A stretch of DNA of 64,000 bases from Ignavibacteria bacterium (GTDB lineage Bacteria > Bacteroidota > Ignavibacteria > Kapaibacteriales > UBA4661), in NCBI GenBank assembly GCA_013298775.1, contig JAAFIV010000024.1, positions 1-64,000 of the forward strand, in the 5' to 3' direction. Positions within the stretch are counted from its first letter, which is position 1; each line of letters begins with the position of its first letter. Of the stretch, positions 1 to 64,000 are shown piece by piece. The notes below the pieces were generated by a model. It was not told the origin of the DNA and did no database searches. It was given only the letters and a program-made list of their open reading frames with translations. Position numbers and translations under genes: made by a program.

Positions 1-40
1 GCATCTTAAAAAATGCTCTTTCATCAGCAATTTCCAATCC

Positions 41-114
41 GAATTTCAACTAGAAAATAGCTTGTTTTATCCTCTGTTTTTAGAGGCTATTTCAACGAAT
101 TTCAACTAGAAAAT
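41..114. repeat. 18-bp direct repeat, two copies 56 bp apart
   Basis: GAATTTCAACTAGAAAAT occurs at 41-58 and again at 97-114. Between the copies lies a small hairpin (CCTCT...AGAGG, 71-85). The second copy ends about six bases before homology to the PQQ-propeller gene begins (near 121), so the repeat unit lies at the breakpoint that removed the 5' end of that gene. It could be the edge of a tandem or CRISPR-like array continuing to the left, but only two copies are in view and the flanks of the copies differ. Confidence 0.5.
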
Positions 115-954
115 GGACAATCTCATTTACTCACCGGGAAAACCGTGTGGAGGCAAAATATTGTTACTAATGCCGGATTTAATACGGATGGTGTTGCTGG
201 ACTTGGAAATCGTTTTCTCATTCACGGTTGGGATCCTATCTATTTCTCTGGATTTTCCCGAACAGGAAATATCATTACTAATCCGATTCTTACTCCCAAC
301 GTCCGAACTAATCACTCTTCAACTGCACTCTTCCTTAATGCAGCACCAAATACTATTCCTCAAGCTCAACTTAATGATACTATCGCAGTATTACCATATG
401 GTTCGCCTGTTGGTGAAACTGCTGGATTTATTACACTTTACAATCTCACGAAAAATCAAGAAATTTATACGAAAATTATGGTTGGCGATACTTCTGGTGC
501 GTTCAGTTATCCACCCCTAGTCCACAATGGTAAACTCTATTTCCCTTCAGGTGCATTTATCCTTTGCTTTGACCTCAAAACGGGCAACGAACTTTGGCGC
601 AGAAGTTTCGGCAGCATCTTCTTTCAGTCGGGACTTGTCATCTATAACAACAAAATCTACTGCAACAACAATGATGGCTTTTCTTACTGCATTGACCCTG
701 AAAATGGTAAAATACTTTGGCAAACACGCACCGCAGGTGGAGGCTCTCTGCCCTTTTTCTTAAATGGGGTGGTTTATTTTACCTCTGTCGCCAATGGCAG
801 GCTCTACGGGCTGGATGCCAACGACGGGAAAATTCTCATGAACATTGAAGACCCACGCGGTGGCATTGGCTTTCAGGATGTGGTTACGGGTATGGGTGAT
901 AAAATTTTTGCCGCTACGTACACCACACTTTATTGCTTCAAGGCGGCACGATGA
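61..954 (+). pseudogene. 5'-truncated PQQ-like beta-propeller gene
   Basis: The reading frame is open from 61 but has no ATG before the homologous region begins near 121. From there to the stop it parallels the intact gene at 1415-2605, lacking about the first 127 residues including the lipoprotein signal. The last ~400 bases are nearly identical to the downstream copy (both end ...TTYCFKA-R), whereas the middle is more diverged; this suggests recent gene conversion. PQQ-like propellers (repeats such as GLDANDGKIL) are typically periplasmic or surface-attached in lipoproteins. Without a signal peptide or start this copy is probably not functional, although a GTG at 145 could begin a 269-residue product. 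Confidence 0.75.
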
Positions 955-1415
955 CTGCACTACACACATATTCCAGCAGATGCGACGAAATCAAAGCCAG
1001 CTTTGAAAAAGGCAGCAAGTGGGTCAAAAACGAAGCCGATACTCACTGGGCGGTGGTCATCGGGGCGACAAAAGATACCACCGTTACCGTCTCCCGCATC
1101 GCATGGCCCAACCCCGCTATCAAGGAGCTGCCCGAACCCGACCCCAACGGCGACTACCCACGCGTGGACGTGCAAATCACCTACCCCATTCGCTTACCAA
1201 ACGACGGCATCGTGGGGGCGAATACCCAAGAAAGCCCCTTGGAACGTAATTGGAGATTCGGAAGTGGAACCTCTGGATTAAATCTCGATGCTAACAAGGT
1301 AGACCACTTTTCCCAAGCTAATCATCCCACCGTGAAATTACAACTTCAGAAAACTATGGATGGCACTTCTTCTAATTTACAAAAAGTTATAGATGCTTTC
1401 CGTGTGGAGAAATAA
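951..1415 (+). CDS. hypothetical protein, possible C-terminal alpha/beta-hydrolase fragment
   Basis: The ATG at 951 overlaps the stop of the truncated propeller gene (ATGA), and its own stop overlaps the next ATG at 1415 (TAATG), so the three genes are translationally coupled. The 154-residue product is rich in Pro, Asp and Asn and has no signal peptide. The segment NDGIVGANTQ followed about 30 residues later by DHFSQANHP resembles the Asp and His regions at the end of lipase-type alpha/beta hydrolases. The nucleophile elbow is absent, so if related it is only a fragment. The family is not recognised with certainty. Confidence 0.6.
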   Translation: MTALHTYSSRCDEIKASFEKGSKWVKNEADTHWAVVIGATKDTTVTVSRIAWPNPAIKELPEPDPNGDYPRVDVQITYPIRLPNDGIVGANTQESPLERNWRFGSGTSGLNLDANKVDHFSQANHPTVKLQLQKTMDGTSSNLQKVIDAFRVEK

Positions 1416-2605
1416 TGAAACTCTGGAAGTTACTTTTACTTGTTGTTGGATTATGTTGTCAATCATTTGCTTGCCAGCCACCGCCGACTCAGCCTCCTAT
1501 TACTATTGATACCATACCAAAACCGCTCTGGTCTCAAGCCAGAGCGGGCGGCGGCATCGCCTATGGCTGGTTTCCGCAATTTATTCATAATAATGCCCTG
1601 ATAACCTATAAGATAGGTCAGGGTGGTGCTATTTTCGCTGCCCTGAATATTATCACAGGACAAGAGATATGGTCGTGGAGTGACCTATTTACTAAGCACG
1701 AAGCAACAACTGACGGTGTACACGTTTTTGAGAACATTCTCATTTGGCGCAATGTTAGACGGGTATATGCTATTGATTTACTGTCAGGAAAAACAATATG
1801 GCGGCAAAACATTGTGAGTAATATAGGATTTAATACCGATTATATTGCAGGACTTGGTAACCGCTTTCTGATTCATACATGGTATCCGACGTATTTTACA
1901 GGATTTACTCGTACCGGAAACATTCATACGAGCCCAGTACTTACGCCCAATATCCGAACTAATCATTCTGCAACAACAATTTTTCTCAATGCCCCACCAA
2001 ACCTTCTACCTGAAGCTCACCAAAATGACACTCTTGCCATCTTACCATATGGTACACCAGTGGGGGAAAGTGCTAGTTTTTTTACCGTGTACAATGTAAC
2101 CCAAAATAAAGAGGTTTATACCAAAACCATTCCTGGTGATACTTCTGGGGCATTTAGCTATCCACCTCTTGTTCATAACAGCAAAATCTATTTCCCTGCA
2201 GGCGCATTTATTCTTTGCTTCGACCTTAAAACAGGAAACGAACTTTGGCGCAAAAGTTTCGGCAGCATCTTCTTTCAGTCCGGCTTAGTCATCTACAACA
2301 ACAAAATCTACTGCAACAACAACGACGGTTTTTCTTACTGTATTGACCCTGAAAATGGTAACAAACTCTGGCAAACACGCACCGCAGGAGGCGGCTCTCT
2401 ACCATTTTTCTTAAACGGTGTTGTCTATTTTACCTCTGTCGCCAATGGTAGGCTTTACGGACTGGATGCCAACGATGGGAAAATTCTTATGAACATCGAA
2501 GACCCACGCGGAGGCATTGGTTTTCAGGATGTTGTTACGGGTACAGGTGATAAAATTTTTGCCGCTACGTACACCACACTTTATTGCTTCAAGGCGGTAC
2601 GATGA
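1415..2605 (+). CDS. PQQ-like beta-propeller lipoprotein
   Basis: The 396-residue protein starts with a lipoprotein signal peptide (hydrophobic residues 5-16, lipobox SFAC with Cys at about 20), so it is predicted to be membrane-anchored outside the cytoplasm. The rest has repeated strands of the PQQ_2/WD40-like type: ALNIITGQEIWSW, AIDLLSGKTIWRQ, CFDLKTGNELWRK, CIDPENGNKLWQT and GLDANDGKILMNI, about five to six blades. No enzyme active site is evident; such propellers usually act as scaffolds or binding modules. It is the intact member of a tandem duplication with the truncated copy upstream. Confidence 0.85.
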   Translation: MKLWKLLLLVVGLCCQSFACQPPPTQPPITIDTIPKPLWSQARAGGGIAYGWFPQFIHNNALITYKIGQGGAIFAALNIITGQEIWSWSDLFTKHEATTDGVHVFENILIWRNVRRVYAIDLLSGKTIWRQNIVSNIGFNTDYIAGLGNRFLIHTWYPTYFTGFTRTGNIHTSPVLTPNIRTNHSATTIFLNAPPNLLPEAHQNDTLAILPYGTPVGESASFFTVYNVTQNKEVYTKTIPGDTSGAFSYPPLVHNSKIYFPAGAFILCFDLKTGNELWRKSFGSIFFQSGLVIYNNKIYCNNNDGFSYCIDPENGNKLWQTRTAGGGSLPFFLNGVVYFTSVANGRLYGLDANDGKILMNIEDPRGGIGFQDVVTGTGDKIFAATYTTLYCFKAVR

Positions 2606-2651
2606 TTACGCTTTTCCATATTATTTTCCAATCACACTACAAATCAAAACG

Positions 2652-3077
2652 ATGAGAAATACTTCTTTTTTTCACAAATGGTATGTAGCAATGCTCATAA
2701 TGACCATGTGTTGCTTCCTTGCGTCTTGTTCTACCACCCAGTCTATTCGCAACGTTTCGCTCACCAACGGCAATGAACGAACATTCAACCGTGAAATGAG
2801 CATTGTGCTTCCCGCACTCAGGCAGGCACTTGTAGAAGAGCAAATGACCATTGCATACGACAGCACGGTAGATGAAAAAACGCATATGATTGTTAGCGAA
2901 ACTCCTCCCAACGGATTTAGCTGGGGCGAGGTCATACGCGTTGTTGCCGTCAAACGGAGCGATAATAAAACAACGCTCTACATTATCACTGAACGGAAAA
3001 TGGCAACAAACATCTTTGCCAATGGAGATTATTCAACAAATCTCTTCTTCAAAATTGAACAGAAATTGCCCAAATAA
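2652..3077 (+). CDS. small lipoprotein of unknown function
   Basis: The start at 2652 is chosen because it gives a proper lipoprotein signal (MRNTSFFHKWYVAMLIMTM, lipobox FLASC); upstream in-frame starts would bury it inside the propeller gene. The mature part is about 120 residues of mixed alpha/beta character with no recognised motif. It follows the propeller lipoprotein by 46 bases and precedes another lipoprotein, suggesting a cell-envelope operon. Confidence 0.75.
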   Translation: MRNTSFFHKWYVAMLIMTMCCFLASCSTTQSIRNVSLTNGNERTFNREMSIVLPALRQALVEEQMTIAYDSTVDEKTHMIVSETPPNGFSWGEVIRVVAVKRSDNKTTLYIITERKMATNIFANGDYSTNLFFKIEQKLPK

Positions 3078-3134
3078 TCCTTGAATTCAAGCCCCCGTTG
3101 TTTCCTCCTTTGTTTATTTTTTCCACAAGACACT

Positions 3135-3536
3135 ATGCCCAAATTCTCTCGCTCCATTGCCCTTATCATCTGTTTTCTCCTCGCAGCAAACGTCTTGCTT
3201 TCCAGCTGTGCAACGATTTTGAAAGGAAATTACAGCACCGCAAAAATAGTCGGCATTCAACCAGAAGACAAAATCGAAATCTATAAGGACAGCACCCAAA
3301 TACCAGTGGAAATGCTTCAGGGAAAACCTGGTATAAAACTCCCTGCTCAAACCAGCCATATTCTTACGATTCGGTATAAAGGCGCGGAAAAACAATACCT
3401 CGCAAAGCAGGTTCCGGGCATCGGATGGGGTATTTTGAATCTCCTCTTTACTGGCTTGATAGGCTTTGTGATTGATGGCGCGACAGGCAATGCCAACGAG
3501 TTTGCCGATATTGTGATTGAAAACCCGTCAAACTAA
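3135..3536 (+). CDS. small lipoprotein with hydrophobic C-terminal loop
   Basis: The 133-residue product begins with a lipoprotein signal (lipobox LLSSC, Cys about 25). The central part (EIYKDSTQIPVEM...) looks like a small beta-sheet domain. A Gly/Leu-rich hydrophobic stretch (GIGWGILNLLFTGLIGFVIDG, about 95-115) resembles the membrane-insertion hairpin seen in some Bacteroidota envelope lipoproteins. No enzymatic motif is visible. The next gene begins about 30 bases later. Confidence 0.75.
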   Translation: MPKFSRSIALIICFLLAANVLLSSCATILKGNYSTAKIVGIQPEDKIEIYKDSTQIPVEMLQGKPGIKLPAQTSHILTIRYKGAEKQYLAKQVPGIGWGILNLLFTGLIGFVIDGATGNANEFADIVIENPSN

Positions 3537-3566
3537 ACAACGCAAGAAGTACCACAACCACCATTG

Positions 3567-5132
3567 ATGCTTCCCCGTGATAGTATGCCCAAACCCCGCG
3601 ACCAAGAAATCCCCTTCGTAACCGAAAAAGAGCGCGAACGCTATCTCGCACTCACCAGTTTTCATCTGGCAACCTTTCTCCGTTTTTGGATAAGCGTTGT
3701 GCTGATGGCATTTGCCGTGTATTTGCTTGTATTTATGCCGATTGCCAACCGCGCTTTTCGCTCGTTTCTCTCCTTCGCCAATGACCGCGCCCCGTTGGAG
3801 CAAATCATCATCGTCAGCCGCGATACCACCGCGCCGTTTGTCCGCACCTTCTGGGATAGCTTCATTCTCACCGCCGACCAAGAACGCGAAATCCGCTATG
3901 CACAAGGTGAGAAACTATCGTTTATTCTCGCCCACAGCATCACTCCGTGGATGGGCTTTAGCGAACAAGCTCCCGCCGATAAATTCTTGCTCTGGGTTCA
4001 AGCGGGCTACTACGACGCACCGTCCATAAAAAAAATAGAAATTGCCCGCGATTCCGCAAAAAAACGTGCAGACGGTGTTCCATCGGTAGCAATGGATACC
4101 TCTGCTCTTGGCAAACTCAGCTATCGGCAAGCACTGCTCTATCTGCACACAAAAATAGATGCCCTCGACCACCTCGCAGACAGCCTCTCTGCTGTTGCCG
4201 CGCCTTCTCTGCTCTTACAAGAAAAGCAACGATACAGGGATTCCCTCGAATACTGCACACAACACAAAGCACCTGCCTACCAAGCACAGTTACTCAGCGA
4301 AAAATTAGACCCCCAACGCTACCAAATACGACCTCTGCTCGCGCTCGGATGTCTGGCGGTCTTTTTCGGTATTCTGCTTGCACTCTTCGCCGACGCGCTC
4401 TTTTTGCGCAAAGGGTATGTTGGTAGAAAAATTGAGCGGGAAATTATTGCCACCATCAATACCCTGCGCCGCTTGCTCTCGCACCACGCTGGCACCACGC
4501 CCGAAACAGATATGTACGCGGTCATTCTCGACATGAAAACCGAAGAGTTACACCGCCTTGCCGAGCAGTACCGCTTACCCTTCGAGGATATTCTCTCGTT
4601 GCGCTCGGCAATTCTCTGGCTTTCCCCGCACAACAGGCTCTCGTATTGGTCGCGGGTGCGGAAGTTCGGTGCAGCAGTCCGATTTTATATGCATGCCTAT
4701 TTCAGCAATAATTACACAAATAATGTCTTGGGATTAGTCTATATTGGTGCTTCTATCTTGTTACTTATTATTGGTTTGCGCGGATTGAAATTTATTCCCG
4801 CCGAAAACCCTACGGGCATTCTCTTTGGCTTATCCATGGAGTTTTCTTTGCTTTCTGGCTATGCAATTTTAACGATGTTCACCAAAGAAGATACCAACGG
4901 CACGATTCAGTCCAATTCGCAAGAATATATGTTCAACAACCAAGAGCAGTATTTCTCCGCTCCCGCACACCAGGCATCTGGCTCAGAGTACCAGCATTTG
5001 TGGGATTCGCTCTCCCTGTTCCTCCATCGCTCGCTGGAAACAAACGTACCAAGCACTTCGGAGCAAGGTGAAACCACGATGACTTCCACTACTCCTTCTG
5101 CTACTCCTTCTGCTGAGAAAGGACGCGCATGA
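3567..5132 (+). CDS. multi-pass membrane protein coupled to the downstream ATPase
   Basis: About 520 residues. Predicted membrane segments lie near residues 35-55, 260-280, 415-435 and 445-465, and a charged soluble region with coiled-coil character lies between the first two. ATG codons at 3567 and 3585 are both plausible starts. The stop overlaps the ATG of the next gene at 5129 (ATGA), so the two proteins are probably made in equimolar amounts and act together. The Ser/Thr/Pro-rich tail (TPSATPSAEKGRA) is likely disordered. The family is not recognised. Confidence 0.75.
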   Translation: MLPRDSMPKPRDQEIPFVTEKERERYLALTSFHLATFLRFWISVVLMAFAVYLLVFMPIANRAFRSFLSFANDRAPLEQIIIVSRDTTAPFVRTFWDSFILTADQEREIRYAQGEKLSFILAHSITPWMGFSEQAPADKFLLWVQAGYYDAPSIKKIEIARDSAKKRADGVPSVAMDTSALGKLSYRQALLYLHTKIDALDHLADSLSAVAAPSLLLQEKQRYRDSLEYCTQHKAPAYQAQLLSEKLDPQRYQIRPLLALGCLAVFFGILLALFADALFLRKGYVGRKIEREIIATINTLRRLLSHHAGTTPETDMYAVILDMKTEELHRLAEQYRLPFEDILSLRSAILWLSPHNRLSYWSRVRKFGAAVRFYMHAYFSNNYTNNVLGLVYIGASILLLIIGLRGLKFIPAENPTGILFGLSMEFSLLSGYAILTMFTKEDTNGTIQSNSQEYMFNNQEQYFSAPAHQASGSEYQHLWDSLSLFLHRSLETNVPSTSEQGETTMTSTTPSATPSAEKGRA

Positions 5133-7453
5133 CTCAGGCACTTCCTACCGCGCTTCATCCTTTGCACAATGATTCGGAAGAAATGCAGCTTGTCCGCAGC
5201 GTCTATCAACGCCTTTGCACCGAAGGACGTGGGTTTACAGTGGTTATCACCGGAGCGCATCAATTCGGGAAAAGCAGTTTTCTTCGTAGGATTCGTTCTT
5301 TCATGGAAACCGAAAATAAGAAGCACACAGAACAACATGACAATACCTACCGCCCTGCGTATTTCTTGTACACCGATTGTCAGGAACTCCTCGGAACAAA
5401 AAACGTTACCGAACTCCAACCCTTCGGACCCTTTCGCAAAATTATTGACCAACTCGAACAGAAAGATTCCTTTTGGACTTTTACCTTTCGGACACAAGGA
5501 AAATTGGTGATTGATGTGCTGTGGAACACTCTTGGTGCGAAACTGCGTTCTGGAGGCGAACTTCCTTTTAAAGACACCGTCAATAGACTCCATAGAACGT
5601 GCTATGATTTTTTGTTAAAAATTCGTTCCAACAAGAAATCAGAACCTTATGGCAATCTTGATAAATTCTTTGCTGCGTTTGAATCCCGCACCGCACTCAC
5701 AGCTAGCGAAAATCTAATGGAGAAAATTGTTCAGTCATTATGCGCTCTTGCTAAGGCGCATCCGATAGTGCTGATATTCGACAATCTTCATGCCTGCGAT
5801 TCACAAACGCGCGATTGCTTTCGAGAAATAGCACAATATCTTCATCTTCACCCAGACACGCCGCTTGTACTGATATGCGCTTACAATGAAAACGACGTAA
5901 ACCGAGATAAATCCCTCATTTCCTTTGAGACCTACCGCGATATTCTTCGCCATGAAGAGTCCTCAAAGCATATCGAATTACGCAAATTTACGACCACCGA
6001 CATCGAACAAATCCTACACCAACGCTGTGCAGAAGCGGGAATTACGCCCAGCAAACCGACCACAACGCTGCCCGAAATCGCACGGATTCTTGCCGAAAAA
6101 ACCGATGGAAAGCCCGGAACATTCTTTCGCTTTCTCGAAGATACAAACCTCTCCTCGCTGCTTCAGATGGAATACGCAAGCATTGAAGCGACGTTACCGC
6201 AAAATGTCCGCGCAGTGTACCGTCATAAAATTGAATCCTTGAGCGACCACGACCGTTTGCTGATGACAATTGCTTGCGCCGAAGGAGAAAAGTTCACGCT
6301 GTATTTACTAGCAAAAATGCTTGGTAGCGAGATATTACCGCTTGTTCAGCGATTGCGTCTGGTCTCGTGGCAAACCGAACTTATCAAAAGTACAGGAACA
6401 ACCCACAAGTATAATCTGACCACCACCGAGTATGAATTTACCGATGGCGCATTCTACGATTATTTGGAATCGTTGTTGGAATATGAAGAACGGCAAATCC
6501 TTCATCGGCAATATGTTACGCACCTCAAAACGCTCTTTGATTCCGCCCCTTCTCGCACCATTGCGCAAGAGGAAATCGCCCCGTTTATTGCCCTTCACGC
6601 CGAAGCCTGTGAGGATTATGCAACCATGCAAACCATGTTGTACCATAGTATGCAAGCCAGTGCTAATCTTGGTGCTGTGGAAGAAACCGAACGCTTGTAT
6701 GAAGCATATATCCAGGCGGCAGAAGAGCATCCAGAGTACGTTACACCGAAGGAATACGCGCTTGTTCAGCAAATACATAAACAACTGCATACGCAAAGCA
6801 GCATCCTCATACCAGACGATGAGCAACAGCAAACACTCCACACAAATTTCGACGAGAGCGAGTACGCAGAACAAGCAGCTGCAGAGAATGAAGACTCTTC
6901 GCCGCAACACGCCAAAAAAACGGAGGAAATGCTCAAACTCTTAGGAAGTATTTCGTTTCTCGATGCACAGGCGCACGTGCAAAAAATGCTTCGTCATCAA
7001 GAATTCATCGGAGCAAAAATATTTGTAGAAGAGTATTGGGAACGCTTTGAAGCGGTGCTGATGCCCGAAGAAAAAAGCCAATGGAACGCGCTCTCTGCCC
7101 TCGTGTACTTGCACCTGAATCAGATGTTGTTGGCGGTCGCAACATCCGAACAAGCTCGCTATTATGCCGAGATGGTCAAAAAACCAGAAACGCTTTGTCT
7201 CGCGCTGAATATCGGGGCGGTCGTGGCAATGCGGCAGGGAGAGTACGAATCCGCTCTAGCTACCTTACAATCTGCCTTTGCCATAATTGCCAGTGAAAAT
7301 ATTCCCCGTGAATATGAACTGCTCCTCACGGAAAACCTCGTCGAGTGTCTCCAACGCTACGAGCCAGAGAAAATGGCGGCAATGATTCACGCCTACCAAG
7401 AATGCGCACAAGATTTACGGCGGAGCATTGGCACAGCCGCCGTTTTTTCATAA
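5129..7453 (+). CDS. AAA-type ATPase with C-terminal TPR-like repeats
   Basis: The 774-residue protein has a P-loop at residues 42-50 (GAHQFGKSS) and a Walker B strand at 212-220 (HPIVLIFDN). These are followed by a lid/winged-helix region (about 290-420) and a helical C-terminal half resembling tetratricopeptide repeats. This is the layout of AAA_16/STAND-like signalling or regulatory ATPases. Translational coupling with the membrane protein upstream suggests it works at the membrane. A terminator follows at 7553-7587. Confidence 0.8.
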   Translation: MTQALPTALHPLHNDSEEMQLVRSVYQRLCTEGRGFTVVITGAHQFGKSSFLRRIRSFMETENKKHTEQHDNTYRPAYFLYTDCQELLGTKNVTELQPFGPFRKIIDQLEQKDSFWTFTFRTQGKLVIDVLWNTLGAKLRSGGELPFKDTVNRLHRTCYDFLLKIRSNKKSEPYGNLDKFFAAFESRTALTASENLMEKIVQSLCALAKAHPIVLIFDNLHACDSQTRDCFREIAQYLHLHPDTPLVLICAYNENDVNRDKSLISFETYRDILRHEESSKHIELRKFTTTDIEQILHQRCAEAGITPSKPTTTLPEIARILAEKTDGKPGTFFRFLEDTNLSSLLQMEYASIEATLPQNVRAVYRHKIESLSDHDRLLMTIACAEGEKFTLYLLAKMLGSEILPLVQRLRLVSWQTELIKSTGTTHKYNLTTTEYEFTDGAFYDYLESLLEYEERQILHRQYVTHLKTLFDSAPSRTIAQEEIAPFIALHAEACEDYATMQTMLYHSMQASANLGAVEETERLYEAYIQAAEEHPEYVTPKEYALVQQIHKQLHTQSSILIPDDEQQQTLHTNFDESEYAEQAAAENEDSSPQHAKKTEEMLKLLGSISFLDAQAHVQKMLRHQEFIGAKIFVEEYWERFEAVLMPEEKSQWNALSALVYLHLNQMLLAVATSEQARYYAEMVKKPETLCLALNIGAVVAMRQGEYESALATLQSAFAIIASENIPREYELLLTENLVECLQRYEPEKMAAMIHAYQECAQDLRRSIGTAAVFS

Positions 7454-7552
7454 TACGCAGGAAAGCTCTTCTTGGCGATTATTCCCGAAAGCGTTCAGGA
7501 TATACAGCTTATCTGGGTTTTCTTGGTCACCTATTCATCAAGGCACATAAAA

Positions 7553-7587
7553 AAGCCCATTTCGTTATGAATGGGCTTGTCGTTTTT
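7553..7587. terminator. bidirectional intrinsic terminator
   Basis: A 9-bp perfect stem (AAGCCCATT, 7553-7561, with 7570-7578) is followed by a T-run on the + strand and preceded by an A-run that serves the opposite strand. It separates the convergent ATPase gene and the leftward GNAT cassette; the stem overlaps the stop of the latter's second gene. Confidence 0.85.
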
Positions 7588-7774
7588 GACGTGATGGTGT
7601 TTGCTGCGGTGAGCGTTTCGGAAGCGGCGCACTTTTCCGCGTGGGAAGAGCAGGAAGCGCGTGAGCAGCGCGGTATCGCGCAATATACTCGCTCACTTCG
7701 CGGTCTTCTTCTTCGGTTGGTTGGCGATGCTCTACATAGAGAACAACACCTTCAGGGTCTTTGATATAGCCCAT
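7565..7774 (-). CDS. small partner protein of GNAT-like cassette (left copy)
   Basis: The 69-residue protein has an N-terminal block (PEGVVLYVEHRQPTEEED) shared with the right-flank protein at 56038-56220 (PEDVALYVEQRQPTEEEE), followed by a basic, Pro-rich tail. The start at 7774 is supported by that conserved N-terminus and by an upstream AAGGAA. It lies 10 bases after the GNAT-like gene on the same strand. The acidic head and basic tail fit a small DNA- or protein-binding partner, perhaps an antitoxin, but this is inference from gene order only. Confidence 0.75.
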   Translation of the reverse strand: MGYIKDPEGVVLYVEHRQPTEEEDREVSEYIARYRAAHALPALPTRKSAPLPKRSPQQTPSRQKRQAHS

Positions 7775-7784
7775 ACACTGTTCC

Positions 7785-8291
7785 TTATTTTTTGCTGAAA
7801 TATTGTATGATAAGGCGTTCCGCCGCCGTTGGTTCAATAATCATGCGCGTTGATTGACCGACACGCTCTGCGCCTAGTGTTCGCTCGTAGTGTCTGAGAA
7901 GTTGCGTCTTGGCAAAAAACGTAACGAATCCTTCGTATCCTTTATCCCGCGAGAGCTTACACGCAAAGGCAAATAAATTGCCGCCAACGCCCTCGTACAC
8001 TTTGTTTTTGCCGATATTAAAGTACGCATTTTCCACGAGATTCACAAAGATATGGTCACCTCGGTCGGAAAGGCTCACCAAACCTTGAATCACGCTTGGA
8101 TTCTTGGCAATTACGAGTTTGAACACCTCAAATGAGCGCATCTCCACTAACCAATCAAACGACCATCCTTTTTTTAAAAGCGGTTTGTCGTGAGCAGTGA
8201 GCGCATGAAGCTCTGTATCAAACACGTCGCCAGAAACGACGTTGGTGATAGAGTTCGTTAAACGGTCAATATGAATAGAAATTTGTTTCAT
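7785..8291 (-). CDS. GNAT-like acetyltransferase family protein (left copy)
   Basis: 168 residues. The central stretch FVNLVENAYFNIGKNKVYEGVGGNLFAFACKLS and the later HYERTLGAERVG resemble the acetyl-CoA-binding strand-loop-helix and C-terminal strands of GNAT-fold proteins. A paralogue in opposite orientation lies at 55510-56022 with the same gene partner behind it. The start at 8291 is fixed by the shared N-terminus (I-ID-LTNS). A -7 promoter element lies only 4 bases from the ATG, as in the other copy, which predicts a leaderless mRNA. The substrate is unknown. Confidence 0.7.
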   Translation of the reverse strand: MKQISIHIDRLTNSITNVVSGDVFDTELHALTAHDKPLLKKGWSFDWLVEMRSFEVFKLVIAKNPSVIQGLVSLSDRGDHIFVNLVENAYFNIGKNKVYEGVGGNLFAFACKLSRDKGYEGFVTFFAKTQLLRHYERTLGAERVGQSTRMIIEPTAAERLIIQYFSKK

Positions 8292-8295
8292 CTTG

Positions 8296-8328
8296 CAAAT
8301 ACACGAAATTTTTTCCGTATTGTCAAAA
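8296..8328 (-). promoter_or_regulatory. FCB-type promoter abutting the GNAT-like gene (left copy)
   Basis: On the minus strand TTTG (in TTTTTTGACA) is followed after 20 bases by TGTATTTG, one mismatch from the Bacteroidota -7 consensus TAnnTTTG. CAAG and then the ATG at 8291 follow directly. The spacing to the start codon (4 bases) is the same as in the right-hand cassette. Confidence 0.6.
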
Positions 8329-8336
8329 AACCACAC

Positions 8337-8462
8337 CGAACTGTGAACTGAGCTTCCCTCATTTTTTGGACAGGTAGTGTAGATAATATTTCTGCACCAT
8401 ATTTGTTCAAAAAGGAGAACATTATGGCGAAAAATCGCATACCGCACAGTGCAGAGTTGAGG
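8337..8462 (+). mobile_element. remnant of an IS3-family insertion sequence (left end and first codons of orfA)
   Basis: TGAACTG...CATTTTTTGGACA at 8342-8372 has the look of an IS3-family terminal inverted repeat. After about 50 bases a good ribosome site (AAAAGGAGAAC) precedes an ATG at 8423 (in TTATGGCG), opening MAKNRIPHSAEL, very like the start of IS3-family OrfA proteins. The frame then runs into unrelated sequence and stops. The rest of the transposase and the right end are absent, so this is an inactive scar at the left prophage junction. Confidence 0.55.
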
Positions 8463-8543
8463 TGTAACCCACTTTTTTGATATGCCTCTTGTATTCAACG
8501 ATGAAATATTGTAACTTCGTGCTTCATCTTTTCGCTTCGCTTT

Positions 8544-8738
8544 ATGGCATTCTGGCAGAACAATATCCCTCCTTTTTCGACGCTTCTCGAAACACGCAAA
8601 ATGCTTGCTGAGTATGGATTGTGCTACGCAGAACGTTCCGACCTGACCCCGCAACGCTGGGTCTCGCTCGTGCGTCCTGTTGTGCGGGGAACTGTGTCCG
8701 TGTACACAGCACCCGTTGTTCAACAGCACAAAAAATGA
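8544..8738 (+). CDS. small hypothetical phage protein
   Basis: A 64-residue protein (MAFWQNNIPPFSTLLETRK...) of unknown function. In a circularised phage genome it would fall between the portal-MuF gene and the prohead protease. Its stop overlaps an ATG at 8735 and lies 3 bases before another ATG at 8742. No family is recognised. Confidence 0.5.
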   Translation: MAFWQNNIPPFSTLLETRKMLAEYGLCYAERSDLTPQRWVSLVRPVVRGTVSVYTAPVVQQHKK

Positions 8739-8741
8739 GTT

Positions 8742-8993
8742 ATGACGACCCAACCCCAGTCTTTTTCGCCTTCCGAGGCAAAAAGTACGGCAACAAAAAC
8801 ATCTCTTGCGGAATCACAAGAGAAATGTTATCTTCGCAACAAGCCAAACGATGACCGCACAAACGAAGGACGTATTGATGTACGCACCTTGCGGAATCGT
8901 GTTCGCGGCAAACTTGAAAACGCCGATTTGTCCGACCCCGCAACAGTTGTGCTTTTGGAAGCAACAGCGCGGATGTGGCACTTGACGAAGTAA
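8742..8993 (+). CDS. small hypothetical phage protein
   Basis: 83 residues, basic in the middle, with a plausible helical C-terminal half (IDVRTLRNRVRGKLENADLSDP). An alternative or additional small frame starts at 8735 with an ATGA overlap (MSYDDPTPVFFAFRGKKYG..., to 8854). Both readings look protein-like in part, so the true arrangement here is uncertain. Three hairpins follow before the protease gene. Confidence 0.5.
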   Translation: MTTQPQSFSPSEAKSTATKTSLAESQEKCYLRNKPNDDRTNEGRIDVRTLRNRVRGKLENADLSDPATVVLLEATARMWHLTK

Positions 8994-9088
8994 CACGAAC
9001 ATTCCTCCCACGCCCCACGACGTTTTTACGCACGGCGGCACGGGAAACATACATATCTCCCACGCAGAGACACTCTCTTCAGAATATG

Positions 9089-9138
9089 CACGGGCGGTAA
9101 CACTTGAACAATTTCAAGGTTACCGCCCGTGTTTTTTT
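9089..9138 (+). terminator. strong intrinsic terminator
   Basis: The arms CACGGGCGGTAAC (9089-9101) and GTTACCGCCCGTG (9119-9131) pair perfectly. An inner CTTGAA/TTCAAG extends the stem with one bulged base, and seven T follow at 9132-9138. It closes the small-gene unit ahead of the capsid operon. Confidence 0.9.
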
Positions 9139-9168
9139 GTTTTCGGTTGGTTCAGTGTTGGTATTTCG

Positions 9169-9267
9169 GTCATGGATGGAGCAGGGACGCTCTCGTCCAT
9201 GACAAAAGTTCGCACGGGTGATAGAAACGTCGTTGTGGCGATGACGTTCTCTATCACCCATTTTTTT
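9169..9267 (+). terminator. second and third hairpins ahead of the capsid operon; the last is a terminator
   Basis: GTCATGGA (9169-9176) pairs with TCCATGAC (to 9203), with an inner GAGC/GCTC, forming a hairpin without a T-run. GGGTGATAGA (9216-9225) pairs with TCTATCACCC (9250-9259) plus an inner ACGTC/GACGT, and seven T follow (9261-9267). With the hairpin at 9089 this makes three stem-loops in 180 bases. The 312-base stretch 8994-9305 holds nothing else that I recognise. Confidence 0.8.
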
Positions 9268-9305
9268 GTTCAGTTTTTTCTCGCAATCTTCCCCTCAGCA
9301 ACGTT

Positions 9306-10601
9306 ATGGATACGCACGTCTTTGAACGGTATTTGAATCCCGACGCAGCACCAAGCAGCTTCGTTCTTCAACGCGACGGCAAGCCTGTCGGTATCGGCTC
9401 GGTGCGTGAGATTGAATATGGCATGGTGCGCACGATGAGCGGCGCGGAAGTGCTGGGAAAGGCTGCCGACCTTGCAACGGTCTATGAGTATGTCGAGAAA
9501 GTGCGTAGCGAAAAGACGCTCAATCAGCACCTCATCAATTTCACTATCAACACGAACACGCTTGACCGCAGCAACGATATTATCGAACCTGCGGGGATTG
9601 ACCTCAAAAAATATGAACGAAATAATGTTCTTTTTTGGAATCATAATACGTGGGGAATGCCGATAGGAAGCGGTTTTCTGCCGACGCTGGGTGATAGCAG
9701 TATTACGATGGATTTCAATTTTCACGGCTTGAGCGATGAAAAAACCTTGTCCGAAACAGTTGGTCTCTTGTGCTTGGCGCGGGTAATAAAGGCGTGTAGC
9801 ATTGGTGTCATCCCACTTCAGTGGGATGATGTTGAAATTGATGATAATGTCCGCGCCTTGTACTCCACTGTTTACCCGTCATGGAGTACGAAGATTCGCC
9901 GTTATAAAAAATCGGAAATGATTGAGTGTTCGCCTTGCTCAATTCCTATGAATCCCGATGCTGTGCAGGCAAGTTTTGGTGGGCTTGCGGAGGAAGAAAT
10001 GAAGGCGTTGGTTGCTAAAGGTATTTTCAATGCCGATAATCCCCTCTTCAACATCCTCAGTCGCGCCGTATCGCGCCCACCGCAGATTTCTTCTCTCCCT
10101 GAAGGTGAACAAAAAGCAGGTGCGAAAATCAGCAGTGAACGCTTGCAAAAGTTGAAACAGGCGCATCAAGTCTTAGGTGATGTGATTGCTGAAGTTGATA
10201 CCACAACCAATGACGATGACGTTGCAGCTTCTCATAATGCTCCTGCAAAATCTCAACAAACATCGCAAAAAGGCGTGTCGGGCAAACAATATGACCGCGA
10301 TATGCGGCTGCTTATCACCTCGCTCGCAGAGATAAAAGGCAGCATCGAAAAACTCGTGTCAGAGACAGACACGGAAAAAGATACGGGAACCGACCCCGCT
10401 CTTCTTCAAAATCTTTTTCAGAATCTTCTTCAGAAACGGAAGGATGACCTTCGGGAATTATTATTCGGTTCGCCAAACCAGTTTATGAATGACGACAAGA
10501 GCAAGGATACAGGTGGCGGCGAAGAGGAAAAATCGGAAACCGATGAAACATATTCGGATGCAAAGGCACTAGAAATATTAAACCGTCTCAACGTGCAATA
10601 A
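9306..10601 (+). CDS. prohead serine protease with C-terminal scaffold region
   Basis: The 431-residue protein has the phage prohead protease layout. VLFWNHN with probable catalytic His113 is followed by KACSIGVIP with probable nucleophile Ser165, then the conserved MIECSPCSIPMNPDA segment. Residues about 240-431 are charged and low in complexity with coiled-coil character (KLKQAHQVLGDVIAEV...), as expected for a fused scaffolding domain that is cut away during capsid maturation. It lies directly before the major capsid gene, the normal order. Confidence 0.85.
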   Translation: MDTHVFERYLNPDAAPSSFVLQRDGKPVGIGSVREIEYGMVRTMSGAEVLGKAADLATVYEYVEKVRSEKTLNQHLINFTINTNTLDRSNDIIEPAGIDLKKYERNNVLFWNHNTWGMPIGSGFLPTLGDSSITMDFNFHGLSDEKTLSETVGLLCLARVIKACSIGVIPLQWDDVEIDDNVRALYSTVYPSWSTKIRRYKKSEMIECSPCSIPMNPDAVQASFGGLAEEEMKALVAKGIFNADNPLFNILSRAVSRPPQISSLPEGEQKAGAKISSERLQKLKQAHQVLGDVIAEVDTTTNDDDVAASHNAPAKSQQTSQKGVSGKQYDRDMRLLITSLAEIKGSIEKLVSETDTEKDTGTDPALLQNLFQNLLQKRKDDLRELLFGSPNQFMNDDKSKDTGGGEEEKSETDETYSDAKALEILNRLNVQ

Positions 10602-10650
10602 CAGCGCACAACAACTACCAAAAATTTCAACGTTTTTAAAGGCAACCACA

Positions 10651-11919
10651 ATGGGAATGAGCATCACCGAAGAACAACTCCAAGATTTTGGACAGAAAGC
10701 CGCCGCACAGGCACTCGAAAAAGCAACCGAATCACTCTCCAAGAGCCTCCGTGAGCCAATCATGGAGGAAGTACGCACGGAGATAGCCCGCAATATCACC
10801 CCAGAGGCTCTTCGCGGCTTGAACGCAAGCGTGGACAGTGCGGCAGATAAACTGCACGTTATCAAAACGTTCATTACAGGCGTTCAGAAAAATAATCCCG
10901 CTACGCTGCGAGAGCTTGCAAAGACGCATGAATCCTTGTATTTCGGGGTGAACAAGGCTGCCTTTAGCGATATTACGGATGGTCAAGGCGGCTATCTTGT
11001 GCCGGAAGTGTGGAGTGAAGAAATCTTCTCAGTAACGCAGCAATACGGCTTCTTCCGCCAACTCGCGCAAGTAATTCCGATGGCAACAAAAACCGTAAAA
11101 TTGAACACGGGCGGCGGCATCCTTATCTCCTACCCCGATGACAACACCGACACCTCAACAACCGACGCAACGAACTACTTCATCTCCACAGAGATTGAGG
11201 CGAAACGTATGGCGGGTGCGGTGATTGTCAAGCGAGATTTCATTGACGACGCAGAGCCGAATGTGGTAGATTTCCTCACCCGCGAAACAGCAAAAGCCTT
11301 TGCTCGAGAAGAGGATAAACAGGGCTTTGCGGGCAATGCTGCGCCATTTACAGGCATTTTGAATTTGTCCGGTGCGAAGGTCGCCTATATGGGCGGTGCG
11401 TCAAATTCTGGCAGAACATCCTTTTCAACTGTTTCATGGAGAGACCTTGTCGAACTCTCGCAGAATGTCGAGCCTGACCATCAAGTGGATGCAGCGTTTT
11501 TCATGTCGCAAGCGGTGTTCAAAGAAGTACGCAAGGAAGCCGATGCCAACGGTCGCCCCATCAACGATTTTACGGGCATTCTGCGGATATTCAACCAATT
11601 CGGTATCAAGCCGAAAATTGGTATGTCCGCAATCGCTTCTCGTGGCTACACGGGACCGGGCGACTTCCCTATTTACGTCATTCCCAACGGCATTTTGCCT
11701 ACGGACGGAGCGGGCAATGCGGCGGTCATTTTTGGTTCGCTGACGCAATATGCTCAAATGGGCTTGCGCCGCGATATGAAGCAGGAAATTTTCACCGAAA
11801 GCTACGGTGCGGTGCCGCTCTCCTCACGTGGTATGCTTGCCTACGCGACCTATCAACGCAAAGGCTTTGGTTTCCCTGTGCCGAGCGCGTTTGCGATGCT
11901 GCGCACGGCTTTGACCTGA
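10651..11919 (+). CDS. major capsid protein, HK97 fold
   Basis: 422 residues. The N-terminal ~110 residues are helical and charged, like the HK97 delta domain. The body begins near SDITDGQGGYLVPEVWSEEIF, the classical start of HK97-type capsid proteins. Phage_capsid features follow, including IEAKRMAGAVIVKRDFIDDAEPNVVDFLTRETAKAFAREED. It is the only capsid candidate and sits between protease and connector genes. Confidence 0.9.
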   Translation: MGMSITEEQLQDFGQKAAAQALEKATESLSKSLREPIMEEVRTEIARNITPEALRGLNASVDSAADKLHVIKTFITGVQKNNPATLRELAKTHESLYFGVNKAAFSDITDGQGGYLVPEVWSEEIFSVTQQYGFFRQLAQVIPMATKTVKLNTGGGILISYPDDNTDTSTTDATNYFISTEIEAKRMAGAVIVKRDFIDDAEPNVVDFLTRETAKAFAREEDKQGFAGNAAPFTGILNLSGAKVAYMGGASNSGRTSFSTVSWRDLVELSQNVEPDHQVDAAFFMSQAVFKEVRKEADANGRPINDFTGILRIFNQFGIKPKIGMSAIASRGYTGPGDFPIYVIPNGILPTDGAGNAAVIFGSLTQYAQMGLRRDMKQEIFTESYGAVPLSSRGMLAYATYQRKGFGFPVPSAFAMLRTALT

Positions 11920-11959
11920 TTGTGTACGGCAATATTTATCATCCCAAATTTCTCTCGTC

Positions 11960-12151
11960 ATGCAACACAAAGTCTATAAAGTCATCAAAAGTACGCTTCG
12001 CTATGCCGAAGGCGATATTGTGCAGCTCTCCGAAAAGGACGCGCTTAAAATGAAGGATTCTCTCGAGGAATACAAACCCGAAACCAAAACCGCTCACAAA
12101 GGCAGTAAAACAGGCAGTAACGACGCGGCTCACCAAGCCGATGCCAAATAA
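11960..12151 (+). CDS. small head protein
   Basis: 63 residues: a short beta-rich head (YKVIKSTLRYAEGDIVQLSEKDA) with a polar Lys/Thr/Ser tail. Its place between capsid and connector genes suggests a small head or neck accessory protein. No family is recognised. Confidence 0.65.
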   Translation: MQHKVYKVIKSTLRYAEGDIVQLSEKDALKMKDSLEEYKPETKTAHKGSKTGSNDAAHQADAK

Positions 12152-12163
12152 GGTGCTGCCTCA

Positions 12164-12763
12164 ATGCCCGCCGTTTTTCCCGATATTGATGCGGTTGTGG
12201 AGCGTTTGCGCTTGAAATCAACAAATGCAAATCCCATACCGCCAGACCTGACGAATGCTATAACGGCATGGCGACAAGGGGCTATCAGCCGCATTGAAAC
12301 GTTCTATTGTGAGCAGCCTATCGCGGCGGCAACGGTGAGCTACGAGTTTACACCGATGGCGAAAACACCTTCGTACACGCCGCCCTACTTCCCTTTGCGC
12401 GGAATTACGGAGCTAAAGGAAGTATTACGCGAAGAAGCAGGATTTACAGCGTTTACGTCGCTCCAAAGCTCAGATTTTGGCGTTGCAAAGGGCGCAATCG
12501 TGAAACGAAATGGCTTTGAACCGAGCAAAACGTATCTGGCTCTGCTCCACGTCGGTTATGAAGAAATACCGCCAGAAATCATTGAAATTTTCTTTGAAAT
12601 GATAACCGTCCGCCACAAGGAATCAAACTTTGCAACCGCTTCACGTCTTGGTATCAGCAACATTTCGGAATCGCTTGCAGGAACAAACGTAATGACAACC
12701 TTTCGGAATATGCACGAAAACTGGCAAGAACGTTTGGCGCGATTTCGACCTTTACCCGTGTAG
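12164..12763 (+). CDS. head-tail connector (adaptor) protein
   Basis: 199 residues with the pattern of gp6-like head-tail adaptors: an N-terminal helical region, a beta insertion (YTPPYFPLRGITELKEVL), then the helix pair IPPEIIEIFFEMITVRHKESNF and a C-terminal helix. In siphophages this protein forms a ring under the portal. Function is inferred from this pattern plus its position after the capsid gene. Confidence 0.6.
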   Translation: MPAVFPDIDAVVERLRLKSTNANPIPPDLTNAITAWRQGAISRIETFYCEQPIAAATVSYEFTPMAKTPSYTPPYFPLRGITELKEVLREEAGFTAFTSLQSSDFGVAKGAIVKRNGFEPSKTYLALLHVGYEEIPPEIIEIFFEMITVRHKESNFATASRLGISNISESLAGTNVMTTFRNMHENWQERLARFRPLPV

Positions 12764-12774
12764 GAGATATTGAT

Positions 12775-13305
12775 ATGACCAATGATTTTGACGAGCGTAT
12801 CAAGATGCTGCAAACCACGTTTGCAGGGTTTATGAAACAGGCAAAGCAGGAGTTTCCGCTTGTGATGCAGGCATACATCAACGAAAACCTGCATTCGTCG
12901 CCCGCAAACCCCGCAGCATTCAATACCACCGATACGCTCTACACAAGGTCTGGTGCGCTTGTGAGGTCATTCATAGCAGGACAAAAAGGTAATATCTTTC
13001 AAGGAACGGCGGATGAACGCGGTTTGCAGCTTACCTACGGCTCGTCGCTGCCGTATGCGGCAATACAGGAGTTTGGCGGAACAATTCAGGCTACACCTCG
13101 CATGATAGGCTACTTCTGGGCAATGCACAAAAATACACAACTGAATTTCTTCAAAGTGCTGGCACTTGCGGCAAAGAAAAACGGCGGCTTTCGCTTGAAA
13201 CCGCGTCCGTACTTGATGCCCGCCGTGCGAAAGTATGAAAAAGACGGTATTCAGTATCTGGAACGTTCTCTCACGGTGTTCCTTCAAGGAGTTTGGAATG
13301 GCTAA
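12775..13305 (+). CDS. virion morphogenesis protein (Mu gpG / tail completion family)
   Basis: 176 residues. LQLTYGSSLPYAAIQEFGGTIQATPRM followed by RLKPRPYLMPAV is the signature of the phage virion morphogenesis/tail completion family: a beta core with the LPYA-I-EFGG motif and a final RPYL-PA segment. It probably acts at the head-tail joint. The next gene starts 8 bases before its stop. Confidence 0.8.
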   Translation: MTNDFDERIKMLQTTFAGFMKQAKQEFPLVMQAYINENLHSSPANPAAFNTTDTLYTRSGALVRSFIAGQKGNIFQGTADERGLQLTYGSSLPYAAIQEFGGTIQATPRMIGYFWAMHKNTQLNFFKVLALAAKKNGGFRLKPRPYLMPAVRKYEKDGIQYLERSLTVFLQGVWNG

Positions 13306-13795
13306 CATCACGCCAGATATGCCAACGCCACGCAAGTATTTTCTTGAAGTTGTCCGCACGGCATTAGAGGAACAAGGCACATTCAAACCTGAAAATGTCC
13401 TCAAAACTTTTGCTCCTTCAAGTCAGTACGCTACGCCGTGGGCGTTTCCCGACTTGGGCGAAGATGCGCGGCGGGAGTGGCTGGATGAAGGCGCGGAGCT
13501 TGTGAGCAAGCAGGTTCAAACGGTTGCTGTTTTGGCGGGCTTTGGTGTAGATGGGTATGATACCGAACATCAAGGCTGGCTGACCGATGCAAGCAGCGCG
13601 GTCATGTACGCCATTCAGCAAGCATTGTTGAGCATTGTTCTTGACAACGACCTTGCCTCCTTCGAGGATGATTTTTTGGTTATCGGTATCGAAACCGTAG
13701 ATATTACGCGGATGCTGGACGGTTACGACCGCGAAGCACGGTACGGACAGGTGCTGGTGAATACTGAAATTGTTTATTCTCTCACGTTGAAATAA
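13298..13795 (+). CDS. neck or tail-completion protein
   Basis: A 165-residue protein, start at 13298 overlapping the previous stop by 8 bases. Acidic, with a central segment (GYDTEHQGWLTDASSAVMYAIQQALLSIVLD) and a beta-rich C-terminus ending VNTEIVYSLTLK. Position between the gpG-like gene and the tail tube gene suggests a tail terminator or completion role; the sequence alone does not prove it. Confidence 0.6.
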   Translation: MANITPDMPTPRKYFLEVVRTALEEQGTFKPENVLKTFAPSSQYATPWAFPDLGEDARREWLDEGAELVSKQVQTVAVLAGFGVDGYDTEHQGWLTDASSAVMYAIQQALLSIVLDNDLASFEDDFLVIGIETVDITRMLDGYDREARYGQVLVNTEIVYSLTLK

Positions 13796-13810
13796 TTTTT
13801 TTCTACGACT

Positions 13811-14167
13811 ATGCCACACACTATCCGCATCCTCACTCGCGCCGTCATTGGTAATGTCATTGTCAATGCGGGCGAATCGGTCAAAGGCGATGAGCAATTC
13901 CTTAGCGGCTTATGTGCGGCAGGGATTCCGTTCACTCTTGTCAATGAACATTCTTCAGGCGAAGAAGAAGCATCCTCGTCTATGAATGAAGCAATAGCGA
14001 ATGAAGCAGCAGCGAATGAAGCAGCAGCGAATGAAGCAGCAGCGAATGAAGCAACAGCGAATGAAGCAACAGCGAATGAAGCAACAGCGAATGAAGACGG
14101 GGAGCCACTTGCGCCGCCAAAGAACGACCGTCGTCATGGAGCAAAGCCGCCTGTGGTGCATGGCTAA
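13811..14167 (+). CDS. small neck/tail protein with NEAAA pentapeptide repeats
   Basis: 118 residues. The first ~50 form a compact beta domain (IRILTRAVIGNVIVNAGESVKGDEQFLSGLCAAGIPF). Seven pentapeptide repeats (NEAIA, NEAAA x3, NEATA x3) follow, with a Pro/Arg-rich tail. The repeats come from a 15-base tandem array and form an alanine-rich acidic helix or linker. The copy number should be variable by slippage. Confidence 0.6.
   Translation: MPHTIRILTRAVIGNVIVNAGESVKGDEQFLSGLCAAGIPFTLVNEHSSGEEEASSSMNEAIANEAAANEAAANEAAANEATANEATANEATANEDGEPLAPPKNDRRHGAKPPVVHG
13985..14089 (+). repeat. seven tandem 15-bp repeats inside a coding region
   Basis: The unit AATGAAGCARYAGCG occurs seven times in succession, with third-position changes falling in blocks (one ATA, three GCA, three ACA variants). 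That pattern indicates recent local duplication. It keeps the frame of the gene at 13811-14167. Confidence 0.95.
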
Positions 14168-14231
14168 GAGACAACAATCGTAACTCACATTTGCTTTTCA
14201 AACAAACGCCTATCAATCTGGAGAAAACATC

Positions 14232-14837
14232 ATGGCAGCACCAAAACTATCACGGAATGCGAAAAATATTATCGGTCTCGGAAGCGGACGAATGCTTATC
14301 CGCGAGGTCAATGCGGACGGTACGCTTTTGTCTGCTGCCGAACAAACGGCGGCTGGATATGGCACGGGTCCAGGTTTGACGGCGTATGTCTGGATGGAAA
14401 TGCCTATCGTCAAAGACAGTAATTTGAAAGATGATACGCAAATTGAGAAAAAGCCCGACGAAGGTGGCGATAAGTATCCGATTGAAGGAGAACGCGAGGT
14501 AACGCTTGAAGTTACTTCTATGCAACGCGATACCGATACGCTGCGGGCAATCATCAAGGATATGCGCGGCAAATACTTTGAAATTCTGAAAGAAAACACC
14601 TCACGAAAACTCGCCAAAGGTCATCAATACTTGTACGTGGCGATTGCGCAGGTTGAGCCGAAACTTGATGTAAAGTTGCCCAATCCAGACCCAAAATTTA
14701 TGTTCAACGCGATTGTTGTTTCCACAGCGATTGCAAACCGCGACTTGGCTGCTGTCGCGGGTATGCGCTCCGACTTTACAGGGAAAACGGTCAGCGTTGC
14801 GAGCGGCGAATACTACGAACTCTTTGATATAGCGTAA
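14232..14837 (+). CDS. major tail (tube) protein, putative
   Basis: 201 residues, beta-rich, single copy, between neck genes and the tail chaperone pair: the place of the siphophage tail tube gene. EREVTLEVTSMQRDTDTLRAI and a conserved-looking C-terminus (ANRDLAAVAGMRSDFTGKTVSVASGEYYELFDI) fit a tube subunit with Ig-like strands. The assignment rests mainly on gene order. Confidence 0.6.
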   Translation: MAAPKLSRNAKNIIGLGSGRMLIREVNADGTLLSAAEQTAAGYGTGPGLTAYVWMEMPIVKDSNLKDDTQIEKKPDEGGDKYPIEGEREVTLEVTSMQRDTDTLRAIIKDMRGKYFEILKENTSRKLAKGHQYLYVAIAQVEPKLDVKLPNPDPKFMFNAIVVSTAIANRDLAAVAGMRSDFTGKTVSVASGEYYELFDIA

Positions 14838-14936
14838 GTATAGGCATAATTCTTTCCTTGTGAGGGCATTCGCATTTACGCGCTTGCCCTTTTTTCTTAC
14901 GACAGTTTTTTACCTCACCAAGCATCCCAAACCCTG

Positions 14937-15437
14937 ATGAATACGGCTTTTCTCGCACCTTATACCGTTACGCTGAACGGTCGGAAGTATCACATTGTTG
15001 ATTTCCGCAGCAACGAATGGACGATTGAACGGGACGAACAAATCCTTGAATTGCTCGACCCCGTGCTTGACCAAATTCTGAAGATGATAACGCCCCAAGA
15101 AGATGGTAAAGTCTCGCTCACCTTCGATTTTCACGTGATTTATACCTTGCTGCGTTCAAAGAAAATTCACCGTGAAATCCTTGCGTGTCTCTTCGCTCCC
15201 GATAATCTCTTCGCTCCCGATAATCACGACAATCCCAATAATCCCGATAACGGGGATGTAAACGAGGCACAGCGCAGTGCCGACCTTGCGAACGACATTG
15301 TAAAACTTGGTCATGCGGACATTGAGGAGGCATTTACTCGTTTTTTGGCTTCCGTCAAGAGCTTCGGTCGGGGAAATTTCCGAATCTCTTTAGACGAGCA
15401 AGCAACACCGACGACGGAGACGACCGCGACGGCATAA
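14937..15437 (+). CDS. tail assembly chaperone, short form (G-like)
   Basis: A 166-residue protein between the tail tube and tape measure genes. It carries an Asn/Asp/Pro-rich linker made of short repeats (NLFAPDN twice, NPNNPDNGD). The -1 frame is open from 15326 through 15694 and overlaps its last ~110 bases, with canonical slippery heptamers at 15341 and 15371. The gene therefore looks like the upstream partner of a G/GT programmed frameshift, a near-universal feature of siphophage tail chaperones. Confidence 0.75.
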   Translation: MNTAFLAPYTVTLNGRKYHIVDFRSNEWTIERDEQILELLDPVLDQILKMITPQEDGKVSLTFDFHVIYTLLRSKKIHREILACLFAPDNLFAPDNHDNPNNPDNGDVNEAQRSADLANDIVKLGHADIEEAFTRFLASVKSFGRGNFRISLDEQATPTTETTATA

Positions 15438-15694
15438 ACACGGCGGATATAGAGTATTTGGAAGAGACACAGGGCTACGTTGCTTCTATTTACGAGCGTC
15501 CGCCGACGTACTGGTTTCAGTTGGTGATGCTGCTTTCGGATGGTGATGTGTTGAAGCATCTCGCCATCAAGCGGCAGCCGCTCTATCTCTCGCTTGCGTA
15601 TGCTGATGCGCGTGCCATGAACGCCCGCAAAGAGCAGGAAGCCATGAAACAGCACCATTCAAACAACCATGAAGATTACGACGCTGGCTACTAA
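15326..15694 (+). CDS. T extension of the tail assembly chaperone, expressed by -1 frameshift
   Basis: This is the -1 frame relative to the gene at 14937. It has no ATG of its own near its start and only a TTG at 15458. Read after a slip it gives FGFRQELRSGKFPNLF...INTADIEYLEETQGYVAS, which is coherent protein, then IYERPPTYWFQLVML. The GT product would span 14937-15694. The T domain normally recruits tape measure to tube subunits. Confidence 0.75.
   Translation, partial: GGIYSFFGFRQELRSGKFPNLFRRASNTDDGDDRDGINTADIEYLEETQGYVASIYERPPTYWFQLVMLLSDGDVLKHLAIKRQPLYLSLAYADARAMNARKEQEAMKQHHSNNHEDYDAGY
15341..15377 (+). promoter_or_regulatory. -1 ribosomal frameshift sites
   Basis: T_TTT_TTG at 15341-15347 and G_GGA_AAT at 15371-15377 are both in the correct register for a -1 slip (X XXY YYZ) and both lie in the overlap with the open -1 frame. 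The second differs in one base from the lambda G/GT site (G_GGA_AAG) and is the likelier one. Confidence 0.75.
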
Positions 15695-15727
15695 TTACCC
15701 CTGATGTTTCCTCTATGGCAGACCTTT

Positions 15728-18700
15728 ATGGCAGCAAGTCTTTCCGTTACACTCTCGCTCGACGCAGCCGCCTTTACGGACGGTCTGAAACGCGCTCAGG
15801 ACGCAGGTAAGAATCTTGCCGATGCGGTCAAATCCGCGTTTGCAAATGTGAAAATAAGCATCGGCACCGAAAGCGTAGAGCAAAGCCTCGACGGGCTGAA
15901 GCGGAGAGCAGAAGACGCAGCGTCATCGTTACAAAAATCCTTCTCCGGCGCAAGTACCTTTGCCCAATCTGCCTTTGGCTTCAATCAAATTCAGCAATCG
16001 GTTGAACGCATTGCGGCAACCGCTCAAACGCTCTCTGCGCCCTTTGTTGAACTTGATACTTCCCTCCGCAATATCGGTGCGTTGGGGGTAAAAAACTTTG
16101 CGGAGTTTGAGGGCTTAGTCGTTGGATTATCCAAGACTATTCCTGACTCCGCCGCTGTTATTGGCGATGCGATTGCCGAAGCGGTCGGGTCGGGTGTGAT
16201 TGCAGTGGAGAACGGTCGGGCAAACATTCAACAAGCATCGGAATTTATCCAGGTCGCATCAAAACTGGCGATTGCGGGCAACACCGATATTCAAACCGCC
16301 GTCAAAGGCTTGGCTTCTACGCTCAATTCGTACAGTCTCAGTACGTCGGAAGCAAATCGAGTATCGGACGTAATTTTCAATACGTTCAACTACGGTGTTT
16401 CCTCCGTCAAGGAGCTTTCCAAGTATCTCTACGAAATCACACCGACCGCCGCAGGACTTGGTGTGAGCCTTGAGCAGGTCGGCGGCGCACTGGCAACAAT
16501 GACCAAACAGGGCATTCGCACTACTGTTGCGACGGACCGCCTCCGCTCATTTCTTGTTGCTCTTCAGAAACCGAACAAAGAACTTGCTGCCGTCATGGAG
16601 CGGTCGGGAGTAACGTTGCAGGGATTCCGCGACGGAACGCTCACGATGCAGGAAGCGGCAAAACGCATCAGCTACACCACGAAAGAACTTGGTCTCAACA
16701 CAAACCAAATATTCGCCAGTGTTGAAGCGGCTTCTGCCGTTATGTTCTTGGGGGGCAAGAATGCTGAAAAAGCAATGATTGACCTCAAAAACGTGAGCCA
16801 GCGCAACACCGTAAAAGAAGGATTTGACGTGCAGGCGCAAGGAATTGAGTCGCGTGTTCGTGTGATGATAAACACCATCAATGCGGGATTTATAGAGATG
16901 TTCGGCAAAGTCGGTACAGGTGCGACAGTCGCGCTCAACACGACTGCCCGCCTTGCTCCCACGCTCACGGCTCTTGCTTCTGTCAAACAACTTGTCCCTG
17001 AAGGAGCATTCACTTCATTAAGCAACGGCATCACGGGTGTGGTCGGGAAAGTAGGAAATATCGGCACGGCTTTTCTTTCTCTCTCATCAACAGCAGGTGC
17101 CGCCTTACAGAAAACGTCGGCATCGTTGCAGTCATTCCCTGCTACGGTCGCAGCAACGGTACAGAAAGGGTTTGCGGCAGTTCCGGGCGTACTTGCAGGA
17201 GCGGTGCAGACAAGTTTAGCAAGTATTCGTGCGTTTCCCGCACAGGCAACATCGGCATTCTCCACTTTGGGAGCTGCTCTTGCGGCAAATACACAGACGT
17301 TTCTCGCGTCCTCGCGGAGCCTGCTGACGGGAGCATTACCCGCAATGCAGTCATTCGGTGCATCGGTGGCTACTGGACTTGTCTCAGCATTCAAGAACCC
17401 GCTTGGTACATTGAAATTGGTCTTTGCTGCCGTGGGAACAGGCGCACGGGCAATGTGGGCAGCGGTTACTGGACCTGTGGGGCTAGTGATAGCGGCGATT
17501 GCGGCTGTGGCGGCGATTGGGGTTGCTCTCTACGACAATTTTGATGACATCAAACAAGCCGTCAATGAATTTGTCACCAATGCGATTGAAGTCTTCAATG
17601 AACTGAAACCCGTATTTTTTGAACTGCTTGGTGTGGTGCGTCAGGTAGGCGGCTTTTTGTATGAATATCTCAAAACTCCGTTTGAAATTATCACTACCAT
17701 TGTTCGCGCCTTTACAGGTGAGGCAGAGCAAGCAAGCGGAACGACCAAAGACTTAGGCTCATCGGTGCAGGGCGCGGGTCAGCAAACAAGTTTCTTCAAA
17801 CAAGCCCTCCAAACCGTCCTTCAGACGCTTATCAACATTAAAGGCACGATTGGCGGCGTTACAGAGGCATTTAAGACCATCAAAGAAGTTATTGGCGAAG
17901 CATTTCGGGCTATGTCCAACTTCAACATCAAAGGCGTAATTGAAGCGTTCTCTGGCTCAGGGGCGAAGATAGCCGCCTCATACGATAAAGGCTGGAATCA
18001 AGCCACACAAGCCGCTCAAACAGGCGCACAAGCACAAAAAGATGCTGCCAAAGACGGCGTAAAAGGTCAAGAAGAAGCGGCGACGGAGTTTGACAATATC
18101 ACGAAGAAATCCGTGTCTTCGCAGGTTGCGGAGTTCAAAAAACTTGCCTTTACCCTCACGCCCGAACAACTCAAAGGACGGCGCGAACTCTTGGAGTTTG
18201 CCCTCAAAAGCGAACTTGAGCAAGGCAAAATTTCGCAGCAACAGTACTACAAAACGCTGAGTGAATTGGTGCAAATTGAGCAAGCGGCTATCAAGAAATT
18301 CAAAGGCAGCTCTTCTGGTAGTGGTCGAGGAAAAAAAGAATCCTTCAAAGACCAAGAAGAACTTTTGCGCGAGGCGCGCGAATTGGAGCGTTTACGAGAG
18401 CAGATTTTGTTGGAAGGACTGGCGGAAACACAGCGCAAGCTAAAAGAGTTCGACATCAAAGCAAGCGATGAACGTGCAAAATTGGAGCGAGACATCAAAA
18501 AAGCAGAGTTCGAGAAAAAAGGCAGTTTGTCCGAAATTCTGAGGAAACAAGAAGCAGAATTGCTGAAACGGCAAGCCATAGAACGAAATAAATTCCTGAA
18601 CGAGCTTGCCTTGAAAGAGGTTGAAGGTACCGACAAAGCACGGGATGAAGCGGTCAAGCGGCAGATTGAACTCTTGAAAGTACAGGAACAATTATTGCGC

Positions 18701-20638
18701 GGTGCCGACGAAGCAAGCATCCGTGAGCGCGGACGCATCCGCCTTCAGATTCTCGACCTTCAAGCGGGTCAGGAATTAGACAAATTGCTTGAGGTAAACG
18801 AAACCTATAAAAAAGCCGCGATTGAGTTCAACAAGGTGAAGCTGACGGGTGACACTTCCGAGATTGCGCAGGCACAAGCGGCATTTGACACGGTTCGTAA
18901 TCAAATTTTGCAAATGCAAGAGTTCCAACTCCGCATACAAAGCGAACAGGCAAAACGAAAAGCCGAAGAACTCAAAATTGAATTGGAACTTGACGAAGCA
19001 AAGGCACAAGCACTCACGAGCGCGTTAGAGCGAGAATACGCACTGCGTCTTGTTGCCGCAAAACGAACCTACCTCAAAGAATTGGAAGCGGCTGCCTCCA
19101 ATGCCGCACTGCGCCTGCAAGCCGAGCGAAAATTTCAGTTAGAAAAATTCGCTATCGAACAGGAATACGCCCGCAAAAGTAATGTTCTCTACGATGCGGC
19201 TCTTAGTCTGGCGGAGATTCTTCCCCAAAAAATTGCAGCAGCCTTTGAGCGGAACGCAAATGCCAATAAAGACCGTGCGAACAAAGCCCGCGAGGAATTG
19301 GAAAACATCAAACAACAAGAGGCAGAACTGTTCGACAAAATGGAGCAGCTTGAAACGGACATGAAGAAACAACGCGGTTCCAAGAAAACTGCCAGCGCAA
19401 AACAATATGATGACTACCAGCAACAACGCGCTGCTTTGCGGAAACGACAAAAAGAATTGGAGGCAGAGCTTGGTCCTGGTACAGATACTTTTTTCAAATC
19501 CCTCACCGACGGCATCGGGGACAGTTTTACCACTCTTGCTGAGACGCTGCAAACACGGTTGCAACGTGTGATGCAGAACCTTACAGCAACGGTCAGTAGC
19601 GTCGGCGGAAATCTCACAACCTTGTTTGATTCCACCACCGCAGCAGGAAAAGAAAACTTCAAGAACCTCGAATCAGCCGCTATTGAGGCTGTTGCTGTTG
19701 TTGGAGCGAGATTAGGTGCGCTTGCGGCACAAGGTAAACTGACCTTTGAATCGTTTGCGGCAACGATTGGCGCGACCGCTCTTGAAATCGTGCAGCAGCT
19801 TATCCTCACCTACACACCTGCGATTTTCACGACCGCTATCGGTCTTTTGGGACCAATCGCGGGACCGATTGCGGCGGTGGCGGCAATCGCTACTGTTATG
19901 GGACTGTTGGGTGTTGCGCGAGGTGCGCTCTCAGGTGCAGCCTCTGGAGGTAGCAGCGCACCCGGCTTCTTTGAAGGGGCGCATAACTATCAAGGTGAGG
20001 GTGCTATCCGCATTCCAGGCGCGAGCAAAGACCCGTTCATTGTGCGGGTGCATCCGGGCGAAGATATTTTTAGTCCCGACGTATCGGCGGCAAACCGCGA
20101 CTTATTCAAACATCTGCACGAGCGCGGAACGCTTGACGAATACGTTGCGAAAAAATATGCTCCTACCATTGAAAGGAGAATGGAGCAACAAACTTTTGAA
20201 AAAATTATGTATTCCGAGCTTATTCATCGCACGGAGACTGCTCGCGAAACCTTGCGCCACAACCTACACGAGGCAACACGCCGACGTATGGAATCGTTGA
20301 TTTCGCGCACCAGTGAACGCCTCAGCGAAACCGATGTGCTGACGCGCCTTCAGGAAACATCGCTTGCAGACGGCTCTCACAAGGTCGTTCGTGCTGCTCC
20401 CTTTCGCGCTGAAGTCTTGCATTCAAACGGTGCGGAGAATCTTCTCAAAAAGCAGCTTCTTCAACAGGAGCGAATGCACACGGAACTTCTCCGCGAAGTG
20501 CGCCTCATGCGGGCGGAGTTCGAGCATACAACGAATGTGAATGTGCGCGGCAAAATGACGATGGAAGGTGATACGTGGAAAACAACGGTCGCAAATGCGG
20601 TAACAAAAAATAATCGTCAGGAACGCGCACGGCATTAA
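15728..20638 (+). CDS. tail tape measure protein
   Basis: About 1,637 residues (an in-frame ATG at 15704 would add 8). The largest gene of the phage. The N-terminal region has the TP901-type tape measure pattern (DTSLRNIGALGVKNFAEFEGLVVGLSKT, then YGVSSVKELSKYLYEITPTAAGLGVSLEQVGGALATMTKQGIRT). A hydrophobic Ala/Gly-rich region with membrane-like segments follows near 580-620 and 1,370-1,410, with very long coiled coils at about 840-1,240. At roughly 0.15 nm per residue it predicts a tail near 245 nm. Confidence 0.95.
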   Translation: MAASLSVTLSLDAAAFTDGLKRAQDAGKNLADAVKSAFANVKISIGTESVEQSLDGLKRRAEDAASSLQKSFSGASTFAQSAFGFNQIQQSVERIAATAQTLSAPFVELDTSLRNIGALGVKNFAEFEGLVVGLSKTIPDSAAVIGDAIAEAVGSGVIAVENGRANIQQASEFIQVASKLAIAGNTDIQTAVKGLASTLNSYSLSTSEANRVSDVIFNTFNYGVSSVKELSKYLYEITPTAAGLGVSLEQVGGALATMTKQGIRTTVATDRLRSFLVALQKPNKELAAVMERSGVTLQGFRDGTLTMQEAAKRISYTTKELGLNTNQIFASVEAASAVMFLGGKNAEKAMIDLKNVSQRNTVKEGFDVQAQGIESRVRVMINTINAGFIEMFGKVGTGATVALNTTARLAPTLTALASVKQLVPEGAFTSLSNGITGVVGKVGNIGTAFLSLSSTAGAALQKTSASLQSFPATVAATVQKGFAAVPGVLAGAVQTSLASIRAFPAQATSAFSTLGAALAANTQTFLASSRSLLTGALPAMQSFGASVATGLVSAFKNPLGTLKLVFAAVGTGARAMWAAVTGPVGLVIAAIAAVAAIGVALYDNFDDIKQAVNEFVTNAIEVFNELKPVFFELLGVVRQVGGFLYEYLKTPFEIITTIVRAFTGEAEQASGTTKDLGSSVQGAGQQTSFFKQALQTVLQTLINIKGTIGGVTEAFKTIKEVIGEAFRAMSNFNIKGVIEAFSGSGAKIAASYDKGWNQATQAAQTGAQAQKDAAKDGVKGQEEAATEFDNITKKSVSSQVAEFKKLAFTLTPEQLKGRRELLEFALKSELEQGKISQQQYYKTLSELVQIEQAAIKKFKGSSSGSGRGKKESFKDQEELLREARELERLREQILLEGLAETQRKLKEFDIKASDERAKLERDIKKAEFEKKGSLSEILRKQEAELLKRQAIERNKFLNELALKEVEGTDKARDEAVKRQIELLKVQEQLLRGADEASIRERGRIRLQILDLQAGQELDKLLEVNETYKKAAIEFNKVKLTGDTSEIAQAQAAFDTVRNQILQMQEFQLRIQSEQAKRKAEELKIELELDEAKAQALTSALEREYALRLVAAKRTYLKELEAAASNAALRLQAERKFQLEKFAIEQEYARKSNVLYDAALSLAEILPQKIAAAFERNANANKDRANKAREELENIKQQEAELFDKMEQLETDMKKQRGSKKTASAKQYDDYQQQRAALRKRQKELEAELGPGTDTFFKSLTDGIGDSFTTLAETLQTRLQRVMQNLTATVSSVGGNLTTLFDSTTAAGKENFKNLESAAIEAVAVVGARLGALAAQGKLTFESFAATIGATALEIVQQLILTYTPAIFTTAIGLLGPIAGPIAAVAAIATVMGLLGVARGALSGAASGGSSAPGFFEGAHNYQGEGAIRIPGASKDPFIVRVHPGEDIFSPDVSAANRDLFKHLHERGTLDEYVAKKYAPTIERRMEQQTFEKIMYSELIHRTETARETLRHNLHEATRRRMESLISRTSERLSETDVLTRLQETSLADGSHKVVRAAPFRAEVLHSNGAENLLKKQLLQQERMHTELLREVRLMRAEFEHTTNVNVRGKMTMEGDTWKTTVANAVTKNNRQERARH

Positions 20639-20649
20639 ACGAGGAATAC

Positions 20650-20844
20650 TAATGCGAATTGAAAGATAGTTTTTGACGCTGATAAAAATGATTGAACCGA
20701 TAAAGCTGATAAAATATTGAAAAATAATGACTTGAAAAGATTTCTGCTGTATCATTTCACATCATGTATCTGTGAAAATCATTTTTATCAGTTAAATCAG
20801 TGTCAGAAAAATCAATGATGTAACCTAACTTTTAATTCGCATTA
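20650..20844. repeat. foldback MITE-like element, 195 bp
   Basis: Outer ends TAATGCGAATT (20650-20660) and AATTCGCATTA (20834-20844) are perfect inverted repeats. A perfect 15-bp inner pair, CTGATAAAAATGATT (20679-20693) and its complement (20777-20791), nests inside. The element is AT-rich, has no gene, and sits exactly in the gap between tape measure and the next tail gene, whose ATG follows 6 bases after it. This resembles a non-autonomous insertion rather than a normal phage intergenic region. Confidence 0.65.
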
Positions 20845-20849
20845 CTACT

Positions 20850-21314
20850 ATGTCGCCATGGTTTATAGAGTTCAAAGGTGCGTCAAACACCACAGGTACG
20901 GAGAACGTTGTTACAAAACGTCTGCGCCTTCTGGTTGCCGACCAAGACCCTGAAGCTGCGACGGAGAGCCGCGAGGCATTAGACGGCTATGAGGAAGCAC
21001 CGTTGCTCTTCCGCAAGATATTTGAAGTTGAATTGTGGGACTTCCTTGTGAACCCTCATAAAAACTATCTTGCTGACCGCACCAATCCCAAACGCCCGCA
21101 GGACGGTCAGGACTTGGAAGAATTGTTCGCGCTCCTCCGCAAGCCCTATACGTGGATTTCGGAAATAACCTTGCCCCGCTACGATGCTGCTCAAAGTGGC
21201 TACTATGGAGGAATGCTGCCGCTTCTCGTGGCATACCGTTCACATTCGCGGACGCGGCGAAACGGGCGAATTGAAATCACTTTTACCTTTGCAAAACGCT
21301 CTTTGGAGTCGTGA
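20850..21314 (+). CDS. distal tail-region protein, unknown family
   Basis: A 154-residue protein directly after the tape measure gene, where siphophages keep the distal tail protein gene. Mixed alpha/beta: LLFRKIFEVELWDFLVNPHKNY and a C-terminal beta strand (GRIEITFTFAKRSLES). It ends 8 bases before the next start. Function inferred only from position. Confidence 0.6.
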   Translation: MSPWFIEFKGASNTTGTENVVTKRLRLLVADQDPEAATESREALDGYEEAPLLFRKIFEVELWDFLVNPHKNYLADRTNPKRPQDGQDLEELFALLRKPYTWISEITLPRYDAAQSGYYGGMLPLLVAYRSHSRTRRNGRIEITFTFAKRSLES

Positions 21315-21321
21315 GGAAATC

Positions 21322-23673
21322 ATGCCGCGCAATGCACTTTATGAAATTCGCTTCCGCAACAAACGGGATAAAACCTTTCGTTTGACTATCATGCCGCCCG
21401 ATAATGAACCGTTTCCCGCCGCGCCCAATGTGGTCAAAATCTATGTAGATGCAGCAAATATGGTGGATGTATCGGGTTCGCCGTTCGATAATGTCCTGAC
21501 GGGCGAAACAAAATATGAAGGGTTGCCAATTGGCTTTGCTCTCATTCCTACGCTCAAACTGCGCTTGAATCTGGACACGTTCGACAAATTGGATAATAAC
21601 ATGAAAGACCTGCGGGAATACTTGCTCAAGCCCATTGTCGCTGATAACTCAGGCTTGTTGAAGGGCGAGGGGCAGCCTGTCGAGCTTACGCCTATCTTCA
21701 CGCTTTACGACGACGAAGACCGCATCTTGTTTCGCGGTGTGATTCGGCGCGACCCAAAATCAAAATACACGTTTGAAAAAACAACTCTCCCCTACGAACT
21801 CAATCTCGCTCATATTTACCGCAACGTACTTGAATCTACGCGCCTTTCCGATGCTGCGGATGAATACGACAAACTTGCACTCGAAGATACCTCCCTTGCT
21901 CTACGAACAGAATTTCGTCTGTATGATTTTGCCTATACCGACGGCGCAAACCGCGTAGCACAGGCACATATTGGTCAGTACGCGGGGAGCGTTGTGAAAC
22001 TTGCTCCGTTTCATGCGGTGCAGAGAGCAATCTTTCGACAGGCGCAAAAAATTTATCGGCGGTTGATGCGAAATGATACCGTGCTGTTTGAAGCAAGCAA
22101 CAGCGTGTTTTCAGGGATTGAGTTCTTTGAACAATTTTACACCCGTCAGGACTACACGGAGGGTGGAATGCCTCAAACCTACACCGACCTTCAAGCAGCC
22201 GTTACCGCAGGAACAATGTGGAAACGCCTCGCCTACGAGCAGTTATACATCGTTGCGTATGAATACACCTACGACCCAAGTATGGGCAACTCCGAAGAGG
22301 TTCCGCCCATAAGAACGGGTATGCTGACCGACATGGAGGGTGGTTTTGGGGACATTGGAGACGCTTGGGCGTTCTTTTCGCGCATGGTGCAGGGATTGGC
22401 TCGGAAATCTGCTTTTGGACGCGGTACGAACCCCAATGACCTGTTTACGAATTTCAACAGTTATACCGCGCCTGTGTCCTCAGGCTCAGGAGTTTTTGCT
22501 ACGACAGGCAAAAAAGGGGCGAACTTCGGAAATCATTTTCAACGCAAGCATTATCTCCAAGCACCGACCGCCGAAGAGGGCGGAGAGCTTATTGCTGGAG
22601 TGGAAATCACGACAAAATATGTCCCTGAAGGCAGTGCGGATATGACGCAACATCGTATGGATTTGGAAGGGTCGGAAAATGATGAAAACTGGAGCGGAGA
22701 GCTGGTACTCAACAATATGCCAATGGTTGGAAAAAGTAATATGAGCGACCGCTCGGAGGGCGCATCATTTGGAGATATTTCAGGGAATGCGGTTGTTGTT
22801 CATTGGAAAGGCTATAATCGGTACGGTCTCTATTACTTTGCCCAACCCTCCTTTGCAGCACGCCGACTCTGCTTTCGAGTGAATGATGTGGTAGCGATAG
22901 ATGGCAGTTTTGTTTCCAAGCGAGACTCTACCGTACCTATGCCTCAATACAGCGCAGCAAAAGGCTCTTGGGAAACTGTACGCCGCCAATTCCGAGACGT
23001 GGCGGCAAACCTTCAGAAATCAAGTTGTTTAGGGTTGAGTGTGGCAGGGTATCTCCTGAGTAGATTCGCGGCATCGGAGCAGATTGTAACGAATAACGCT
23101 GCGGGGTTATTTCAGGTGAAAGCCTTTTATGACGCGCCTTCTCCTGTCGGTATGCCAGGCGTGGTCATTGATGGCATTACTATCAATATCGGTGATGTTG
23201 TGTATCATTCGGGCAATGCTGCTTTTTATGCAATGAGCGCAACAGGATTTGTTCTGGAGAATAAAAATATCAGGCAATTCTTCGTAGCACAGGGTACGTT
23301 GCACCAACGAGAAATCTGGGAACGCACCACGAATTACAACGAATACGGCATCATCGAATACACGTGGAGTTTTGCGGGTATGGGGCAGATTCAAACCTCC
23401 ATACAACTTATCCCAAAACGCGGTGTTATCTTCTCTGGGAAGGTACGAAATGATGTTGTGGAGCGAACAGATATTATTGAGGGCGTTCCCGTTGTATCGC
23501 AGTATGTACTGGTCTCGCAAACAAAGGTTGGTGAATTGTACCGTGTGGATAGATTGCGCTCATACTTAACCAATATCCCTGAAAACGGCGTATTAACAAG
23601 CGTTACGACGGATTACATCGAAGACGACCACACAGTAAGTTTGTTGCTGTTTGAGCAATCCGCTACACCATAA
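21322..23673 (+). CDS. large tail-tip protein
   Basis: 783 residues. The start at 21322 (MPRNALYEIRFRNK) is chosen because upstream in-frame codons overlap the previous gene. The N-terminal ~200 residues are beta-rich (YEIRFRNKRDKTFRLTIM..., LILFRGVIRRDPKSKYTF) as in tail hub or baseplate proteins; the rest is a long aromatic-rich region. Placed between the distal tail-like gene and fibre genes, it is the best candidate for the tail hub, but no family motif is recognised. Confidence 0.6.
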   Translation: MPRNALYEIRFRNKRDKTFRLTIMPPDNEPFPAAPNVVKIYVDAANMVDVSGSPFDNVLTGETKYEGLPIGFALIPTLKLRLNLDTFDKLDNNMKDLREYLLKPIVADNSGLLKGEGQPVELTPIFTLYDDEDRILFRGVIRRDPKSKYTFEKTTLPYELNLAHIYRNVLESTRLSDAADEYDKLALEDTSLALRTEFRLYDFAYTDGANRVAQAHIGQYAGSVVKLAPFHAVQRAIFRQAQKIYRRLMRNDTVLFEASNSVFSGIEFFEQFYTRQDYTEGGMPQTYTDLQAAVTAGTMWKRLAYEQLYIVAYEYTYDPSMGNSEEVPPIRTGMLTDMEGGFGDIGDAWAFFSRMVQGLARKSAFGRGTNPNDLFTNFNSYTAPVSSGSGVFATTGKKGANFGNHFQRKHYLQAPTAEEGGELIAGVEITTKYVPEGSADMTQHRMDLEGSENDENWSGELVLNNMPMVGKSNMSDRSEGASFGDISGNAVVVHWKGYNRYGLYYFAQPSFAARRLCFRVNDVVAIDGSFVSKRDSTVPMPQYSAAKGSWETVRRQFRDVAANLQKSSCLGLSVAGYLLSRFAASEQIVTNNAAGLFQVKAFYDAPSPVGMPGVVIDGITINIGDVVYHSGNAAFYAMSATGFVLENKNIRQFFVAQGTLHQREIWERTTNYNEYGIIEYTWSFAGMGQIQTSIQLIPKRGVIFSGKVRNDVVERTDIIEGVPVVSQYVLVSQTKVGELYRVDRLRSYLTNIPENGVLTSVTTDYIEDDHTVSLLLFEQSATP

Positions 23674-23683
23674 GGGGCTTCAA

Positions 23684-24925
23684 ATGGCACGAACAAGCTC
23701 GCTCGCAATTTCCATCCTTCCCCACCACGTTAATTTCCCTATCCGTACAACAGGCGGCGATAGCTTAACCGAAATAACCTTGGTAACGGGCTACAACCTG
23801 ACTGTGCGCGTCGTGGCAACCGAACACATCACCCTTTCAGGTGAGCAAATCATAGACGGAGTGCGGCTTTGGGGAGGTGAAACCGTCCTTGTAACAGGAC
23901 AAACAAACCCAAAAGAAAATGGCTTATACGTGTGCTTGCCAGGTGCGTGGCGGGTAAACGATGCCGTTCCGCTCTACCCTTCCACGATTATTGCTGTGCG
24001 CGAAGGCTGGTATTATCAAGATAGTATCTGGCTTGTCAAGAATGATTCGACGATTTCTTATGGATATTCGGAAAATTTTTTTGTGCGAAAAGATTACGCA
24101 CCCGTGCTTCCATGCCGCTTTGCGCTTACCAATCCTACTGCTCAACTTGATAAAACCACGACCACGATTGACGGTTTCACACCTCAAAACGGCGACCGAA
24201 TTCTTGTTGCAAAATCACCTATTTCGCCCTCAACAACGCACCCCGACAACGGTATCTGGATATATGACAACACGGCAGCGTGGGTACGCTCCAGAGACCA
24301 GTTGTATAGCGGATTACTTGTTACCGTGCGCGAAGGCGCATTGGAACGAGATTCGGTGTGGATGCTGACAAGTGATACGCCTATCATCACAACCTTTGTA
24401 CCCGTTGGTGCGGAAGATGTCGGCGTGGCAGTTTCGGGCGTAGCATGGACAAAGATTGCGCCTGTGCAGGTCTGCGCTCCCGTGCTGCTCCACTACGCGT
24501 TTGAAAGCACAACATCTGTTTCCGTTCCTGCCACAACCTATCACAGCACACGGCTTTCTTTTCCTGTTGCAAAGACCGCCAATACAGGCGTTCAGACTAC
24601 CCCGTTTCAATGGACAGTACAAACAACAGGAGCTTACGATTGTGAAATATTCTTGCATACCGAAGACAGCACTATCGCACAAGGTTTGGTGTGTGCTGTG
24701 ATGGTGTGTGGTCAGAACGCGACCGATACCCCAAGTGATACGACACTCGTGCTTGCAACACCGATGAAGGTTGGTGCAATTCTCAAATTTCGTCTGAAAG
24801 GCGCACTGTTCTTGGAAGAAAACGACCGCGTAAGTATTGAGCTTCGTGTACAAAATCATACCGCCGCCGCCATATCGTTTGCTCTATACTCCGCATCAAT
24901 GCGAGTTCGTAAGCTGTGTTCATAG
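23684..24925 (+). CDS. tail fibre/receptor-binding protein with two tail-fibre repeat domains
   Basis: 413 residues. Two copies of a widespread phage tail domain are visible: VRVVATEHITLSGEQIIDG...GETVLVTGQTNPKENGLYVCLPGAWRVNDA, and FTPQNGDRILVAKS...NGIWIYDNTAAWVRSRDQ. These match the pattern (ID)GV....GDRVLVK.QT...NGIY....GAW.R. The C-terminal ~130 residues are a C1q/jelly-roll-like beta domain (VLLHYAFESTTSVSVPATTYHSTRLSF...), suited to receptor binding. Confidence 0.75.
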   Translation: MARTSSLAISILPHHVNFPIRTTGGDSLTEITLVTGYNLTVRVVATEHITLSGEQIIDGVRLWGGETVLVTGQTNPKENGLYVCLPGAWRVNDAVPLYPSTIIAVREGWYYQDSIWLVKNDSTISYGYSENFFVRKDYAPVLPCRFALTNPTAQLDKTTTTIDGFTPQNGDRILVAKSPISPSTTHPDNGIWIYDNTAAWVRSRDQLYSGLLVTVREGALERDSVWMLTSDTPIITTFVPVGAEDVGVAVSGVAWTKIAPVQVCAPVLLHYAFESTTSVSVPATTYHSTRLSFPVAKTANTGVQTTPFQWTVQTTGAYDCEIFLHTEDSTIAQGLVCAVMVCGQNATDTPSDTTLVLATPMKVGAILKFRLKGALFLEENDRVSIELRVQNHTAAAISFALYSASMRVRKLCS

Positions 24926-24944
24926 AAAATCAACAAAGGAAAAT

Positions 24945-25325
24945 ATGCAACAAGAACGCAATAATCTTGCAACAACATTGCAACCAACGCCAAGCGAAAA
25001 TGCTATAAGTTCGCACATCACAACTGCGATATACATGGCTATTGAGCGCGTAACGGGCATTTCATCAGACAAAATTCACTCTTCCAACCGCAAAGAAGAA
25101 ATTGTGAATGCTCGGCAAATGGCTGTTGCTCTCTTTCATCATCTCGATATACAGAATCACAGCCGTATTGCTCGTGAGCTGCATAAATCGCATACAGCCA
25201 TTGCGAAAATTATGCAGAATCACGAAGCAATGATGATGATAAACCGCGCCTATCGCAGCACCTATCGAACTATCCTTCCCATTGTGCAGGCGCAGCATGA
25301 AAACGATTCGCTTCATAACCGATAA
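24945..25325 (+). CDS. stand-alone DnaA domain IV-like DNA-binding protein
   Basis: 126 residues. VTGISSDKIHSSNRKEEIVNARQMAVALFHHL followed by NHSRIARELHKSHTAIAKIM matches the helix-turn-helix and signature region of DnaA domain IV (compare RQMAMAL and the RDHTTV signature in DnaA). The AAA+ domain is absent, so it could bind DnaA-box-like sites without ATPase activity. A good ribosome site (AAAGGA) precedes the ATG. It sits oddly between tail-fibre genes and overlaps the next gene by 29 bases. Confidence 0.75.
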   Translation: MQQERNNLATTLQPTPSENAISSHITTAIYMAIERVTGISSDKIHSSNRKEEIVNARQMAVALFHHLDIQNHSRIARELHKSHTAIAKIMQNHEAMMMINRAYRSTYRTILPIVQAQHENDSLHNR

Positions 25326-25668
25326 ACTTCCCTATACGTTTGGGCAGATTGTTCAGTTCAAAAATGATATTGCCGATGCCTTTATTCTGCAAGGTGTAGC
25401 CGTCCTCTACACCCCTTCGGCACAAGCACCTCCGCCACAGGGACAAACCACGCTCAATGCAAACACACCCATTTTTGGTAATCCGCCAAACCTCAACACG
25501 TTGGGGAAAATGGCGGCTTTTATGCAAAATCTTGAGTCAGCACTTGCAGGAAAGATGGACAAAGCGGTGTATGATGCCGATGGAAACAACCTCGTGCAGA
25601 CGACCGATAACTTAGAAAATCAACCCACCGATTTTTCTCAAACATTCCTTGCAGGATTAACAGCATGA
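25297..25668 (+). CDS. small tail-fibre accessory protein
   Basis: 123 residues. A beta-rich start (MKTIRFITDKLPYTFGQIVQF), a Pro/Gln-rich linker (SAQAPPPQGQTTLN) and a helical C-terminus ending TDFSQTFLAGLTA. The ending resembles that of the next protein (PDTNFVAAFEAGLLP), suggesting a shared module. Its stop overlaps the next start (ATGA). Confidence 0.55.
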   Translation: MKTIRFITDKLPYTFGQIVQFKNDIADAFILQGVAVLYTPSAQAPPPQGQTTLNANTPIFGNPPNLNTLGKMAAFMQNLESALAGKMDKAVYDADGNNLVQTTDNLENQPTDFSQTFLAGLTA

Positions 25669-26201
25669 CACTCGTTCAACGAATACTCGACCTTGCGGCA
25701 GTCATCCGCGACACGTTCAATAAGTACCAAAACGGTACAAAAAAGCCCAAAATTGCTTTGTTTCTTGATGACGGAGCAACGGGAAGAAGCTATACAGACA
25801 TCGTTGCTGAAATCAGCGCAGCAATTCAAAATGCTATTGATACCTTGAGAAATGGTGTTGCGTCGTCCGGCGACACGCTCAAGAAACTCCAAGACCAAAT
25901 CTCGGCAATCACCAGCGGCAGCTATGCAACCGAAGCGTATGTGAATACCGCTATTCAAAACCTGATAGGTACTGCGCCGGATTTACTGAATTCGCTGAAC
26001 GAGATTGCCGATGCAATCGGGAATGACCCTAATTTTGCGAATAGTGTTTTGGCACAACTTGCGAACAAAGCGAATGCTGCTGATGTGTACAACAAACTTG
26101 ACGCTGACAATTTGTTTAAGACCAAAGCGGAATACACCGATGAAATCGGCAACCCCGATACCAATTTTGTGGCGGCATTTGAAGCTGGTTTGTTGCCATA
26201 A
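25665..26201 (+). CDS. tail fibre protein with shared N-terminal anchor (first of three)
   Basis: 178 residues. The N-terminus MTLVQRILDLAAVIRDTFNKY is shared with the next two proteins. Residues about 85-150 (YATEAYVNTAIQNLIGTAPDLLNSLNEIADAIGNDPNFANSVLAQLANKANAADVYNK) belong to the common T4-type fibre repeat with the pattern LNSLNE-A-AIGNDPNF. Such domains form trimeric shafts. Confidence 0.7.
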   Translation: MTLVQRILDLAAVIRDTFNKYQNGTKKPKIALFLDDGATGRSYTDIVAEISAAIQNAIDTLRNGVASSGDTLKKLQDQISAITSGSYATEAYVNTAIQNLIGTAPDLLNSLNEIADAIGNDPNFANSVLAQLANKANAADVYNKLDADNLFKTKAEYTDEIGNPDTNFVAAFEAGLLP

Positions 26202-26212
26202 TCACATAATCA

Positions 26213-26689
26213 ATGACGCTCGTTGCTCGCATATCGGCTGTTGTTACGCGCATCGCACAGGAGTTTAAGGCTGTACGATTGCTGAGAGGCGCAAGCAATG
26301 GTCTTGCGCCTCTGGATGCAAATAAATTTGTGCTAGCTTTGAACTTGCCGAATGCGTGGGCGCGATTGGTGCAAAATCTCCCGTCAGGTACTCCGCCCAC
26401 TATCCTTCCGATTGATTGGCGAAAAGGGCTACTGGTAAATATCACGATGCCGTCAGCAAATCTTAGCCCAACGGTGAACGATTTTCAGTTTCCGGTGATG
26501 GGTGAAGAACATATCATCATCCTGAAAAATTCAACAGGTGCGCCAAGAAATTTTGTTCTTCCGACTTCAACAGCGCATCGTAGCAATGTTGTCAGCATTG
26601 CTGTTGGCAATAACCAACGCAGAAAACTTATTGGTCATTTCGACGGAGCGGTCTATGACTGGTCGGTCGAAACAGCAAAAACACTGTAA
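26213..26689 (+). CDS. tail fibre-associated protein with shared N-terminal anchor (second of three)
   Basis: 158 residues, N-terminus MTLVARISAVVTRIAQEFKAVR like its neighbours. A module RGASNGLAPLDANKFV (compare GQANGIATLGADGKL in the third gene) and a beta-rich tail (ITMPSANLSPTVNDFQFPVMGEEHIIILKN) follow. Probably a short fibre or a tip domain trimerising through the shared anchor. Confidence 0.65.
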   Translation: MTLVARISAVVTRIAQEFKAVRLLRGASNGLAPLDANKFVLALNLPNAWARLVQNLPSGTPPTILPIDWRKGLLVNITMPSANLSPTVNDFQFPVMGEEHIIILKNSTGAPRNFVLPTSTAHRSNVVSIAVGNNQRRKLIGHFDGAVYDWSVETAKTL

Positions 26690-26691
26690 CT

Positions 26692-27840
26692 ATGCCCACA
26701 TTAGTACAACGCATTGTTTCGCTTGCAAGCAGAATTGCAATAGAATTTAAGACGGGAATTTACCAGAAACTTGGGCAAGCTAACGGCATTGCTACGCTGG
26801 GTGCAGATGGCAAACTCACTAGTGCGCAACGCCCGCCCGGCATTGGTAATCTTACTCCCATTCCCTACCAAGCCGCACCAAGCCTTACAAGTTTGCGTGA
26901 TGCTTTGGTGGATGCAGGTGTGATGCTACCAATTCCTTCCTACGTTATCTCTGGCAATATTACGGGAGACATTCTTGCGGGTGTTACCCTCGAACTGCGT
27001 GATAACGGCACAAATGCTCTCGTCGCAAGTGTGGTCAGTAATGCGCTTGGGTACTACGAATTTGCTTCCCAGCTAACAGGGACGTATAAAGTTGTGCCGA
27101 GTTTGGCGCAGCACACCTTCAATCCGAGAGATGTAACGGTTAATCTTACAGCGAATGCAACAGTGAATTTTGCAGCAATGTATGTGGCGTTGCCCGCTCC
27201 GCTTTCGGTCGGACTCATTGCATGGTGGAAAATGGATGCAAAGATAGGCACAACGATTCGTAATGCTGCCAATCCTGCCCTCTACAATCTCTACTCTACC
27301 GATACGATTGTTCCAGGTGGTTTGTACGGAAACGCTCTTCAAAGCAGTACGGGTAATACATTGTTGGATAATTCTTATGCGGCTTTTCGTATTGACCAAG
27401 ATTTTACGTGGCAATGCTGGACGAAGCGAGCTATTAAGACGCAAACCTCTCTTTTCCGCATCAGTAGCAATGTTTATGGCGCGGCAGACCTTGCCGTAAA
27501 ATTCTACAACATCAGCAACGACTATTTCCTTGAACTGCAACATTCAACTTTCTCGCCGCACGTCACAACGTTTCCCGTCGCATTCACTCCCAATATTTGG
27601 GAGGCTGTTGTCATTACACATAGCACAAGTTCAAAAATCTTCACGGTATATTTCAACGGTGTTTACGTCGGTTCGGTGCCGTATAGCAATCTTAATCTTT
27701 TCGTGCATAGCATGGCAATTTTTGGAGCTGATGCTTCGGGCGCAAATGGAATGATGAATGAGTACGGTTACTGGCATCGCATTCTCACTCCGTCCCAAGT
27801 ATTGGATTTGTATAACGGCGGCGCAGGCTATACCGTTTAA
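26692..27840 (+). CDS. tail fibre with carboxypeptidase-regulatory-like and LamG-type lectin domains (third of three)
   Basis: 382 residues. The anchor MPTLVQRIVSLASRIAIEFKTG is followed by GQANGIATLGADGKL. Next comes a small Ig/carboxypeptidase-regulatory-like domain (YVISGNITGDILAGVTLELRDNGTNALV...NALGYYEFASQLTGTYKVVPS). The C-terminal ~200 residues form a LamG/concanavalin-like domain (LIAWWKMDAK...FTWQCWTKRA...WEAVVITHSTSSKIFTVYFNGVYVG). The LamG part points to binding of host surface glycans. Confidence 0.8.
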   Translation: MPTLVQRIVSLASRIAIEFKTGIYQKLGQANGIATLGADGKLTSAQRPPGIGNLTPIPYQAAPSLTSLRDALVDAGVMLPIPSYVISGNITGDILAGVTLELRDNGTNALVASVVSNALGYYEFASQLTGTYKVVPSLAQHTFNPRDVTVNLTANATVNFAAMYVALPAPLSVGLIAWWKMDAKIGTTIRNAANPALYNLYSTDTIVPGGLYGNALQSSTGNTLLDNSYAAFRIDQDFTWQCWTKRAIKTQTSLFRISSNVYGAADLAVKFYNISNDYFLELQHSTFSPHVTTFPVAFTPNIWEAVVITHSTSSKIFTVYFNGVYVGSVPYSNLNLFVHSMAIFGADASGANGMMNEYGYWHRILTPSQVLDLYNGGAGYTV

Positions 27841-27852
27841 TCAGAACAATCT

Positions 27853-28593
27853 ATGAAAACATCCACTACAGTTTCCTCGTCCTCCCCTGTCGGTGTTACA
27901 GCACAAGCATTGGCAAGGGCTGGGGTAGTTGCAGTGGCGCGGGACTTCACCATATCGCATCTCCCCAACGACGAATATTACGCTGTCCATCAAGCGAAAC
28001 GGCAGCTTGTTTTTCATCATACGGCGGGTTCGCATCGTCCTGACTGGACGGTTCATGGTTGGAATTCCGACCGTCTGGGGCGCGTTGGCACAGCGTTTCT
28101 TATCGGAGGTATCTCAACACGCAACGGCAATAATGACTGGGACGGACACATTCTGGAGGCTTTTCCGCCTGAGAACTGGGCGCATCATCTGGGCTTAAAA
28201 ACCGCACAGAATGAGGCGTTGAACAAAGCCAGCATCGGTATTGAACTTTGCAATTACGGCTATGTTACGCGAAAACGCGACGGCTCGTTTTGGAGTTATG
28301 TGAATCATCCCGTCCCAAAAGAACAGGTGGTTGATTTGGGCTATGAATGGCGGGGCTATCGCTACTGGCATTCCTACACCGATGCACAGCTAGAAGCCGC
28401 ACGGAAACTACTCTTGCAGCTTTCGGAACGCTTTACAATTTCGCTAAAAAAAACATGGTCGGCGGCAGATTTCACGGTGCAAGAGGCAGCATTACAAGGA
28501 ACGTCGGGCGTGTGGACACATTCGCAGTTCCGCGAGGACAAATTCGACTGCTACCCGCATTCGCACTTACTTCAGATGTTGAACTCGCTCTAA
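27853..28593 (+). CDS. N-acetylmuramoyl-L-alanine amidase (endolysin)
   Basis: 246 residues of the Amidase_2/PGRP family, which cleaves the lactyl-L-alanine amide bond of peptidoglycan using zinc. Visible motifs are HHTAG at residues 55-59, VGTAFLIGG, IGIELCNYG and the late THSQFREDKFDCYPH. There is no signal peptide, so it would need a holin. Small membrane protein genes follow immediately, which fits a lysis cassette. Confidence 0.88.
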   Translation: MKTSTTVSSSSPVGVTAQALARAGVVAVARDFTISHLPNDEYYAVHQAKRQLVFHHTAGSHRPDWTVHGWNSDRLGRVGTAFLIGGISTRNGNNDWDGHILEAFPPENWAHHLGLKTAQNEALNKASIGIELCNYGYVTRKRDGSFWSYVNHPVPKEQVVDLGYEWRGYRYWHSYTDAQLEAARKLLLQLSERFTISLKKTWSAADFTVQEAALQGTSGVWTHSQFREDKFDCYPHSHLLQMLNSL

Positions 28594-28611
28594 AGACACA
28601 GATAAAACGAA

Positions 28612-29163
28612 ATGCTCTTTTCAGGGCAATTTTCTATGGCACAACCCTTCCGTACTCTTATTGCGCTTTTTGCGGTACGCTTGCCTCGTCGAGCCTTCAA
28701 TCTGGTTTTTCGGTGCGACTGGCGACCGATACGCTTCATTCTGTCGTTGGTCTTTATTGGCGCGGCAATAGTACAGGCTGAGTTTGCGTTTTCACCCCAG
28801 ATGCCGACACTTGTTTCGGGTGTGTATGTGCTTGCATCGGCGACGAGTGTGATATTCACTGCATTTTACTTGTTTATTTCGACCAACGACGAAGCCGCGT
28901 ACAATGGTAGCACACTGAAAAAACGTTCCTTCATCGAACTGGGTGCGTCCTTGATATGGTTTTTGGTGGCGTTCATTGACTGGTACGCACACGAACATGA
29001 TATGATTACGTTGGATGCCGTCTCGTGGCAGCATCATCTCATTATCAATGGGATTGTCTTGCTGACGCTCGGTTGCGCGTTTTTCAATGCCTTCAGCTTT
29101 GCAACACAATCTGAATTGCAGGAAAAATATCGCACCCAAAAAAGCGGAGAGGAAAATGGATGA
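28612..29163 (+). CDS. four-helix membrane protein, candidate holin
   Basis: 183 residues with about four hydrophobic segments (near 40-58, 67-88, 105-123 and 140-160) and a charged C-terminal tail (SELQEKYRTQKSGEENG). It lies directly behind the amidase and overlaps the next gene by 8 bases. It is longer than most holins, so the role is an inference from position. Confidence 0.6.
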   Translation: MLFSGQFSMAQPFRTLIALFAVRLPRRAFNLVFRCDWRPIRFILSLVFIGAAIVQAEFAFSPQMPTLVSGVYVLASATSVIFTAFYLFISTNDEAAYNGSTLKKRSFIELGASLIWFLVAFIDWYAHEHDMITLDAVSWQHHLIINGIVLLTLGCAFFNAFSFATQSELQEKYRTQKSGEENG

Positions 29164-29695
29164 AAAACTATGGGGTTTTGTCAGCAGCGTTGGTGGAGTC
29201 AGTGGTAGTATTCTCATTGCGGTTCTCGTTGCTCACAAACTGGGCTTTTGGTCGTGGTTGAGTTCTGTTGTCAGTGCGAAAACCAGTGGCGAAGTGGCGA
29301 CCAGAGCCTTAAACGAAGCCAGTGTTTCGATTGTTGCCAGACAAGCCGAAGAAATCAAAGGTTTTCAGGCGGAAATTAAGGAACTCAAAGAAGAATTGCG
29401 GCAGGTCAAGGATGCGCACAAAAAAGAGCTTACCGCATTGGACACCGAGCAAAAAACGAAAATTGACGAACTCAAGAAAACCATTGAGGGACTTGAAGCA
29501 CAGTATGACGTAATTGTCGCGCAATTCCGCGAAGCAAAGCGAAATCAAGACCCCGACACCGCACGAATGCTGGAAGAAAACACAATATTGCGACAACGCA
29601 CCATGGACTTGGAAAAAGAATTGTCGCTTGTTCGCTTTGAGATTGACCAACTGAAAAAACTCAGGGATGATTACAACCCAACATCCAGTGATTAA
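29156..29695 (+). CDS. single-span membrane protein with long coiled coil (spanin- or holin-like)
   Basis: 179 residues: one membrane segment at about 10-32, then a long heptad-rich region (EEIKGFQAEIKELKEELRQVKDAHKKE...). The layout is like an inner-membrane spanin or an antiholin. It overlaps the gene upstream by 8 bases. A lipoprotein partner (o-spanin) was not found nearby. Confidence 0.6.
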   Translation: MDEKLWGFVSSVGGVSGSILIAVLVAHKLGFWSWLSSVVSAKTSGEVATRALNEASVSIVARQAEEIKGFQAEIKELKEELRQVKDAHKKELTALDTEQKTKIDELKKTIEGLEAQYDVIVAQFREAKRNQDPDTARMLEENTILRQRTMDLEKELSLVRFEIDQLKKLRDDYNPTSSD

Positions 29696-29716
29696 CCATC
29701 GTACCGATGAATACCA

Positions 29717-30925
29717 ATGAACAACGAAGAACGCATCATTCCCCGCATCGAAGAAGCACCAATGCTGCAACCAACGGTAAGCGACCCGCGACCCGCACAA
29801 CAGCGTGTTCTCTTGCCGCAATCGGTCGTGGCGGCAGTGCATCTGCACCACAACCGCATGAAAGAAGCAGAATTGACGCGGCTTCAGAACTTGTACGAAA
29901 GCGGAAATTTTACCGAAGAGCAAATAACTCTTCTTGCCAACGCAGGCATCATCGAACAACCAAAAAATATTTTTCAACTTTTGCAGGAGAAAAGCATGGA
30001 AGCTCTACTGGCGATGGTCGTGAACTATCTTAAAAATAACCTTCGCACAACCGTGATGGCATTCGTGTTCGTGCTGGCACAAATAGCGGCAAAGTTTCAG
30101 CTGGAATTGCCACAAGCCTTTTCCGATGTGCTGTACGCTATTAGCTACATATTCGTGTTTACCCAAGCGGACAGAAAAATTACGATGCGGATGATTGCGG
30201 GCAGCCTCCTGACGGTCTTTACGCTCTTTATCCCGATTCTTGCCGGACCATTGGGACTTGCAGCGAACCCTCTGTTGATGAATGGTCTTCTCTTTGGGCT
30301 TCAGCAGCTTGTCGCCATTTTGCTTAAAGAACAGCCCGAATTGCAAGAAGTGGCGCGGCGTACAGGAGCATTGCCCACGCAAGCCACAGCAATACTTGTT
30401 GTTGGGTTGTTATTCTTTTCTATGCCAGCCGTCGCGCAGGAAACGCCGTGCAATCGTATTCCGTCGTCATTTCGGGTGCATGGCACAGAAATCTCCGTCC
30501 GCTTCGACAGTGCTGCGTGCGAAAAAGCCGATGCGTGGGGCTTGTACGACCATCACCGCGCCCTTATTCGCTTGAATGAAACAGACCTCTACTCGGCAGA
30601 CCGCTTGTCAGAGACGTTTTACCACGAAATGACCCATTGCCTCTTGCTTTCGATTGAATACGACAGCCTCAGTAGTGATGAGGTGTTTGTCGCACGATTT
30701 TCCCGTGTCTTGCGCCAGGCAGTGTGTACCTTTCGCTATCCCGAAGAACTCTTACTACAACCCCGCACGGGAAATACACCCCTACGCCGTTCAACTATTC
30801 CGCAGCGAGGGCTTCCCTCAAGGTTTCCCTCAGGGCTTCCCTCAAGGCAAAAGCAACGATACCGCGAACCCGCTCCAAGCGTTCAATCAAGCCTTTCGCG
30901 TTTTGCGGAGATTGGCGCGGAGTAA
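29717..30925 (+). CDS. membrane protein fused to HExxH metallopeptidase-like domain, probably frameshifted near its end
   Basis: 402 residues as read. Residues 100-200 hold three hydrophobic segments. A signal-like segment (AILVVGLLFFSMPAVAQ, about 220-237) leads into a domain with FYHEMTHCLL, an HExxH zinc-peptidase motif, followed by SSDEVFVARFSRVLRQAV. This resembles the small metallopeptidases found near phage lysis genes. After about 30740 a different frame looks more protein-like (YYNPAREIHPYAVQLFR..., GFPQ repeats, NPLQAFNQAFRVLRRLARS) and ends at 31022, overlapping the next ATG. A one-base shift in the gene or an assembly error is therefore likely. Confidence 0.6.
   Translation: MNNEERIIPRIEEAPMLQPTVSDPRPAQQRVLLPQSVVAAVHLHHNRMKEAELTRLQNLYESGNFTEEQITLLANAGIIEQPKNIFQLLQEKSMEALLAMVVNYLKNNLRTTVMAFVFVLAQIAAKFQLELPQAFSDVLYAISYIFVFTQADRKITMRMIAGSLLTVFTLFIPILAGPLGLAANPLLMNGLLFGLQQLVAILLKEQPELQEVARRTGALPTQATAILVVGLLFFSMPAVAQETPCNRIPSSFRVHGTEISVRFDSAACEKADAWGLYDHHRALIRLNETDLYSADRLSETFYHEMTHCLLLSIEYDSLSSDEVFVARFSRVLRQAVCTFRYPEELLLQPRTGNTPLRRSTIPQRGLPSRFPSGLPSRQKQRYREPAPSVQSSLSRFAEIGAE
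30806..30846 (+). repeat. three 12-bp tandem repeats in coding sequence
   Basis: GGCTTCCCTCAA, GGTTTCCCTCAG and GGCTTCCCTCAA follow each other. They encode GFPQ repeats in the frame that continues to 31022 and LPSR/FPSG in the other. Slippage here or just upstream could account for the apparent frame change. Confidence 0.85.
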
Positions 30926-31018
30926 TCCGTTTAGTTTCTCCTCCGACACCCTCGACGACCAAGAAACGGAAGTCCAACGATTGACCATTACGATTCCTTT
31001 ACGACTTTTTTCAATACC

Positions 31019-31420
31019 ATGACTACCCCGAACACCGCACCAAAACACGCCCCGCCGATAGACGCAAGCAACTTGACGCTGCTGCTTTCTGCCCGCATGG
31101 ATGAATTGCACAACGTTCCGCTTGTCGTCAAAATAGCCGACACACCGCATACCGTCTATCGTTTTGTGCATTTTTCGTACCACGATGCCGTAGCACGGAC
31201 GCTGCATCTTCGGGCAACAACAGGTATTGCCTACCTTGATGAAATGCTGCATCCACTCACCCGCACCGATGCAGGTCTGGCGAAAAAGGTTCTCCTTCAG
31301 TACACCGACCCAGACGGTGCGGAAAAGCAAGCATTGATAACAGGTCTGGACGAAAAGCAACACTACCGCGACAAGACGGGTGAGCATCCAGCAGTGCTTC
31401 TCAGCATAGCCGATGCCTAG
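31019..31420 (+). CDS. hypothetical phage protein
   Basis: 133 residues. The ATG overlaps a TGA of the alternative upstream frame (ATGA). The product has a disordered start (Thr/Pro/Ala), then a beta-rich domain (LVVKIADTPHTVYRFVHFSYHDAVARTLHLRATTGIAYLDEM). No family recognised. It lies between the lysis block and the adhesin genes. Confidence 0.6.
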   Translation: MTTPNTAPKHAPPIDASNLTLLLSARMDELHNVPLVVKIADTPHTVYRFVHFSYHDAVARTLHLRATTGIAYLDEMLHPLTRTDAGLAKKVLLQYTDPDGAEKQALITGLDEKQHYRDKTGEHPAVLLSIADA

Positions 31421-31496
31421 CTGGTGCATAGCTGGTACATAGAGTGAATCACGTTCTTCGGTACATTTAGACTCACGATTCTCAGAGATTTACACG

Positions 31497-33128
31497 ATGA
31501 ATATCTTCATTCACATTATTCGTGAGAAACTGGATAAATCTCGTTTTAACGACATTATTGGTCTTCGTCAGTTATTCCCGCTCGGTACAGGTTTCTTAAA
31601 AGCTACCCAAACATCATTTGAGGTCGTGCCTGATGCAGGGACAGGCGGCGGTCAGCAGTATTTCGAGGAAGTATTCAATATCACCCAAGAAAATACGATT
31701 CCTCAATTAACATTTACACCGAAGTTTGCGACAAAAGAAGTCTGGATGACGATTGGAAGTGGCTGGGTGAAACACTCGGTAAGAGAAGGCGGTTTTTCGG
31801 TAAATACTGCAACCCGCACCGTTACAGTCGCGCCGGGCGGAGAATATCGAATACAAGTGGGCTGGCAAGTAACAATGCGCTATGCAACGGATGATGTGAT
31901 TGTTGCGCCGAATATCACTAACGTCGCACCAAGTACCGCAACAGTCGGACAGACCGTAACGCTGACGGGTGTTGGGTTTACGGCAAATATGGTTGTTCGT
32001 TTAGGCGGGCAAATCGTGAGTGCCAATGTACTCAGTGCAACGCAAGCAACATTCGTCATTCCGCCGTTGCTCTTTGCCAATTCAACGATAGATGTACAAA
32101 ACATTATCGGTGCTGATTCGGATACGAGTTTCACCTTTACCCCGCCTGTGCCGACCATCACGAGCTTCGCGCCCGTTACGGCTCTTGCAAGCTCGACAGT
32201 CGTCATAATGGGAACAAACTTCTACGGCACACCAACGGTGCGCTTTGGCGGGGTTATTTCGCCAACGGTGGTCATAAATTCACCGACGCAAATTACCGCA
32301 ACGGTGCCAAGTTCAGGGGCGAGTGGTGCAATTACAGTCGAAACGCTGTATGGAACTGCTTCGCGGAACGGTTTTACGTGGAAACATCCCGCGCCGACGA
32401 TTACCAATTTCACGCCAAACATCGCGCTAAATGGTGCATCAGTCGTGATTACAGGAACAAATTTTATCAATGTTTCGCTTGTGCAGTTTGGCGGGGTGAA
32501 TGCTGCATCGTTTGTGGTTAATTCGCCAACGCAAATCACTGCAACGGTCAGTACTGGTGCGACAGGCGCGGTAACGGTTACGAATCCGGGCGGTACGGCT
32601 TCGGCGAATGGTTTTACGTTCCAATCAATTATCATACTACCCTTCCCGTCTGTTGCTGGGAACCGCTTGGCAACAGGCTTTGCAGGCACGTTGGCAAATG
32701 GTGTAACTTACATCATTCGCGCCTCGAAAGACCAGTACAACAATCGTTGGCAGGCATTTGATGACCCCGCAGCTTCGGGTAGTTCGTATTGGTACGCTGT
32801 AGGAACAACTTCCGTTGATGAATGGATAGAGATTGAGTTTTCTGTACCTGTGCTTGTTGGCAGCGTGGATATTATTCCCTATCCGTCAGGGTATCAACCA
32901 CGCGATTTTCGTTTTTTGCTGGCGGACATACACAATCCAGCAGGGACAGGATACAGCACTGCTTTCACAACGACAAACCAAACATGGGTCGGTAATTTTG
33001 GCGAAACAAAAAATTATGTTATTCCCGCAGCAAACCGCCAAGCGCGAAAGATATTCCGCATGGCGATAACAGCTTCCGTGAGTTACGGCAACTCCCCCGC
33101 AATCTACTCTATCATTCTGAAGCCATAA
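31497..33128 (+). CDS. phage adhesin with three IPT/TIG domains and a C-terminal discoidin-like domain
   Basis: 543 residues. After an N-terminal attachment region come three IPT/TIG Ig-like repeats: PNITNVAPSTATVGQTVTLTG, PTITSFAPVTALASSTVVIMG and PTITNFTPNIALNGASVVITG. Each continues with the typical F-GG...(S)PTQITATVP pattern. The last ~180 residues (WQAFDDPAASGSSYWYAVGTTSVDEWIEIEFSVPVLVGSVDIIPYPSGYQPRDFRFLLAD) resemble an F5/8 type C (discoidin) carbohydrate-binding domain. Likely a tail side-fibre or capsid decoration that binds host sugars. The stop overlaps the next start. Confidence 0.8.
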   Translation: MNIFIHIIREKLDKSRFNDIIGLRQLFPLGTGFLKATQTSFEVVPDAGTGGGQQYFEEVFNITQENTIPQLTFTPKFATKEVWMTIGSGWVKHSVREGGFSVNTATRTVTVAPGGEYRIQVGWQVTMRYATDDVIVAPNITNVAPSTATVGQTVTLTGVGFTANMVVRLGGQIVSANVLSATQATFVIPPLLFANSTIDVQNIIGADSDTSFTFTPPVPTITSFAPVTALASSTVVIMGTNFYGTPTVRFGGVISPTVVINSPTQITATVPSSGASGAITVETLYGTASRNGFTWKHPAPTITNFTPNIALNGASVVITGTNFINVSLVQFGGVNAASFVVNSPTQITATVSTGATGAVTVTNPGGTASANGFTFQSIIILPFPSVAGNRLATGFAGTLANGVTYIIRASKDQYNNRWQAFDDPAASGSSYWYAVGTTSVDEWIEIEFSVPVLVGSVDIIPYPSGYQPRDFRFLLADIHNPAGTGYSTAFTTTNQTWVGNFGETKNYVIPAANRQARKIFRMAITASVSYGNSPAIYSIILKP

Positions 33129-34915
33129 TGCCGCAACCGTTTCAATACATACCACTTTCCATTATTGAACCGATTCAGCTCTCGAATCTGGCACAGTCGG
33201 GCGCACTTATCAATAATACGCCCGTTTGGGACGGTATGCAATGGGTGCGTTCCAATCCGATGGCGGCGTTTCAAGCGGGAGTGTACTTGGGGCGCGTGTC
33301 AGAACTGAACGTAACAGGTGCCGCAACAGCAACCGTGACGGGCGGAAACCGCATGAACATTAACGTTAATACAAGTGGTGTAACGATTCAGGGTTCGCCA
33401 ATTTCAACACTGGTTATGGGACTGGGAATGCAAGCAAATATCTCTGGTGCAACAGCATTCTTGTCAGCACCAGGCGTTGGTGCTTCGTACACGCATCCGA
33501 GCTATAATTCCTTTGCTTTTGAACCAAATGTTTCTGGCTCACAAATTACTCTTCCAGCTATTTACACAGATAGTATCGGCAGCGTGAGCAACATTTTTCA
33601 GCGTGTTTTTATCTTGCCAAGTGGCACGGGTGGCGTTTTCGTCAATGGAACAGGTCCGTACACAAGCATACAAACAGGAACGGGCTTGACGGCAAGCGGT
33701 AACGTTATCAGCGCGGCGGCAAGCGGAGCCACAACGCTCACCCATGCAGGCTTTGGAAGCCCCTTATTTACAGGCTTCCAGCCGAATTACACCATGAAGG
33801 GACTGCGCAGCTTGTCGTCAGGCTTGACCATCAGCGACACGGGCAGCACCCTTGATTTCACACTCACCGGTGGCGGCGCGGGCGGCGTAAACGTGTGGAG
33901 CAACGGCAATTCTATTGGTGTCGTACAAAACATCAATTTTGTTGGCTTCGGAAGCATTTTCAATGGTGGGAATCTTGCTGTTGTGAATGCACCTCCAAGC
34001 AGTGGCGGCGGCGGTGTAAACGTGAATTTCTCTGGTCCGTTCACCAATCTCACCTTTGCGGGTGCGGGTGTTTCGGTGGTCGGTAGTACGATAACGATTC
34101 CGGGCGCAAGCGGTGGTTCGGCGGGTATTGCGATTTTGAATAACAGCGTATTTTTTATGAATGCTGTTACCACACTGGACATCTGGGGTGGCACCTTGCA
34201 GAATATCGCACCTGGTTTTGCACGCCTTGTACTGCCTTCGGGTGCTGGCGGTGGGATTACGGGTATTCAAATTAACAACGCGGGAAATTATCCCAATATC
34301 AATTTTTTTGGCTCAGGAGTTTCCGTCTCAGGAAACAACGTAACTATCTTTGGCGCAAGTTCAGGGCTTACAGGCATCACCGCAAACGGCTTGGTCATTA
34401 GCACGAACACCGTGCAGTTGAATCTTGCGAATTTCTCCTCTCCAGGAGCCATGCCCGCTTTGAATGGTAGTACAATCTCGTATCTGGCAGGCGATGGCTT
34501 TTGGCGAACGATTCCAAGCGGTGGGGGCTTGCCGAGTGGCATCAGCGGCGATATTCTGTGGCACAATGGCACAACGTGGGCGAGAGATTCAGGGATGATG
34601 GTTGATAACCAAAGTGCGTTCTTTGGCGGGTATCGCTTGGCGGCGCGAGGAGCATCTCCTACATACGGTCTCAGTTTTACCGTAGGCAGCACCTATTTGA
34701 AGTCATCGTCGCACACAAATATTTTAGCGGAAGCAGATTTACGCTTAGGCGGCGTACTAGCAATCGAATTTACAGGCGGCGAATCGCGCTTCAAAACAAC
34801 GCGCATGGGCTTTTTTAACATGGCACCAGTAACCAAACCGACCGTTGTCTTCGGCAGCCTTGAGTCCCTTATGTTCGCTTTAAGCGGGCTTGGGCTTATT
34901 CATATTCAGTTCTAA
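33128..34915 (+). CDS. long tail fibre, glycine-rich
   Basis: 595 residues of low-complexity beta-helical repeats rich in Gly, Ser, Asn and Thr. Short units recur, e.g. GGGVNVNFSGPFTNLTFAGAGVSVVGSTITIPGASGG and GGGITGIQINNAGNYPNINFFGSGVSVSGNNVTIFGASSG. This is typical of trimeric tail-fibre shafts. The C-terminal ~120 residues (SFTVGSTYLKSSSHTNILAEADLRLGGVLAIEF) probably form the tip. The internal repeats make this gene prone to recombination. Confidence 0.75.
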   Translation: MPQPFQYIPLSIIEPIQLSNLAQSGALINNTPVWDGMQWVRSNPMAAFQAGVYLGRVSELNVTGAATATVTGGNRMNINVNTSGVTIQGSPISTLVMGLGMQANISGATAFLSAPGVGASYTHPSYNSFAFEPNVSGSQITLPAIYTDSIGSVSNIFQRVFILPSGTGGVFVNGTGPYTSIQTGTGLTASGNVISAAASGATTLTHAGFGSPLFTGFQPNYTMKGLRSLSSGLTISDTGSTLDFTLTGGGAGGVNVWSNGNSIGVVQNINFVGFGSIFNGGNLAVVNAPPSSGGGGVNVNFSGPFTNLTFAGAGVSVVGSTITIPGASGGSAGIAILNNSVFFMNAVTTLDIWGGTLQNIAPGFARLVLPSGAGGGITGIQINNAGNYPNINFFGSGVSVSGNNVTIFGASSGLTGITANGLVISTNTVQLNLANFSSPGAMPALNGSTISYLAGDGFWRTIPSGGGLPSGISGDILWHNGTTWARDSGMMVDNQSAFFGGYRLAARGASPTYGLSFTVGSTYLKSSSHTNILAEADLRLGGVLAIEFTGGESRFKTTRMGFFNMAPVTKPTVVFGSLESLMFALSGLGLIHIQF

Positions 34916-34939
34916 CTTCTTAAACCTTGAAATGTAACT

Positions 34940-35443
34940 ATGGAAAACCCAAGCACTCCTAAACGCCTTGTTACGGGCATTGAAGCGTATCGTGCTGCCA
35001 AAAAAGCGGGACGTATTCGCATTATCCCGACAAGCGACAATTTCGGTAATTCTCTTCTTGCTATTGAGCAAGATATTACCGACCCCTTCACCGAAGAGCG
35101 TTCTATCAATGTTCTCGGTAACATCAACACGGAAAACATTCGCAAAGGACGGGAACATCTTGAAAAAATGATGAACGAAGGCGACAATAATATCCCAAAT
35201 GAACTCGGAGTACAGCAGCTTCTCAAAAATGCGGAAAGTTCTCGCAAACAAGCAGAAGAATCCACGCGCCAAGCAGAAGCACGTAAATTAGCATTTCAAG
35301 ACCGTTTGGCAGACATGGACGCGATGCTTGCTGATGCCTTAGCGGTGGAGGAAAAAGCGAAAGCCGACTACGAAGCACGATTGGCAGAAGACTCAGAAGC
35401 CGTCAAAAAAATGATTGCGGACAAATCGAAAAAAGCCGTGTAG
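34940..35443 (+). CDS. hypothetical protein with C-terminal coiled coil
   Basis: 167 residues. The N-terminal part (AKKAGRIRIIPTSDNFGNSLLAIEQDITDPFTEERSINVLG) is not recognised. From about residue 90 a charged coiled coil follows (SSRKQAEESTRQAEARKLAFQDRLADMDAMLADALAVEEKAKADYEARL). Last gene of the rightward tail/fibre block; a strong terminator follows. Confidence 0.65.
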   Translation: MENPSTPKRLVTGIEAYRAAKKAGRIRIIPTSDNFGNSLLAIEQDITDPFTEERSINVLGNINTENIRKGREHLEKMMNEGDNNIPNELGVQQLLKNAESSRKQAEESTRQAEARKLAFQDRLADMDAMLADALAVEEKAKADYEARLAEDSEAVKKMIADKSKKAV

Positions 35444-35512
35444 CAGAGAGAATAGCAGACCCCAGTCAAAAAAACTCCCCTCACGCACGGGCACACTCCC
35501 TCGTGCAAGCAT

Positions 35513-35560
35513 AAACGCCGTCAGTTCAATGTTTAGGGCGAAACTGATGGCGTTTTTATT
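35513..35560 (+). terminator. intrinsic terminator of the late/tail block
   Basis: AAACGCCGTCAGTT (35513-35526) pairs with AACTGATGGCGTTT (35542-35555), one mismatch, followed by TTATTTTT. A weaker stem (GCACG/CGTGC) precedes it. It separates the rightward tail genes from the convergent leftward replication block. Confidence 0.85.
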
Positions 35561-35879
35561 TTTCTTCCGCAGAGGGTTTACGTATCGGTACAATTCCAAA
35601 ACGAGCGGCAAACAGTTCCCTATCCTCCAGAGAGCAAGCGACAAGATAGCTCACTACTTTTTCGGTGTATTCATTGAGCTTGTCAATTTGGTCATCCTTT
35701 TGTTCAAGAGCTTTATGGAGTTCTGTTATTGATTTCTCGCGGCGGTCGAGTTCTTCCTGATATGCCGATACAAGGTGATTACTTCGCGTGATGTCGTTTC
35801 GTAACGTGATGGATTCACGTTCTAACTCCTTGCAACGGCGTTTGGCTTCGATGAGTTCATATCGTTCTTGGTCGGTCAT
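35556..35879 (-). CDS. small coiled-coil protein, end of replication operon
   Basis: 107 residues, nearly all helical heptads (ERYELIEAKRRCKELERESITLRNDITRSNHLVSAYQEELDRREKSITELHKALEQKDDQIDKLNEY). The ATG overlaps the stop of the upstream gene (ATGA at 35876). Last gene of the leftward operon. Function unknown. Confidence 0.7.
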   Translation of the reverse strand: MTDQERYELIEAKRRCKELERESITLRNDITRSNHLVSAYQEELDRREKSITELHKALEQKDDQIDKLNEYTEKVVSYLVACSLEDRELFAARFGIVPIRKPSAEEK

Positions 35880-36295
35880 CGTTCGACCCCTTCCTTTTCT
35901 GCACCATGACGATTACGCCGATACCCCGCCCAGTTGAAGGGAATATCAAGCGTGATAGAGCTTGGCAGCGCATCAATATCTCCATCGTAGGTTTTGTAGA
36001 GCCAAACCAAAAAATCTTCAAACAAAATACACACCCAGATTTGATGTTTGCCGTTGAGGTCATACCTCGCACACTCGCCGTCGCCAATTTTCTTTGGGTT
36101 GAAAATTCCACCCTCGCACGTTTGTAAACCCACGACAAGCAAGGATTCTTGCGCCATTCCAATTTGATACAACAACGGTAATCGCACATCCTCTTGGGTA
36201 CTGGAGCGCATCCATTCTTCTCGGTCAAATTTGGCAATCATAAATTTCCCCCAGTTGCCGTGAGGCGAGACAGCTTCAATAAATTTTGTTTTCAT
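35876..36295 (-). CDS. hypothetical protein of the replication operon
   Basis: 139 residues with many aromatic residues (GNWGKFMIAKFDREEWMRS, HQIWVCILFEDFLVWLYKTYDGD). Compact mixed fold; the C-terminus ends in a basic stretch (YRRNRHGAEKEGVER). It overlaps the downstream gene by 4 bases and follows the DnaC-like gene after about 65 bases. No family recognised. Confidence 0.65.
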   Translation of the reverse strand: MKTKFIEAVSPHGNWGKFMIAKFDREEWMRSSTQEDVRLPLLYQIGMAQESLLVVGLQTCEGGIFNPKKIGDGECARYDLNGKHQIWVCILFEDFLVWLYKTYDGDIDALPSSITLDIPFNWAGYRRNRHGAEKEGVER

Positions 36296-36362
36296 AATGA
36301 AGAAATTCAGGTGAAGAGACTGTGTTCACGGTGCTGTGAAGGTTTACATGATGTTCCTGTGA

Positions 36363-37145
36363 TTAAGCATTCCGGCTACCGCGTACACGCTTGTCAGAGC
36401 CTTGGTAGTGAATGTGAAGCATCCAGTCCGATTGATTCAAACGCGAAGCAATTCGCCCGTAGCCTTCAATCTCTGCAAGGACGTGAACAGCATGATTGCA
36501 GGTGATGTAGGTTGGTTTGTGATGCGCGTAGCGATATTCGATGATATTCGTGAAACCCGTCATCGAAAACTCAGAGCCGTACTCTGTTCCCAAATCGTCA
36601 AGGAAGAGCGCGTCGCAGGTTCTCAGTGCTTCAACTTGTTGCTTTTTCGCGGTGTCACGGAATCCGAAAAATAAATCTTCCAGCATTGCCGCAGATGCAA
36701 ATTTGATGTTTGCTTGAAACGTCCGCATCAGGCTTTGTGCAATCAAGCCCAAGAGCATACTTTTCCCTACACCGATAGCTCCGTGAATGAAGCATCCACG
36801 AGGTTCGCGGGTAATGTCGCCAAAAAACTCATTCTTGAGCGCGTCCCGAATCGGTGTGCTAAATTCCTCGTTGATGAACCCCCACGAACCTTCGGCATAG
36901 CGCGGATAAAACCCCGCAGCAACGATGCGTGTTCTGCCCTCTTCTACGGTCAGAATCGGGTTGCGAACCCGCACCTTTTCAAGAAATCGTGATAGATTCT
37001 TTTTGGGTATTGGCTTCGGGTTGAGGCTTTCGTGAAGAAGGTTTCCGAGCGGTCGTGCTGCCACTTCCTGAATGACCATTTGCGATGCCTCCTGTGTTTG
37101 AGAGGCTTCGAGCAGTGTTTCCATTTGTTGGGCGTTGTTCAGCAT
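36363..37145 (-). CDS. DnaC/IstB-like helicase loader ATPase
   Basis: 260 residues with Walker A GAIGVGKS (122-129) and Walker B ALFLDDLG (about 179-186). These are followed by the sensor-like YITCNHAVHVLAEIEGYGRIASRL, the DnaC/IstB pattern. It should load the replicative helicase onto the phage origin. Its N-terminus overlaps the upstream initiator gene by 167 bases in another frame; a later start (for example Met23 at 37079) would shorten but not remove the overlap. Confidence 0.85.
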   Translation of the reverse strand: MLNNAQQMETLLEASQTQEASQMVIQEVAARPLGNLLHESLNPKPIPKKNLSRFLEKVRVRNPILTVEEGRTRIVAAGFYPRYAEGSWGFINEEFSTPIRDALKNEFFGDITREPRGCFIHGAIGVGKSMLLGLIAQSLMRTFQANIKFASAAMLEDLFFGFRDTAKKQQVEALRTCDALFLDDLGTEYGSEFSMTGFTNIIEYRYAHHKPTYITCNHAVHVLAEIEGYGRIASRLNQSDWMLHIHYQGSDKRVRGSRNA

Positions 37146-38454
37146 AGAGTTTTGAGGTTTGATTGCGAATTGCCGTGTTCAAAATAGTGAGAACATCCTC
37201 ACCAGCATTGATGCGCTCTTCAAGGAATTGAAGTTGCGTAAACGCACTGGTTTTCGAGTGCGGAGCGTCAAGGCGAATACATTCTTCGAGGTAATTTGAC
37301 CAGACTTTTCCAAAATTTGCAACGGAGCGTAAACGCTGCGGAACGTCATGGACATTCAGCGTGTACACTGCACCATTGTTAGTGTTTGAGCGTTCTTCAA
37401 TCGCCCAATCGCGGAGTTTCTTACGCCAATCGGTCAGGGATTTGGGCTGTCCCGTCTTTGGAGAAGTGTGCCATGGCGGAGCGGTGGAAGAATAGTGATT
37501 CCAGAATTTGAGAGCAACGGCTTCCGTTGCCCCCGTCATTCCCTGCATCGTGCGAAGCTGCTCCGCGTAGGCAAGGATTTCCTCACGAGCGGGAACATTG
37601 CTTTGGGAGGGTTTGCTTGCATGAGAATCGCTTTTGGGTATTTCGCGCACACGCGCGGAAATAGAAGAAGTAGTAGTAGTAATTTCTCCTTCTCCTTCTC
37701 CTTCTTTAAAGGGGGATGCTGAAATTTGGTCAAAATTTTGACCATTTTCTTGTCCATTTTTTAGACCTGTTTTTTTCGTAATTGTTGCGTTTGTCTTTGA
37801 TGTTGTTGTTTCTTGTAAGCCTTGTTTTGTTGCGGCTTCCAGCTCTGTTTCGTTGCCTTCTTGTTCGTAAGAAACCCCCTCATTAAACCCCTCGTAAAAG
37901 TCTTCATTAAACCCCTCGTTAAACCCTTTGTAAAAGGGGTCAAATTCTGACCCTTTTATCGAGGGTTTTACGAGGTCTTTTACGCTACCTTTTACAGGGG
38001 GTTTTACGGAGCCTTTTACAGGGGGTTTTACAGAGCCTTTTACGAGGGGGTTTTCTGAAGGGTTTTGTAGAGGGTTTTGTAGAGGGTTTTCTGAAGGGTT
38101 TTGTGAAGCCTTTTCGGCATCAGAAAACACTGTGAAATACTCGTTTTCGTCCTCAAGAATACGGCAATTTGGAAGGAAAAATAACGAATGATTGCCCCGT
38201 CCGCGTCCCATGACGGTACGGAGCATCCCAACCTTTTCAAGGTTCTCGCGGGCAGATTTGAAGCGGTTTTCAGAGATATTGAGGGTGCTAAGAAGCATAT
38301 CCAAGCGCATTGGGAAGGGATTCACCCACTTCTTTTCGTTGCAGAGTTGGATAAGGAGATAGTACAGTGCCGCCTCCTCCACTTCAAAGCAGTGAGCGCG
38401 GTGCTGTCGCCAGTACAGATTATGGTAGTCGAATACCTTGATACTTTCTTTCAT
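36979..38454 (-). CDS. replication initiator (DnaD/lambda O-like) with internal repeats
   Basis: About 491 residues. Start at 38454 (MKESIKVFDYHNLYWRQHR) is preferred over the one 18 bases upstream. The N-terminal ~110 residues look like a winged helix (EEAALYYLLIQLCNEKKWVNPFPMRLDMLLSTLNISENRFKSARENLEKVGML). A low-complexity linker follows (KGSVKPPVKGSVKPPVKGSVKD..., FNEGFNEDFYEGFNEG) and then a C-terminal DnaD-like domain (FWNHYSSTAPPWHTSPKTGQPKSLTDWRKKLRDWAIEE). It stands directly before a helicase loader, as O stands before P in lambda. The linker DNA carries tandem repeats that could be the origin. Confidence 0.75.
   Translation of the reverse strand: MKESIKVFDYHNLYWRQHRAHCFEVEEAALYYLLIQLCNEKKWVNPFPMRLDMLLSTLNISENRFKSARENLEKVGMLRTVMGRGRGNHSLFFLPNCRILEDENEYFTVFSDAEKASQNPSENPLQNPLQNPSENPLVKGSVKPPVKGSVKPPVKGSVKDLVKPSIKGSEFDPFYKGFNEGFNEDFYEGFNEGVSYEQEGNETELEAATKQGLQETTTSKTNATITKKTGLKNGQENGQNFDQISASPFKEGEGEGEITTTTSSISARVREIPKSDSHASKPSQSNVPAREEILAYAEQLRTMQGMTGATEAVALKFWNHYSSTAPPWHTSPKTGQPKSLTDWRKKLRDWAIEERSNTNNGAVYTLNVHDVPQRLRSVANFGKVWSNYLEECIRLDAPHSKTSAFTQLQFLEERINAGEDVLTILNTAIRNQTSKLYAEQRPTNGNTARSLSNTGGIANGHSGSGSTTARKPSSRKPQPEANTQKESITIS
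37860..38110. repeat. iteron-like tandem repeats inside the initiator gene, candidate phage origin
   Basis: CCTTTTACAGGGGG begins two adjacent 24-bp repeats (37988-38011 and 38012-38035) and a third, diverged copy (38036-38060). 12-bp GGGTTTTGTAGA-type repeats follow to about 38110, and CCCCTCGTWAA-type repeats lie at 37876-37930. An imperfect inverted repeat (AAAAGGGGTC...GACCCTTTT) lies at 37933-37959. Lambda-type phages keep iterons inside the initiator gene, so an origin here is plausible. Confidence 0.6.
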
Positions 38455-38526
38455 CCTTGCCTCCTGAAACAATGTGATTGTTATGTAGGGCGGGCGACAC
38501 CGTGCCTGTTGCCTACAAGAGTGTTT

Positions 38527-38568
38527 CTACAAATGCAGTACTACAAATGCAGTACTACAAATGCAGAA
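38527..38568. repeat. three tandem 14-bp repeats upstream of the initiator gene
   Basis: CTACAAATGCAGTA occurs at 38527-38540 and 38541-38554, and again (12 of 14) from 38555. It lies about 70 bases upstream of the initiator gene and beside a terminator: candidate operator or iteron set. The 326-base gap 38455-38780 holds only these repeats, the terminator and what may be the leader of the initiator gene. Confidence 0.8.
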
Positions 38569-38603
38569 AATAAGCGGCTCCCGCGCTTCTTCGGAAGCCG
38601 CTT
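38567..38603 (-). terminator. intrinsic terminator on the minus strand
   Basis: AAGCGGCT (38572-38579) pairs with AGCCGCTT (38596-38603), extended by CC/GG around one unpaired pair. Read leftward it ends in TTATTTT. It would stop or attenuate transcripts from the recombination genes before the initiator gene. Confidence 0.65.
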
Positions 38604-38780
38604 CGGGGGTACCGCTTTAGGGTATCCCTTTGGGCATTTATGTATGGATTGATTGCGGGGAGTGCAATATACTGTGGATGTTTTTCTTTTATACTCTGCC
38701 CAAGAGCAGATTTGCACCAACACCACGATATTTTGTACCAACACTCTCTCCAGTCCAACAAACGCACCTTAATTTTTCTC

Positions 38781-39596
38781 TTACCCTTGTTCTTTTTCAC
38801 CATGTGAATTCAAGTCACGAGGCAGTAACTGTGCTGGAGCAGAAATTACTTTTTGAGCATCGTATTGAATTTGAGCAATTTTGTCGGAGGTTATCAAGCC
38901 GCGAATATGCTGCCCCGCGTCGTGAAATTCCGCCAACATGACTAAGTTTTCGTGCGAAAGAACGGGAACCATTTTCACTACGGGGAACACCGACGCGCTG
39001 CCCGGTTTGGTAGATTGCACCTTTTCGACAACCAGTTCAAACGGGATATTCTGCACGTAGCCGACGTTTGCCAGTACGTCATCGAACACGTTTGTAATCA
39101 TCGGTATTGTGCTGCGTTGTCCCGCACTAACAAACTTCCACACGCCAAACACATCCCGCACTTTCGGCAAGATAAACCGCATCGTCAGTTCCATCTTGAC
39201 GCGCCCGTCGGGGTGTGTTGTTTGAATCTTTTCAAAGGTGCTTTCGCCAAACACGTATTCTTGCCGTTTGAATGACCATACGCGCCAGTTCTTCCCGTCA
39301 CCTTCGGCAAGCAGCCGCCCTGCGTTGTCGCGGAACGTGATGCTGACACCGCAGCACTCGTGCGGTTCATTGCTTGGAAAGATGATTTGAACAGATTGCG
39401 GTCGGTCGCCATACACGGTATGAAAATACGGTGCATACTTACCTGTCGCCTTGAAGTAATCAAGCGAGGTGGGGTACTCCTTCCCCGCCCCTGAAACTGC
39501 CTTTTCGCCGATACGGATATTCCCAATAATGGGAATCTGTGTTTGCTGAATCTGCATATTCTCTGGCAAATCCGCATTGTGCAAGCGTCCTGTCAT
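38781..39596 (-). CDS. recombination directionality factor-like protein (Gp3-like)
   Basis: 271 residues. IPIIGNIRIGEKAVSGAGKEYPTSLDYFKATGKYAPYFHTVYGDRPQSVQIIFPSN followed by CCGVSITFRDNAGRLLAEGDGKNWRVWS matches my memory of the phage family labelled recombination directionality factor or hydrolase/metal-binding protein. In serine-integrase phages the RDF switches the integrase to excision. No integrase is present here, and the neighbour is a RecB-like nuclease, so a role in recombination or as a single-strand annealing partner is the alternative. Confidence 0.5.
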   Translation of the reverse strand: MTGRLHNADLPENMQIQQTQIPIIGNIRIGEKAVSGAGKEYPTSLDYFKATGKYAPYFHTVYGDRPQSVQIIFPSNEPHECCGVSITFRDNAGRLLAEGDGKNWRVWSFKRQEYVFGESTFEKIQTTHPDGRVKMELTMRFILPKVRDVFGVWKFVSAGQRSTIPMITNVFDDVLANVGYVQNIPFELVVEKVQSTKPGSASVFPVVKMVPVLSHENLVMLAEFHDAGQHIRGLITSDKIAQIQYDAQKVISAPAQLLPRDLNSHGEKEQG

Positions 39597-39609
39597 GTTT
39601 CACCTCCCT

Positions 39610-40722
39610 TTAATTGGCGGTGAATAAGGAGGCTGTTTCTTGTTCGTCGTTACCTGCCAATGCTTCACTAGGCGTATGTACCGCTTCGGGTGTGTTATTC
39701 TCACGGGGCGACATAATGCCTTCGCGTTCCCATTCTCTGCGAATCACATCCAGCACCGATGTACGCGCCATAACGCGCTCGTTGATTTCCTCGCCCATTG
39801 CCAGCATTCCATCCAGTTCCATGAAGGTAAACGGTGGCTTTGCGTAGCGCATGGCAAACTTGCGCAAGTGCAGCAGTGCTTCATCTTGCGAGGATTTTCC
39901 TGTTTGTTCGGTGAAATTATACGACGGCGAAGTAAGCCAATCCTTCGGAGACCAATTAAACACGCGCTTGACCGAATGTTCGCTGTAATGCTCATTCCAA
40001 AGTGGACGATAAAAACCGTCCAGTTGCAATTCGTGTTCTTCATAGAACCCGTGCCGTCCTGATTTGAAATCAACGAGAACTGTTTCAGTAATATCCTTGA
40101 ATGTTTCTTTTGGCTGTCCTTTGTTTTCGCCCGACTTATAGAGTTCACCCCAAAAACCTTTCTGGCGAAACGTCGCATTGCACACAAGGTCTATTGCCCC
40201 ACCGTAGCCGTGCCTCGACACAAGCGGAATTTCAATCGCTATTGGTTCAATGGTGTAATCGAGTGCGAATTGGTGAAAGGCAAGAATGTCTTGGCGCAGG
40301 CGTTGATTCCAGTGTGAGGTATCATACAACAAACGATGTTCAGCTTTGTAGCTTTCAATCAATGTCGGAATGGCGGCAAGATTGAGTTTGCGCTGTGTGA
40401 GGTAGTTCGCAATCGTAATGTGCATCAGCGTTCCGTAGTCTGCTGATTGTTTCTTGATTTCCTCCGCTTTCTCGAATCCGTGTTTAGCGTACCACGCAAG
40501 GAGGTGATACGGCATTTTACTTGTATGACGTACAATCGTTGTAACGCTGGGAACATAGACAATATCGTTGCGCTGTACGCTCAACGAAACATAGTAACGA
40601 CCGTCGGGCGTTTCAATGCGGCGCACAGGATTTGGAGCAACGCGAATGGCGGTAGGATTGAAGTACAATGCCATGACCTGCTCCATCGTCATGGATGTTG
40701 TGAAGGACGCTTGTTTGCTCAT
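39610..40722 (-). CDS. PD-(D/E)XK nuclease, RecB/Cas4-like
   Basis: 370 residues. Visible motif series: GTLMHITIANYL (His/first helix), GYGGAIDLVC (Asp), TVLVDFKSG (D-x-K core) and EHELQLDGFY (Gln of the QxxxY-type motif). This is the RecB-family nuclease order found in phage exonucleases. Together with the neighbour at 38781 it may form a phage recombination pair. The start overlaps the stop of the gene upstream (ATGA). Confidence 0.85.
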   Translation of the reverse strand: MSKQASFTTSMTMEQVMALYFNPTAIRVAPNPVRRIETPDGRYYVSLSVQRNDIVYVPSVTTIVRHTSKMPYHLLAWYAKHGFEKAEEIKKQSADYGTLMHITIANYLTQRKLNLAAIPTLIESYKAEHRLLYDTSHWNQRLRQDILAFHQFALDYTIEPIAIEIPLVSRHGYGGAIDLVCNATFRQKGFWGELYKSGENKGQPKETFKDITETVLVDFKSGRHGFYEEHELQLDGFYRPLWNEHYSEHSVKRVFNWSPKDWLTSPSYNFTEQTGKSSQDEALLHLRKFAMRYAKPPFTFMELDGMLAMGEEINERVMARTSVLDVIRREWEREGIMSPRENNTPEAVHTPSEALAGNDEQETASLFTAN

Positions 40723-41396
40723 GCCTCACCGCCTTTCATGTTCAGCAACTGTGTGGTTGTGGTAAAAGAGTCGGAATGAGAAAACTCGTCTCGAAGGATG
40801 TTGTGAAGGCGGTTTTGCAGTTCGGGATAGGCATTCAAGACGCGGTGCTGTGTAGCGCGAATGCTCCCCGATTCAATATGTTCAACATATTCACAAGTAA
40901 TGCTTTCAACAGCTTGATATGCGCCCGGAATATCGCAAAACGACAAATCAACCTCTGAAAGGTCGTATTCGATAGACGCACAGTCATCGGCAGTGAGGTG
41001 AATAACAATGCGGGCATTGCCATACACGCCAAAGCGGACGTACATCGTCAGTGTGTCGTTGAAGTTATTGTTGTTGCTTCGAGAGAAAGAGCGGCGGCGA
41101 GGTTTGGGAGCGGTGCTGCCCATGATAGATTGCTCAATATCTTGTTTGATGTTACTGAGGAAAACATCATATCCAGCACGGTCGGCAGGATTGGCAAGAC
41201 TTTCGCGTTCAAGGACGGCAAGACGAAAAACGGAAAGTTTGCGCTGGATGTCGGCGCGGTCGTCGTGGGGAAAAGTGTGAAACGTGCTACGGCGCAGTGA
41301 AATTTTTTTTGTGCCGAAACCCGCTCCACGCCGTGTTTGTTGCACGGTCGGTGAGGGTGCTTGTTGCATTGCAACAAGCAAAGTGTTATTTTGCAT
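40719..41396 (-). CDS. hypothetical first gene of the recombination/replication operon
   Basis: 225 residues (216 if Met10 at 41369 is used). A basic, disordered N-terminal third (RRGAGFGTKKISLRRS, KPRRRSFSRSNNNNF) is followed by a beta-rich region (LTMYVRFGVYGNARIVIHLTADDCASIEYDLSEVDLSFCDI). Not recognised. It overlaps the nuclease gene by 4 bases and starts beside palindromic operator candidates. Confidence 0.65.
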   Translation of the reverse strand: MQNNTLLVAMQQAPSPTVQQTRRGAGFGTKKISLRRSTFHTFPHDDRADIQRKLSVFRLAVLERESLANPADRAGYDVFLSNIKQDIEQSIMGSTAPKPRRRSFSRSNNNNFNDTLTMYVRFGVYGNARIVIHLTADDCASIEYDLSEVDLSFCDIPGAYQAVESITCEYVEHIESGSIRATQHRVLNAYPELQNRLHNILRDEFSHSDSFTTTTQLLNMKGGEA

Positions 41397-41409
41397 ATAC
41401 GAATATGCC
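41361..41409. promoter_or_regulatory. two palindromes at the start of the leftward early operon
   Basis: CTTGTTGCA/TGCAACAAG (41361-41379) has 9-bp arms around one base, and GCATAT/ATATGC (41394-41409) has 6-bp arms around four. Both overlap the start region of the leftward operon and lie next to the orphan rightward terminator: candidate repressor sites. Confidence 0.55.
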
Positions 41410-41471
41410 TTTCACATAAGGTTAGTAATCGCCGCACTTTGGAGGTCCAGTCCAAACGCGGCTTTTTTTTG
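41400..41471 (+). ncRNA. candidate short antisense RNA ending at an orphan terminator
   Basis: A rightward terminator (GCCGCACTTTGGA 41432-41444 with TCCAAACGCGGC 41452-41463, then eight T, 41464-41471) has no rightward gene upstream. A promoter-like TTG...TATTTTG lies at about 41370-41394. The predicted ~70-base transcript would be divergent from and adjacent to the replication operon, reminiscent of lambda OOP. The start is a guess; the terminator is firm. Confidence 0.45.
41432..41471 (+). terminator. rightward intrinsic terminator without an upstream gene
   Basis: The stem has 5 + 6 paired bases with a small internal mismatch, a 7-base loop (GGTCCAG) and a run of eight T. The leftward side lacks a T-run, so it works only rightward. 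It may end the candidate antisense RNA at 41400. Confidence 0.85.
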
Positions 41472-41536
41472 CTCTCAAATATAATTAAACTTATTTAATA
41501 CTTCAAAGAAGTTTTTTTTATTAAAAAAATATTTTT

Positions 41537-41785
41537 TTATGAAGAGATGTTTTTTCGAGGTCTTCCCCCGCCTTTTCCTCTTCGTGCTGGTGCTTCTTTC
41601 TTGTGGATGAGTATTCGTGTCAGAGCTTCATCTGTGAAGTAATACGTGCCACGTTTAAAAAAAAAGTCTTTCCCTTCTTCTCCCGGTACACTCTCCTCAC
41701 GGAGTTGGCTCAGGCGTGATGCCGTATATCCAGTGAGAGCCGCTATTTCATTGGTAGTGTATGTTTTGACCTGCTGCGTAGTCAT
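41537..41785 (-). CDS. small MerR/excisionase-like HTH protein
   Basis: 82 residues from Met at 41785. YTTNEIAALTGYTASRLSQLREE is a MerR-type helix-turn-helix; GTYYFTDEALTRILIHKKEAPARRGKGGGRPRK follows, with an AT-hook-like GGGRPRK tail. It is paralogous in layout to the protein at 42101-42370. Such small winged HTH proteins serve as excisionases or repressors. Confidence 0.7.
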   Translation of the reverse strand: MTTQQVKTYTTNEIAALTGYTASRLSQLREESVPGEEGKDFFFKRGTYYFTDEALTRILIHKKEAPARRGKGGGRPRKNISS

Positions 41786-41906
41786 GGTATTTTCAGAATT
41801 GTTTTTCAATAAGTGCAAGTATATCTGTCTCCCAAGAAAAGTCATGAACAACCACCGCAATTTCTCTTGAGGTTGAGGCAAAAATACCTAGTGCGGAACA
41901 TAATTT

Positions 41907-42071
41907 TTACTCCTCATCCTTAGACTTTTCTTTTCGCTTAAAGTAGCCTTTCAACCAGTCCGTGAGTTTATCTATCGAAGTAAATACATACTGCGTTTCC
42001 TCACCTTTGTCGTTTTGTATCTTCAAAATGAAGCCGTTTTCGACTTCATAAATTTCAAGAGGAGCTTTCAT
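41907..42071 (-). CDS. small hypothetical protein between two HTH genes
   Basis: 54 residues from Met at 42071 (MKAPLEIYEVENGFILKIQNDKGEETQYVFTSIDKLTDWLKGYFKRKEKSKDEE), preceded by GGAGGGAACATA. Beta hairpin then helix with a Lys/Glu tail; similar small proteins often sit in phage early regions. No function known. Confidence 0.65.
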   Translation of the reverse strand: MKAPLEIYEVENGFILKIQNDKGEETQYVFTSIDKLTDWLKGYFKRKEKSKDEE

Positions 42072-42100
42072 TATGTTCCCTCCGTGCAAATAGTTTCTTC

Positions 42101-42370
42101 TCAAGCATCGGGAGTTTGTTCATTAGGGTGTTTCTCCTTCTTGTGCTTCAAGATTTTTTCTAAGCCGATATTTGTATAAAACACCTTGCCGCGATGGTAT
42201 TGCCAATCAATATGTTCTTCCAACAACGGCTGCTGGGCGTAAACGTATTTTCTCTGTGGTTCTTGAAATCCCACTGAAACTTTACCGCCTAATCTAAGCA
42301 TCATCAAATGCTGGCGGCTGTATCCAGTCTTTTCTAAGATTTCAGATTGTTTAATTAACGTCGTTTCCAT
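42101..42370 (-). CDS. HTH regulator divergent from parA
   Basis: 89 residues. LIKQSEILEKTGYSRQHLMMLRLGGKV is a helix-turn-helix; HIDWQYHRGKVFYTNIGLEKILKHKKEKHP parallels the protein at 41537 (KDFFFKRGTYYFTDEALTRILIHKKEAP). It is the first gene leftward from a 40-base palindrome that also fronts parA, so it may be an autoregulator of the divergent promoters. Confidence 0.75.
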   Translation of the reverse strand: METTLIKQSEILEKTGYSRQHLMMLRLGGKVSVGFQEPQRKYVYAQQPLLEEHIDWQYHRGKVFYTNIGLEKILKHKKEKHPNEQTPDA

Positions 42371-42425
42371 AGTTGGCGATAATTCACGAAAAAATACTGT
42401 GTTTGCACGAACATAGTATAAAAGT

Positions 42426-42465
42426 TTGCAACTGACAAATAAAAAATTTTATTTGTCAGTTGCAA
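42426..42465. promoter_or_regulatory. 40-base palindromic operator between the HTH gene and parA
   Basis: Arms TTGCAACTGACAAATAAAA (42426-42444) and its complement (42447-42465) are perfect 19-bp inverted repeats around two bases. The site lies in the 235-base divergent intergenic region. The half-site TTTGTCAGTTG recurs at 45769-45779 in front of the leftward gene at 45452-45718, suggesting one regulator for both. Confidence 0.8.
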
Positions 42466-42605
42466 TAAAATGATTATTTTACCTGTGCAGCAAAAAATTC
42501 CTTCCAGCGATTTCAAATCACAATCCTCTTTTTTCATTTGCCAAATGCCGTACAAACATTTGCTGGCGCAAAAATGTTGCGGTGCGTGGCTTTTCAGAAA
42601 TTTCT

Positions 42606-43325
42606 ATGATTATCGCCATACTGAACAACAAAGGCGGTGTAGGAAAGACCACAACCGCCGTGCATCTTGCCTATGCACTCACGAAAAAAGGCAAAAAAGT
42701 TTTATGTGTGGATATTGACGAGCAGGCAAATTTGCTGCTCCATATCTTTCCAGCAAATGACGTTTATGCCCTTGAATCCCGTCAAAACGGAACATCATTG
42801 CCGATAATGACGCATTCAAGCGGTGTAGATGTGCTACCGCTTTCATACTGGAAGAATACTAAGCACTTCGCCGACACGATACGCCTTCATGCAAAGGGCT
42901 ATGATTATACGCTCCTTGATTGCCCGCCCAGCCTTGAGGCGCGTACCTTAGCAGCTTTAGAGGCAGCTACTACTGTTCTGATTCCAACCCAACCTGAAAA
43001 TCTTTCTTACAAAGGTTTGATTAAACTCATCAATTTATGCGAAGAGTACACCTTGCCAGTGCTTGGGATATTTGTAACGTTATACGATAAGAAAAAAGCT
43101 GCTCATAACTTCTACTTGCCCGAAATTGCTCAACAATTTGCTGGGCATTATATCAGTGCAGCGATTCCGAATAGTGCATTATTTCCTTCAGCATCAGCGA
43201 TGAATAAGATGGGGCATGAATGGGCGGGAAAGAAAGCTAACCCTGGCTTGATTGCGTATGATGACATTGCAGACTATATCATTAAGAAATCAATTCAGCT
43301 TTCAGCAAAGAAAGGGAAGGTGTAA
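42606..43325 (+). CDS. parA: ParA-type partition ATPase
   Basis: 239 residues with the deviant Walker A KGGVGKTT (9-16), DIDEQANL (switch I) and YTLLDCPPS (Walker B). It has no N-terminal HTH extension, as in type Ib ParA. It probably segregates the phage genome together with the ParB encoded 2 bases downstream. Presence of a partition pair suggests a low-copy extrachromosomal state like that of phage-plasmids, although here the phage lies among chromosomal genes. Confidence 0.9.
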   Translation: MIIAILNNKGGVGKTTTAVHLAYALTKKGKKVLCVDIDEQANLLLHIFPANDVYALESRQNGTSLPIMTHSSGVDVLPLSYWKNTKHFADTIRLHAKGYDYTLLDCPPSLEARTLAALEAATTVLIPTQPENLSYKGLIKLINLCEEYTLPVLGIFVTLYDKKKAAHNFYLPEIAQQFAGHYISAAIPNSALFPSASAMNKMGHEWAGKKANPGLIAYDDIADYIIKKSIQLSAKKGKV

Positions 43326-43326
43326 T

Positions 43327-44151
43327 ATGGCAAAACTGAAACCCGATACGACAGCTGACCACGCACGTACACCAAAATCAATGCGTTCAACGATGAAATT
43401 GTCAGAGGTAAAAAGTATTTCTCGGTCATCATTGCGTATAAATAATTCTAATGCTGATTACTTTCGCAAGGAGGACGACGCATACTTTGAACGATTGACA
43501 GAGGACGTGAAGCGACGCGGATTTCTTGTACCACTGATTGCAAAAAAAGATGGAACGTTGCTGGCAGGACATAACCGCTTGACCGTTGCCGAACGACTAG
43601 GTATTGACTTTCTTCCCGTGCAGTACGTTGAATTGCCGCTCACCAAAGAAGAGGAACGGGAATTTGTGATAAAGGATAATCTCCTCAGACGGCATCTTTC
43701 GGCAAATGAATGGATTGAAGTGTATAAAAAACTATATCCCGACTTTGAAGATACCTTCCTCAATGAAGAAACGAGGACAAAAAGCGGACGCTTGAAAAAC
43801 GGCGAAGAGCGTTTAACGATTGCCAAAATTGCTGCGGACGTGGGGCAGAAGGAAGTTACCGTCAAGGCACAAATACGGCGTGAACGCGAGAAAAATACTC
43901 AAGGAGCGAAACCAGAAAAAGGATACAATGTATCCTTTTCCAATTCCAAAAATTCCGATACTACGAAAGCTGTTTCCAAAATAGCAGATGATAGGGAAGA
44001 GCGGGACGAAAAAGGATACAATGTATCCTTTTCCAAAAAAGAGAAAACATACGTGCGGAATGTAGAAATGCTGGCACAAGAGTTCAATGAATTAGGTAGT
44101 GAAGCACAAAAAGAGATTCGCAAACACTTAAAGAAAATTATCAAGGAGTGA
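43327..44151 (+). CDS. parB: ParB-type partition protein carrying parS-like sites in its own gene
   Basis: 274 residues. The ParB/Srx domain lies at about 55-125 (FLVPLIAKKDGTLLAGHNRLTVAERLGIDFLPVQYVEL). GHNRL replaces the G-ERR box of CTP-binding ParB. A helix-turn-helix follows (ERLTIAKIAADVGQKEVTVKAQIRRE) and then two identical peptide segments EKGYNVSFS, which are encoded by two copies of a palindrome. The C-terminal helix (VEMLAQEFNELGSEAQKEIRKHLKKIIKE) could dimerise. Confidence 0.8.
   Translation: MAKLKPDTTADHARTPKSMRSTMKLSEVKSISRSSLRINNSNADYFRKEDDAYFERLTEDVKRRGFLVPLIAKKDGTLLAGHNRLTVAERLGIDFLPVQYVELPLTKEEEREFVIKDNLLRRHLSANEWIEVYKKLYPDFEDTFLNEETRTKSGRLKNGEERLTIAKIAADVGQKEVTVKAQIRREREKNTQGAKPEKGYNVSFSNSKNSDTTKAVSKIADDREERDEKGYNVSFSKKEKTYVRNVEMLAQEFNELGSEAQKEIRKHLKKIIKE
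43917..43939. promoter_or_regulatory. parS-like palindrome, copy 1
   Basis: Arm AAAAGGATACA (43917-43927), a central A, and the complementary arm (43929-43939): 11-bp perfect arms. It is embedded in parB and encodes part of EKGYNVSF. The same ~29 bases recur at copy 2. Confidence 0.65.
44010..44032. promoter_or_regulatory. parS-like palindrome, copy 2
   Basis: Identical 23-base palindrome with centre at 44021, 93 bases from the centre of copy 1, in the same reading frame of parB. Identity extends a few bases on both sides while the intervening sequence differs, so the site rather than the protein repeat seems to be what is kept. Confidence 0.65.
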
Positions 44152-44185
44152 AAATATCTCCATTATTGTACGCATTTGCTTTCTA

Positions 44186-44224
44186 AAAAATACTGAGTAG
44201 GGGAGTCTTTTACTCAATATTTTT
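44186..44224. terminator. terminator after parB
   Basis: AAAAATACTGAGTA (44186-44199) pairs with TACTCAATATTTT (44211-44224) apart from one C-A mismatch. A/T runs at both ends make it usable in either direction. Confidence 0.7.
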
Positions 44225-44312
44225 CAAAGAGGCTTAGTAGGTTTCTTTTGTACGCTGATTGCTATTGACTGTTACATCAATTCATTGATTGTCACATCAA
44301 TTCAATTCAACG

Positions 44313-44722
44313 ATGCACAATACCGCCAAGAGTACGCAAATTGAATCTTCCAGCACTTTTACCCAACAGTTTATCCTTAATCAGTTTTTGCAAGACAAAA
44401 TCGTAGTGGTGGAGAATACGAGAAGAATATTTGTTGCTTGCAAAGAAATAGTGTACTTCAAAGCCCAGCGTTCTTCAACTGAACTACATACACGTAATGG
44501 CAAGATATATGTGATGTCTGCCAATATCGGGTCTATTGCGGCACAGCTACAAGAGCATAAAACAGGGCAATTCCTTCGTGTTCATAAATCATATCTGTGA
44601 ATTTGGAGCATACAAAGGGCATCGAACGCAAGCGTAAGCCCGCGCAAATGCTACTGCTTGTGAATGAGAAAATTGAGATACCTGTTGGCGGAGAGTACCA
44701 ATCGCTTTTTCACAGGGTCTAA
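44313..44722 (+). pseudogene. LytTR DNA-binding domain protein, interrupted by a frameshift
   Basis: The frame from 44313 gives a LytTR domain (IFVACKEIVYFKAQRSSTELHTRNGKIYVM...QFLRVHKSYL) and stops at 44600. Read from 44597 in the -1 frame the domain continues as VNLEHTKGIERKRKPAQMLLLVNEKIEIPVGGEYQSLFHRV and stops at 44720-44722, exactly the missing end of a LytTR fold. Either a base has been lost (pseudogene or assembly error) or a truncated product is made. No receiver domain is present. Confidence 0.75.
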
Positions 44723-44761
44723 AAAAAATAAATCCCCGTCGCTCCGCACGAAACGACGGGG
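44720..44761 (-). terminator. minus-strand intrinsic terminator
   Basis: CCCCGTCG (44734-44741) pairs with CGACGGGG (44754-44761). Read leftward the stem is followed by ATTTATTTTTTT. It ends the leftward unit that begins at 45718 or 45371. Confidence 0.85.
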
Positions 44762-44778
44762 TAGGGGAGAGCGTAATG

Positions 44779-45189
44779 TCATTGCTGCGGTACTTGTATT
44801 TCCCACGCTGCATCTTCATAGCCAGGCAGCCTTGAGGAAACACGAGAGGTGATAGCATCACATAAATCAGCCGCTATGGAGTTTTCCCAGTCATCGGTTT
44901 CGCAAGACTGATACTGATAGCAATGAACAGCTTTCAGCACCTCAACGGGCTTAAAATATCGCTTCAGATTGCGCTGGAATACAAATATTTCTGGCGTATT
45001 TTCTTCGTTATAGCGATGATTGACGGAGCGATAATTTTCATTGACGAGGATTTGCCCTAGTTCTTGCATATCTTCTACTTTGGAGAACTCGTATGTCTTC
45101 TCATTCAAAAAGATATGTTTTTGTGTTCGCTCTGGCAAACCTGAAAGCATAACGTTGATGTGGTATTGATTACAAATGAATGCGCTCAT
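44779..45189 (-). CDS. hypothetical phage protein
   Basis: 136 residues, mixed alpha/beta with several Cys and Tyr (VLKAVHCYQYQSCETDDWENSIAADLCDAITSRV). No motif recognised. Its ATG overlaps the stop of the upstream small gene; a terminator follows. Confidence 0.6.
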   Translation of the reverse strand: MSAFICNQYHINVMLSGLPERTQKHIFLNEKTYEFSKVEDMQELGQILVNENYRSVNHRYNEENTPEIFVFQRNLKRYFKPVEVLKAVHCYQYQSCETDDWENSIAADLCDAITSRVSSRLPGYEDAAWEIQVPQQ

Positions 45190-45371
45190 TGTATCACCTC
45201 CTCAACTTGTGAACGATGAAACAAGTGATAGACCTTCGGAAAGAGTCGGAGCGAATCCGTTTCTTTTGAACCGTCTTCCTCTTTGCCTTTAGAGGTTATC
45301 CAGACAATTGCCCGCTCTTCAAGAGGATATTTTTTCTTCCCCGATGTTTGGGTTTTTGCTTGTGGTTGCAT
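45186..45371 (-). CDS. small hypothetical protein
   Basis: 61 residues, basic start (MQPQAKTQTSGKKKYPLEERA) then IVWITSKGKEEDGSKETDSLRLFPKVYHLFHRSQVEEVIQ. Coupled to the downstream gene by a 4-base overlap. Function unknown. Confidence 0.55.
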   Translation of the reverse strand: MQPQAKTQTSGKKKYPLEERAIVWITSKGKEEDGSKETDSLRLFPKVYHLFHRSQVEEVIQ

Positions 45372-45394
45372 AGATTTGTGTTGTTACATTGTCG

Positions 45395-45437
45395 AAAAAA
45401 TCCGCCCTCCCCAGAATGCCAGTTCTGCGGAGGGCGG
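45395..45437 (-). terminator. strong minus-strand terminator between two leftward genes
   Basis: CCGCCCTCC-CAGAA (45402-45416) pairs with TTCTG-GGAGGGCGG (45423-45437), one mismatch. Read leftward a run of T follows (A-run at 45395-45400). It ends the gene at 45452-45718. Confidence 0.88.
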
Positions 45438-45451
45438 TGTTGTTTTATGCC

Positions 45452-45718
45452 TTATGAAAGGCTTCCTCCAAGTATTGTAGCGGTAAGTGCTTTGCGTTCT
45501 TCAACGAAAATGTTTGCAAACGCGCCAATTTGGTCGTTGATAATGCTCTGCGCATCCGCTATTGCTTTGCGGCTTTCGGGGTATTTCGACAAGCCTTGTA
45601 TTGCGATTGTACTCAAACAGCGAGAGGCTTCCTGAAGCAAGCCGTTAATTTCGGCTTCCTTGCTACCCAAAGCGAAAGTGCGGTGGATAAGTTGTTCTTC
45701 GTTCATTGGATTCTCCAA
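45452..45718 (-). CDS. small hypothetical helical protein
   Basis: 88 residues, all-helical appearance (EEQLIHRTFALGSKEAEINGLLQEASRCLSTIAIQGLSKYPESRKAIADAQSIINDQIGAF). It has its own terminator and an upstream half-site shared with the parA operator. Function unknown. Confidence 0.65.
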   Translation of the reverse strand: MENPMNEEQLIHRTFALGSKEAEINGLLQEASRCLSTIAIQGLSKYPESRKAIADAQSIINDQIGAFANIFVEERKALTATILGGSLS

Positions 45719-45762
45719 ATATAAGAAGTGAAAATATTGTTGATTGATGATTCAAAAATATA

Positions 45763-45790
45763 GAATTTTTTGTCAGTTGAAAAATAAAAA
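45763..45790. promoter_or_regulatory. half-site of the parA-region operator
   Basis: TTTTTTGTCAGTTGAAAAAT lies about 50-60 bases upstream of the leftward gene at 45718. It shares TTTGTCAGTTG-AA with one arm of the 42426-42465 palindrome. Probably bound by the same regulator. Confidence 0.5.
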
Positions 45791-46236
45791 AAACTTATGT
45801 GGTAAAAAATAGGCAAATTATTCTAATTTTTATTATTGAAGTGGGTGGGTTACGATATTTATATGTATAAATTATGCATAAAGTGGGAAATATTTGGAAA
45901 TTAAGTGAGAAAATATGATATTGCGTCCGCCAACCAACATAACATACCAACTCGAAACAACAGCCACGCCGAAACCTACGCTACAGGTTTCACAGGAGGC
46001 GCGGTCTATTCCTGCTCTCTGACAAAACGAAGGCATCTGAAGTCCCACCGATGCCGCCAAAACACGTGGCAAATACTCAATGTTGATGTTCGTCCCACCA
46101 CGCGAAAGCGTTACAATACCTATTGACGCTGTAATACTGCGTCAAATCCCCGTGTTTTACAGTTTTGCCTGAGTAGGAATCTTCATGTGAGTTCGCATGA
46201 AGAATCTGCATTATGTAAACTTGTTTCGATTTGGCT
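45791..46236. other. 446-base stretch without a recognised gene ahead of the deazaguanine operon
   Basis: The left part (to about 45905) is very AT-rich. The right part has several stem-loops: GGCATC/GATGCC near 46032-46055, TTGACGC/GCGTCAA (46123-46145) and TTCATG/CATGAA (46182-46207). It probably holds the late promoter and a leader for queD. I could not match it to a preQ1 riboswitch class. Short frames on both strands (for example 45872-46072 minus) show nothing convincing. Confidence 0.5.
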
Positions 46237-46740
46237 ATGGCTTTTCTTTCGCCCCCTCTTTCCCCGTGCGATATTGTCAAGCAGTATCGGTTTCATGCTG
46301 CGCATCGCAATCCTGAGCTGCGAAATAAGTGCAGCAATATTCACGGACACACCTATCAACTCGCGTGTACATTCCGCACGTTGTCGGAACATATCAACCT
46401 CAAAAGCGGTATCACGCTTGAGTTTGGAGAAATTGACCGCCGCGTCGAGGCAATTCTTTCCGAGTATGACCACTCGTTGTTATTGCATAATGACGATTCT
46501 TTGCTTCCGTATCTCCAACAATTCCCCGAATCCCTGAACATACGCACCTTTCCCCACCCGACAAGTGCGGAGTGCTTGGCATTGCATTTCCTTGAGCGAT
46601 TTCTTCATGTAGGTTTGCCTGTATTGAGCATTTGCCTCATGGAAACGCCGCGCAGTGGTGTAACGGTCTATAATCAAATGTTGAACACACAGGTTTTTTC
46701 ATTGTACCAATCCAACGATGACACAGAACATGATTACTGA
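46237..46740 (+). CDS. queD: 6-carboxytetrahydropterin synthase QueD
   Basis: 167 residues. FHAAHRNPELRNKCSNIHGHTYQL contains the zinc ligands His23, His36 and His38 and the catalytic Cys32 of the QueD/PTPS family. LEFGEIDR, EYDHSLLLHND and HPTSAECLALHFLERF match later conserved positions. It converts dihydroneopterin triphosphate to 6-carboxytetrahydropterin. First gene of the phage 7-deazaguanine operon; the next gene starts 23 bases before its stop. Confidence 0.93.
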   Translation: MAFLSPPLSPCDIVKQYRFHAAHRNPELRNKCSNIHGHTYQLACTFRTLSEHINLKSGITLEFGEIDRRVEAILSEYDHSLLLHNDDSLLPYLQQFPESLNIRTFPHPTSAECLALHFLERFLHVGLPVLSICLMETPRSGVTVYNQMLNTQVFSLYQSNDDTEHDY

Positions 46741-47434
46741 TGCTGCTGGGACGATGCAGGTTACCCCGCATTCTCCAAACGTAACGATAGGCAACGGGCT
46801 ATCTTCCCCACTCCCTTTTGAGCGCATTACAACACTGCGCGTGAACGAGATTTTTTATTCGTTGCAGGGTGAAGGTGGTCGCGCGGGCGAGGCTTCCATG
46901 TTTATTCGTTTGCAAGGCTGTAAGACAAAACACGCTTGCTACGAGGCAGGTATTCGCTGTGATACGGAGTTTGAAAGCGGAACGAAAAAAACACTGTATG
47001 ATGTTCTGGAAATAGCACAAAATCTAGCTCCGCAGTGCAAATGGCTTGTTTGGACAGGTGGAGAACCTACGGACCAGCTTACGGCAGAAATAGTGCAGTA
47101 TTTCGCCATGATGGGCTATTTGCAGGCGGTTGAAACAAGCGGTTTGAACCCTGTTCCTGAAGGGATAGACTACATCGCGCTGTCGCCAAAGGTTGCCGAA
47201 CACGTTATTCGCAAGAACTTCCCCGCAGGAAATGTGAATGAGCTGCGGTATGTACGCCAGCCGGGGCAGGCAATTCCTGAGCCGTCTATCATCGCCGAAC
47301 AGTATTATCTTTCGCCTCATTTTGACGGCGAAGGCTTGAATGCCGCATCATTGCAGCATTGTATCTCTCTCTGCCTTTGCAATCCCGTTTGGCGGCTTTC
47401 GGTGCAACAGCATAAACTCTGGGGTGCGCGATGA
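46718..47434 (+). CDS. queE: 7-carboxy-7-deazaguanine synthase QueE (radical SAM)
   Basis: 238 residues (a later Met5 is possible). EIFYSLQGEGGRAGEASMFIRLQGC is the QueE opening. WLVWTGGEPTDQL is the GGEP SAM-binding motif, and IDYIALSPKV is the QueE substrate region. The cluster cysteines are Cys68, Cys74 and Cys81 (C-x5-C-x6-C-D-T), not the usual C-x3-C-x2-C; variant spacing is known in the family. It makes CDG from carboxytetrahydropterin. Overlaps FolE by 4 bases. Confidence 0.92.
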   Translation: MTQNMITDAAGTMQVTPHSPNVTIGNGLSSPLPFERITTLRVNEIFYSLQGEGGRAGEASMFIRLQGCKTKHACYEAGIRCDTEFESGTKKTLYDVLEIAQNLAPQCKWLVWTGGEPTDQLTAEIVQYFAMMGYLQAVETSGLNPVPEGIDYIALSPKVAEHVIRKNFPAGNVNELRYVRQPGQAIPEPSIIAEQYYLSPHFDGEGLNAASLQHCISLCLCNPVWRLSVQQHKLWGAR

Positions 47435-48042
47435 TGAACGATGAACAACATAAGGCTGTCCATACTCTTGGGGAATCTTTCCGCCTCGTCTCTGCAACAG
47501 CGAACATTACCGATTTGTGTATAACGCTCAACCTCGACATGACACAGGCAGGGAGAACGCGCACACCAGAGCGGTTTGCGAAATTTCTTACAGAGTTTTT
47601 TGATGCGAAACCGCCTGAATTAACCACCTTTCCCTTTCATGGTTCTCCTCATGGCTCCCCGCAAATGGTGGTCGAGAGCAACATACGGTTTTATACGCTT
47701 TGCGAACATCATCTCTTGCCCTTTTTCGGGACGGCGGCGGTTGCCTATATCCCGCAAGAGAGCGTTATCGGTATCTCGAAACTGGCACGTATCGTTGAGT
47801 ATGTTTCGCGTGATATACAAATGCAGGAACGGATGACCGAAGAAATCGTCAAAATGCTGAATGAAGCTGTTGCGCCAAATTATGGTGTAGCGGTGCTGCT
47901 CCGAGCGCGGCATTTGTGCCAAGAAATGCGCGGCATTCGTGCTAAAGAAGCCTGGACAACAACCAGTGTCTATACGGGAAAATTTACGACCGATGACCAT
48001 TTGAAAGTTGAATTTTTGTCGCACATCTCCCGTGATGGATGA
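47431..48042 (+). CDS. folE: GTP cyclohydrolase I FolE
   Basis: 203 residues. FYTLCEHHLLPFFG (Cys91, His93, His94) and LLRARHLCQEMRGI (His161, Cys163) are the zinc and catalytic motifs of type I GTP cyclohydrolase. VIGISKLARIVEYVSRDIQMQERMTEEI is the conserved central helix. It turns GTP into dihydroneopterin triphosphate, so the phage supplies the first step of the pathway. QueF is excluded by the full CEHH/HLC arrangement. Overlaps its neighbours on both sides. Confidence 0.93.
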   Translation: MMNDEQHKAVHTLGESFRLVSATANITDLCITLNLDMTQAGRTRTPERFAKFLTEFFDAKPPELTTFPFHGSPHGSPQMVVESNIRFYTLCEHHLLPFFGTAAVAYIPQESVIGISKLARIVEYVSRDIQMQERMTEEIVKMLNEAVAPNYGVAVLLRARHLCQEMRGIRAKEAWTTTSVYTGKFTTDDHLKVEFLSHISRDG

Positions 48043-48326
48043 AATTTTACTATTCCACGATAACCGAGTTTGCGCGTCAGTACACTGTCCATCTCACCAA
48101 GCGTGAACGAAACGAATACGGGCGGGCGTGTAAACGTCTGAGTGCGGAGCGCGACTGCCCCATAAAAACCGTTCCGAACACTTGTTACGGCTCGGTGAAC
48201 GCTTATCGCAACGATATTCTTTTGGAAGTTTTTTTTTCCTCCCCTACCCATCATGCCAAAGAAAAAACAGCACAACAGTCGGAGCGCAAAAATTCGCGTT
48301 CGCAAGGTCAAACTTCTCTCTGGTAA
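48039..48326 (+). CDS. small hypothetical protein within the deazaguanine operon
   Basis: 95 residues, ATG overlapping the FolE stop (ATGA). The first ~65 residues (KFYYSTITEFARQYTVHLTKRERNEYGRACKRLSAERDCPIKTVPNTCYGSVNAYRNDILLEVF) look like a compact alpha/beta unit. The C-terminal ~25 overlap the next gene in another frame. Its conserved position between folE and queC makes a link to the modification pathway possible. Confidence 0.55.
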   Translation: MKFYYSTITEFARQYTVHLTKRERNEYGRACKRLSAERDCPIKTVPNTCYGSVNAYRNDILLEVFFSSPTHHAKEKTAQQSERKNSRSQGQTSLW

Positions 48327-48816
48327 AACGATTATTGAATTTGAAAAAATGAACGGCGAAGCTGAGGTACTGTGGGATAGCCTCTCGCTTACGAGCAGTG
48401 CCGAGCCAGTGCCAGAGATGAAAATTGCCGTCAAATCGCTTGCGCCCGCCGTGTGTGCTATGTTGGAATTGCCCGACGAGTGGGAGCGAAACTTGATTGT
48501 GCATTCTGTGATGATGCGCTACAACGATGACGATATGACCCCGTGCGGAGCTATCATCGGAGCTAGAAAAGTGCTGAAACACGGCTCTTCCCCGTTCAAT
48601 TTCAATTCGCCCTACCGCCCCACGACGGCGAAAGATGCTGCTTCTGCGCTGCCGCCTGAAGCTGTCTCGCTGATTGATGAAGTTCAGGAACACGCGCTTG
48701 ATTTTATCAACGGCAAGCGCGGACAGGAAGAATTATTCCCCGATACCTTGACAAACTCGATTACACATTCACCAGAGCAAACCATGTTTGATGAACACAA
48801 AGGACAAACTCTATGA
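48253..48816 (+). CDS. hypothetical protein within the deazaguanine operon
   Basis: 187 residues. A basic start (MPKKKQHNSRSAKIRVRKVKLLSGKTIIEFEKM), then SLAPAVCAMLELPDEWERNLIVHSVMMRYNDDDMTPCGAIIGARKVLKHGSSPFNFNSPYRP, and an acidic tail. No family recognised. Its stop overlaps the QueC start (ATGA), so it is translated with the pathway genes. Confidence 0.7.
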   Translation: MPKKKQHNSRSAKIRVRKVKLLSGKTIIEFEKMNGEAEVLWDSLSLTSSAEPVPEMKIAVKSLAPAVCAMLELPDEWERNLIVHSVMMRYNDDDMTPCGAIIGARKVLKHGSSPFNFNSPYRPTTAKDAASALPPEAVSLIDEVQEHALDFINGKRGQEELFPDTLTNSITHSPEQTMFDEHKGQTL

Positions 48817-49508
48817 AAAACGACCTTCGACCGATGAAAGAGCGAATAGCATTGGTGCTGCTTTCAGGCGGTCAGGATTCTACAACGTGCCTGTATTGGG
48901 CAAAAAAGCAGTTCCGCAAGGTGCTTGCTCTTGGCTTTGACTATGGGCAGCGTCATCGGGTAGAAATTGAGTGCGCTATCACGATTGCTGCTGAAGCGGG
49001 CATTACCTTTACGACGCTCCAATGCTCGGGATTGCTTCGTCATTCCTCACTTGTGAACCATGACCAAGATACCAACGAACCACATCCGTTGAACCCAACA
49101 TTGCCGTCAAGTTTCACGCCTGGACGGAATGCCTTGTTTTTAACGCTGGCAGTTGGAGAAGCATATTGTCTCGGCATTACCGACTTGGTCATTGGTGTTT
49201 GCCAAACGGACTATTCAGGGTATCCCGACTGCCGCGAGGCGTTTATTTACGCCCAGCAGAGAGCGTTGTCATTGGCACTTGATACGCAGTTTTGCATCCA
49301 CACGCCGCTTATGCACCTTACAAAAGCAGAAACATGGAAACTCGCAAACGAGCTTGGCTGCTTGGAAATCATTCGCGCGCAGACGCACACCGATTATCAC
49401 GGCAACCGCACAACGCTGAACGAATGGGGCTACGGGAACCTTGATAATCCCGCAAGCGTCCTCCGTGCGAAAGGCTACGAGGAAGCAAAAGCGAAGGGCT
49501 GGGTGTGA
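48813..49508 (+). CDS. queC: QueC-like 7-cyano-7-deazaguanine synthase lacking the zinc cysteines
   Basis: 231 residues. SGGQDSTT (18-25) is the ATP PP-loop; FTPGRNALFLTLA and GVCQTDYSGYPDCR are the other QueC hallmarks. In E. coli QueC the C-terminus reads TCYNG...GDGCGHCAACNLRANG with four zinc cysteines. Here the aligned positions are TDYHG (193-197) and GYGNLDNPASVLRAKG (206-221), so all four become Asp194, Asn209, Asn212 and Ser215 while the flanking residues stay. The enzyme is probably active by a zinc-free fold, and the product might be preQ0 or the amide ADG. Confidence 0.88.
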   Translation: MKNDLRPMKERIALVLLSGGQDSTTCLYWAKKQFRKVLALGFDYGQRHRVEIECAITIAAEAGITFTTLQCSGLLRHSSLVNHDQDTNEPHPLNPTLPSSFTPGRNALFLTLAVGEAYCLGITDLVIGVCQTDYSGYPDCREAFIYAQQRALSLALDTQFCIHTPLMHLTKAETWKLANELGCLEIIRAQTHTDYHGNRTTLNEWGYGNLDNPASVLRAKGYEEAKAKGWV

Positions 49509-49509
49509 G

Positions 49510-50292
49510 ATGAATTTGTACTTTGCTGGAGCGGAGCATTACCACAAGGAATTGGTTGCCGAAGGCGTACAGACTATCCTTATCACCCTTGCGCAGAAAA
49601 GAGCAATTCCGAAAACACCAGAGCGTTATCCCATTGGTACGCGCCTTATCATTGATTCGGGGGCGTTTACGTTCTTTCGCAATAATACCACCATGCCACC
49701 CGAATCATGGCTGCAAATGGTCTTGCCTCTCGTGCAGTTTGGTGAAGAAATCATCGCCCTTGACGTTATTGGCAATGCTGCAAAAACATTTGAAAATTAT
49801 ACGCTCATTCGGCAAGAGCTTCCAAATGCTATTCCGACGTTTCATGTTGGCAGCGAGATAAAGTATCTGAAACGATATTTGGAACAGACCGACCGCATCG
49901 CACTTGGAGGCATGGTGCCATTTGCAACACGGCTCGACACCTTGCGCACGATGTTATTGCCAATTTTTGCCTTGTTCTCCCGCGAAAGTTTACCGCGTTT
50001 TCATGCCTTTGGCGTGTTCAACAAACCCATTTTAGAAATGTTCCCTTTCGCCAGTGCGGATGCTTCCTCGTGGATGAGTGGGAGCCGATACAACCGCATT
50101 GAAAACCCGCTTGTTGGGAAAAGTTATGTGCGCTCACGAGACCTCACCAAAGAGCGCATCCGCAGTGTTCCTCTGCACGATGCGTGCTTACTGACCGAAT
50201 ACAACGGAAATACCCGCATACGCCGCAACATTGCGCAATACCTAGATTTGGAACACTATCTCACGCAGTTATGGCAAAAAAAGTTAGCATAA
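49510..50292 (+). CDS. dpdA: DpdA-like DNA 7-deazaguanine transglycosylase, short phage form
   Basis: 260 residues. LIIDSGAFTFF (catalytic-region Asp49), IIALDVIGN, PTFHVGSEIKYLKRYLEQTDRIALGGMVPF, FHAFGVFNKPILEMFPFASADASSW and SRYN match the TGT-like barrel of DpdA proteins. Neither tRNA-specific features nor a zinc-binding C-terminus of bacterial TGT is present. It should exchange guanine in DNA for the base made by the upstream genes. Directly follows queC (1 base) and overlaps the ParB-like gene by 22 bases. Confidence 0.85.
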   Translation: MNLYFAGAEHYHKELVAEGVQTILITLAQKRAIPKTPERYPIGTRLIIDSGAFTFFRNNTTMPPESWLQMVLPLVQFGEEIIALDVIGNAAKTFENYTLIRQELPNAIPTFHVGSEIKYLKRYLEQTDRIALGGMVPFATRLDTLRTMLLPIFALFSRESLPRFHAFGVFNKPILEMFPFASADASSWMSGSRYNRIENPLVGKSYVRSRDLTKERIRSVPLHDACLLTEYNGNTRIRRNIAQYLDLEHYLTQLWQKKLA

Positions 50293-50975
50293 AACAAAAA
50301 GAACGCTCGGTATTTGAACGAGGTTTCGTTTCCATCCCCCTCTCATTGCTTGTGAAAGCGGATTGGAACTACAAAACGGAAAATTCCGCGCTCAGTGCGA
50401 AACTTGCTGAAAACATCAAGCGCAATGGGCAGTTGGAAAACTTGGTTGTGCGTGAACTACCAACGGGGTGCTTTGAAATCATCAACGGCAATCACCGCTA
50501 CGATGTTATTCAAGAGCTTGGTTTTGCTGAGACAATGTGCTACAATCTTGGCGCAATCGGCACGGCGGCAGCGCAGCGCATAGCGATTGAACTGAACGAA
50601 ACACGCTTTGAAGCCGATGCGCTGAAGCTGGCGGAACGTCTGAAAGAAATTTCGGAAGAATTTTCCCTTGCGGAACTGGCAACGACCATGCCCTATTCTG
50701 AGGAAGACCTCCATCGCGCACGGCAGCTACTGGAGTTTGATTTTGAACAATATCGGCAGCAACTTGCCGAACATCGCGGCGGGCTTGCTGGCGGTGAATC
50801 CCCCGACAATGAACAAGGAAACACCGTGCAGACGTTGGTATTTGCCATGCCGTTCACGCTGCAACAACGTTGGCAGGACTGGTGCAGGCTTGCACGAGAA
50901 AAGTTTGACACTCCGACGGATGAACAATGCTTTGAACACGCGCTGGATGCTGCCCTTCGGTATCACCAATCATAA
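50271..50975 (+). CDS. ParB/Srx-domain protein next to dpdA
   Basis: 234 residues. VSIPLSLLVKADWNYKTENSALSAKLAENIKRNGQLENLVVRELPTGCFEIINGNHRYDVIQELGF is a ParB/sulfiredoxin-type domain with GNHRYD in place of the ParB G-ERR box. A helical region and a C-terminal domain (FAMPFTLQQRWQDWCRLAREKFDTPTDEQCFEHALDAAL) follow. Such proteins often sit beside phage modification and terminase genes. It could act on DNA or as a nuclease/ATPase partner of DpdA; not a partition partner of the ParA at 42.6 kb as far as order shows. Confidence 0.75.
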   Translation: MAKKVSIKQKERSVFERGFVSIPLSLLVKADWNYKTENSALSAKLAENIKRNGQLENLVVRELPTGCFEIINGNHRYDVIQELGFAETMCYNLGAIGTAAAQRIAIELNETRFEADALKLAERLKEISEEFSLAELATTMPYSEEDLHRARQLLEFDFEQYRQQLAEHRGGLAGGESPDNEQGNTVQTLVFAMPFTLQQRWQDWCRLAREKFDTPTDEQCFEHALDAALRYHQS

Positions 50976-51000
50976 GACGACACCATAACCCTTCAGCAAT

Positions 51001-51768
51001 GTGACATCGAAACGCTCCGCTTCCACAAAGCGCAAACAATCGGAGAACGGCAAGCAGTCAAAACCGCGCACTCCACGCGCGATAACGCCGATACATTTTT
51101 CCGAAGAACCACGTGAAGCGTGGCACAGGAGGCTTGACGAGAGTACGAAGGCGTATCAGGCGTTTTGTTATTATTATGCATTGCCGCCTCACCTACGCAG
51201 TATTGATGCGGCATACAAGGTGTTCTGGGAAGAAAAGCAACAAAAAGAAAAACAGCAGAAAGAAAAACAGCACGAAAAATCACGTGCTGAACCATTGCAG
51301 TCCCAAGATGTGAAGCGGTCTGGCGGCAAAAAAACGTACAGCAAGAGTACAGCAAATGTACAGCAAAAAACGCCGCCCACAGCGCGGGAAAAATCTCCAC
51401 CAAAACCCCCGAAACGCGCATCACGGCGTTGGTTTCATTGGTCAGCAGAATTTGATTGGGTGCAACGCGCCGTAAAATTTGACCAACACCAAGCCGAACA
51501 ACGTGCCAAGCGAAATTTTGAGAAAGCATTCAAACGCTTGGAGAAGCAACAACTGGACGTAGAAATGGCGCAGCAACTGGGCGCGAAGTGGTTGCTTGAC
51601 CTCCTCGCCGACAAGCGATTTACTACACTGAGCTATGAAAAGCAAGTCGCATTGGCACTCGGATTTATGCGGCTTCTCCCCTCGTTGCAAGAGGCAGAGC
51701 GTCATGTTCTCAGTGTCCTTCAGTCCGTTCTTAACCAAGACGCAAAAGTGTTGTTTTCCAGCGAGTGA
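51001..51768 (+). CDS. terminase small subunit-like protein
   Basis: 255 residues starting at GTG 51001. EAWHRRLDESTKAYQAFCYYYALPPHLRSIDAAYKVF and RRWFHWSAEFDWVQRAVKFDQHQAEQRAKRNFEKAFKRLEKQ show the W-RR-DES-KAY-AF...W-W---FDWV-RA--FD layout of a common phage small-terminase family. A Lys/Gln-rich low-complexity insert (about 78-140) separates the two blocks. It should recognise the packaging site. The large subunit gene follows after 60 bases. Confidence 0.8.
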   Translation: MTSKRSASTKRKQSENGKQSKPRTPRAITPIHFSEEPREAWHRRLDESTKAYQAFCYYYALPPHLRSIDAAYKVFWEEKQQKEKQQKEKQHEKSRAEPLQSQDVKRSGGKKTYSKSTANVQQKTPPTAREKSPPKPPKRASRRWFHWSAEFDWVQRAVKFDQHQAEQRAKRNFEKAFKRLEKQQLDVEMAQQLGAKWLLDLLADKRFTTLSYEKQVALALGFMRLLPSLQEAERHVLSVLQSVLNQDAKVLFSSE

Positions 51769-51795
51769 GCAATCATTATTCCCGCAGCAACGACG

Positions 51796-51837
51796 AGAGA
51801 ATATGACCAGAGAATATAACCAGAGAATATGACCAGA
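51796..51837 (+). repeat. three tandem 14-bp repeats at the TerL start, with a 9-codon leader frame
   Basis: AGAGAATATGACC occurs three times (the middle copy has AAC). The third copy contains the TerL start at 51829. The first copy's ATG (51803) opens a frame of nine codons, MTREYNQRI, whose TGA overlaps the TerL ATG (ATGA). It could be a translational coupler or a packaging-site element. Confidence 0.75.
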
Positions 51838-53259
51838 CCATTTGCCATACCGAATCCACGCAGGATTGACCTTGCATCGGTGCTGTGGGATGCACAGCAC
51901 TTGGGGCGAAGTGAAAAGAAAGCCGACACGCTTGCTACTTTGGGCTTGGCGGACTTTATCCCGATGATAACGCCGTCCTATACCGCGCCGTTGCATCTCT
52001 TCCCCGTTGTTCGAGAACTGGAAAAGGCGGTAGCACAACCGACGACGACGACGAAGCCGCTTCGCCTGATTATCTCGCTTCCGCCGCGTCATGGCAAGAC
52101 CGAAACGGTGCTACACTTCATTGCATGGTACTTGCGGCAACTCTCCGCGCACACTATCGGCTATGTGAGCTACGCACAAACGCAGGCAGGCTCGAAGGCT
52201 CTGAAGGCGCAACGGTACACCATGCGGGCGGGGGTCGCGCCGGACGTGAAAATGCAGAACCGCGCCGAATGGCGCACGGCAGAGGGCGGCGGTATTTTGA
52301 GTACGGGTATCGGCGGACCGCTTACGGGGCAAGGCGTGAATGGCTTAATCATTGACGACCCTGTGAAAAATCGTGAGGAAGCAAACAGCGCGGCGGTGCG
52401 GGCAAAACAATGGGATTGGTTTCTGGATGTGGCGGAAACACGCTTAGAGCCTGGCGGCTGGATGTTGGTCGTGATGACGCGCTGGCACCGCGACGACCTC
52501 GCAGGGCGCATCATGGCGAACTTCAAGGATGATTACACGGTTCTCCGTATTCCCGCACTGGCGGATGGCTTGGATGCGGCGGGTCGTGAGGCAGCACCTG
52601 ACCTTGCAGGGCGTAGTGTTGGTGCGGCTCTCTGGAGCGAACGCTACAACGCGGAGTATTTGGAGCGCGTGAAGGCAAAAAATCCGCTTGGGTTTTATTC
52701 GCTCTATCAAGGATTGCCGCGCCCGAAGGAGGAGTATGCTTTTGGACAGCCGACGTACTATACAGAACTTCCTACCGACGGTGTTCGCTACGGCATCGGG
52801 GGCGACTTGGCATACACCATAAAAACACACTCCGACCACAGCGTTACGGTCGTTATGGCGGAATGCAACGGCGTGTTTTATGTGGTGAATGTGCTGCGTT
52901 GGCGGTCGCGTCTTATGGCAAGTATTGAGTATTTACGCGGCATCCAGGAGAAATATCCGTTTACAGGTATCACGCTGGAGGATAATGGACCGCAAACGGC
53001 GGTGTGCGATATGCTGGAAGAAAACGGCATCTACGTGAACCGTTTGCAACCTGTGGGCGACAAATACACACGGTCGCTGCCGCTTGCGGAGGCGTGGAAT
53101 GCAGGTTTGGTGCGTGTTCCCGAAGGTGCGGTGTGGTTGGATGCGTACTTGGAGGAACTTATGAGCTTCACGGGTATTAACGACGCTGCCGATGACCAAG
53201 TAGATGCCAGCGTGTATGCGTTCCGCTCGTTGCAAACGATGTTCAGTTTTCATACATAA
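51829..53259 (+). CDS. terL: terminase large subunit
   Basis: 476 residues. ATPase: PPRHGKT (85-91) and LIIDDP (173-178), with the motif III-like VVMTRWH. Nuclease: IGGDLAYT (Asp326), TLEDNG and DDQVDAS (454-460) supply the acidic residues of the RNaseH-like domain. It drives DNA packaging and cuts concatemers. The start at 51829 is placed by the repeat/ATGA arrangement. Confidence 0.95.
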   Translation: MTRPFAIPNPRRIDLASVLWDAQHLGRSEKKADTLATLGLADFIPMITPSYTAPLHLFPVVRELEKAVAQPTTTTKPLRLIISLPPRHGKTETVLHFIAWYLRQLSAHTIGYVSYAQTQAGSKALKAQRYTMRAGVAPDVKMQNRAEWRTAEGGGILSTGIGGPLTGQGVNGLIIDDPVKNREEANSAAVRAKQWDWFLDVAETRLEPGGWMLVVMTRWHRDDLAGRIMANFKDDYTVLRIPALADGLDAAGREAAPDLAGRSVGAALWSERYNAEYLERVKAKNPLGFYSLYQGLPRPKEEYAFGQPTYYTELPTDGVRYGIGGDLAYTIKTHSDHSVTVVMAECNGVFYVVNVLRWRSRLMASIEYLRGIQEKYPFTGITLEDNGPQTAVCDMLEENGIYVNRLQPVGDKYTRSLPLAEAWNAGLVRVPEGAVWLDAYLEELMSFTGINDAADDQVDASVYAFRSLQTMFSFHT

Positions 53260-53293
53260 GCACGAACCCATCTACCTCTTGAATGCAAGCATT

Positions 53294-55459
53294 ATGAGCA
53301 TGATTTCCGCCTTTGGTAATGTTCTTGAGCGGGCGCGGGCGCGTTTACGCGGTACAGCGCAAGGATTGTCCGAAACGGTGCGTTTTTTCTTTGATGGAAC
53401 AACGGCAAGTGCCAGAACATTTACCACCTTTGAGCTTGCCTTTTCAGGTTGGTCGTATTCCTGCATCACGCGGCGCGGGCGTGAGTTGGGCAAAAAACGG
53501 TTTATTGCCTATCGCAAGACTGCACAAAATCAAAAGGAAGAACTGCCGCTTGAACACTGGGCTTCACGGCTCTTATCGCAGCCAAACCGCTTAAATACAC
53601 GCTCTCAGCTTTTTCGTTTGATTGAGGAATGGTTTGTTTATGCGGGCAATGCCTTTCTCTACGCGCCGTGCAATGGTGCGAAGGTTCCCGTGCAGCTGTG
53701 GGTCTTGCCCGCCGACCGTGTGCAGGTCGTCCTCAGCGATGACCCGATGAATTTGGTTGCGGGGTATGTCTATCGTTCGGCGCGGGGAAATTTCGCCATT
53801 CGAGAGGAGGACATTATCCACTTTCAATCGCTGCATCCTGGAGCGCACGAGCGCGATATGGTCATCGGGCGCGGAGACATTGCCGCCGCGATTGACAATC
53901 TGACCATGAGCGCGATGCAGCGCGAAGCCTTACGGAAGAAAATTGTTACCCAAAATATTCCGCCAATGTTCCTGAAAACCAGAGGCAATATCACCGATGA
54001 ACAATGGCAGAATTTCAAACAGCGCATCCAGCAAAACGTGCCAGACTTGATGCTCGTGGCGGCACTGCACTTTGAGGGTGAACTTGTCCCTCTGACCAAT
54101 GCAGGGACAGAGCGGAGTTACACCGAAAAAGCATTGAACACCGAAGGCATCAGCGAAACGCAGATTGAGGAATTGACGGCAATACTGGGTGTGCCTTCGG
54201 GCTTGATAACGGGGAAATTTCAGAACCGCGCAACGTCGGAATCCCTCAAAGCCTTCTTTTACGAAAACACCGTCGAGCCGCAAGCAGACTACTTTGCAGA
54301 GGAACTCACACGGCATTTTTCCCGCTTTGACAACAGCATCATCATTGACCATGACAAGTACGTCTATCAAGACCCTGAATTGTTGCTGAAAAAACAGGCG
54401 CAGGAATTGCAATGGGGTATCACGACCATCAACGAAGAGCGTGCAAAGGTAGGTTTAGAGCCGATTTCGGGCGGTGGTACGCCGTTTGTTCCGTCAGGAT
54501 TTGTGCCGCTTTCGGCTGCCCTTCAGCAAACTGTTTCTCAACAAGGTGCTTCTCAACAAGGTGCTTCTCAAGGAACGCTCCTATCCCCTGCTCCAAACAA
54601 AATGTACACAGAGAAGCATTTGCTCTCACCTCTCAAGCGAACACCTTTCAAGCGAACATCGGCTGCAAAAGAAAAGAACGATGAAGAGCCTGACCCATTC
54701 GGGAAGGAAGAGTATTGCACAACATTTTGGAAGAGCTACGACGGTCTCGCGGATGAAGCAACAACCTTGATAACACGCGCTTTGCAGGCGGAATTTGATG
54801 CGTTAGAAGAAGAGGTGTTGTCCAATCTTGATGATGCGCTGGAGAAGGCGCATCCAACAGTTCTTAAAAAGGATAATGCAGGCACGACGAAATTATTTGA
54901 TGTGGCGATATGGAAAGAACGCTTTGCAAGCAGCGTCAGCACTGACCTTGAAGCACTTCTCACTCGTTCTATGGAGCAGGCAGCGAAGGATGTGGGCGAG
55001 GAATGGGACGACATCAAAAGCCAGTTTGACGCAAGTATTCGTGCGGCTCTCCGAGAATCCACCGACCGTATCAAAACATCGGTGGACACAGTGAAAACGG
55101 AATTGCAGCAGCTTCTTGAGGATATGTACGACAAGCCAGTGGAGGAAATACAAGCGGCAATGATGGCAAAGTTTTCGCACTACACCGCCGCTCGTGCGCT
55201 GATGATAGCTCGCACCTACTCCACCTTTGCCATGACTTTCGCCCAAATGACTGTTTGGAAGGACTTGGGCTACACCTACACGTGGCTTTCGCAGCGCGAC
55301 GGCAAAACCCGCGACACGCATAAAGTCGCCGATATGCAAGAACCCGACAAGGAAGGCTATTTCAAGGTCGGCACCGACCGCATGAAACATCCGGGCGGCG
55401 GCTCACAGGCGAAGGAGAACGTGCATTGTCGGTGTGTGCTGCGCCCGAAGAAGAAATAG
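53294..55459 (+). CDS. portal protein fused to a MuF-type head morphogenesis domain
   Basis: 721 residues. Residues 1-400 form an HK97-type portal (FELAFSGWSYSCITRRG, RLIEEWFVYAGNAFLYAP, EDIIHFQSLHPG, VPSGLITGKFQNRATSESLKAFFYENTVEP). A Ser/Gln repeat linker (SQQGASQQGASQG) and a helical region follow. The last ~100 residues are the Mu F domain (ARTYSTFAMTFAQMTVWKDLGYTYTWLSQRDGKTRDTHKVADMQ...HPGGGSQAKENVHCRCVLRPKK). Portal and MuF are usually separate genes, so this is a fusion. Confidence 0.92.
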   Translation: MSMISAFGNVLERARARLRGTAQGLSETVRFFFDGTTASARTFTTFELAFSGWSYSCITRRGRELGKKRFIAYRKTAQNQKEELPLEHWASRLLSQPNRLNTRSQLFRLIEEWFVYAGNAFLYAPCNGAKVPVQLWVLPADRVQVVLSDDPMNLVAGYVYRSARGNFAIREEDIIHFQSLHPGAHERDMVIGRGDIAAAIDNLTMSAMQREALRKKIVTQNIPPMFLKTRGNITDEQWQNFKQRIQQNVPDLMLVAALHFEGELVPLTNAGTERSYTEKALNTEGISETQIEELTAILGVPSGLITGKFQNRATSESLKAFFYENTVEPQADYFAEELTRHFSRFDNSIIIDHDKYVYQDPELLLKKQAQELQWGITTINEERAKVGLEPISGGGTPFVPSGFVPLSAALQQTVSQQGASQQGASQGTLLSPAPNKMYTEKHLLSPLKRTPFKRTSAAKEKNDEEPDPFGKEEYCTTFWKSYDGLADEATTLITRALQAEFDALEEEVLSNLDDALEKAHPTVLKKDNAGTTKLFDVAIWKERFASSVSTDLEALLTRSMEQAAKDVGEEWDDIKSQFDASIRAALRESTDRIKTSVDTVKTELQQLLEDMYDKPVEEIQAAMMAKFSHYTAARALMIARTYSTFAMTFAQMTVWKDLGYTYTWLSQRDGKTRDTHKVADMQEPDKEGYFKVGTDRMKHPGGGSQAKENVHCRCVLRPKKK

Positions 55460-55475
55460 CGGGGTGTTTTTGTTG

Positions 55476-55505
55476 TTTGCTGAAAGAAATTTTTGTGTAC
55501 TTTTG
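55476..55505 (+). promoter_or_regulatory. Bacteroidota-type promoter abutting the GNAT-like gene (right copy)
   Basis: TTTG (55476-55479), 18 bases, then TACTTTTG (55498-55505), a perfect TAnnTTTG -7 element. The ATG at 55510 comes after only four more bases, so transcription should start at or just after the start codon region (leaderless mRNA). Confidence 0.75.
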
Positions 55506-55509
55506 TTGC

Positions 55510-56022
55510 ATGAACCATCAGAGCATTTATATTGACCACCTCACCAATTCCCTCCGCAATGCCATTACGGGCGATACGTTTGCTACGGAATTGTACGCGG
55601 TAACGGCGAAAGACAAGCCCTTACTCAAACAGCATTGGCTGTTCGATTGGTTGAAGGAAACAAAAAATGCGGAAGCAGAAGTGTGGAAGCTGGTAATTGT
55701 GCATAATCCGACCGTCATTCAAGGGCTTCTGAGTATGAGCGACCGAGACGACCACATTTTTGTCAATCTTGTAGAAAATGCGTACTTTAACATTGGCAAA
55801 AGCAAGGTATATGAAGGTGTCGGCGGGAATTTATTCGCTTTTGCGTGTAAGCGTTCTTTCGAGCGTGGATATGACGGTGTTGTTTCGTTTATTGCCAAGA
55901 GTACGCTTGTTCGTCATTATGAACAGATGCTTGGCGCGGAACGCCTCGGTTCATCGCTGCGGATGGTGATAAACACGCCTCAAGCCCACACCCTTTGCCA
56001 ACGGTATTTCCCCTCACGATAA
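55510..56022 (+). CDS. GNAT-like acetyltransferase family protein (right copy)
   Basis: 170 residues, paralogue of the protein at 7785-8291 throughout (ID-LTNS, G-TF-TELYA-TA-DKPLLK, HIFVNLVENAYFNIGKSKVYEGVGGNLFAFACK, HYEQMLGAERLG). The DNA is well diverged, so the duplication is not recent or the copies came separately. It is transcribed away from the prophage, like the left copy, and is followed by the same small partner gene. Confidence 0.7.
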   Translation: MNHQSIYIDHLTNSLRNAITGDTFATELYAVTAKDKPLLKQHWLFDWLKETKNAEAEVWKLVIVHNPTVIQGLLSMSDRDDHIFVNLVENAYFNIGKSKVYEGVGGNLFAFACKRSFERGYDGVVSFIAKSTLVRHYEQMLGAERLGSSLRMVINTPQAHTLCQRYFPSR

Positions 56023-56037
56023 AACGGAGTTTTTACC

Positions 56038-56220
56038 ATGAAACACAAACAAGAACCCGAAGACGTAGCACTCTACGTGGAACAACGCCAACCAACGGAA
56101 GAAGAAGAGCGTTTGTTCCGTGCGTTTATGCAGAAACGTAAAGGTATGCAAAACGAAACTAAAAAAACATCGTCGCCTGGTAGCGCGAAAAGACGCTCGC
56201 GTACTGATGTGGTGGTGTGA
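56038..56220 (+). CDS. small partner protein of GNAT-like cassette (right copy)
   Basis: 60 residues. PEDVALYVEQRQPTEEEERLFRAFMQKRK parallels the left-flank protein; a basic Ser/Lys/Arg tail follows (KKTSSPGSAKRRSRTD). It starts 15 bases after the GNAT-like stop with CGGAG upstream. The conserved acidic head plus basic tail in both copies suggests a functional unit with the first gene. Confidence 0.75.
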   Translation: MKHKQEPEDVALYVEQRQPTEEEERLFRAFMQKRKGMQNETKKTSSPGSAKRRSRTDVVV

Positions 56221-56303
56221 GAGAAAATTATGATGGGAACTGAAGTATAGCCTGTCTTTATTTCATTACTTTGCTGTTCAATGAATGGGGTACAGTTTAT
56301 TCA

Positions 56304-56344
56304 AAGGTACAAAATTTCTCCTGCACTGAGTTTTTTTGTACCTT
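56304..56344. promoter_or_regulatory. inverted repeat upstream of the PIN toxin-antitoxin operon
   Basis: AAGGTACAAAA (56304-56314) and TTTTGTACCTT (56334-56344) are perfect 11-bp arms around 19 bases. The site ends 50 bases before the antitoxin start; probable autoregulatory operator. Confidence 0.65.
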
Positions 56345-56394
56345 GCAACAGATAATGGCTTCAACATATCGCTCATTTTTACAGGTGAAGAACT

Positions 56395-56616
56395 ATGCAA
56401 ACGTCCGTCTCTCCACAGCCCTCATTGTCGAATCTTCAACTGGAACTTCTCAAGCTCTATTCTTTTGATATTAGTGCGAGCGAACTCCTTGAAGTGAAGC
56501 GGCTTCTCGGTCAGCATTTTGCTGACCGCTTGAGCGCACAAGCGAGTGCAGCATACCAAGAAAATGGCTGGACAACGGAAACACTTGATTCGTGGCTTAA
56601 TGCTGATAACCAATAA
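56395..56616 (+). CDS. antitoxin partner of a PIN toxin
   Basis: 73 residues, helical (NLQLELLKLYSFDISASELLEVKRLLGQHFADRLSAQASAAYQENGWTTETLDSWLNADNQ). It lies 9 bases before the PIN gene and behind an inverted repeat. Similar small proteins ending in a W-hydrophobic motif accompany COG1569 PIN toxins. Confidence 0.75.
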   Translation: MQTSVSPQPSLSNLQLELLKLYSFDISASELLEVKRLLGQHFADRLSAQASAAYQENGWTTETLDSWLNADNQ

Positions 56617-56625
56617 TCATTACCA

Positions 56626-57069
56626 ATGTCTCTTTTGCCGCCGCTTATCGTTGTAGATACCAATGTGCTACTGGTCTCGCTGCCAGAGCAATCGCCGTAT
56701 CATTGGCTGTTCAAAGCTATTCGGAACGGTACAGTTCGCATGGCAGTCAGCACCGAAATTTTGCTTGAGTACGAGGAAGTCATTGCCTCGCGCATTGGTC
56801 TGGAGCGCACGGGTCATGCTTTACACGCACTTCTGCTTTTGCCTAATGTCGAGCTTATCACACCGTTTTATCGCTGGAAGCTGATGCTCATTGACCCCGA
56901 CGATGATAAATTTATTGATTGTGCTATTGCTTCAAGCGCAAACCGTCTCGTTTCGCATGATAGACATTTCAATAGCATGAAGACGCTTGATTTCCCACGT
57001 GTTGAAGTGTGTCGTATAGAAGAACTTTTTGTGTGGTTGAAAGAGCAAGGCGTATTATTGGAAAAGTAA
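56626..57069 (+). CDS. PIN-domain toxin (ribonuclease), COG1569-like
   Basis: 147 residues. VVDTNVLLVSL (Asp11), STEILLEYEEV (Glu) and DPDDDKFIDCAIASSANRLVSHDRHF (Asp94, Asp98, Asp112) supply the acidic metal site of PIN nucleases. Such toxins cut RNA and are blocked by the antitoxin encoded upstream. Genes converge with the leftward patatin gene right after. Confidence 0.88.
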   Translation: MSLLPPLIVVDTNVLLVSLPEQSPYHWLFKAIRNGTVRMAVSTEILLEYEEVIASRIGLERTGHALHALLLLPNVELITPFYRWKLMLIDPDDDKFIDCAIASSANRLVSHDRHFNSMKTLDFPRVEVCRIEELFVWLKEQGVLLEK

Positions 57070-57082
57070 TTCCTCCGCAATC

Positions 57083-58078
57083 CTACACCACCACCCCACC
57101 CTGCACTCCCCATTCCCGCGCCGCAACACCCTCCCCCGCCAGAATCATCTTTTTAATATCCTCTGCGGTAAACGACCGAATATCTATCGCAAAATCCGTA
57201 TCGGGACGAATACTCACGATGGGAACATAGCGTTTACCTGCGTTTGCGCCGCTTGGGATGATGTTCGTCGCGTGGTTTTGTGCCTCGTCGTTAATGTCGA
57301 AGGTGCGGCGCAAATCATCGTTCAGGACTTCGCGGTTCATAATGTCGAAGACGCGCGAGGCTTGGGCAATGAGGTCGCCCCAGTTTTTGCCATGCGCGGC
57401 AATGTCCACTTTGGGTGAATGACAGGAAATAGCGACAATCTCCGTTACATTCGGATTTTGCAAAGCGCAGCGCAAGGGCGAAACATTCACCACGCCGCCA
57501 TCGGTGAGGCTTTGGACGGTAGTTTGGATAATGTTCGCTGAGGTGAGTGTTTGCATGGTTTTGCGGACAATCGGCATAATAAGCGGCAGATGCGCACTGG
57601 CGAGCATATCCTCAATGAAATCGTTGTTGTTCTTAGAAGGAGCAAGGGTGAACGCGCCCGTATCAAGGCTCGTGTAGCCGACGTGGACAGGCACAGCGCA
57701 GCGTTGCACATTCTCCAGCAGCACAAGGCGTTTGACTAAGGAATCAAGCGGCTTGGTGTCGGTTAAGCCATCGAATTTGTTGGCAATGACATTGAAGATG
57801 AGTTCTGCCAGATTACGCTGGCGCACAAGTTGTTCGGGCTTGACGAGATTGGTGAGCCAAAAGGTTTTGAGGTCGTCTCCAGCAGCCGTCCAGTTAATGT
57901 TTGTGCTGGAAGCATTCGGAAAATTTTTGCCGATGAAATTTGCCAAATAGCCACCATTCAGCGCACCAACAGACACGCCGTAGATAATATCAGGCTGGTA
58001 GAACTTCAGCACGTGAGAAATAGCACCGACTTGGAACGCGCCTAAAATAGAGCCTCCAGCGAGGACGAGAGCTTTCAT
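57083..58078 (-). CDS. patatin-like phospholipase
   Basis: 331 residues. GGSILGAFQ (8-16, oxyanion loop), GVSVG (34-38, nucleophile Ser36) and TDGGVVNVSPL (Asp193 of the DG motif) are the patatin Ser-Asp dyad motifs. No signal peptide, so cytosolic or peripheral. It hydrolyses acyl esters of lipids. Part of a leftward run with the muramidase gene. Confidence 0.9.
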   Translation of the reverse strand: MKALVLAGGSILGAFQVGAISHVLKFYQPDIIYGVSVGALNGGYLANFIGKNFPNASSTNINWTAAGDDLKTFWLTNLVKPEQLVRQRNLAELIFNVIANKFDGLTDTKPLDSLVKRLVLLENVQRCAVPVHVGYTSLDTGAFTLAPSKNNNDFIEDMLASAHLPLIMPIVRKTMQTLTSANIIQTTVQSLTDGGVVNVSPLRCALQNPNVTEIVAISCHSPKVDIAAHGKNWGDLIAQASRVFDIMNREVLNDDLRRTFDINDEAQNHATNIIPSGANAGKRYVPIVSIRPDTDFAIDIRSFTAEDIKKMILAGEGVAAREWGVQGGVVV

Positions 58079-58105
58079 TTGCTTGTGTGGTTTGGTGTGA
58101 AAGAA

Positions 58106-58972
58106 TTATCCAGCCCAGCCCGCTAAAACGGCTTTGCTGTACGCACGGGCGAGCTTTTTGTCGTATTCATTTTCCGCGTACTTCGGACCATTATAGCCCC
58201 GCGCAAACGCCGCCCAGTTCTTGGTGCGGAGCGGTTCGACGAGATTATTGACCTTCAAAAATGCGGCAAAGGCTTTCAGGTGCGCCCGCTCATGCACGAG
58301 GAAGGCAGCAAGCATCGCCTCGGCAGTATCGAAGCCCGCAGCACGGCAGTTGAAGCCCATGATTTGGTACATTCCCCACGACGCAGAGCGGTTAGCGGCG
58401 GTAGTATTGATGTTCCGCGCCCGCTCCAGACGGTCGTATTCGCCCGCGCCGCCTTGGTAGAATTTTTTCGTCCATTTCGGATAAAGAATATCGCTCGTGG
58501 CAGCATTGACGAGCGTTGCGGGGTCTTTGCCGATTGCTTCGAGTTCATTCCAAAAAATATGCCCCTCAAAGAGGATAATCAGCCGTCCATCGGGCAGAAA
58601 GCCGCTTCCACGTGCTTCCACGTCCGTAACTGCCTTGAGTGCAGCCGGAGCAAGACGCAGCTTTTTTGCTTGGGTGATGAGGTCTTTGGGAACAAGGCGT
58701 TTGCTGGCAAGGGGCGTAACATCGGGTTGAATGCCGAGCGTACTTTCGTCGTCATTGCTTGGCGCAAAGCCGTGTGCAAGCGCACGGGCGCGTGTTTCGT
58801 TGCCGACAATGCCGTCAGAGGTGAGCTTTTGTGCGGTTTGGAACTTCTTGGTTGCTTCCAGCGTGGCTTTGTCGAAGGTTCCGCTTGGTGTTCCTTTGAG
58901 CAGTTTTTGTGTGATGAGGAAGGTTTGCCAGGCTTGGACATCGCTTCCAGTGGAGTTGAGTTTGAGGAGCAT
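58106..58972 (-). CDS. peptidoglycan-binding N-acetylmuramidase-type lysozyme
   Basis: 288 residues. PG_binding_1 repeat at 1-65 (LKLNSTGSDVQAWQTFLITQ...GTFDKATLEATKKFQTAQKLTSDGIVGNETR). A C-terminal muramidase domain of the DUF3380 type follows (AVTDVEARGSGFLPDGRLIILFEGHIFWNEL..., ASWGMYQIMGFNCRAAGF, FARGYNGPKY). The family is typical of phage endolysins but also occurs in chromosomes. There is no signal peptide. It lies outside the prophage core and could be a relic of another phage. Confidence 0.85.
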   Translation of the reverse strand: MLLKLNSTGSDVQAWQTFLITQKLLKGTPSGTFDKATLEATKKFQTAQKLTSDGIVGNETRARALAHGFAPSNDDESTLGIQPDVTPLASKRLVPKDLITQAKKLRLAPAALKAVTDVEARGSGFLPDGRLIILFEGHIFWNELEAIGKDPATLVNAATSDILYPKWTKKFYQGGAGEYDRLERARNINTTAANRSASWGMYQIMGFNCRAAGFDTAEAMLAAFLVHERAHLKAFAAFLKVNNLVEPLRTKNWAAFARGYNGPKYAENEYDKKLARAYSKAVLAGWAG

Positions 58973-58995
58973 AGAGATTGACTTTCTAAAAATTC

Positions 58996-59493
58996 TTATT
59001 TTCTATTTGTTTTCAGTCCACGAATTTTAAATGCTGCGTGCAAAGCACTCACCGAAACATCAAACTTCAACGATGTTGCTTTATAGCCGTTTTCCATGTA
59101 GTATCTATGCATTGTTTGGACAAATTCCATCGAATAGGCTCTGCACGAGCGTTCAAAAGGTTTCATCGCTTTGAAGCCAAATGTACCAAAGAGCAGTGTG
59201 CGTAAGCGTCGTTCCGAATACTGAAAATGCTTGGCTGTTTTTTTGATGCTGCCCTTTATTTGAAGGTAATATCTGTATATTTCTTCGGCACGTTCTTTGG
59301 TAATTTCTTTTTTTGCTCGCTTGGGAACGTACAAACCCAAACTCTTAAACGATTTATGCACCGTGCTTTTGGAATGGTCAAAATGGTCTGCAACCTTTTT
59401 AATACTTCCACAGGTTTCGTAGAACTCATACATTTTGCGGATATGTTCTTCAGATAATTTTTTGCGGTCTGGTGTTGGCGTATTTTCAGTCAT
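58996..59493 (-). CDS. protein with three helix-turn-helix repeats
   Basis: 165 residues from Met at 59493. Three similar units are visible: EEHIRKMYEFYETCGSIKKVADHFDHSKSTVHKSFKSLGL, KERAEEIYRYYLQIKGSIKKTAKHFQYSERRLRTLLFGTFG and MEFVQTMHRYYMENGYKATSLKFDVSVSALHAAFKIRGLK. Each is a homeodomain-like HTH as in resolvase/transposase DNA-binding parts. A tandem of three without a catalytic domain suggests a DNA-binding regulator. Confidence 0.7.
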   Translation of the reverse strand: MTENTPTPDRKKLSEEHIRKMYEFYETCGSIKKVADHFDHSKSTVHKSFKSLGLYVPKRAKKEITKERAEEIYRYYLQIKGSIKKTAKHFQYSERRLRTLLFGTFGFKAMKPFERSCRAYSMEFVQTMHRYYMENGYKATSLKFDVSVSALHAAFKIRGLKTNRK

Positions 59494-59535
59494 TATGGTA
59501 AAGATTTGCATTGTTATTGGAAAACAAGGCGGCTA

Positions 59536-59751
59536 CTATCCCGTCATCTGTTCCTTGAGCTTTTTCAATTCCTCGCGTTTCTTCAGAATACGCGCACGAA
59601 TTTTCTCCTGCACCGAAAGAGCCGCATCATTAAAATAATCTTCTTTGATGTGATGCTCCCGTACCACACACAGCATAATTTCCAAGCGTTCAATCTCCTC
59701 ACAGAGTTCTTGTCGGCGAAGATTCGGCGATGGAAAGGATGGTGATGGCAT
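59536..59751 (-). CDS. small coiled-coil protein
   Basis: 71 residues from Met at 59751: a Pro/Ser-rich start, then helices (LCEEIERLEIMLCVVREHHIKEDYFNDAALSVQEKIRARILKKREELKKLKEQMTG). Function unknown. The following 214 bases up to the regulator gene hold nothing I recognise. Confidence 0.55.
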   Translation of the reverse strand: MPSPSFPSPNLRRQELCEEIERLEIMLCVVREHHIKEDYFNDAALSVQEKIRARILKKREELKKLKEQMTG

Positions 59752-59965
59752 AGAAAACTCAACAAAGAGGGTAACAACAATGCTGTGGTGTAATGGACAC
59801 GATGAGGTGTACAATTTTAGGTAAAGAAGATAGGTGAAGCACAGGAACATTTCCCAACCTTGTCCGACAGGAACGCACAATGTCCGACGAGCGCGAAAAT
59901 ACGCCTCGACGAGACCCCAAAAACTCCCGACGAAAAACAGGCACGAACTTTTTTTTAGCGCAGTG

Positions 59966-60823
59966 TTACGGATGCTCTTGTTCGCGGAGAAACGGCATGA
60001 TTGCTGTACGGACGGCATCTTTGTACGCAGGTTCGACGAAGAGTTCGCCCAGACGTGGGACGGTAACACAAATCTCATTTTTCTGGGTATTGTCCACCAC
60101 GCTGCAATGCTTGAGATTGATAAGAGAGGAGCGTCCGATGCGCAGAAAAAAAGGATATTTGGCAAGGTCTTTTTCAACCATTCCGATACTTTTGGAGACT
60201 TCCACTGTTTTTGTACTCCCCGCGCGGTGGATAATTGTCCAATCTTTTTTCCCTTCACAGGAGAGAATATCGTGCAGAGGGATTTCCGTGACGGGATTGG
60301 TAGGGCTTTGATGACGCACGGTATAGACGAGCGGTGCGGTGCTGACATTGGTCTGCAAACGCAGTTGTGCGGCGAAGGCATCGCGCTCGGAGCGGAGAGC
60401 TTCCACATCGTGCAGCGCGGCTTCATTGGCGAGCATGGTACGGATTTTTGCAATCACCCGCGCCACACCTTCGCGGAATTCCTTCGGTATGACGGGTTTA
60501 TCAAGATATTCTGCCGCCTGGTAGCGCAGCGCGGCTTTCGAGTGATGATGAAACGCGGTAACAATGATGACCTGCATCCGCTCTCGTCGGGCTTCGAGGA
60601 GGTCGAGAAGCTCAAAACCGTTGCCGTCGCCCAAGTCAATATCCAGAAAAAGTAAACGCGGCTCCGTGCGGCGAATGGCTTCGAGAGCGGTATCCACCGA
60701 ATGTGCTTCTTCAACAATCACAATATCATCGGGGAAACTCATTTCGACAAAGCGGCGAATGAAGGTGCGGGCATGGTCGTGGTCGTCCACGATGACCGTT
60801 GGAATGCGTGTATCCATAGCCAT
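59966..60823 (-). CDS. LytTR-family response regulator
   Basis: 285 residues. Receiver domain: VIVDDHDHA, RLLFLDIDLGDG (phospho-acceptor Asp), VIIVTAFHHHS and LDKPV (Lys). A linker helix (LANEAALHDVEALRSERDAFAAQLRL) leads to a LytTR domain (EIPLHDILSCEGKKDWTIIHRAGSTKTVEVSKSIGMVEKDLAKYPFFLRIGRSSLINLKH). It pairs with the sensor kinase encoded upstream on the same strand. Confidence 0.9.
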   Translation of the reverse strand: MAMDTRIPTVIVDDHDHARTFIRRFVEMSFPDDIVIVEEAHSVDTALEAIRRTEPRLLFLDIDLGDGNGFELLDLLEARRERMQVIIVTAFHHHSKAALRYQAAEYLDKPVIPKEFREGVARVIAKIRTMLANEAALHDVEALRSERDAFAAQLRLQTNVSTAPLVYTVRHQSPTNPVTEIPLHDILSCEGKKDWTIIHRAGSTKTVEVSKSIGMVEKDLAKYPFFLRIGRSSLINLKHCSVVDNTQKNEICVTVPRLGELFVEPAYKDAVRTAIMPFLREQEHP

Positions 60824-60932
60824 AATGCGTTCAAAGAAAGGTGAGAAAAATGTTCGTTAAAAATGTTCGTTTATGAGTGGTCGAACAATACAGCATTGGT
60901 GAGTGAGAGGAGATGTCGTTATTCTGAATTGA

Positions 60933-61086
60933 GTATGCAAAAAGTTTTGTGTAAACGCTCCCTCATCCCCCGCCTTCTCCCAAAGGGAGAAGGAGCTAAG
61001 ACCAAGAAAATCAATATATTTTGAAGCCCTCTCCCTCTGGGAGAGGGTTGGGGTGAGGGGCGTTTACACAAAATATTGCATACGCT
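60933..61086. repeat. MITE/REP-like inverted-repeat element
   Basis: The ends GTATGCAAAAAGTTTTGTG and its near-complement (61065-61086) continue inward as TAAACGC-CCCTCA-CCC. Inside are two hairpins (CCTTCTCCC/GGGAGAAGG and CCCTCTCCC/GGGAGAGGG). This CCCTCTCCC...GGGTGAGGG pattern occurs as a dispersed repeat in many bacterial genomes. It sits between the kinase stop and the regulator and could act as a processing or termination signal. Confidence 0.75.
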
Positions 61087-61087
61087 C

Positions 61088-64000
61088 TTATTCTGAATCT
61101 TCATCCTGTTCTTGGCTGTACGGAATATGAAGCCGAACGCACGTTCCAGCAGCCGTGCCGTTGTCGTCAAAGAGGTCGTCGGTTACGACGGCAACACGCA
61201 TGGTATGAACGCCCTGCAACAGTTGCAAGCGTTCTTGGGTGATGCCTGTGGCAATAGATAAATGCTTGCGTTGATTCTTTCCATTCGTGTCGGCGGCACC
61301 TGCGCTAGCAGCGTTGTCGCTCGTTTTATCGCTAGTTTTATCGGTATTTTTATCGGTCGCTTTGTTGGCGTAGCGCGAAGTTTGTATTGCGGCGGAAGCC
61401 GCCCGTCCGATACCGTTATCTTCGACCTCGCAATACAAATACGTTCCTTCGTCTCGAAAGCGCACGGTTATGCGTGGTGCGCGGTGGTGAAGCAACGATG
61501 TGTGCGTAATAATCTGCGCCGTTGCTTCTGATTTTTTCTCCAATAATGGCTTCACTCCGTGCCGAATGGCATTTTCGAGAAAGGGTTGCACCAGAAAGGG
61601 CGGAATCATTTTGGTGTTCCACACGTCGCTCTGGCTGTTTTCATCGGGTGTGCAGAGGATTTCGACGGTGAGCGTGTCCCGATACCGCATTCCTTCCAAG
61701 TATAGATAACATCGCAGCACGGCGAGTTCTTCCTGAACACTGATAACGCGGCGGTCGGCTTGTTGGAGAATGTGGCGGAGCATATCGGCAAACACGCCGA
61801 TAAACTCAATGGCGTGCATGGTGTCGAGCATGGTCAATTCCTGCAAGAGCATGAGTGCATTGAAGATAAAATGCGGGTCCATTTGCAGACGCAGCGTCTT
61901 GAGTTGGAACTCTATCAGCAAACGCTCTAATCGCTCTTTTTCTTGTTCTTTTTCTTGTTCTTTTTCCCGCTCCTCGCGCTCGCGTTGCAAGCGTTGTGTG
62001 GTGCGGTGTAGCACGACGTGGCGCGTTGTAAGGCTGACAGACAGGAGAAGAAAAAGCAGCGCGGCGAGGCGGACAAACCACCGATGATACCAGGGTGTCG
62101 GAACAATAACCGTTAGCACGAATGTTTGTGCGCTTTGCAGACCTTCTTCGGCACCATTTTCGGCGAAACTCTGTACCAGCAGACGGTATTCCCCGTAGGG
62201 AAGGGCGGAATAGCGGATGCTCCACACATCACTTGTCGGTGCAAGCGACCACACCGTTTCCAAGCCTTCCATCTGATAGCGCAAGCGATGTTGCTCTCCA
62301 TGCCTGAAGCTGAGGCAAGCGCATTCCAGCAGGAGGGAACTTCCATCGGCACAGAAAAGAGTATCGCCCGACTGCACCGCACCGCCTCGCAGAGAATCAT
62401 TACTCGACCATGCAAGAGCGAGAATCTGTGCGGTGTCGAGGGTGAGATTTCTTCGCATGGCAGAGGTATTCAGCAGTATGGCATCGCCATCGTACTCCAG
62501 TACCAATTCCTCCTTGCCCACACGGCGCATCATACCGCCGTTGGCATACTGCGGAGCATTTGTGCCATAATCATTTTCTGCTTGACCCTGTGTCGCGGGC
62601 AGAAGTTCTTCGATAACACCAGTGCTGGGCGTGTACGTGCCAACAGCACCGTTGAAGGCAGACCACCAGAGCGTGGAATCCAAAAGCTGAAACCCCAGTA
62701 TTTGCCAATTCTTTCGGACTGACGACAGGCGGTTTTCCGCCGCAGGATGGTGTCGTGTAAAACGCGGAGAATCAGCGTCGGTGCGATATTCGCCAATGCC
62801 CGTGCCGTAGAGAACGGCGTAGCTCGCTTTTGCCGTGTGCGCACAGGCTGTTATCGTACTCAAGGGCGCACTGTTACTGTTGTCATCACGAGCAGCGTGT
62901 GAAGAATCATTGCGACGAAGGACGGGCGGACACGCTGTTACGCGCCCTGTACGGCGATTCCACCAATCCACACCGTGTAAGGTTGCAATCCAGACATTGC
63001 CGCGCGGGTCGGTGCTGAGGTGAAAAATACGAGAGCTTCCCAGCACCTGTGCGGTATCGGGGTCAGTATTGTTGCGCCCGCGCCAGCGTTGCTGTACCCT
63101 TCCATCGCTCGAACAGCGCACCAATCCTTCCTCTGGTAGGACACACCAGAGAGAAGAATCCTGCGGATGCACCAAAAATCGCCGCACAGGGACGCTGCCA
63201 ATACTGGCGTGAAAGCCCGTGAGCGGTATCATATCGTTTGCTTCGGGGCGCACAACGAATACGCCCTTGTCCGTTGCGGCAAGAATGCGCCCGCTCGGTG
63301 TTTCCTGCACATCATAAACAGCGTGAGCAGCAGTCTGAAGAGCAGTCTGAAGAGCAGTCTGAAGAGCAGGACTAGCACTGATGCGAAGCGGTATCCACTC
63401 TGTTTCCTTCGTGCTTGCTCTTTGTTCTTGACGAAAAAGCCCGTTTGTGCTTGCAAGCCAGAGACGAGAACGCTTGTCTCGAAGAACGGCATACACCGCA
63501 CCGTGCTGGCTTGCCCGCGAGAGCCGCTCACCGCCTGTCGGAATAAGCATGGTGCAGCCATTCAGTTGTGTTCCAACTATCACCATGCCGCTTGGAGTGC
63601 TGGCAAAGGCAGTAATTTTGCCCTGAACAAGCGCATTCTTTGGCAAATGTGGTGATTCATTCCGAAGGCAGTACAAGCCTTGCTGTACGTTTTGGAGCGG
63701 TGTGCCATAGACCACGACAGAAAGCCACGTCGGGCTGTTTCTACCACTTGCCCAGACTTCCATATCCACACCTTTGATACCCAGTTCTTGTAGATTCTCT
63801 ACGCCGTTTATCGGGTGGAGCTTGCCATGATGTTCTTCATGGGTAAAGCGGTGCGGGCGACCGAAAATATCACTGCGTGCATCAATCGAAGAAACAACAA
63901 TACCTGCATCATCCTGGGCGTAGTGATAATACAGTATTGATGCGTTCTGCTCCGTTTTTCTCTGCCCCATTGTATTCCGACCCATTTTTTTCTGCTCTGT
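61088..64000 (-). CDS. sensor histidine kinase with propeller and Y_Y_Y domains, LytS-like (5' end may lie beyond the window)
   Basis: At least 965 residues; the frame is open to the window edge upstream of the ATG at 63985. Long N-terminal two-propeller-like sensor region (VWASGRNSPTWLSVV, RLWLASTNGLF, GNVWIATLHGVDWWNRRTG). A Y_Y_Y-type Ig domain follows (SIRYSALPYGEYRLLVQSFAENG), then one membrane span (about 645-665), a coiled coil, and a His_kinase domain (LQMDPHFIFNALMLLQ with the phospho-His, PPFLVQPFLENAIRHGVKP N-box). The membrane span places the sensor outside the cytoplasm. It signals to the LytTR regulator at 59966. Confidence 0.9.
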   Translation of the reverse strand, partial: TEQKKMGRNTMGQRKTEQNASILYYHYAQDDAGIVVSSIDARSDIFGRPHRFTHEEHHGKLHPINGVENLQELGIKGVDMEVWASGRNSPTWLSVVVYGTPLQNVQQGLYCLRNESPHLPKNALVQGKITAFASTPSGMVIVGTQLNGCTMLIPTGGERLSRASQHGAVYAVLRDKRSRLWLASTNGLFRQEQRASTKETEWIPLRISASPALQTALQTALQTAAHAVYDVQETPSGRILAATDKGVFVVRPEANDMIPLTGFHASIGSVPVRRFLVHPQDSSLWCVLPEEGLVRCSSDGRVQQRWRGRNNTDPDTAQVLGSSRIFHLSTDPRGNVWIATLHGVDWWNRRTGRVTACPPVLRRNDSSHAARDDNSNSAPLSTITACAHTAKASYAVLYGTGIGEYRTDADSPRFTRHHPAAENRLSSVRKNWQILGFQLLDSTLWWSAFNGAVGTYTPSTGVIEELLPATQGQAENDYGTNAPQYANGGMMRRVGKEELVLEYDGDAILLNTSAMRRNLTLDTAQILALAWSSNDSLRGGAVQSGDTLFCADGSSLLLECACLSFRHGEQHRLRYQMEGLETVWSLAPTSDVWSIRYSALPYGEYRLLVQSFAENGAEEGLQSAQTFVLTVIVPTPWYHRWFVRLAALLFLLLSVSLTTRHVVLHRTTQRLQREREEREKEQEKEQEKERLERLLIEFQLKTLRLQMDPHFIFNALMLLQELTMLDTMHAIEFIGVFADMLRHILQQADRRVISVQEELAVLRCYLYLEGMRYRDTLTVEILCTPDENSQSDVWNTKMIPPFLVQPFLENAIRHGVKPLLEKKSEATAQIITHTSLLHHRAPRITVRFRDEGTYLYCEVEDNGIGRAASAAIQTSRYANKATDKNTDKTSDKTSDNAASAGAADTNGKNQRKHLSIATGITQERLQLLQGVHTMRVAVVTDDLFDDNGTAAGTCVRLHIPYSQEQDEDSE
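63328..63370 (-). repeat. tandem 12-bp repeats in the sensor kinase gene
   Basis: AGCAGTCTGAAG recurs three times, encoding LQTA repeats (PALQTALQTALQTAAHAV). It keeps the frame and lies in a loop of the propeller region; length variation by slippage is likely. Confidence 0.85.

Follow-up and report, generated by a model that had tools for sequence, protein, structure and literature searches.

Why should a gene for a partition protein carry two identical copies of a long palindrome within its own coding sequence, and does the repeat belong to the protein or to the DNA? This question is raised by a parB-like gene in the stretch of 64,000 nucleotides analysed here, which is referred to as the window.

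The par locus of the window and its repeated palindrome

The gene (43327..44151, plus strand) encodes a protein of 274 amino acids, which is linked to ParB by matches to PHROG ParB-like families and to a Spo0J/ParB/Noc PDB profile, and by its fold. An N-terminal ParB/Srx-type domain, with the motifs AGHNRL and KDNLLRRHLS, is followed by a helix-turn-helix (HTH), a low-confidence linker and C-terminal helices; the HTH segment LTIAKIAADVGQKEVTVKAQIRREREK (residues 163-189; 43813..43893, plus strand), located by alignment, is the presumed DNA-recognition domain. In the PDB, the family profile finds chains of Spo0J, ParB, Noc and pNOB8 ParB, and the best fold matches of the predicted structure are ParB and Noc structures; this model was built from three sequences with a mean pLDDT of 66, and therefore serves as a guide only. 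The nearest relatives of solved structure are genuine ParB/Spo0J/Noc proteins. Directly upstream lies parA (42609..43325, plus strand), encoding a Walker-type partition ATPase (Pfam AAA_31/CbiA; PHROG 164, ParA-like partition protein, E 1.8e-45). The window thus holds the parts expected of a type I ParABS system, namely a Walker-type ParA ATPase gene adjoining parB, a ParB with an N-terminal ParB domain and an HTH, and, at the level of sequence alone, a replicon-specific, dyad-symmetric parS-like site near parAB.

Both candidate sites, palindrome 1 at 43917..43939 and palindrome 2 at 44010..44032 (no strand assigned), are the 23-mer AAAAGGATACAATGTATCCTTTT, with perfect 11-bp arms and a 1-bp centre. 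Their centres are 93 bp apart and they therefore share one reading frame, in which each provides the codons for EKGYNVSFS (residues 197-205 and 228-236). A stretch of 29 bases, GAAAAAGGATACAATGTATCCTTTTCCAA, is identical around both palindromes, amid flanking bases and codons that differ. A preliminary description of this DNA had reported the identical in-frame pair, the encoded EKGYNVSF and about 29 shared bases, and each of these points was confirmed, the coordinates and sequence of the pair exactly. The two encoded peptides lie in the linker between the HTH and the C-terminal helices, mostly within residues 193-227 and 230-235, where the model has a pLDDT below 50; the centre of palindrome 1 follows the HTH by 11 codons and that of palindrome 2 by 42.

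The 23-mer is rare. With up to three mismatches allowed, dinucleotide shuffles of the window (n=100) contained no match, and the whole 5.19-Mb assembly contained it at its two parB positions only, so that the search for further copies in phage and host, which the preliminary description had proposed, yielded no third one. No copy of the 21-mer of the site was found in IMG/VR contigs, the 19-bp core (18 specified bases) had three GTDB matches in taxa that are unrelated judging by name, and a search of other phages and genomes for sequences close to the 23-mer returned none of use. Four palindromes of the window have arms of at least 11 bp, and two of these are the parB pair.

Other features of the neighbourhood are recorded here in their own right. 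A 40-bp palindrome, TTGCAACTGACAAATAAAAAATTTTATTTGTCAGTTGCAA, with perfect 19-bp arms and a 2-base centre, occupies 42426-42465 in the gap between parA and a divergent gene (5' side at 42370), and is a possible operator or bidirectional terminator. A perfect 23-bp palindrome, TGCTTGTTGCATTGCAACAAGCA, is found once in the window, at 41358-41380 within a minus-strand ORF (40722-41396), and its core resembles the parB site GTTGCANTGCAAC of locus L071. Just 3' of parB, a LytTR-domain ORF (44289-44722) ends early at 44600, with a 41-aa ORF continuing to 44722, and is possibly a broken regulator gene.

The window represents a tailed phage, with genes for terminase, portal, major head and tape measure proteins, and it combines these structural genes with parAB, as phage-plasmids do. 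Among the ORFs scanned there was no integrase, and neither a tRNA nor a terminal repeat of the contig was found; direct repeats at the phage edges, looked for as attachment sites, did not exceed 13 bases. Since host-like genes flank the phage on both sides, it is possible that the element is an integrated prophage, which would have no need of a centromere. The contig also carries a dispersed genomic repeat at 60931-61083, of about 100-150 bp, which has dozens of copies in the host genome and its relatives, some of them matching both strands. A 7-deazaguanine-like cluster at 46231-50289, with a PTPS/QueD match, a queuine tRNA-ribosyltransferase-like protein and, by eye, queE, folE and queC, suggests that the phage DNA is modified.

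Palindromes in and around homologous parB genes

Whether it is the peptide or the palindrome that is kept can be asked of the homologues. Among 99 relatives searched, 14 genomes gave about 40 matches to ParB, up to nine of them in one genome, and in the homologue loci listed a ParA-sized ORF lies directly upstream of parB. In viral contigs, no homologue was found with the window ParB as single query, and the ParB alignment retrieved two clear homologues (L036, L037) and two weak ones. The best dyad of each gene was scored with +1 per match and -2 per mismatch, allowing a centre of 0-3 bases. A score of at least 10 was reached by 21 of 39 ParB homologues, a set that includes close relatives and truncated genes and is not fully independent, as against 1.04% of synonymous-codon shuffles in which the protein was kept fixed; for a score of at least 12, the figures were 15 of 39 and 0.12%. 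As a control, 241 other long ORFs of these loci, with a greater mean length than the parB genes, gave 2.5% and 0% at the two thresholds. The window parB itself scores 11, a value reached by at most one in 200 synonymous shuffles (p=0.010). Many distinct palindrome sequences occur among the homologues, which therefore represent many separate cases.

Most genes examined carry an in-gene palindrome of their own, the sequence of which differs between subfamilies (AAAAAGGGTTCACTGAACCCTTTTT, GAGTAAAACGGAACGTTCCGTTTTACTC and AAATCAAAAGTTCAATTGAACTTTTGATTT are examples). In some genes it is repeated, as in L099, with GCAAGTGGACACTGTCCACTTGC twice, and in the viral contig L036, with AAAAACTAGAGACAATGTCTCTAGTTTTT twice, one copy having one mismatch; in the parB genes of L098, L103 and L037 a clear site was not found. 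The arms agree at 9.43 of 10 positions within one gene, compared with 4.47 of 10 between different genes. Between GGATACAATGTATCC of the window (KGYNVSF) and CGTTACAATGTAACG of L081 (RYNVTF), matched changes are seen in both arms, and in the KTE-x-SVL subfamily the residue at the centre may be R, H or S while both DNA arms are kept. The preliminary description had placed a parS-like site within parB, and had named as the case against it homologues that keep EKGYNVSF and lose the palindrome. What was found instead is that subfamilies differ in both peptide and palindrome, with the arms changing together, which lends support to a predicted ParB site; comparison of the homologous genes indicates that the DNA palindrome is conserved, not the peptide.

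The position of the sites is also shared. All scored in-gene sites lie in the linkers flanking the DNA-binding HTH and never inside it; their centres precede the HTH by 3-19 codons or follow it by 3-42. With few exceptions, the dyad is centred on codon position 2 or on the boundary of positions 1 and 2. Beyond similarity of the N-domain, the association of site with HTH is weak (partial Mantel r=0.17, p=0.007).

Further copies are found outside the genes, mostly where no long ORF runs. In five loci of the CGGAA-TTCCG clade (L070, L087, L092, L093, L097) a copy lies 2.2-2.4 kb upstream, L090, L104, L036, L071 and L075 have one at other positions, the second copy of L089 spans the stop codon, and in L088 and L073 the site is located solely between parA and parB. 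That the site dictates the repeated peptide, as the preliminary description had argued, is in keeping with such intergenic copies, where no peptide is at stake.

Where whole genomes were searched, the sites were confined to the replicon of their ParB. Both copies of GGTTCANTGAACC in the 5.19-Mb genome are on the 29.6-kb contig of its ParB; AAACGGAANNTTCCGTTT occurs once in its own genome and eight times in seven others (one or two each), always on the contig of its ParB; and GGTTGCANTGCAACC, searched in seven genomes, has two copies in one genome, both on its ParB contig. This is how private centromeres would be expected to look, unlike dispersed palindromic elements. The site TAAAACGGAANNTTCCGTTTTA accompanies one ParABS locus per genome in L070, L085, L086, L087, L091, L092, L093 and L097. 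In L070, the locus of the CGGAA-TTCCG clade adjoins ordinary chromosomal-type genes (Nramp, aminotransferase, CtaA), and the genomes of this clade also have a canonical ParB and canonical parS. The canonical consensus TGTTNCACGTGAAACA is not matched by the in-gene sites and has copies elsewhere in the genome (G000, contig C75). As the host has its own canonical ParB and parS, the ParABS with in-gene sites is an additional system.

Homologous ParB proteins were also detected on Leptospira plasmids (tblastn with the window protein) and in the LE1-type Leptospira phage LalZ_80412 (tblastn and profile). Between one and three 27-bp palindromes are found in each of their parB genes, in the linker that precedes the HTH: the L. 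noguchii plasmid has three, all perfect, pLiSL39 one perfect and one with a single mismatch, and the L. weilii plasmid and the phage one each. A scan of the 73-kb pLiSL39 gave no other perfect palindrome of that quality outside the duplicated parB region. A second parB of pLiSL39, of canonical type (L133, 33406-34287), likewise contains a pair of nearly identical palindromes within the gene, AAGGTTCGTTAACGAACCTT and AAGGTTCGTTGACGAACCTT, and the arrangement may thus extend beyond this ParB family.

A putative centromere and the alternatives

We consider it probable that the palindromes are parS sites bound by their cognate ParB, which serve as centromere and possibly as operator. As dyad-symmetric DNA sites for the ParB encoded by the same gene, they would form, together with ParA, a self-contained ParABS system with its centromere in the stretch of parB that encodes the linker. 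A dimer of ParB would dock on the dyad through its two HTH domains and then, as is presumed from other ParB proteins, be loaded as a CTP-gated clamp and spread; movement of the resulting ParB-DNA complex by ParA would let low-copy DNA be inherited. The linker could hold a fixed DNA word because it tolerates many peptides; the two copies would provide two docking sites, the repeated peptide being incidental, and ParB may in addition regulate its own gene at these sites. With a word of its own for each ParB subfamily, co-resident replicons need not cross-react.

The closest competitor assigns the palindromes to repression alone, with ParB acting on its own operon in the manner of KorB-type proteins and the true centromere lying elsewhere. 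The sites are always within or close to the par operon, and some precede the operon or separate parA from parB, as an operator might. We nevertheless regard this reading as unlikely, as no other matching palindrome was present in the loci examined or, for the cores searched, in whole genomes, and a place deep within the parB coding region is a poor one for a repressor. Moreover, ParB binding sites commonly double as operator and centromere.

A function in RNA, with mRNA hairpins controlling the translation, processing or decay of parB, would also account for arms that co-vary and sites within the mRNA, and fits the Leptospira sites, with their 3-base centres and different stems in one gene. 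Within one Leptospira parB, the inner bases are not the same in the three sites, which is not expected of a strictly sequence-specific reader and counts against a ParB site. Against hairpins stand the many dyads with 0-1 central base that are complementary to the centre, of which a hairpin can make no use; the mismatches in 50 collected sites, 4 of 17 being G-U compatible and 13 not; and in-gene and intergenic copies that keep sequence identity beyond what mere pairing demands. A hairpin function is accordingly very unlikely, though less so for the Leptospira sites. Any protein that binds DNA as a dimer could use dyads of this type, and a different regulator of the element (a phage repressor or recombinase) could bind sites that lie in parB by coincidence. 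This is scarcely credible, given that the sites accompany parB in a phage, on plasmid-like contigs and at a locus of chromosomal type, among differing neighbouring genes, and again on plasmids of Leptospira. Small selfish or mobile palindromic elements, as in Rickettsia, would explain duplicated, in-frame copies in a permissive linker. Such elements are scattered over many genes of a genome and can practically be set aside, for the site of the window has two copies in the 5.19-Mb assembly, both in parB, and the sites of the family number one to three, at the par locus only, with a sequence that differs per subfamily and a shared position beside the HTH.

If the palindromes are indeed parS sites, the parB gene of a plasmid or phage not yet characterised would directly reveal its centromere, incompatibility groups would be predictable from sequence, and many naturally matched protein-site pairs would become available for studying the evolution of ParB specificity. 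The locus would also be a clear case of a coding sequence with a second, DNA-level message that dictates a peptide. A more tentative proposal is that a portable specificity cassette of roughly 100-250 bp is made up of the HTH-coding segment together with its target site: as the parS word stands in the linker next to the recognition domain, an exchange of the HTH by recombination would carry the matching site along. ParB-parS pairs could then diverge or move without a mismatched intermediate, which would explain how a single genome (G006) can have as many as nine paralogues of ParB, each with a site unlike the others. The cassette is offered as a hypothesis, given the statistical weakness of the site-HTH association beyond shared descent.

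Comparison with known partition systems

Several 16-bp parS sites with one shared consensus are arranged around the origin of B. subtilis, and parS-359 is one of them. It lies within the coding sequence of parB (spo0J) (PMC4442127), as the predicted ParB site does here. Unlike in B. subtilis, each paralogue subfamily of the present family has in-gene sites of its own, most of which are 20-30 bp long; they are often duplicated in frame and are concentrated near the HTH coding region. A literature search for in-gene parS sites of plasmids and phages brought up the B. subtilis case alone, and the family-wide occurrence of private, co-varying and often duplicated sites in linkers beside the recognition domain appears to be new.

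A ParABS system carried by a phage is shared with the actinobacteriophages RedRock and relatives; the RedRock prophage is extrachromosomal, and the title of a paper cited in the same source names the specificity, diversity and incompatibility of actinobacteriophage parABS systems (PMC7157519). With the KorB/Spo0J/Noc superfamily and pNOB8 ParB, the window ParB has in common the N-terminal ParB fold and the HTH. It differs from that superfamily in having diverged so far that no ParB model of Pfam or NCBIfam reaches threshold, and its AGHNRL motif has GHNR in place of the usual GERR (GERRxR). The phage LalZ_80412 and the plasmids of Leptospira resemble the window in having a homologous ParB with in-gene palindromes, which there precede the HTH, and differ in that their sites are 27 bp long, with 3-base centres and ATCAAA ends; the arrangement would be shared by two phyla, provided that the host of the window is no spirochaete.
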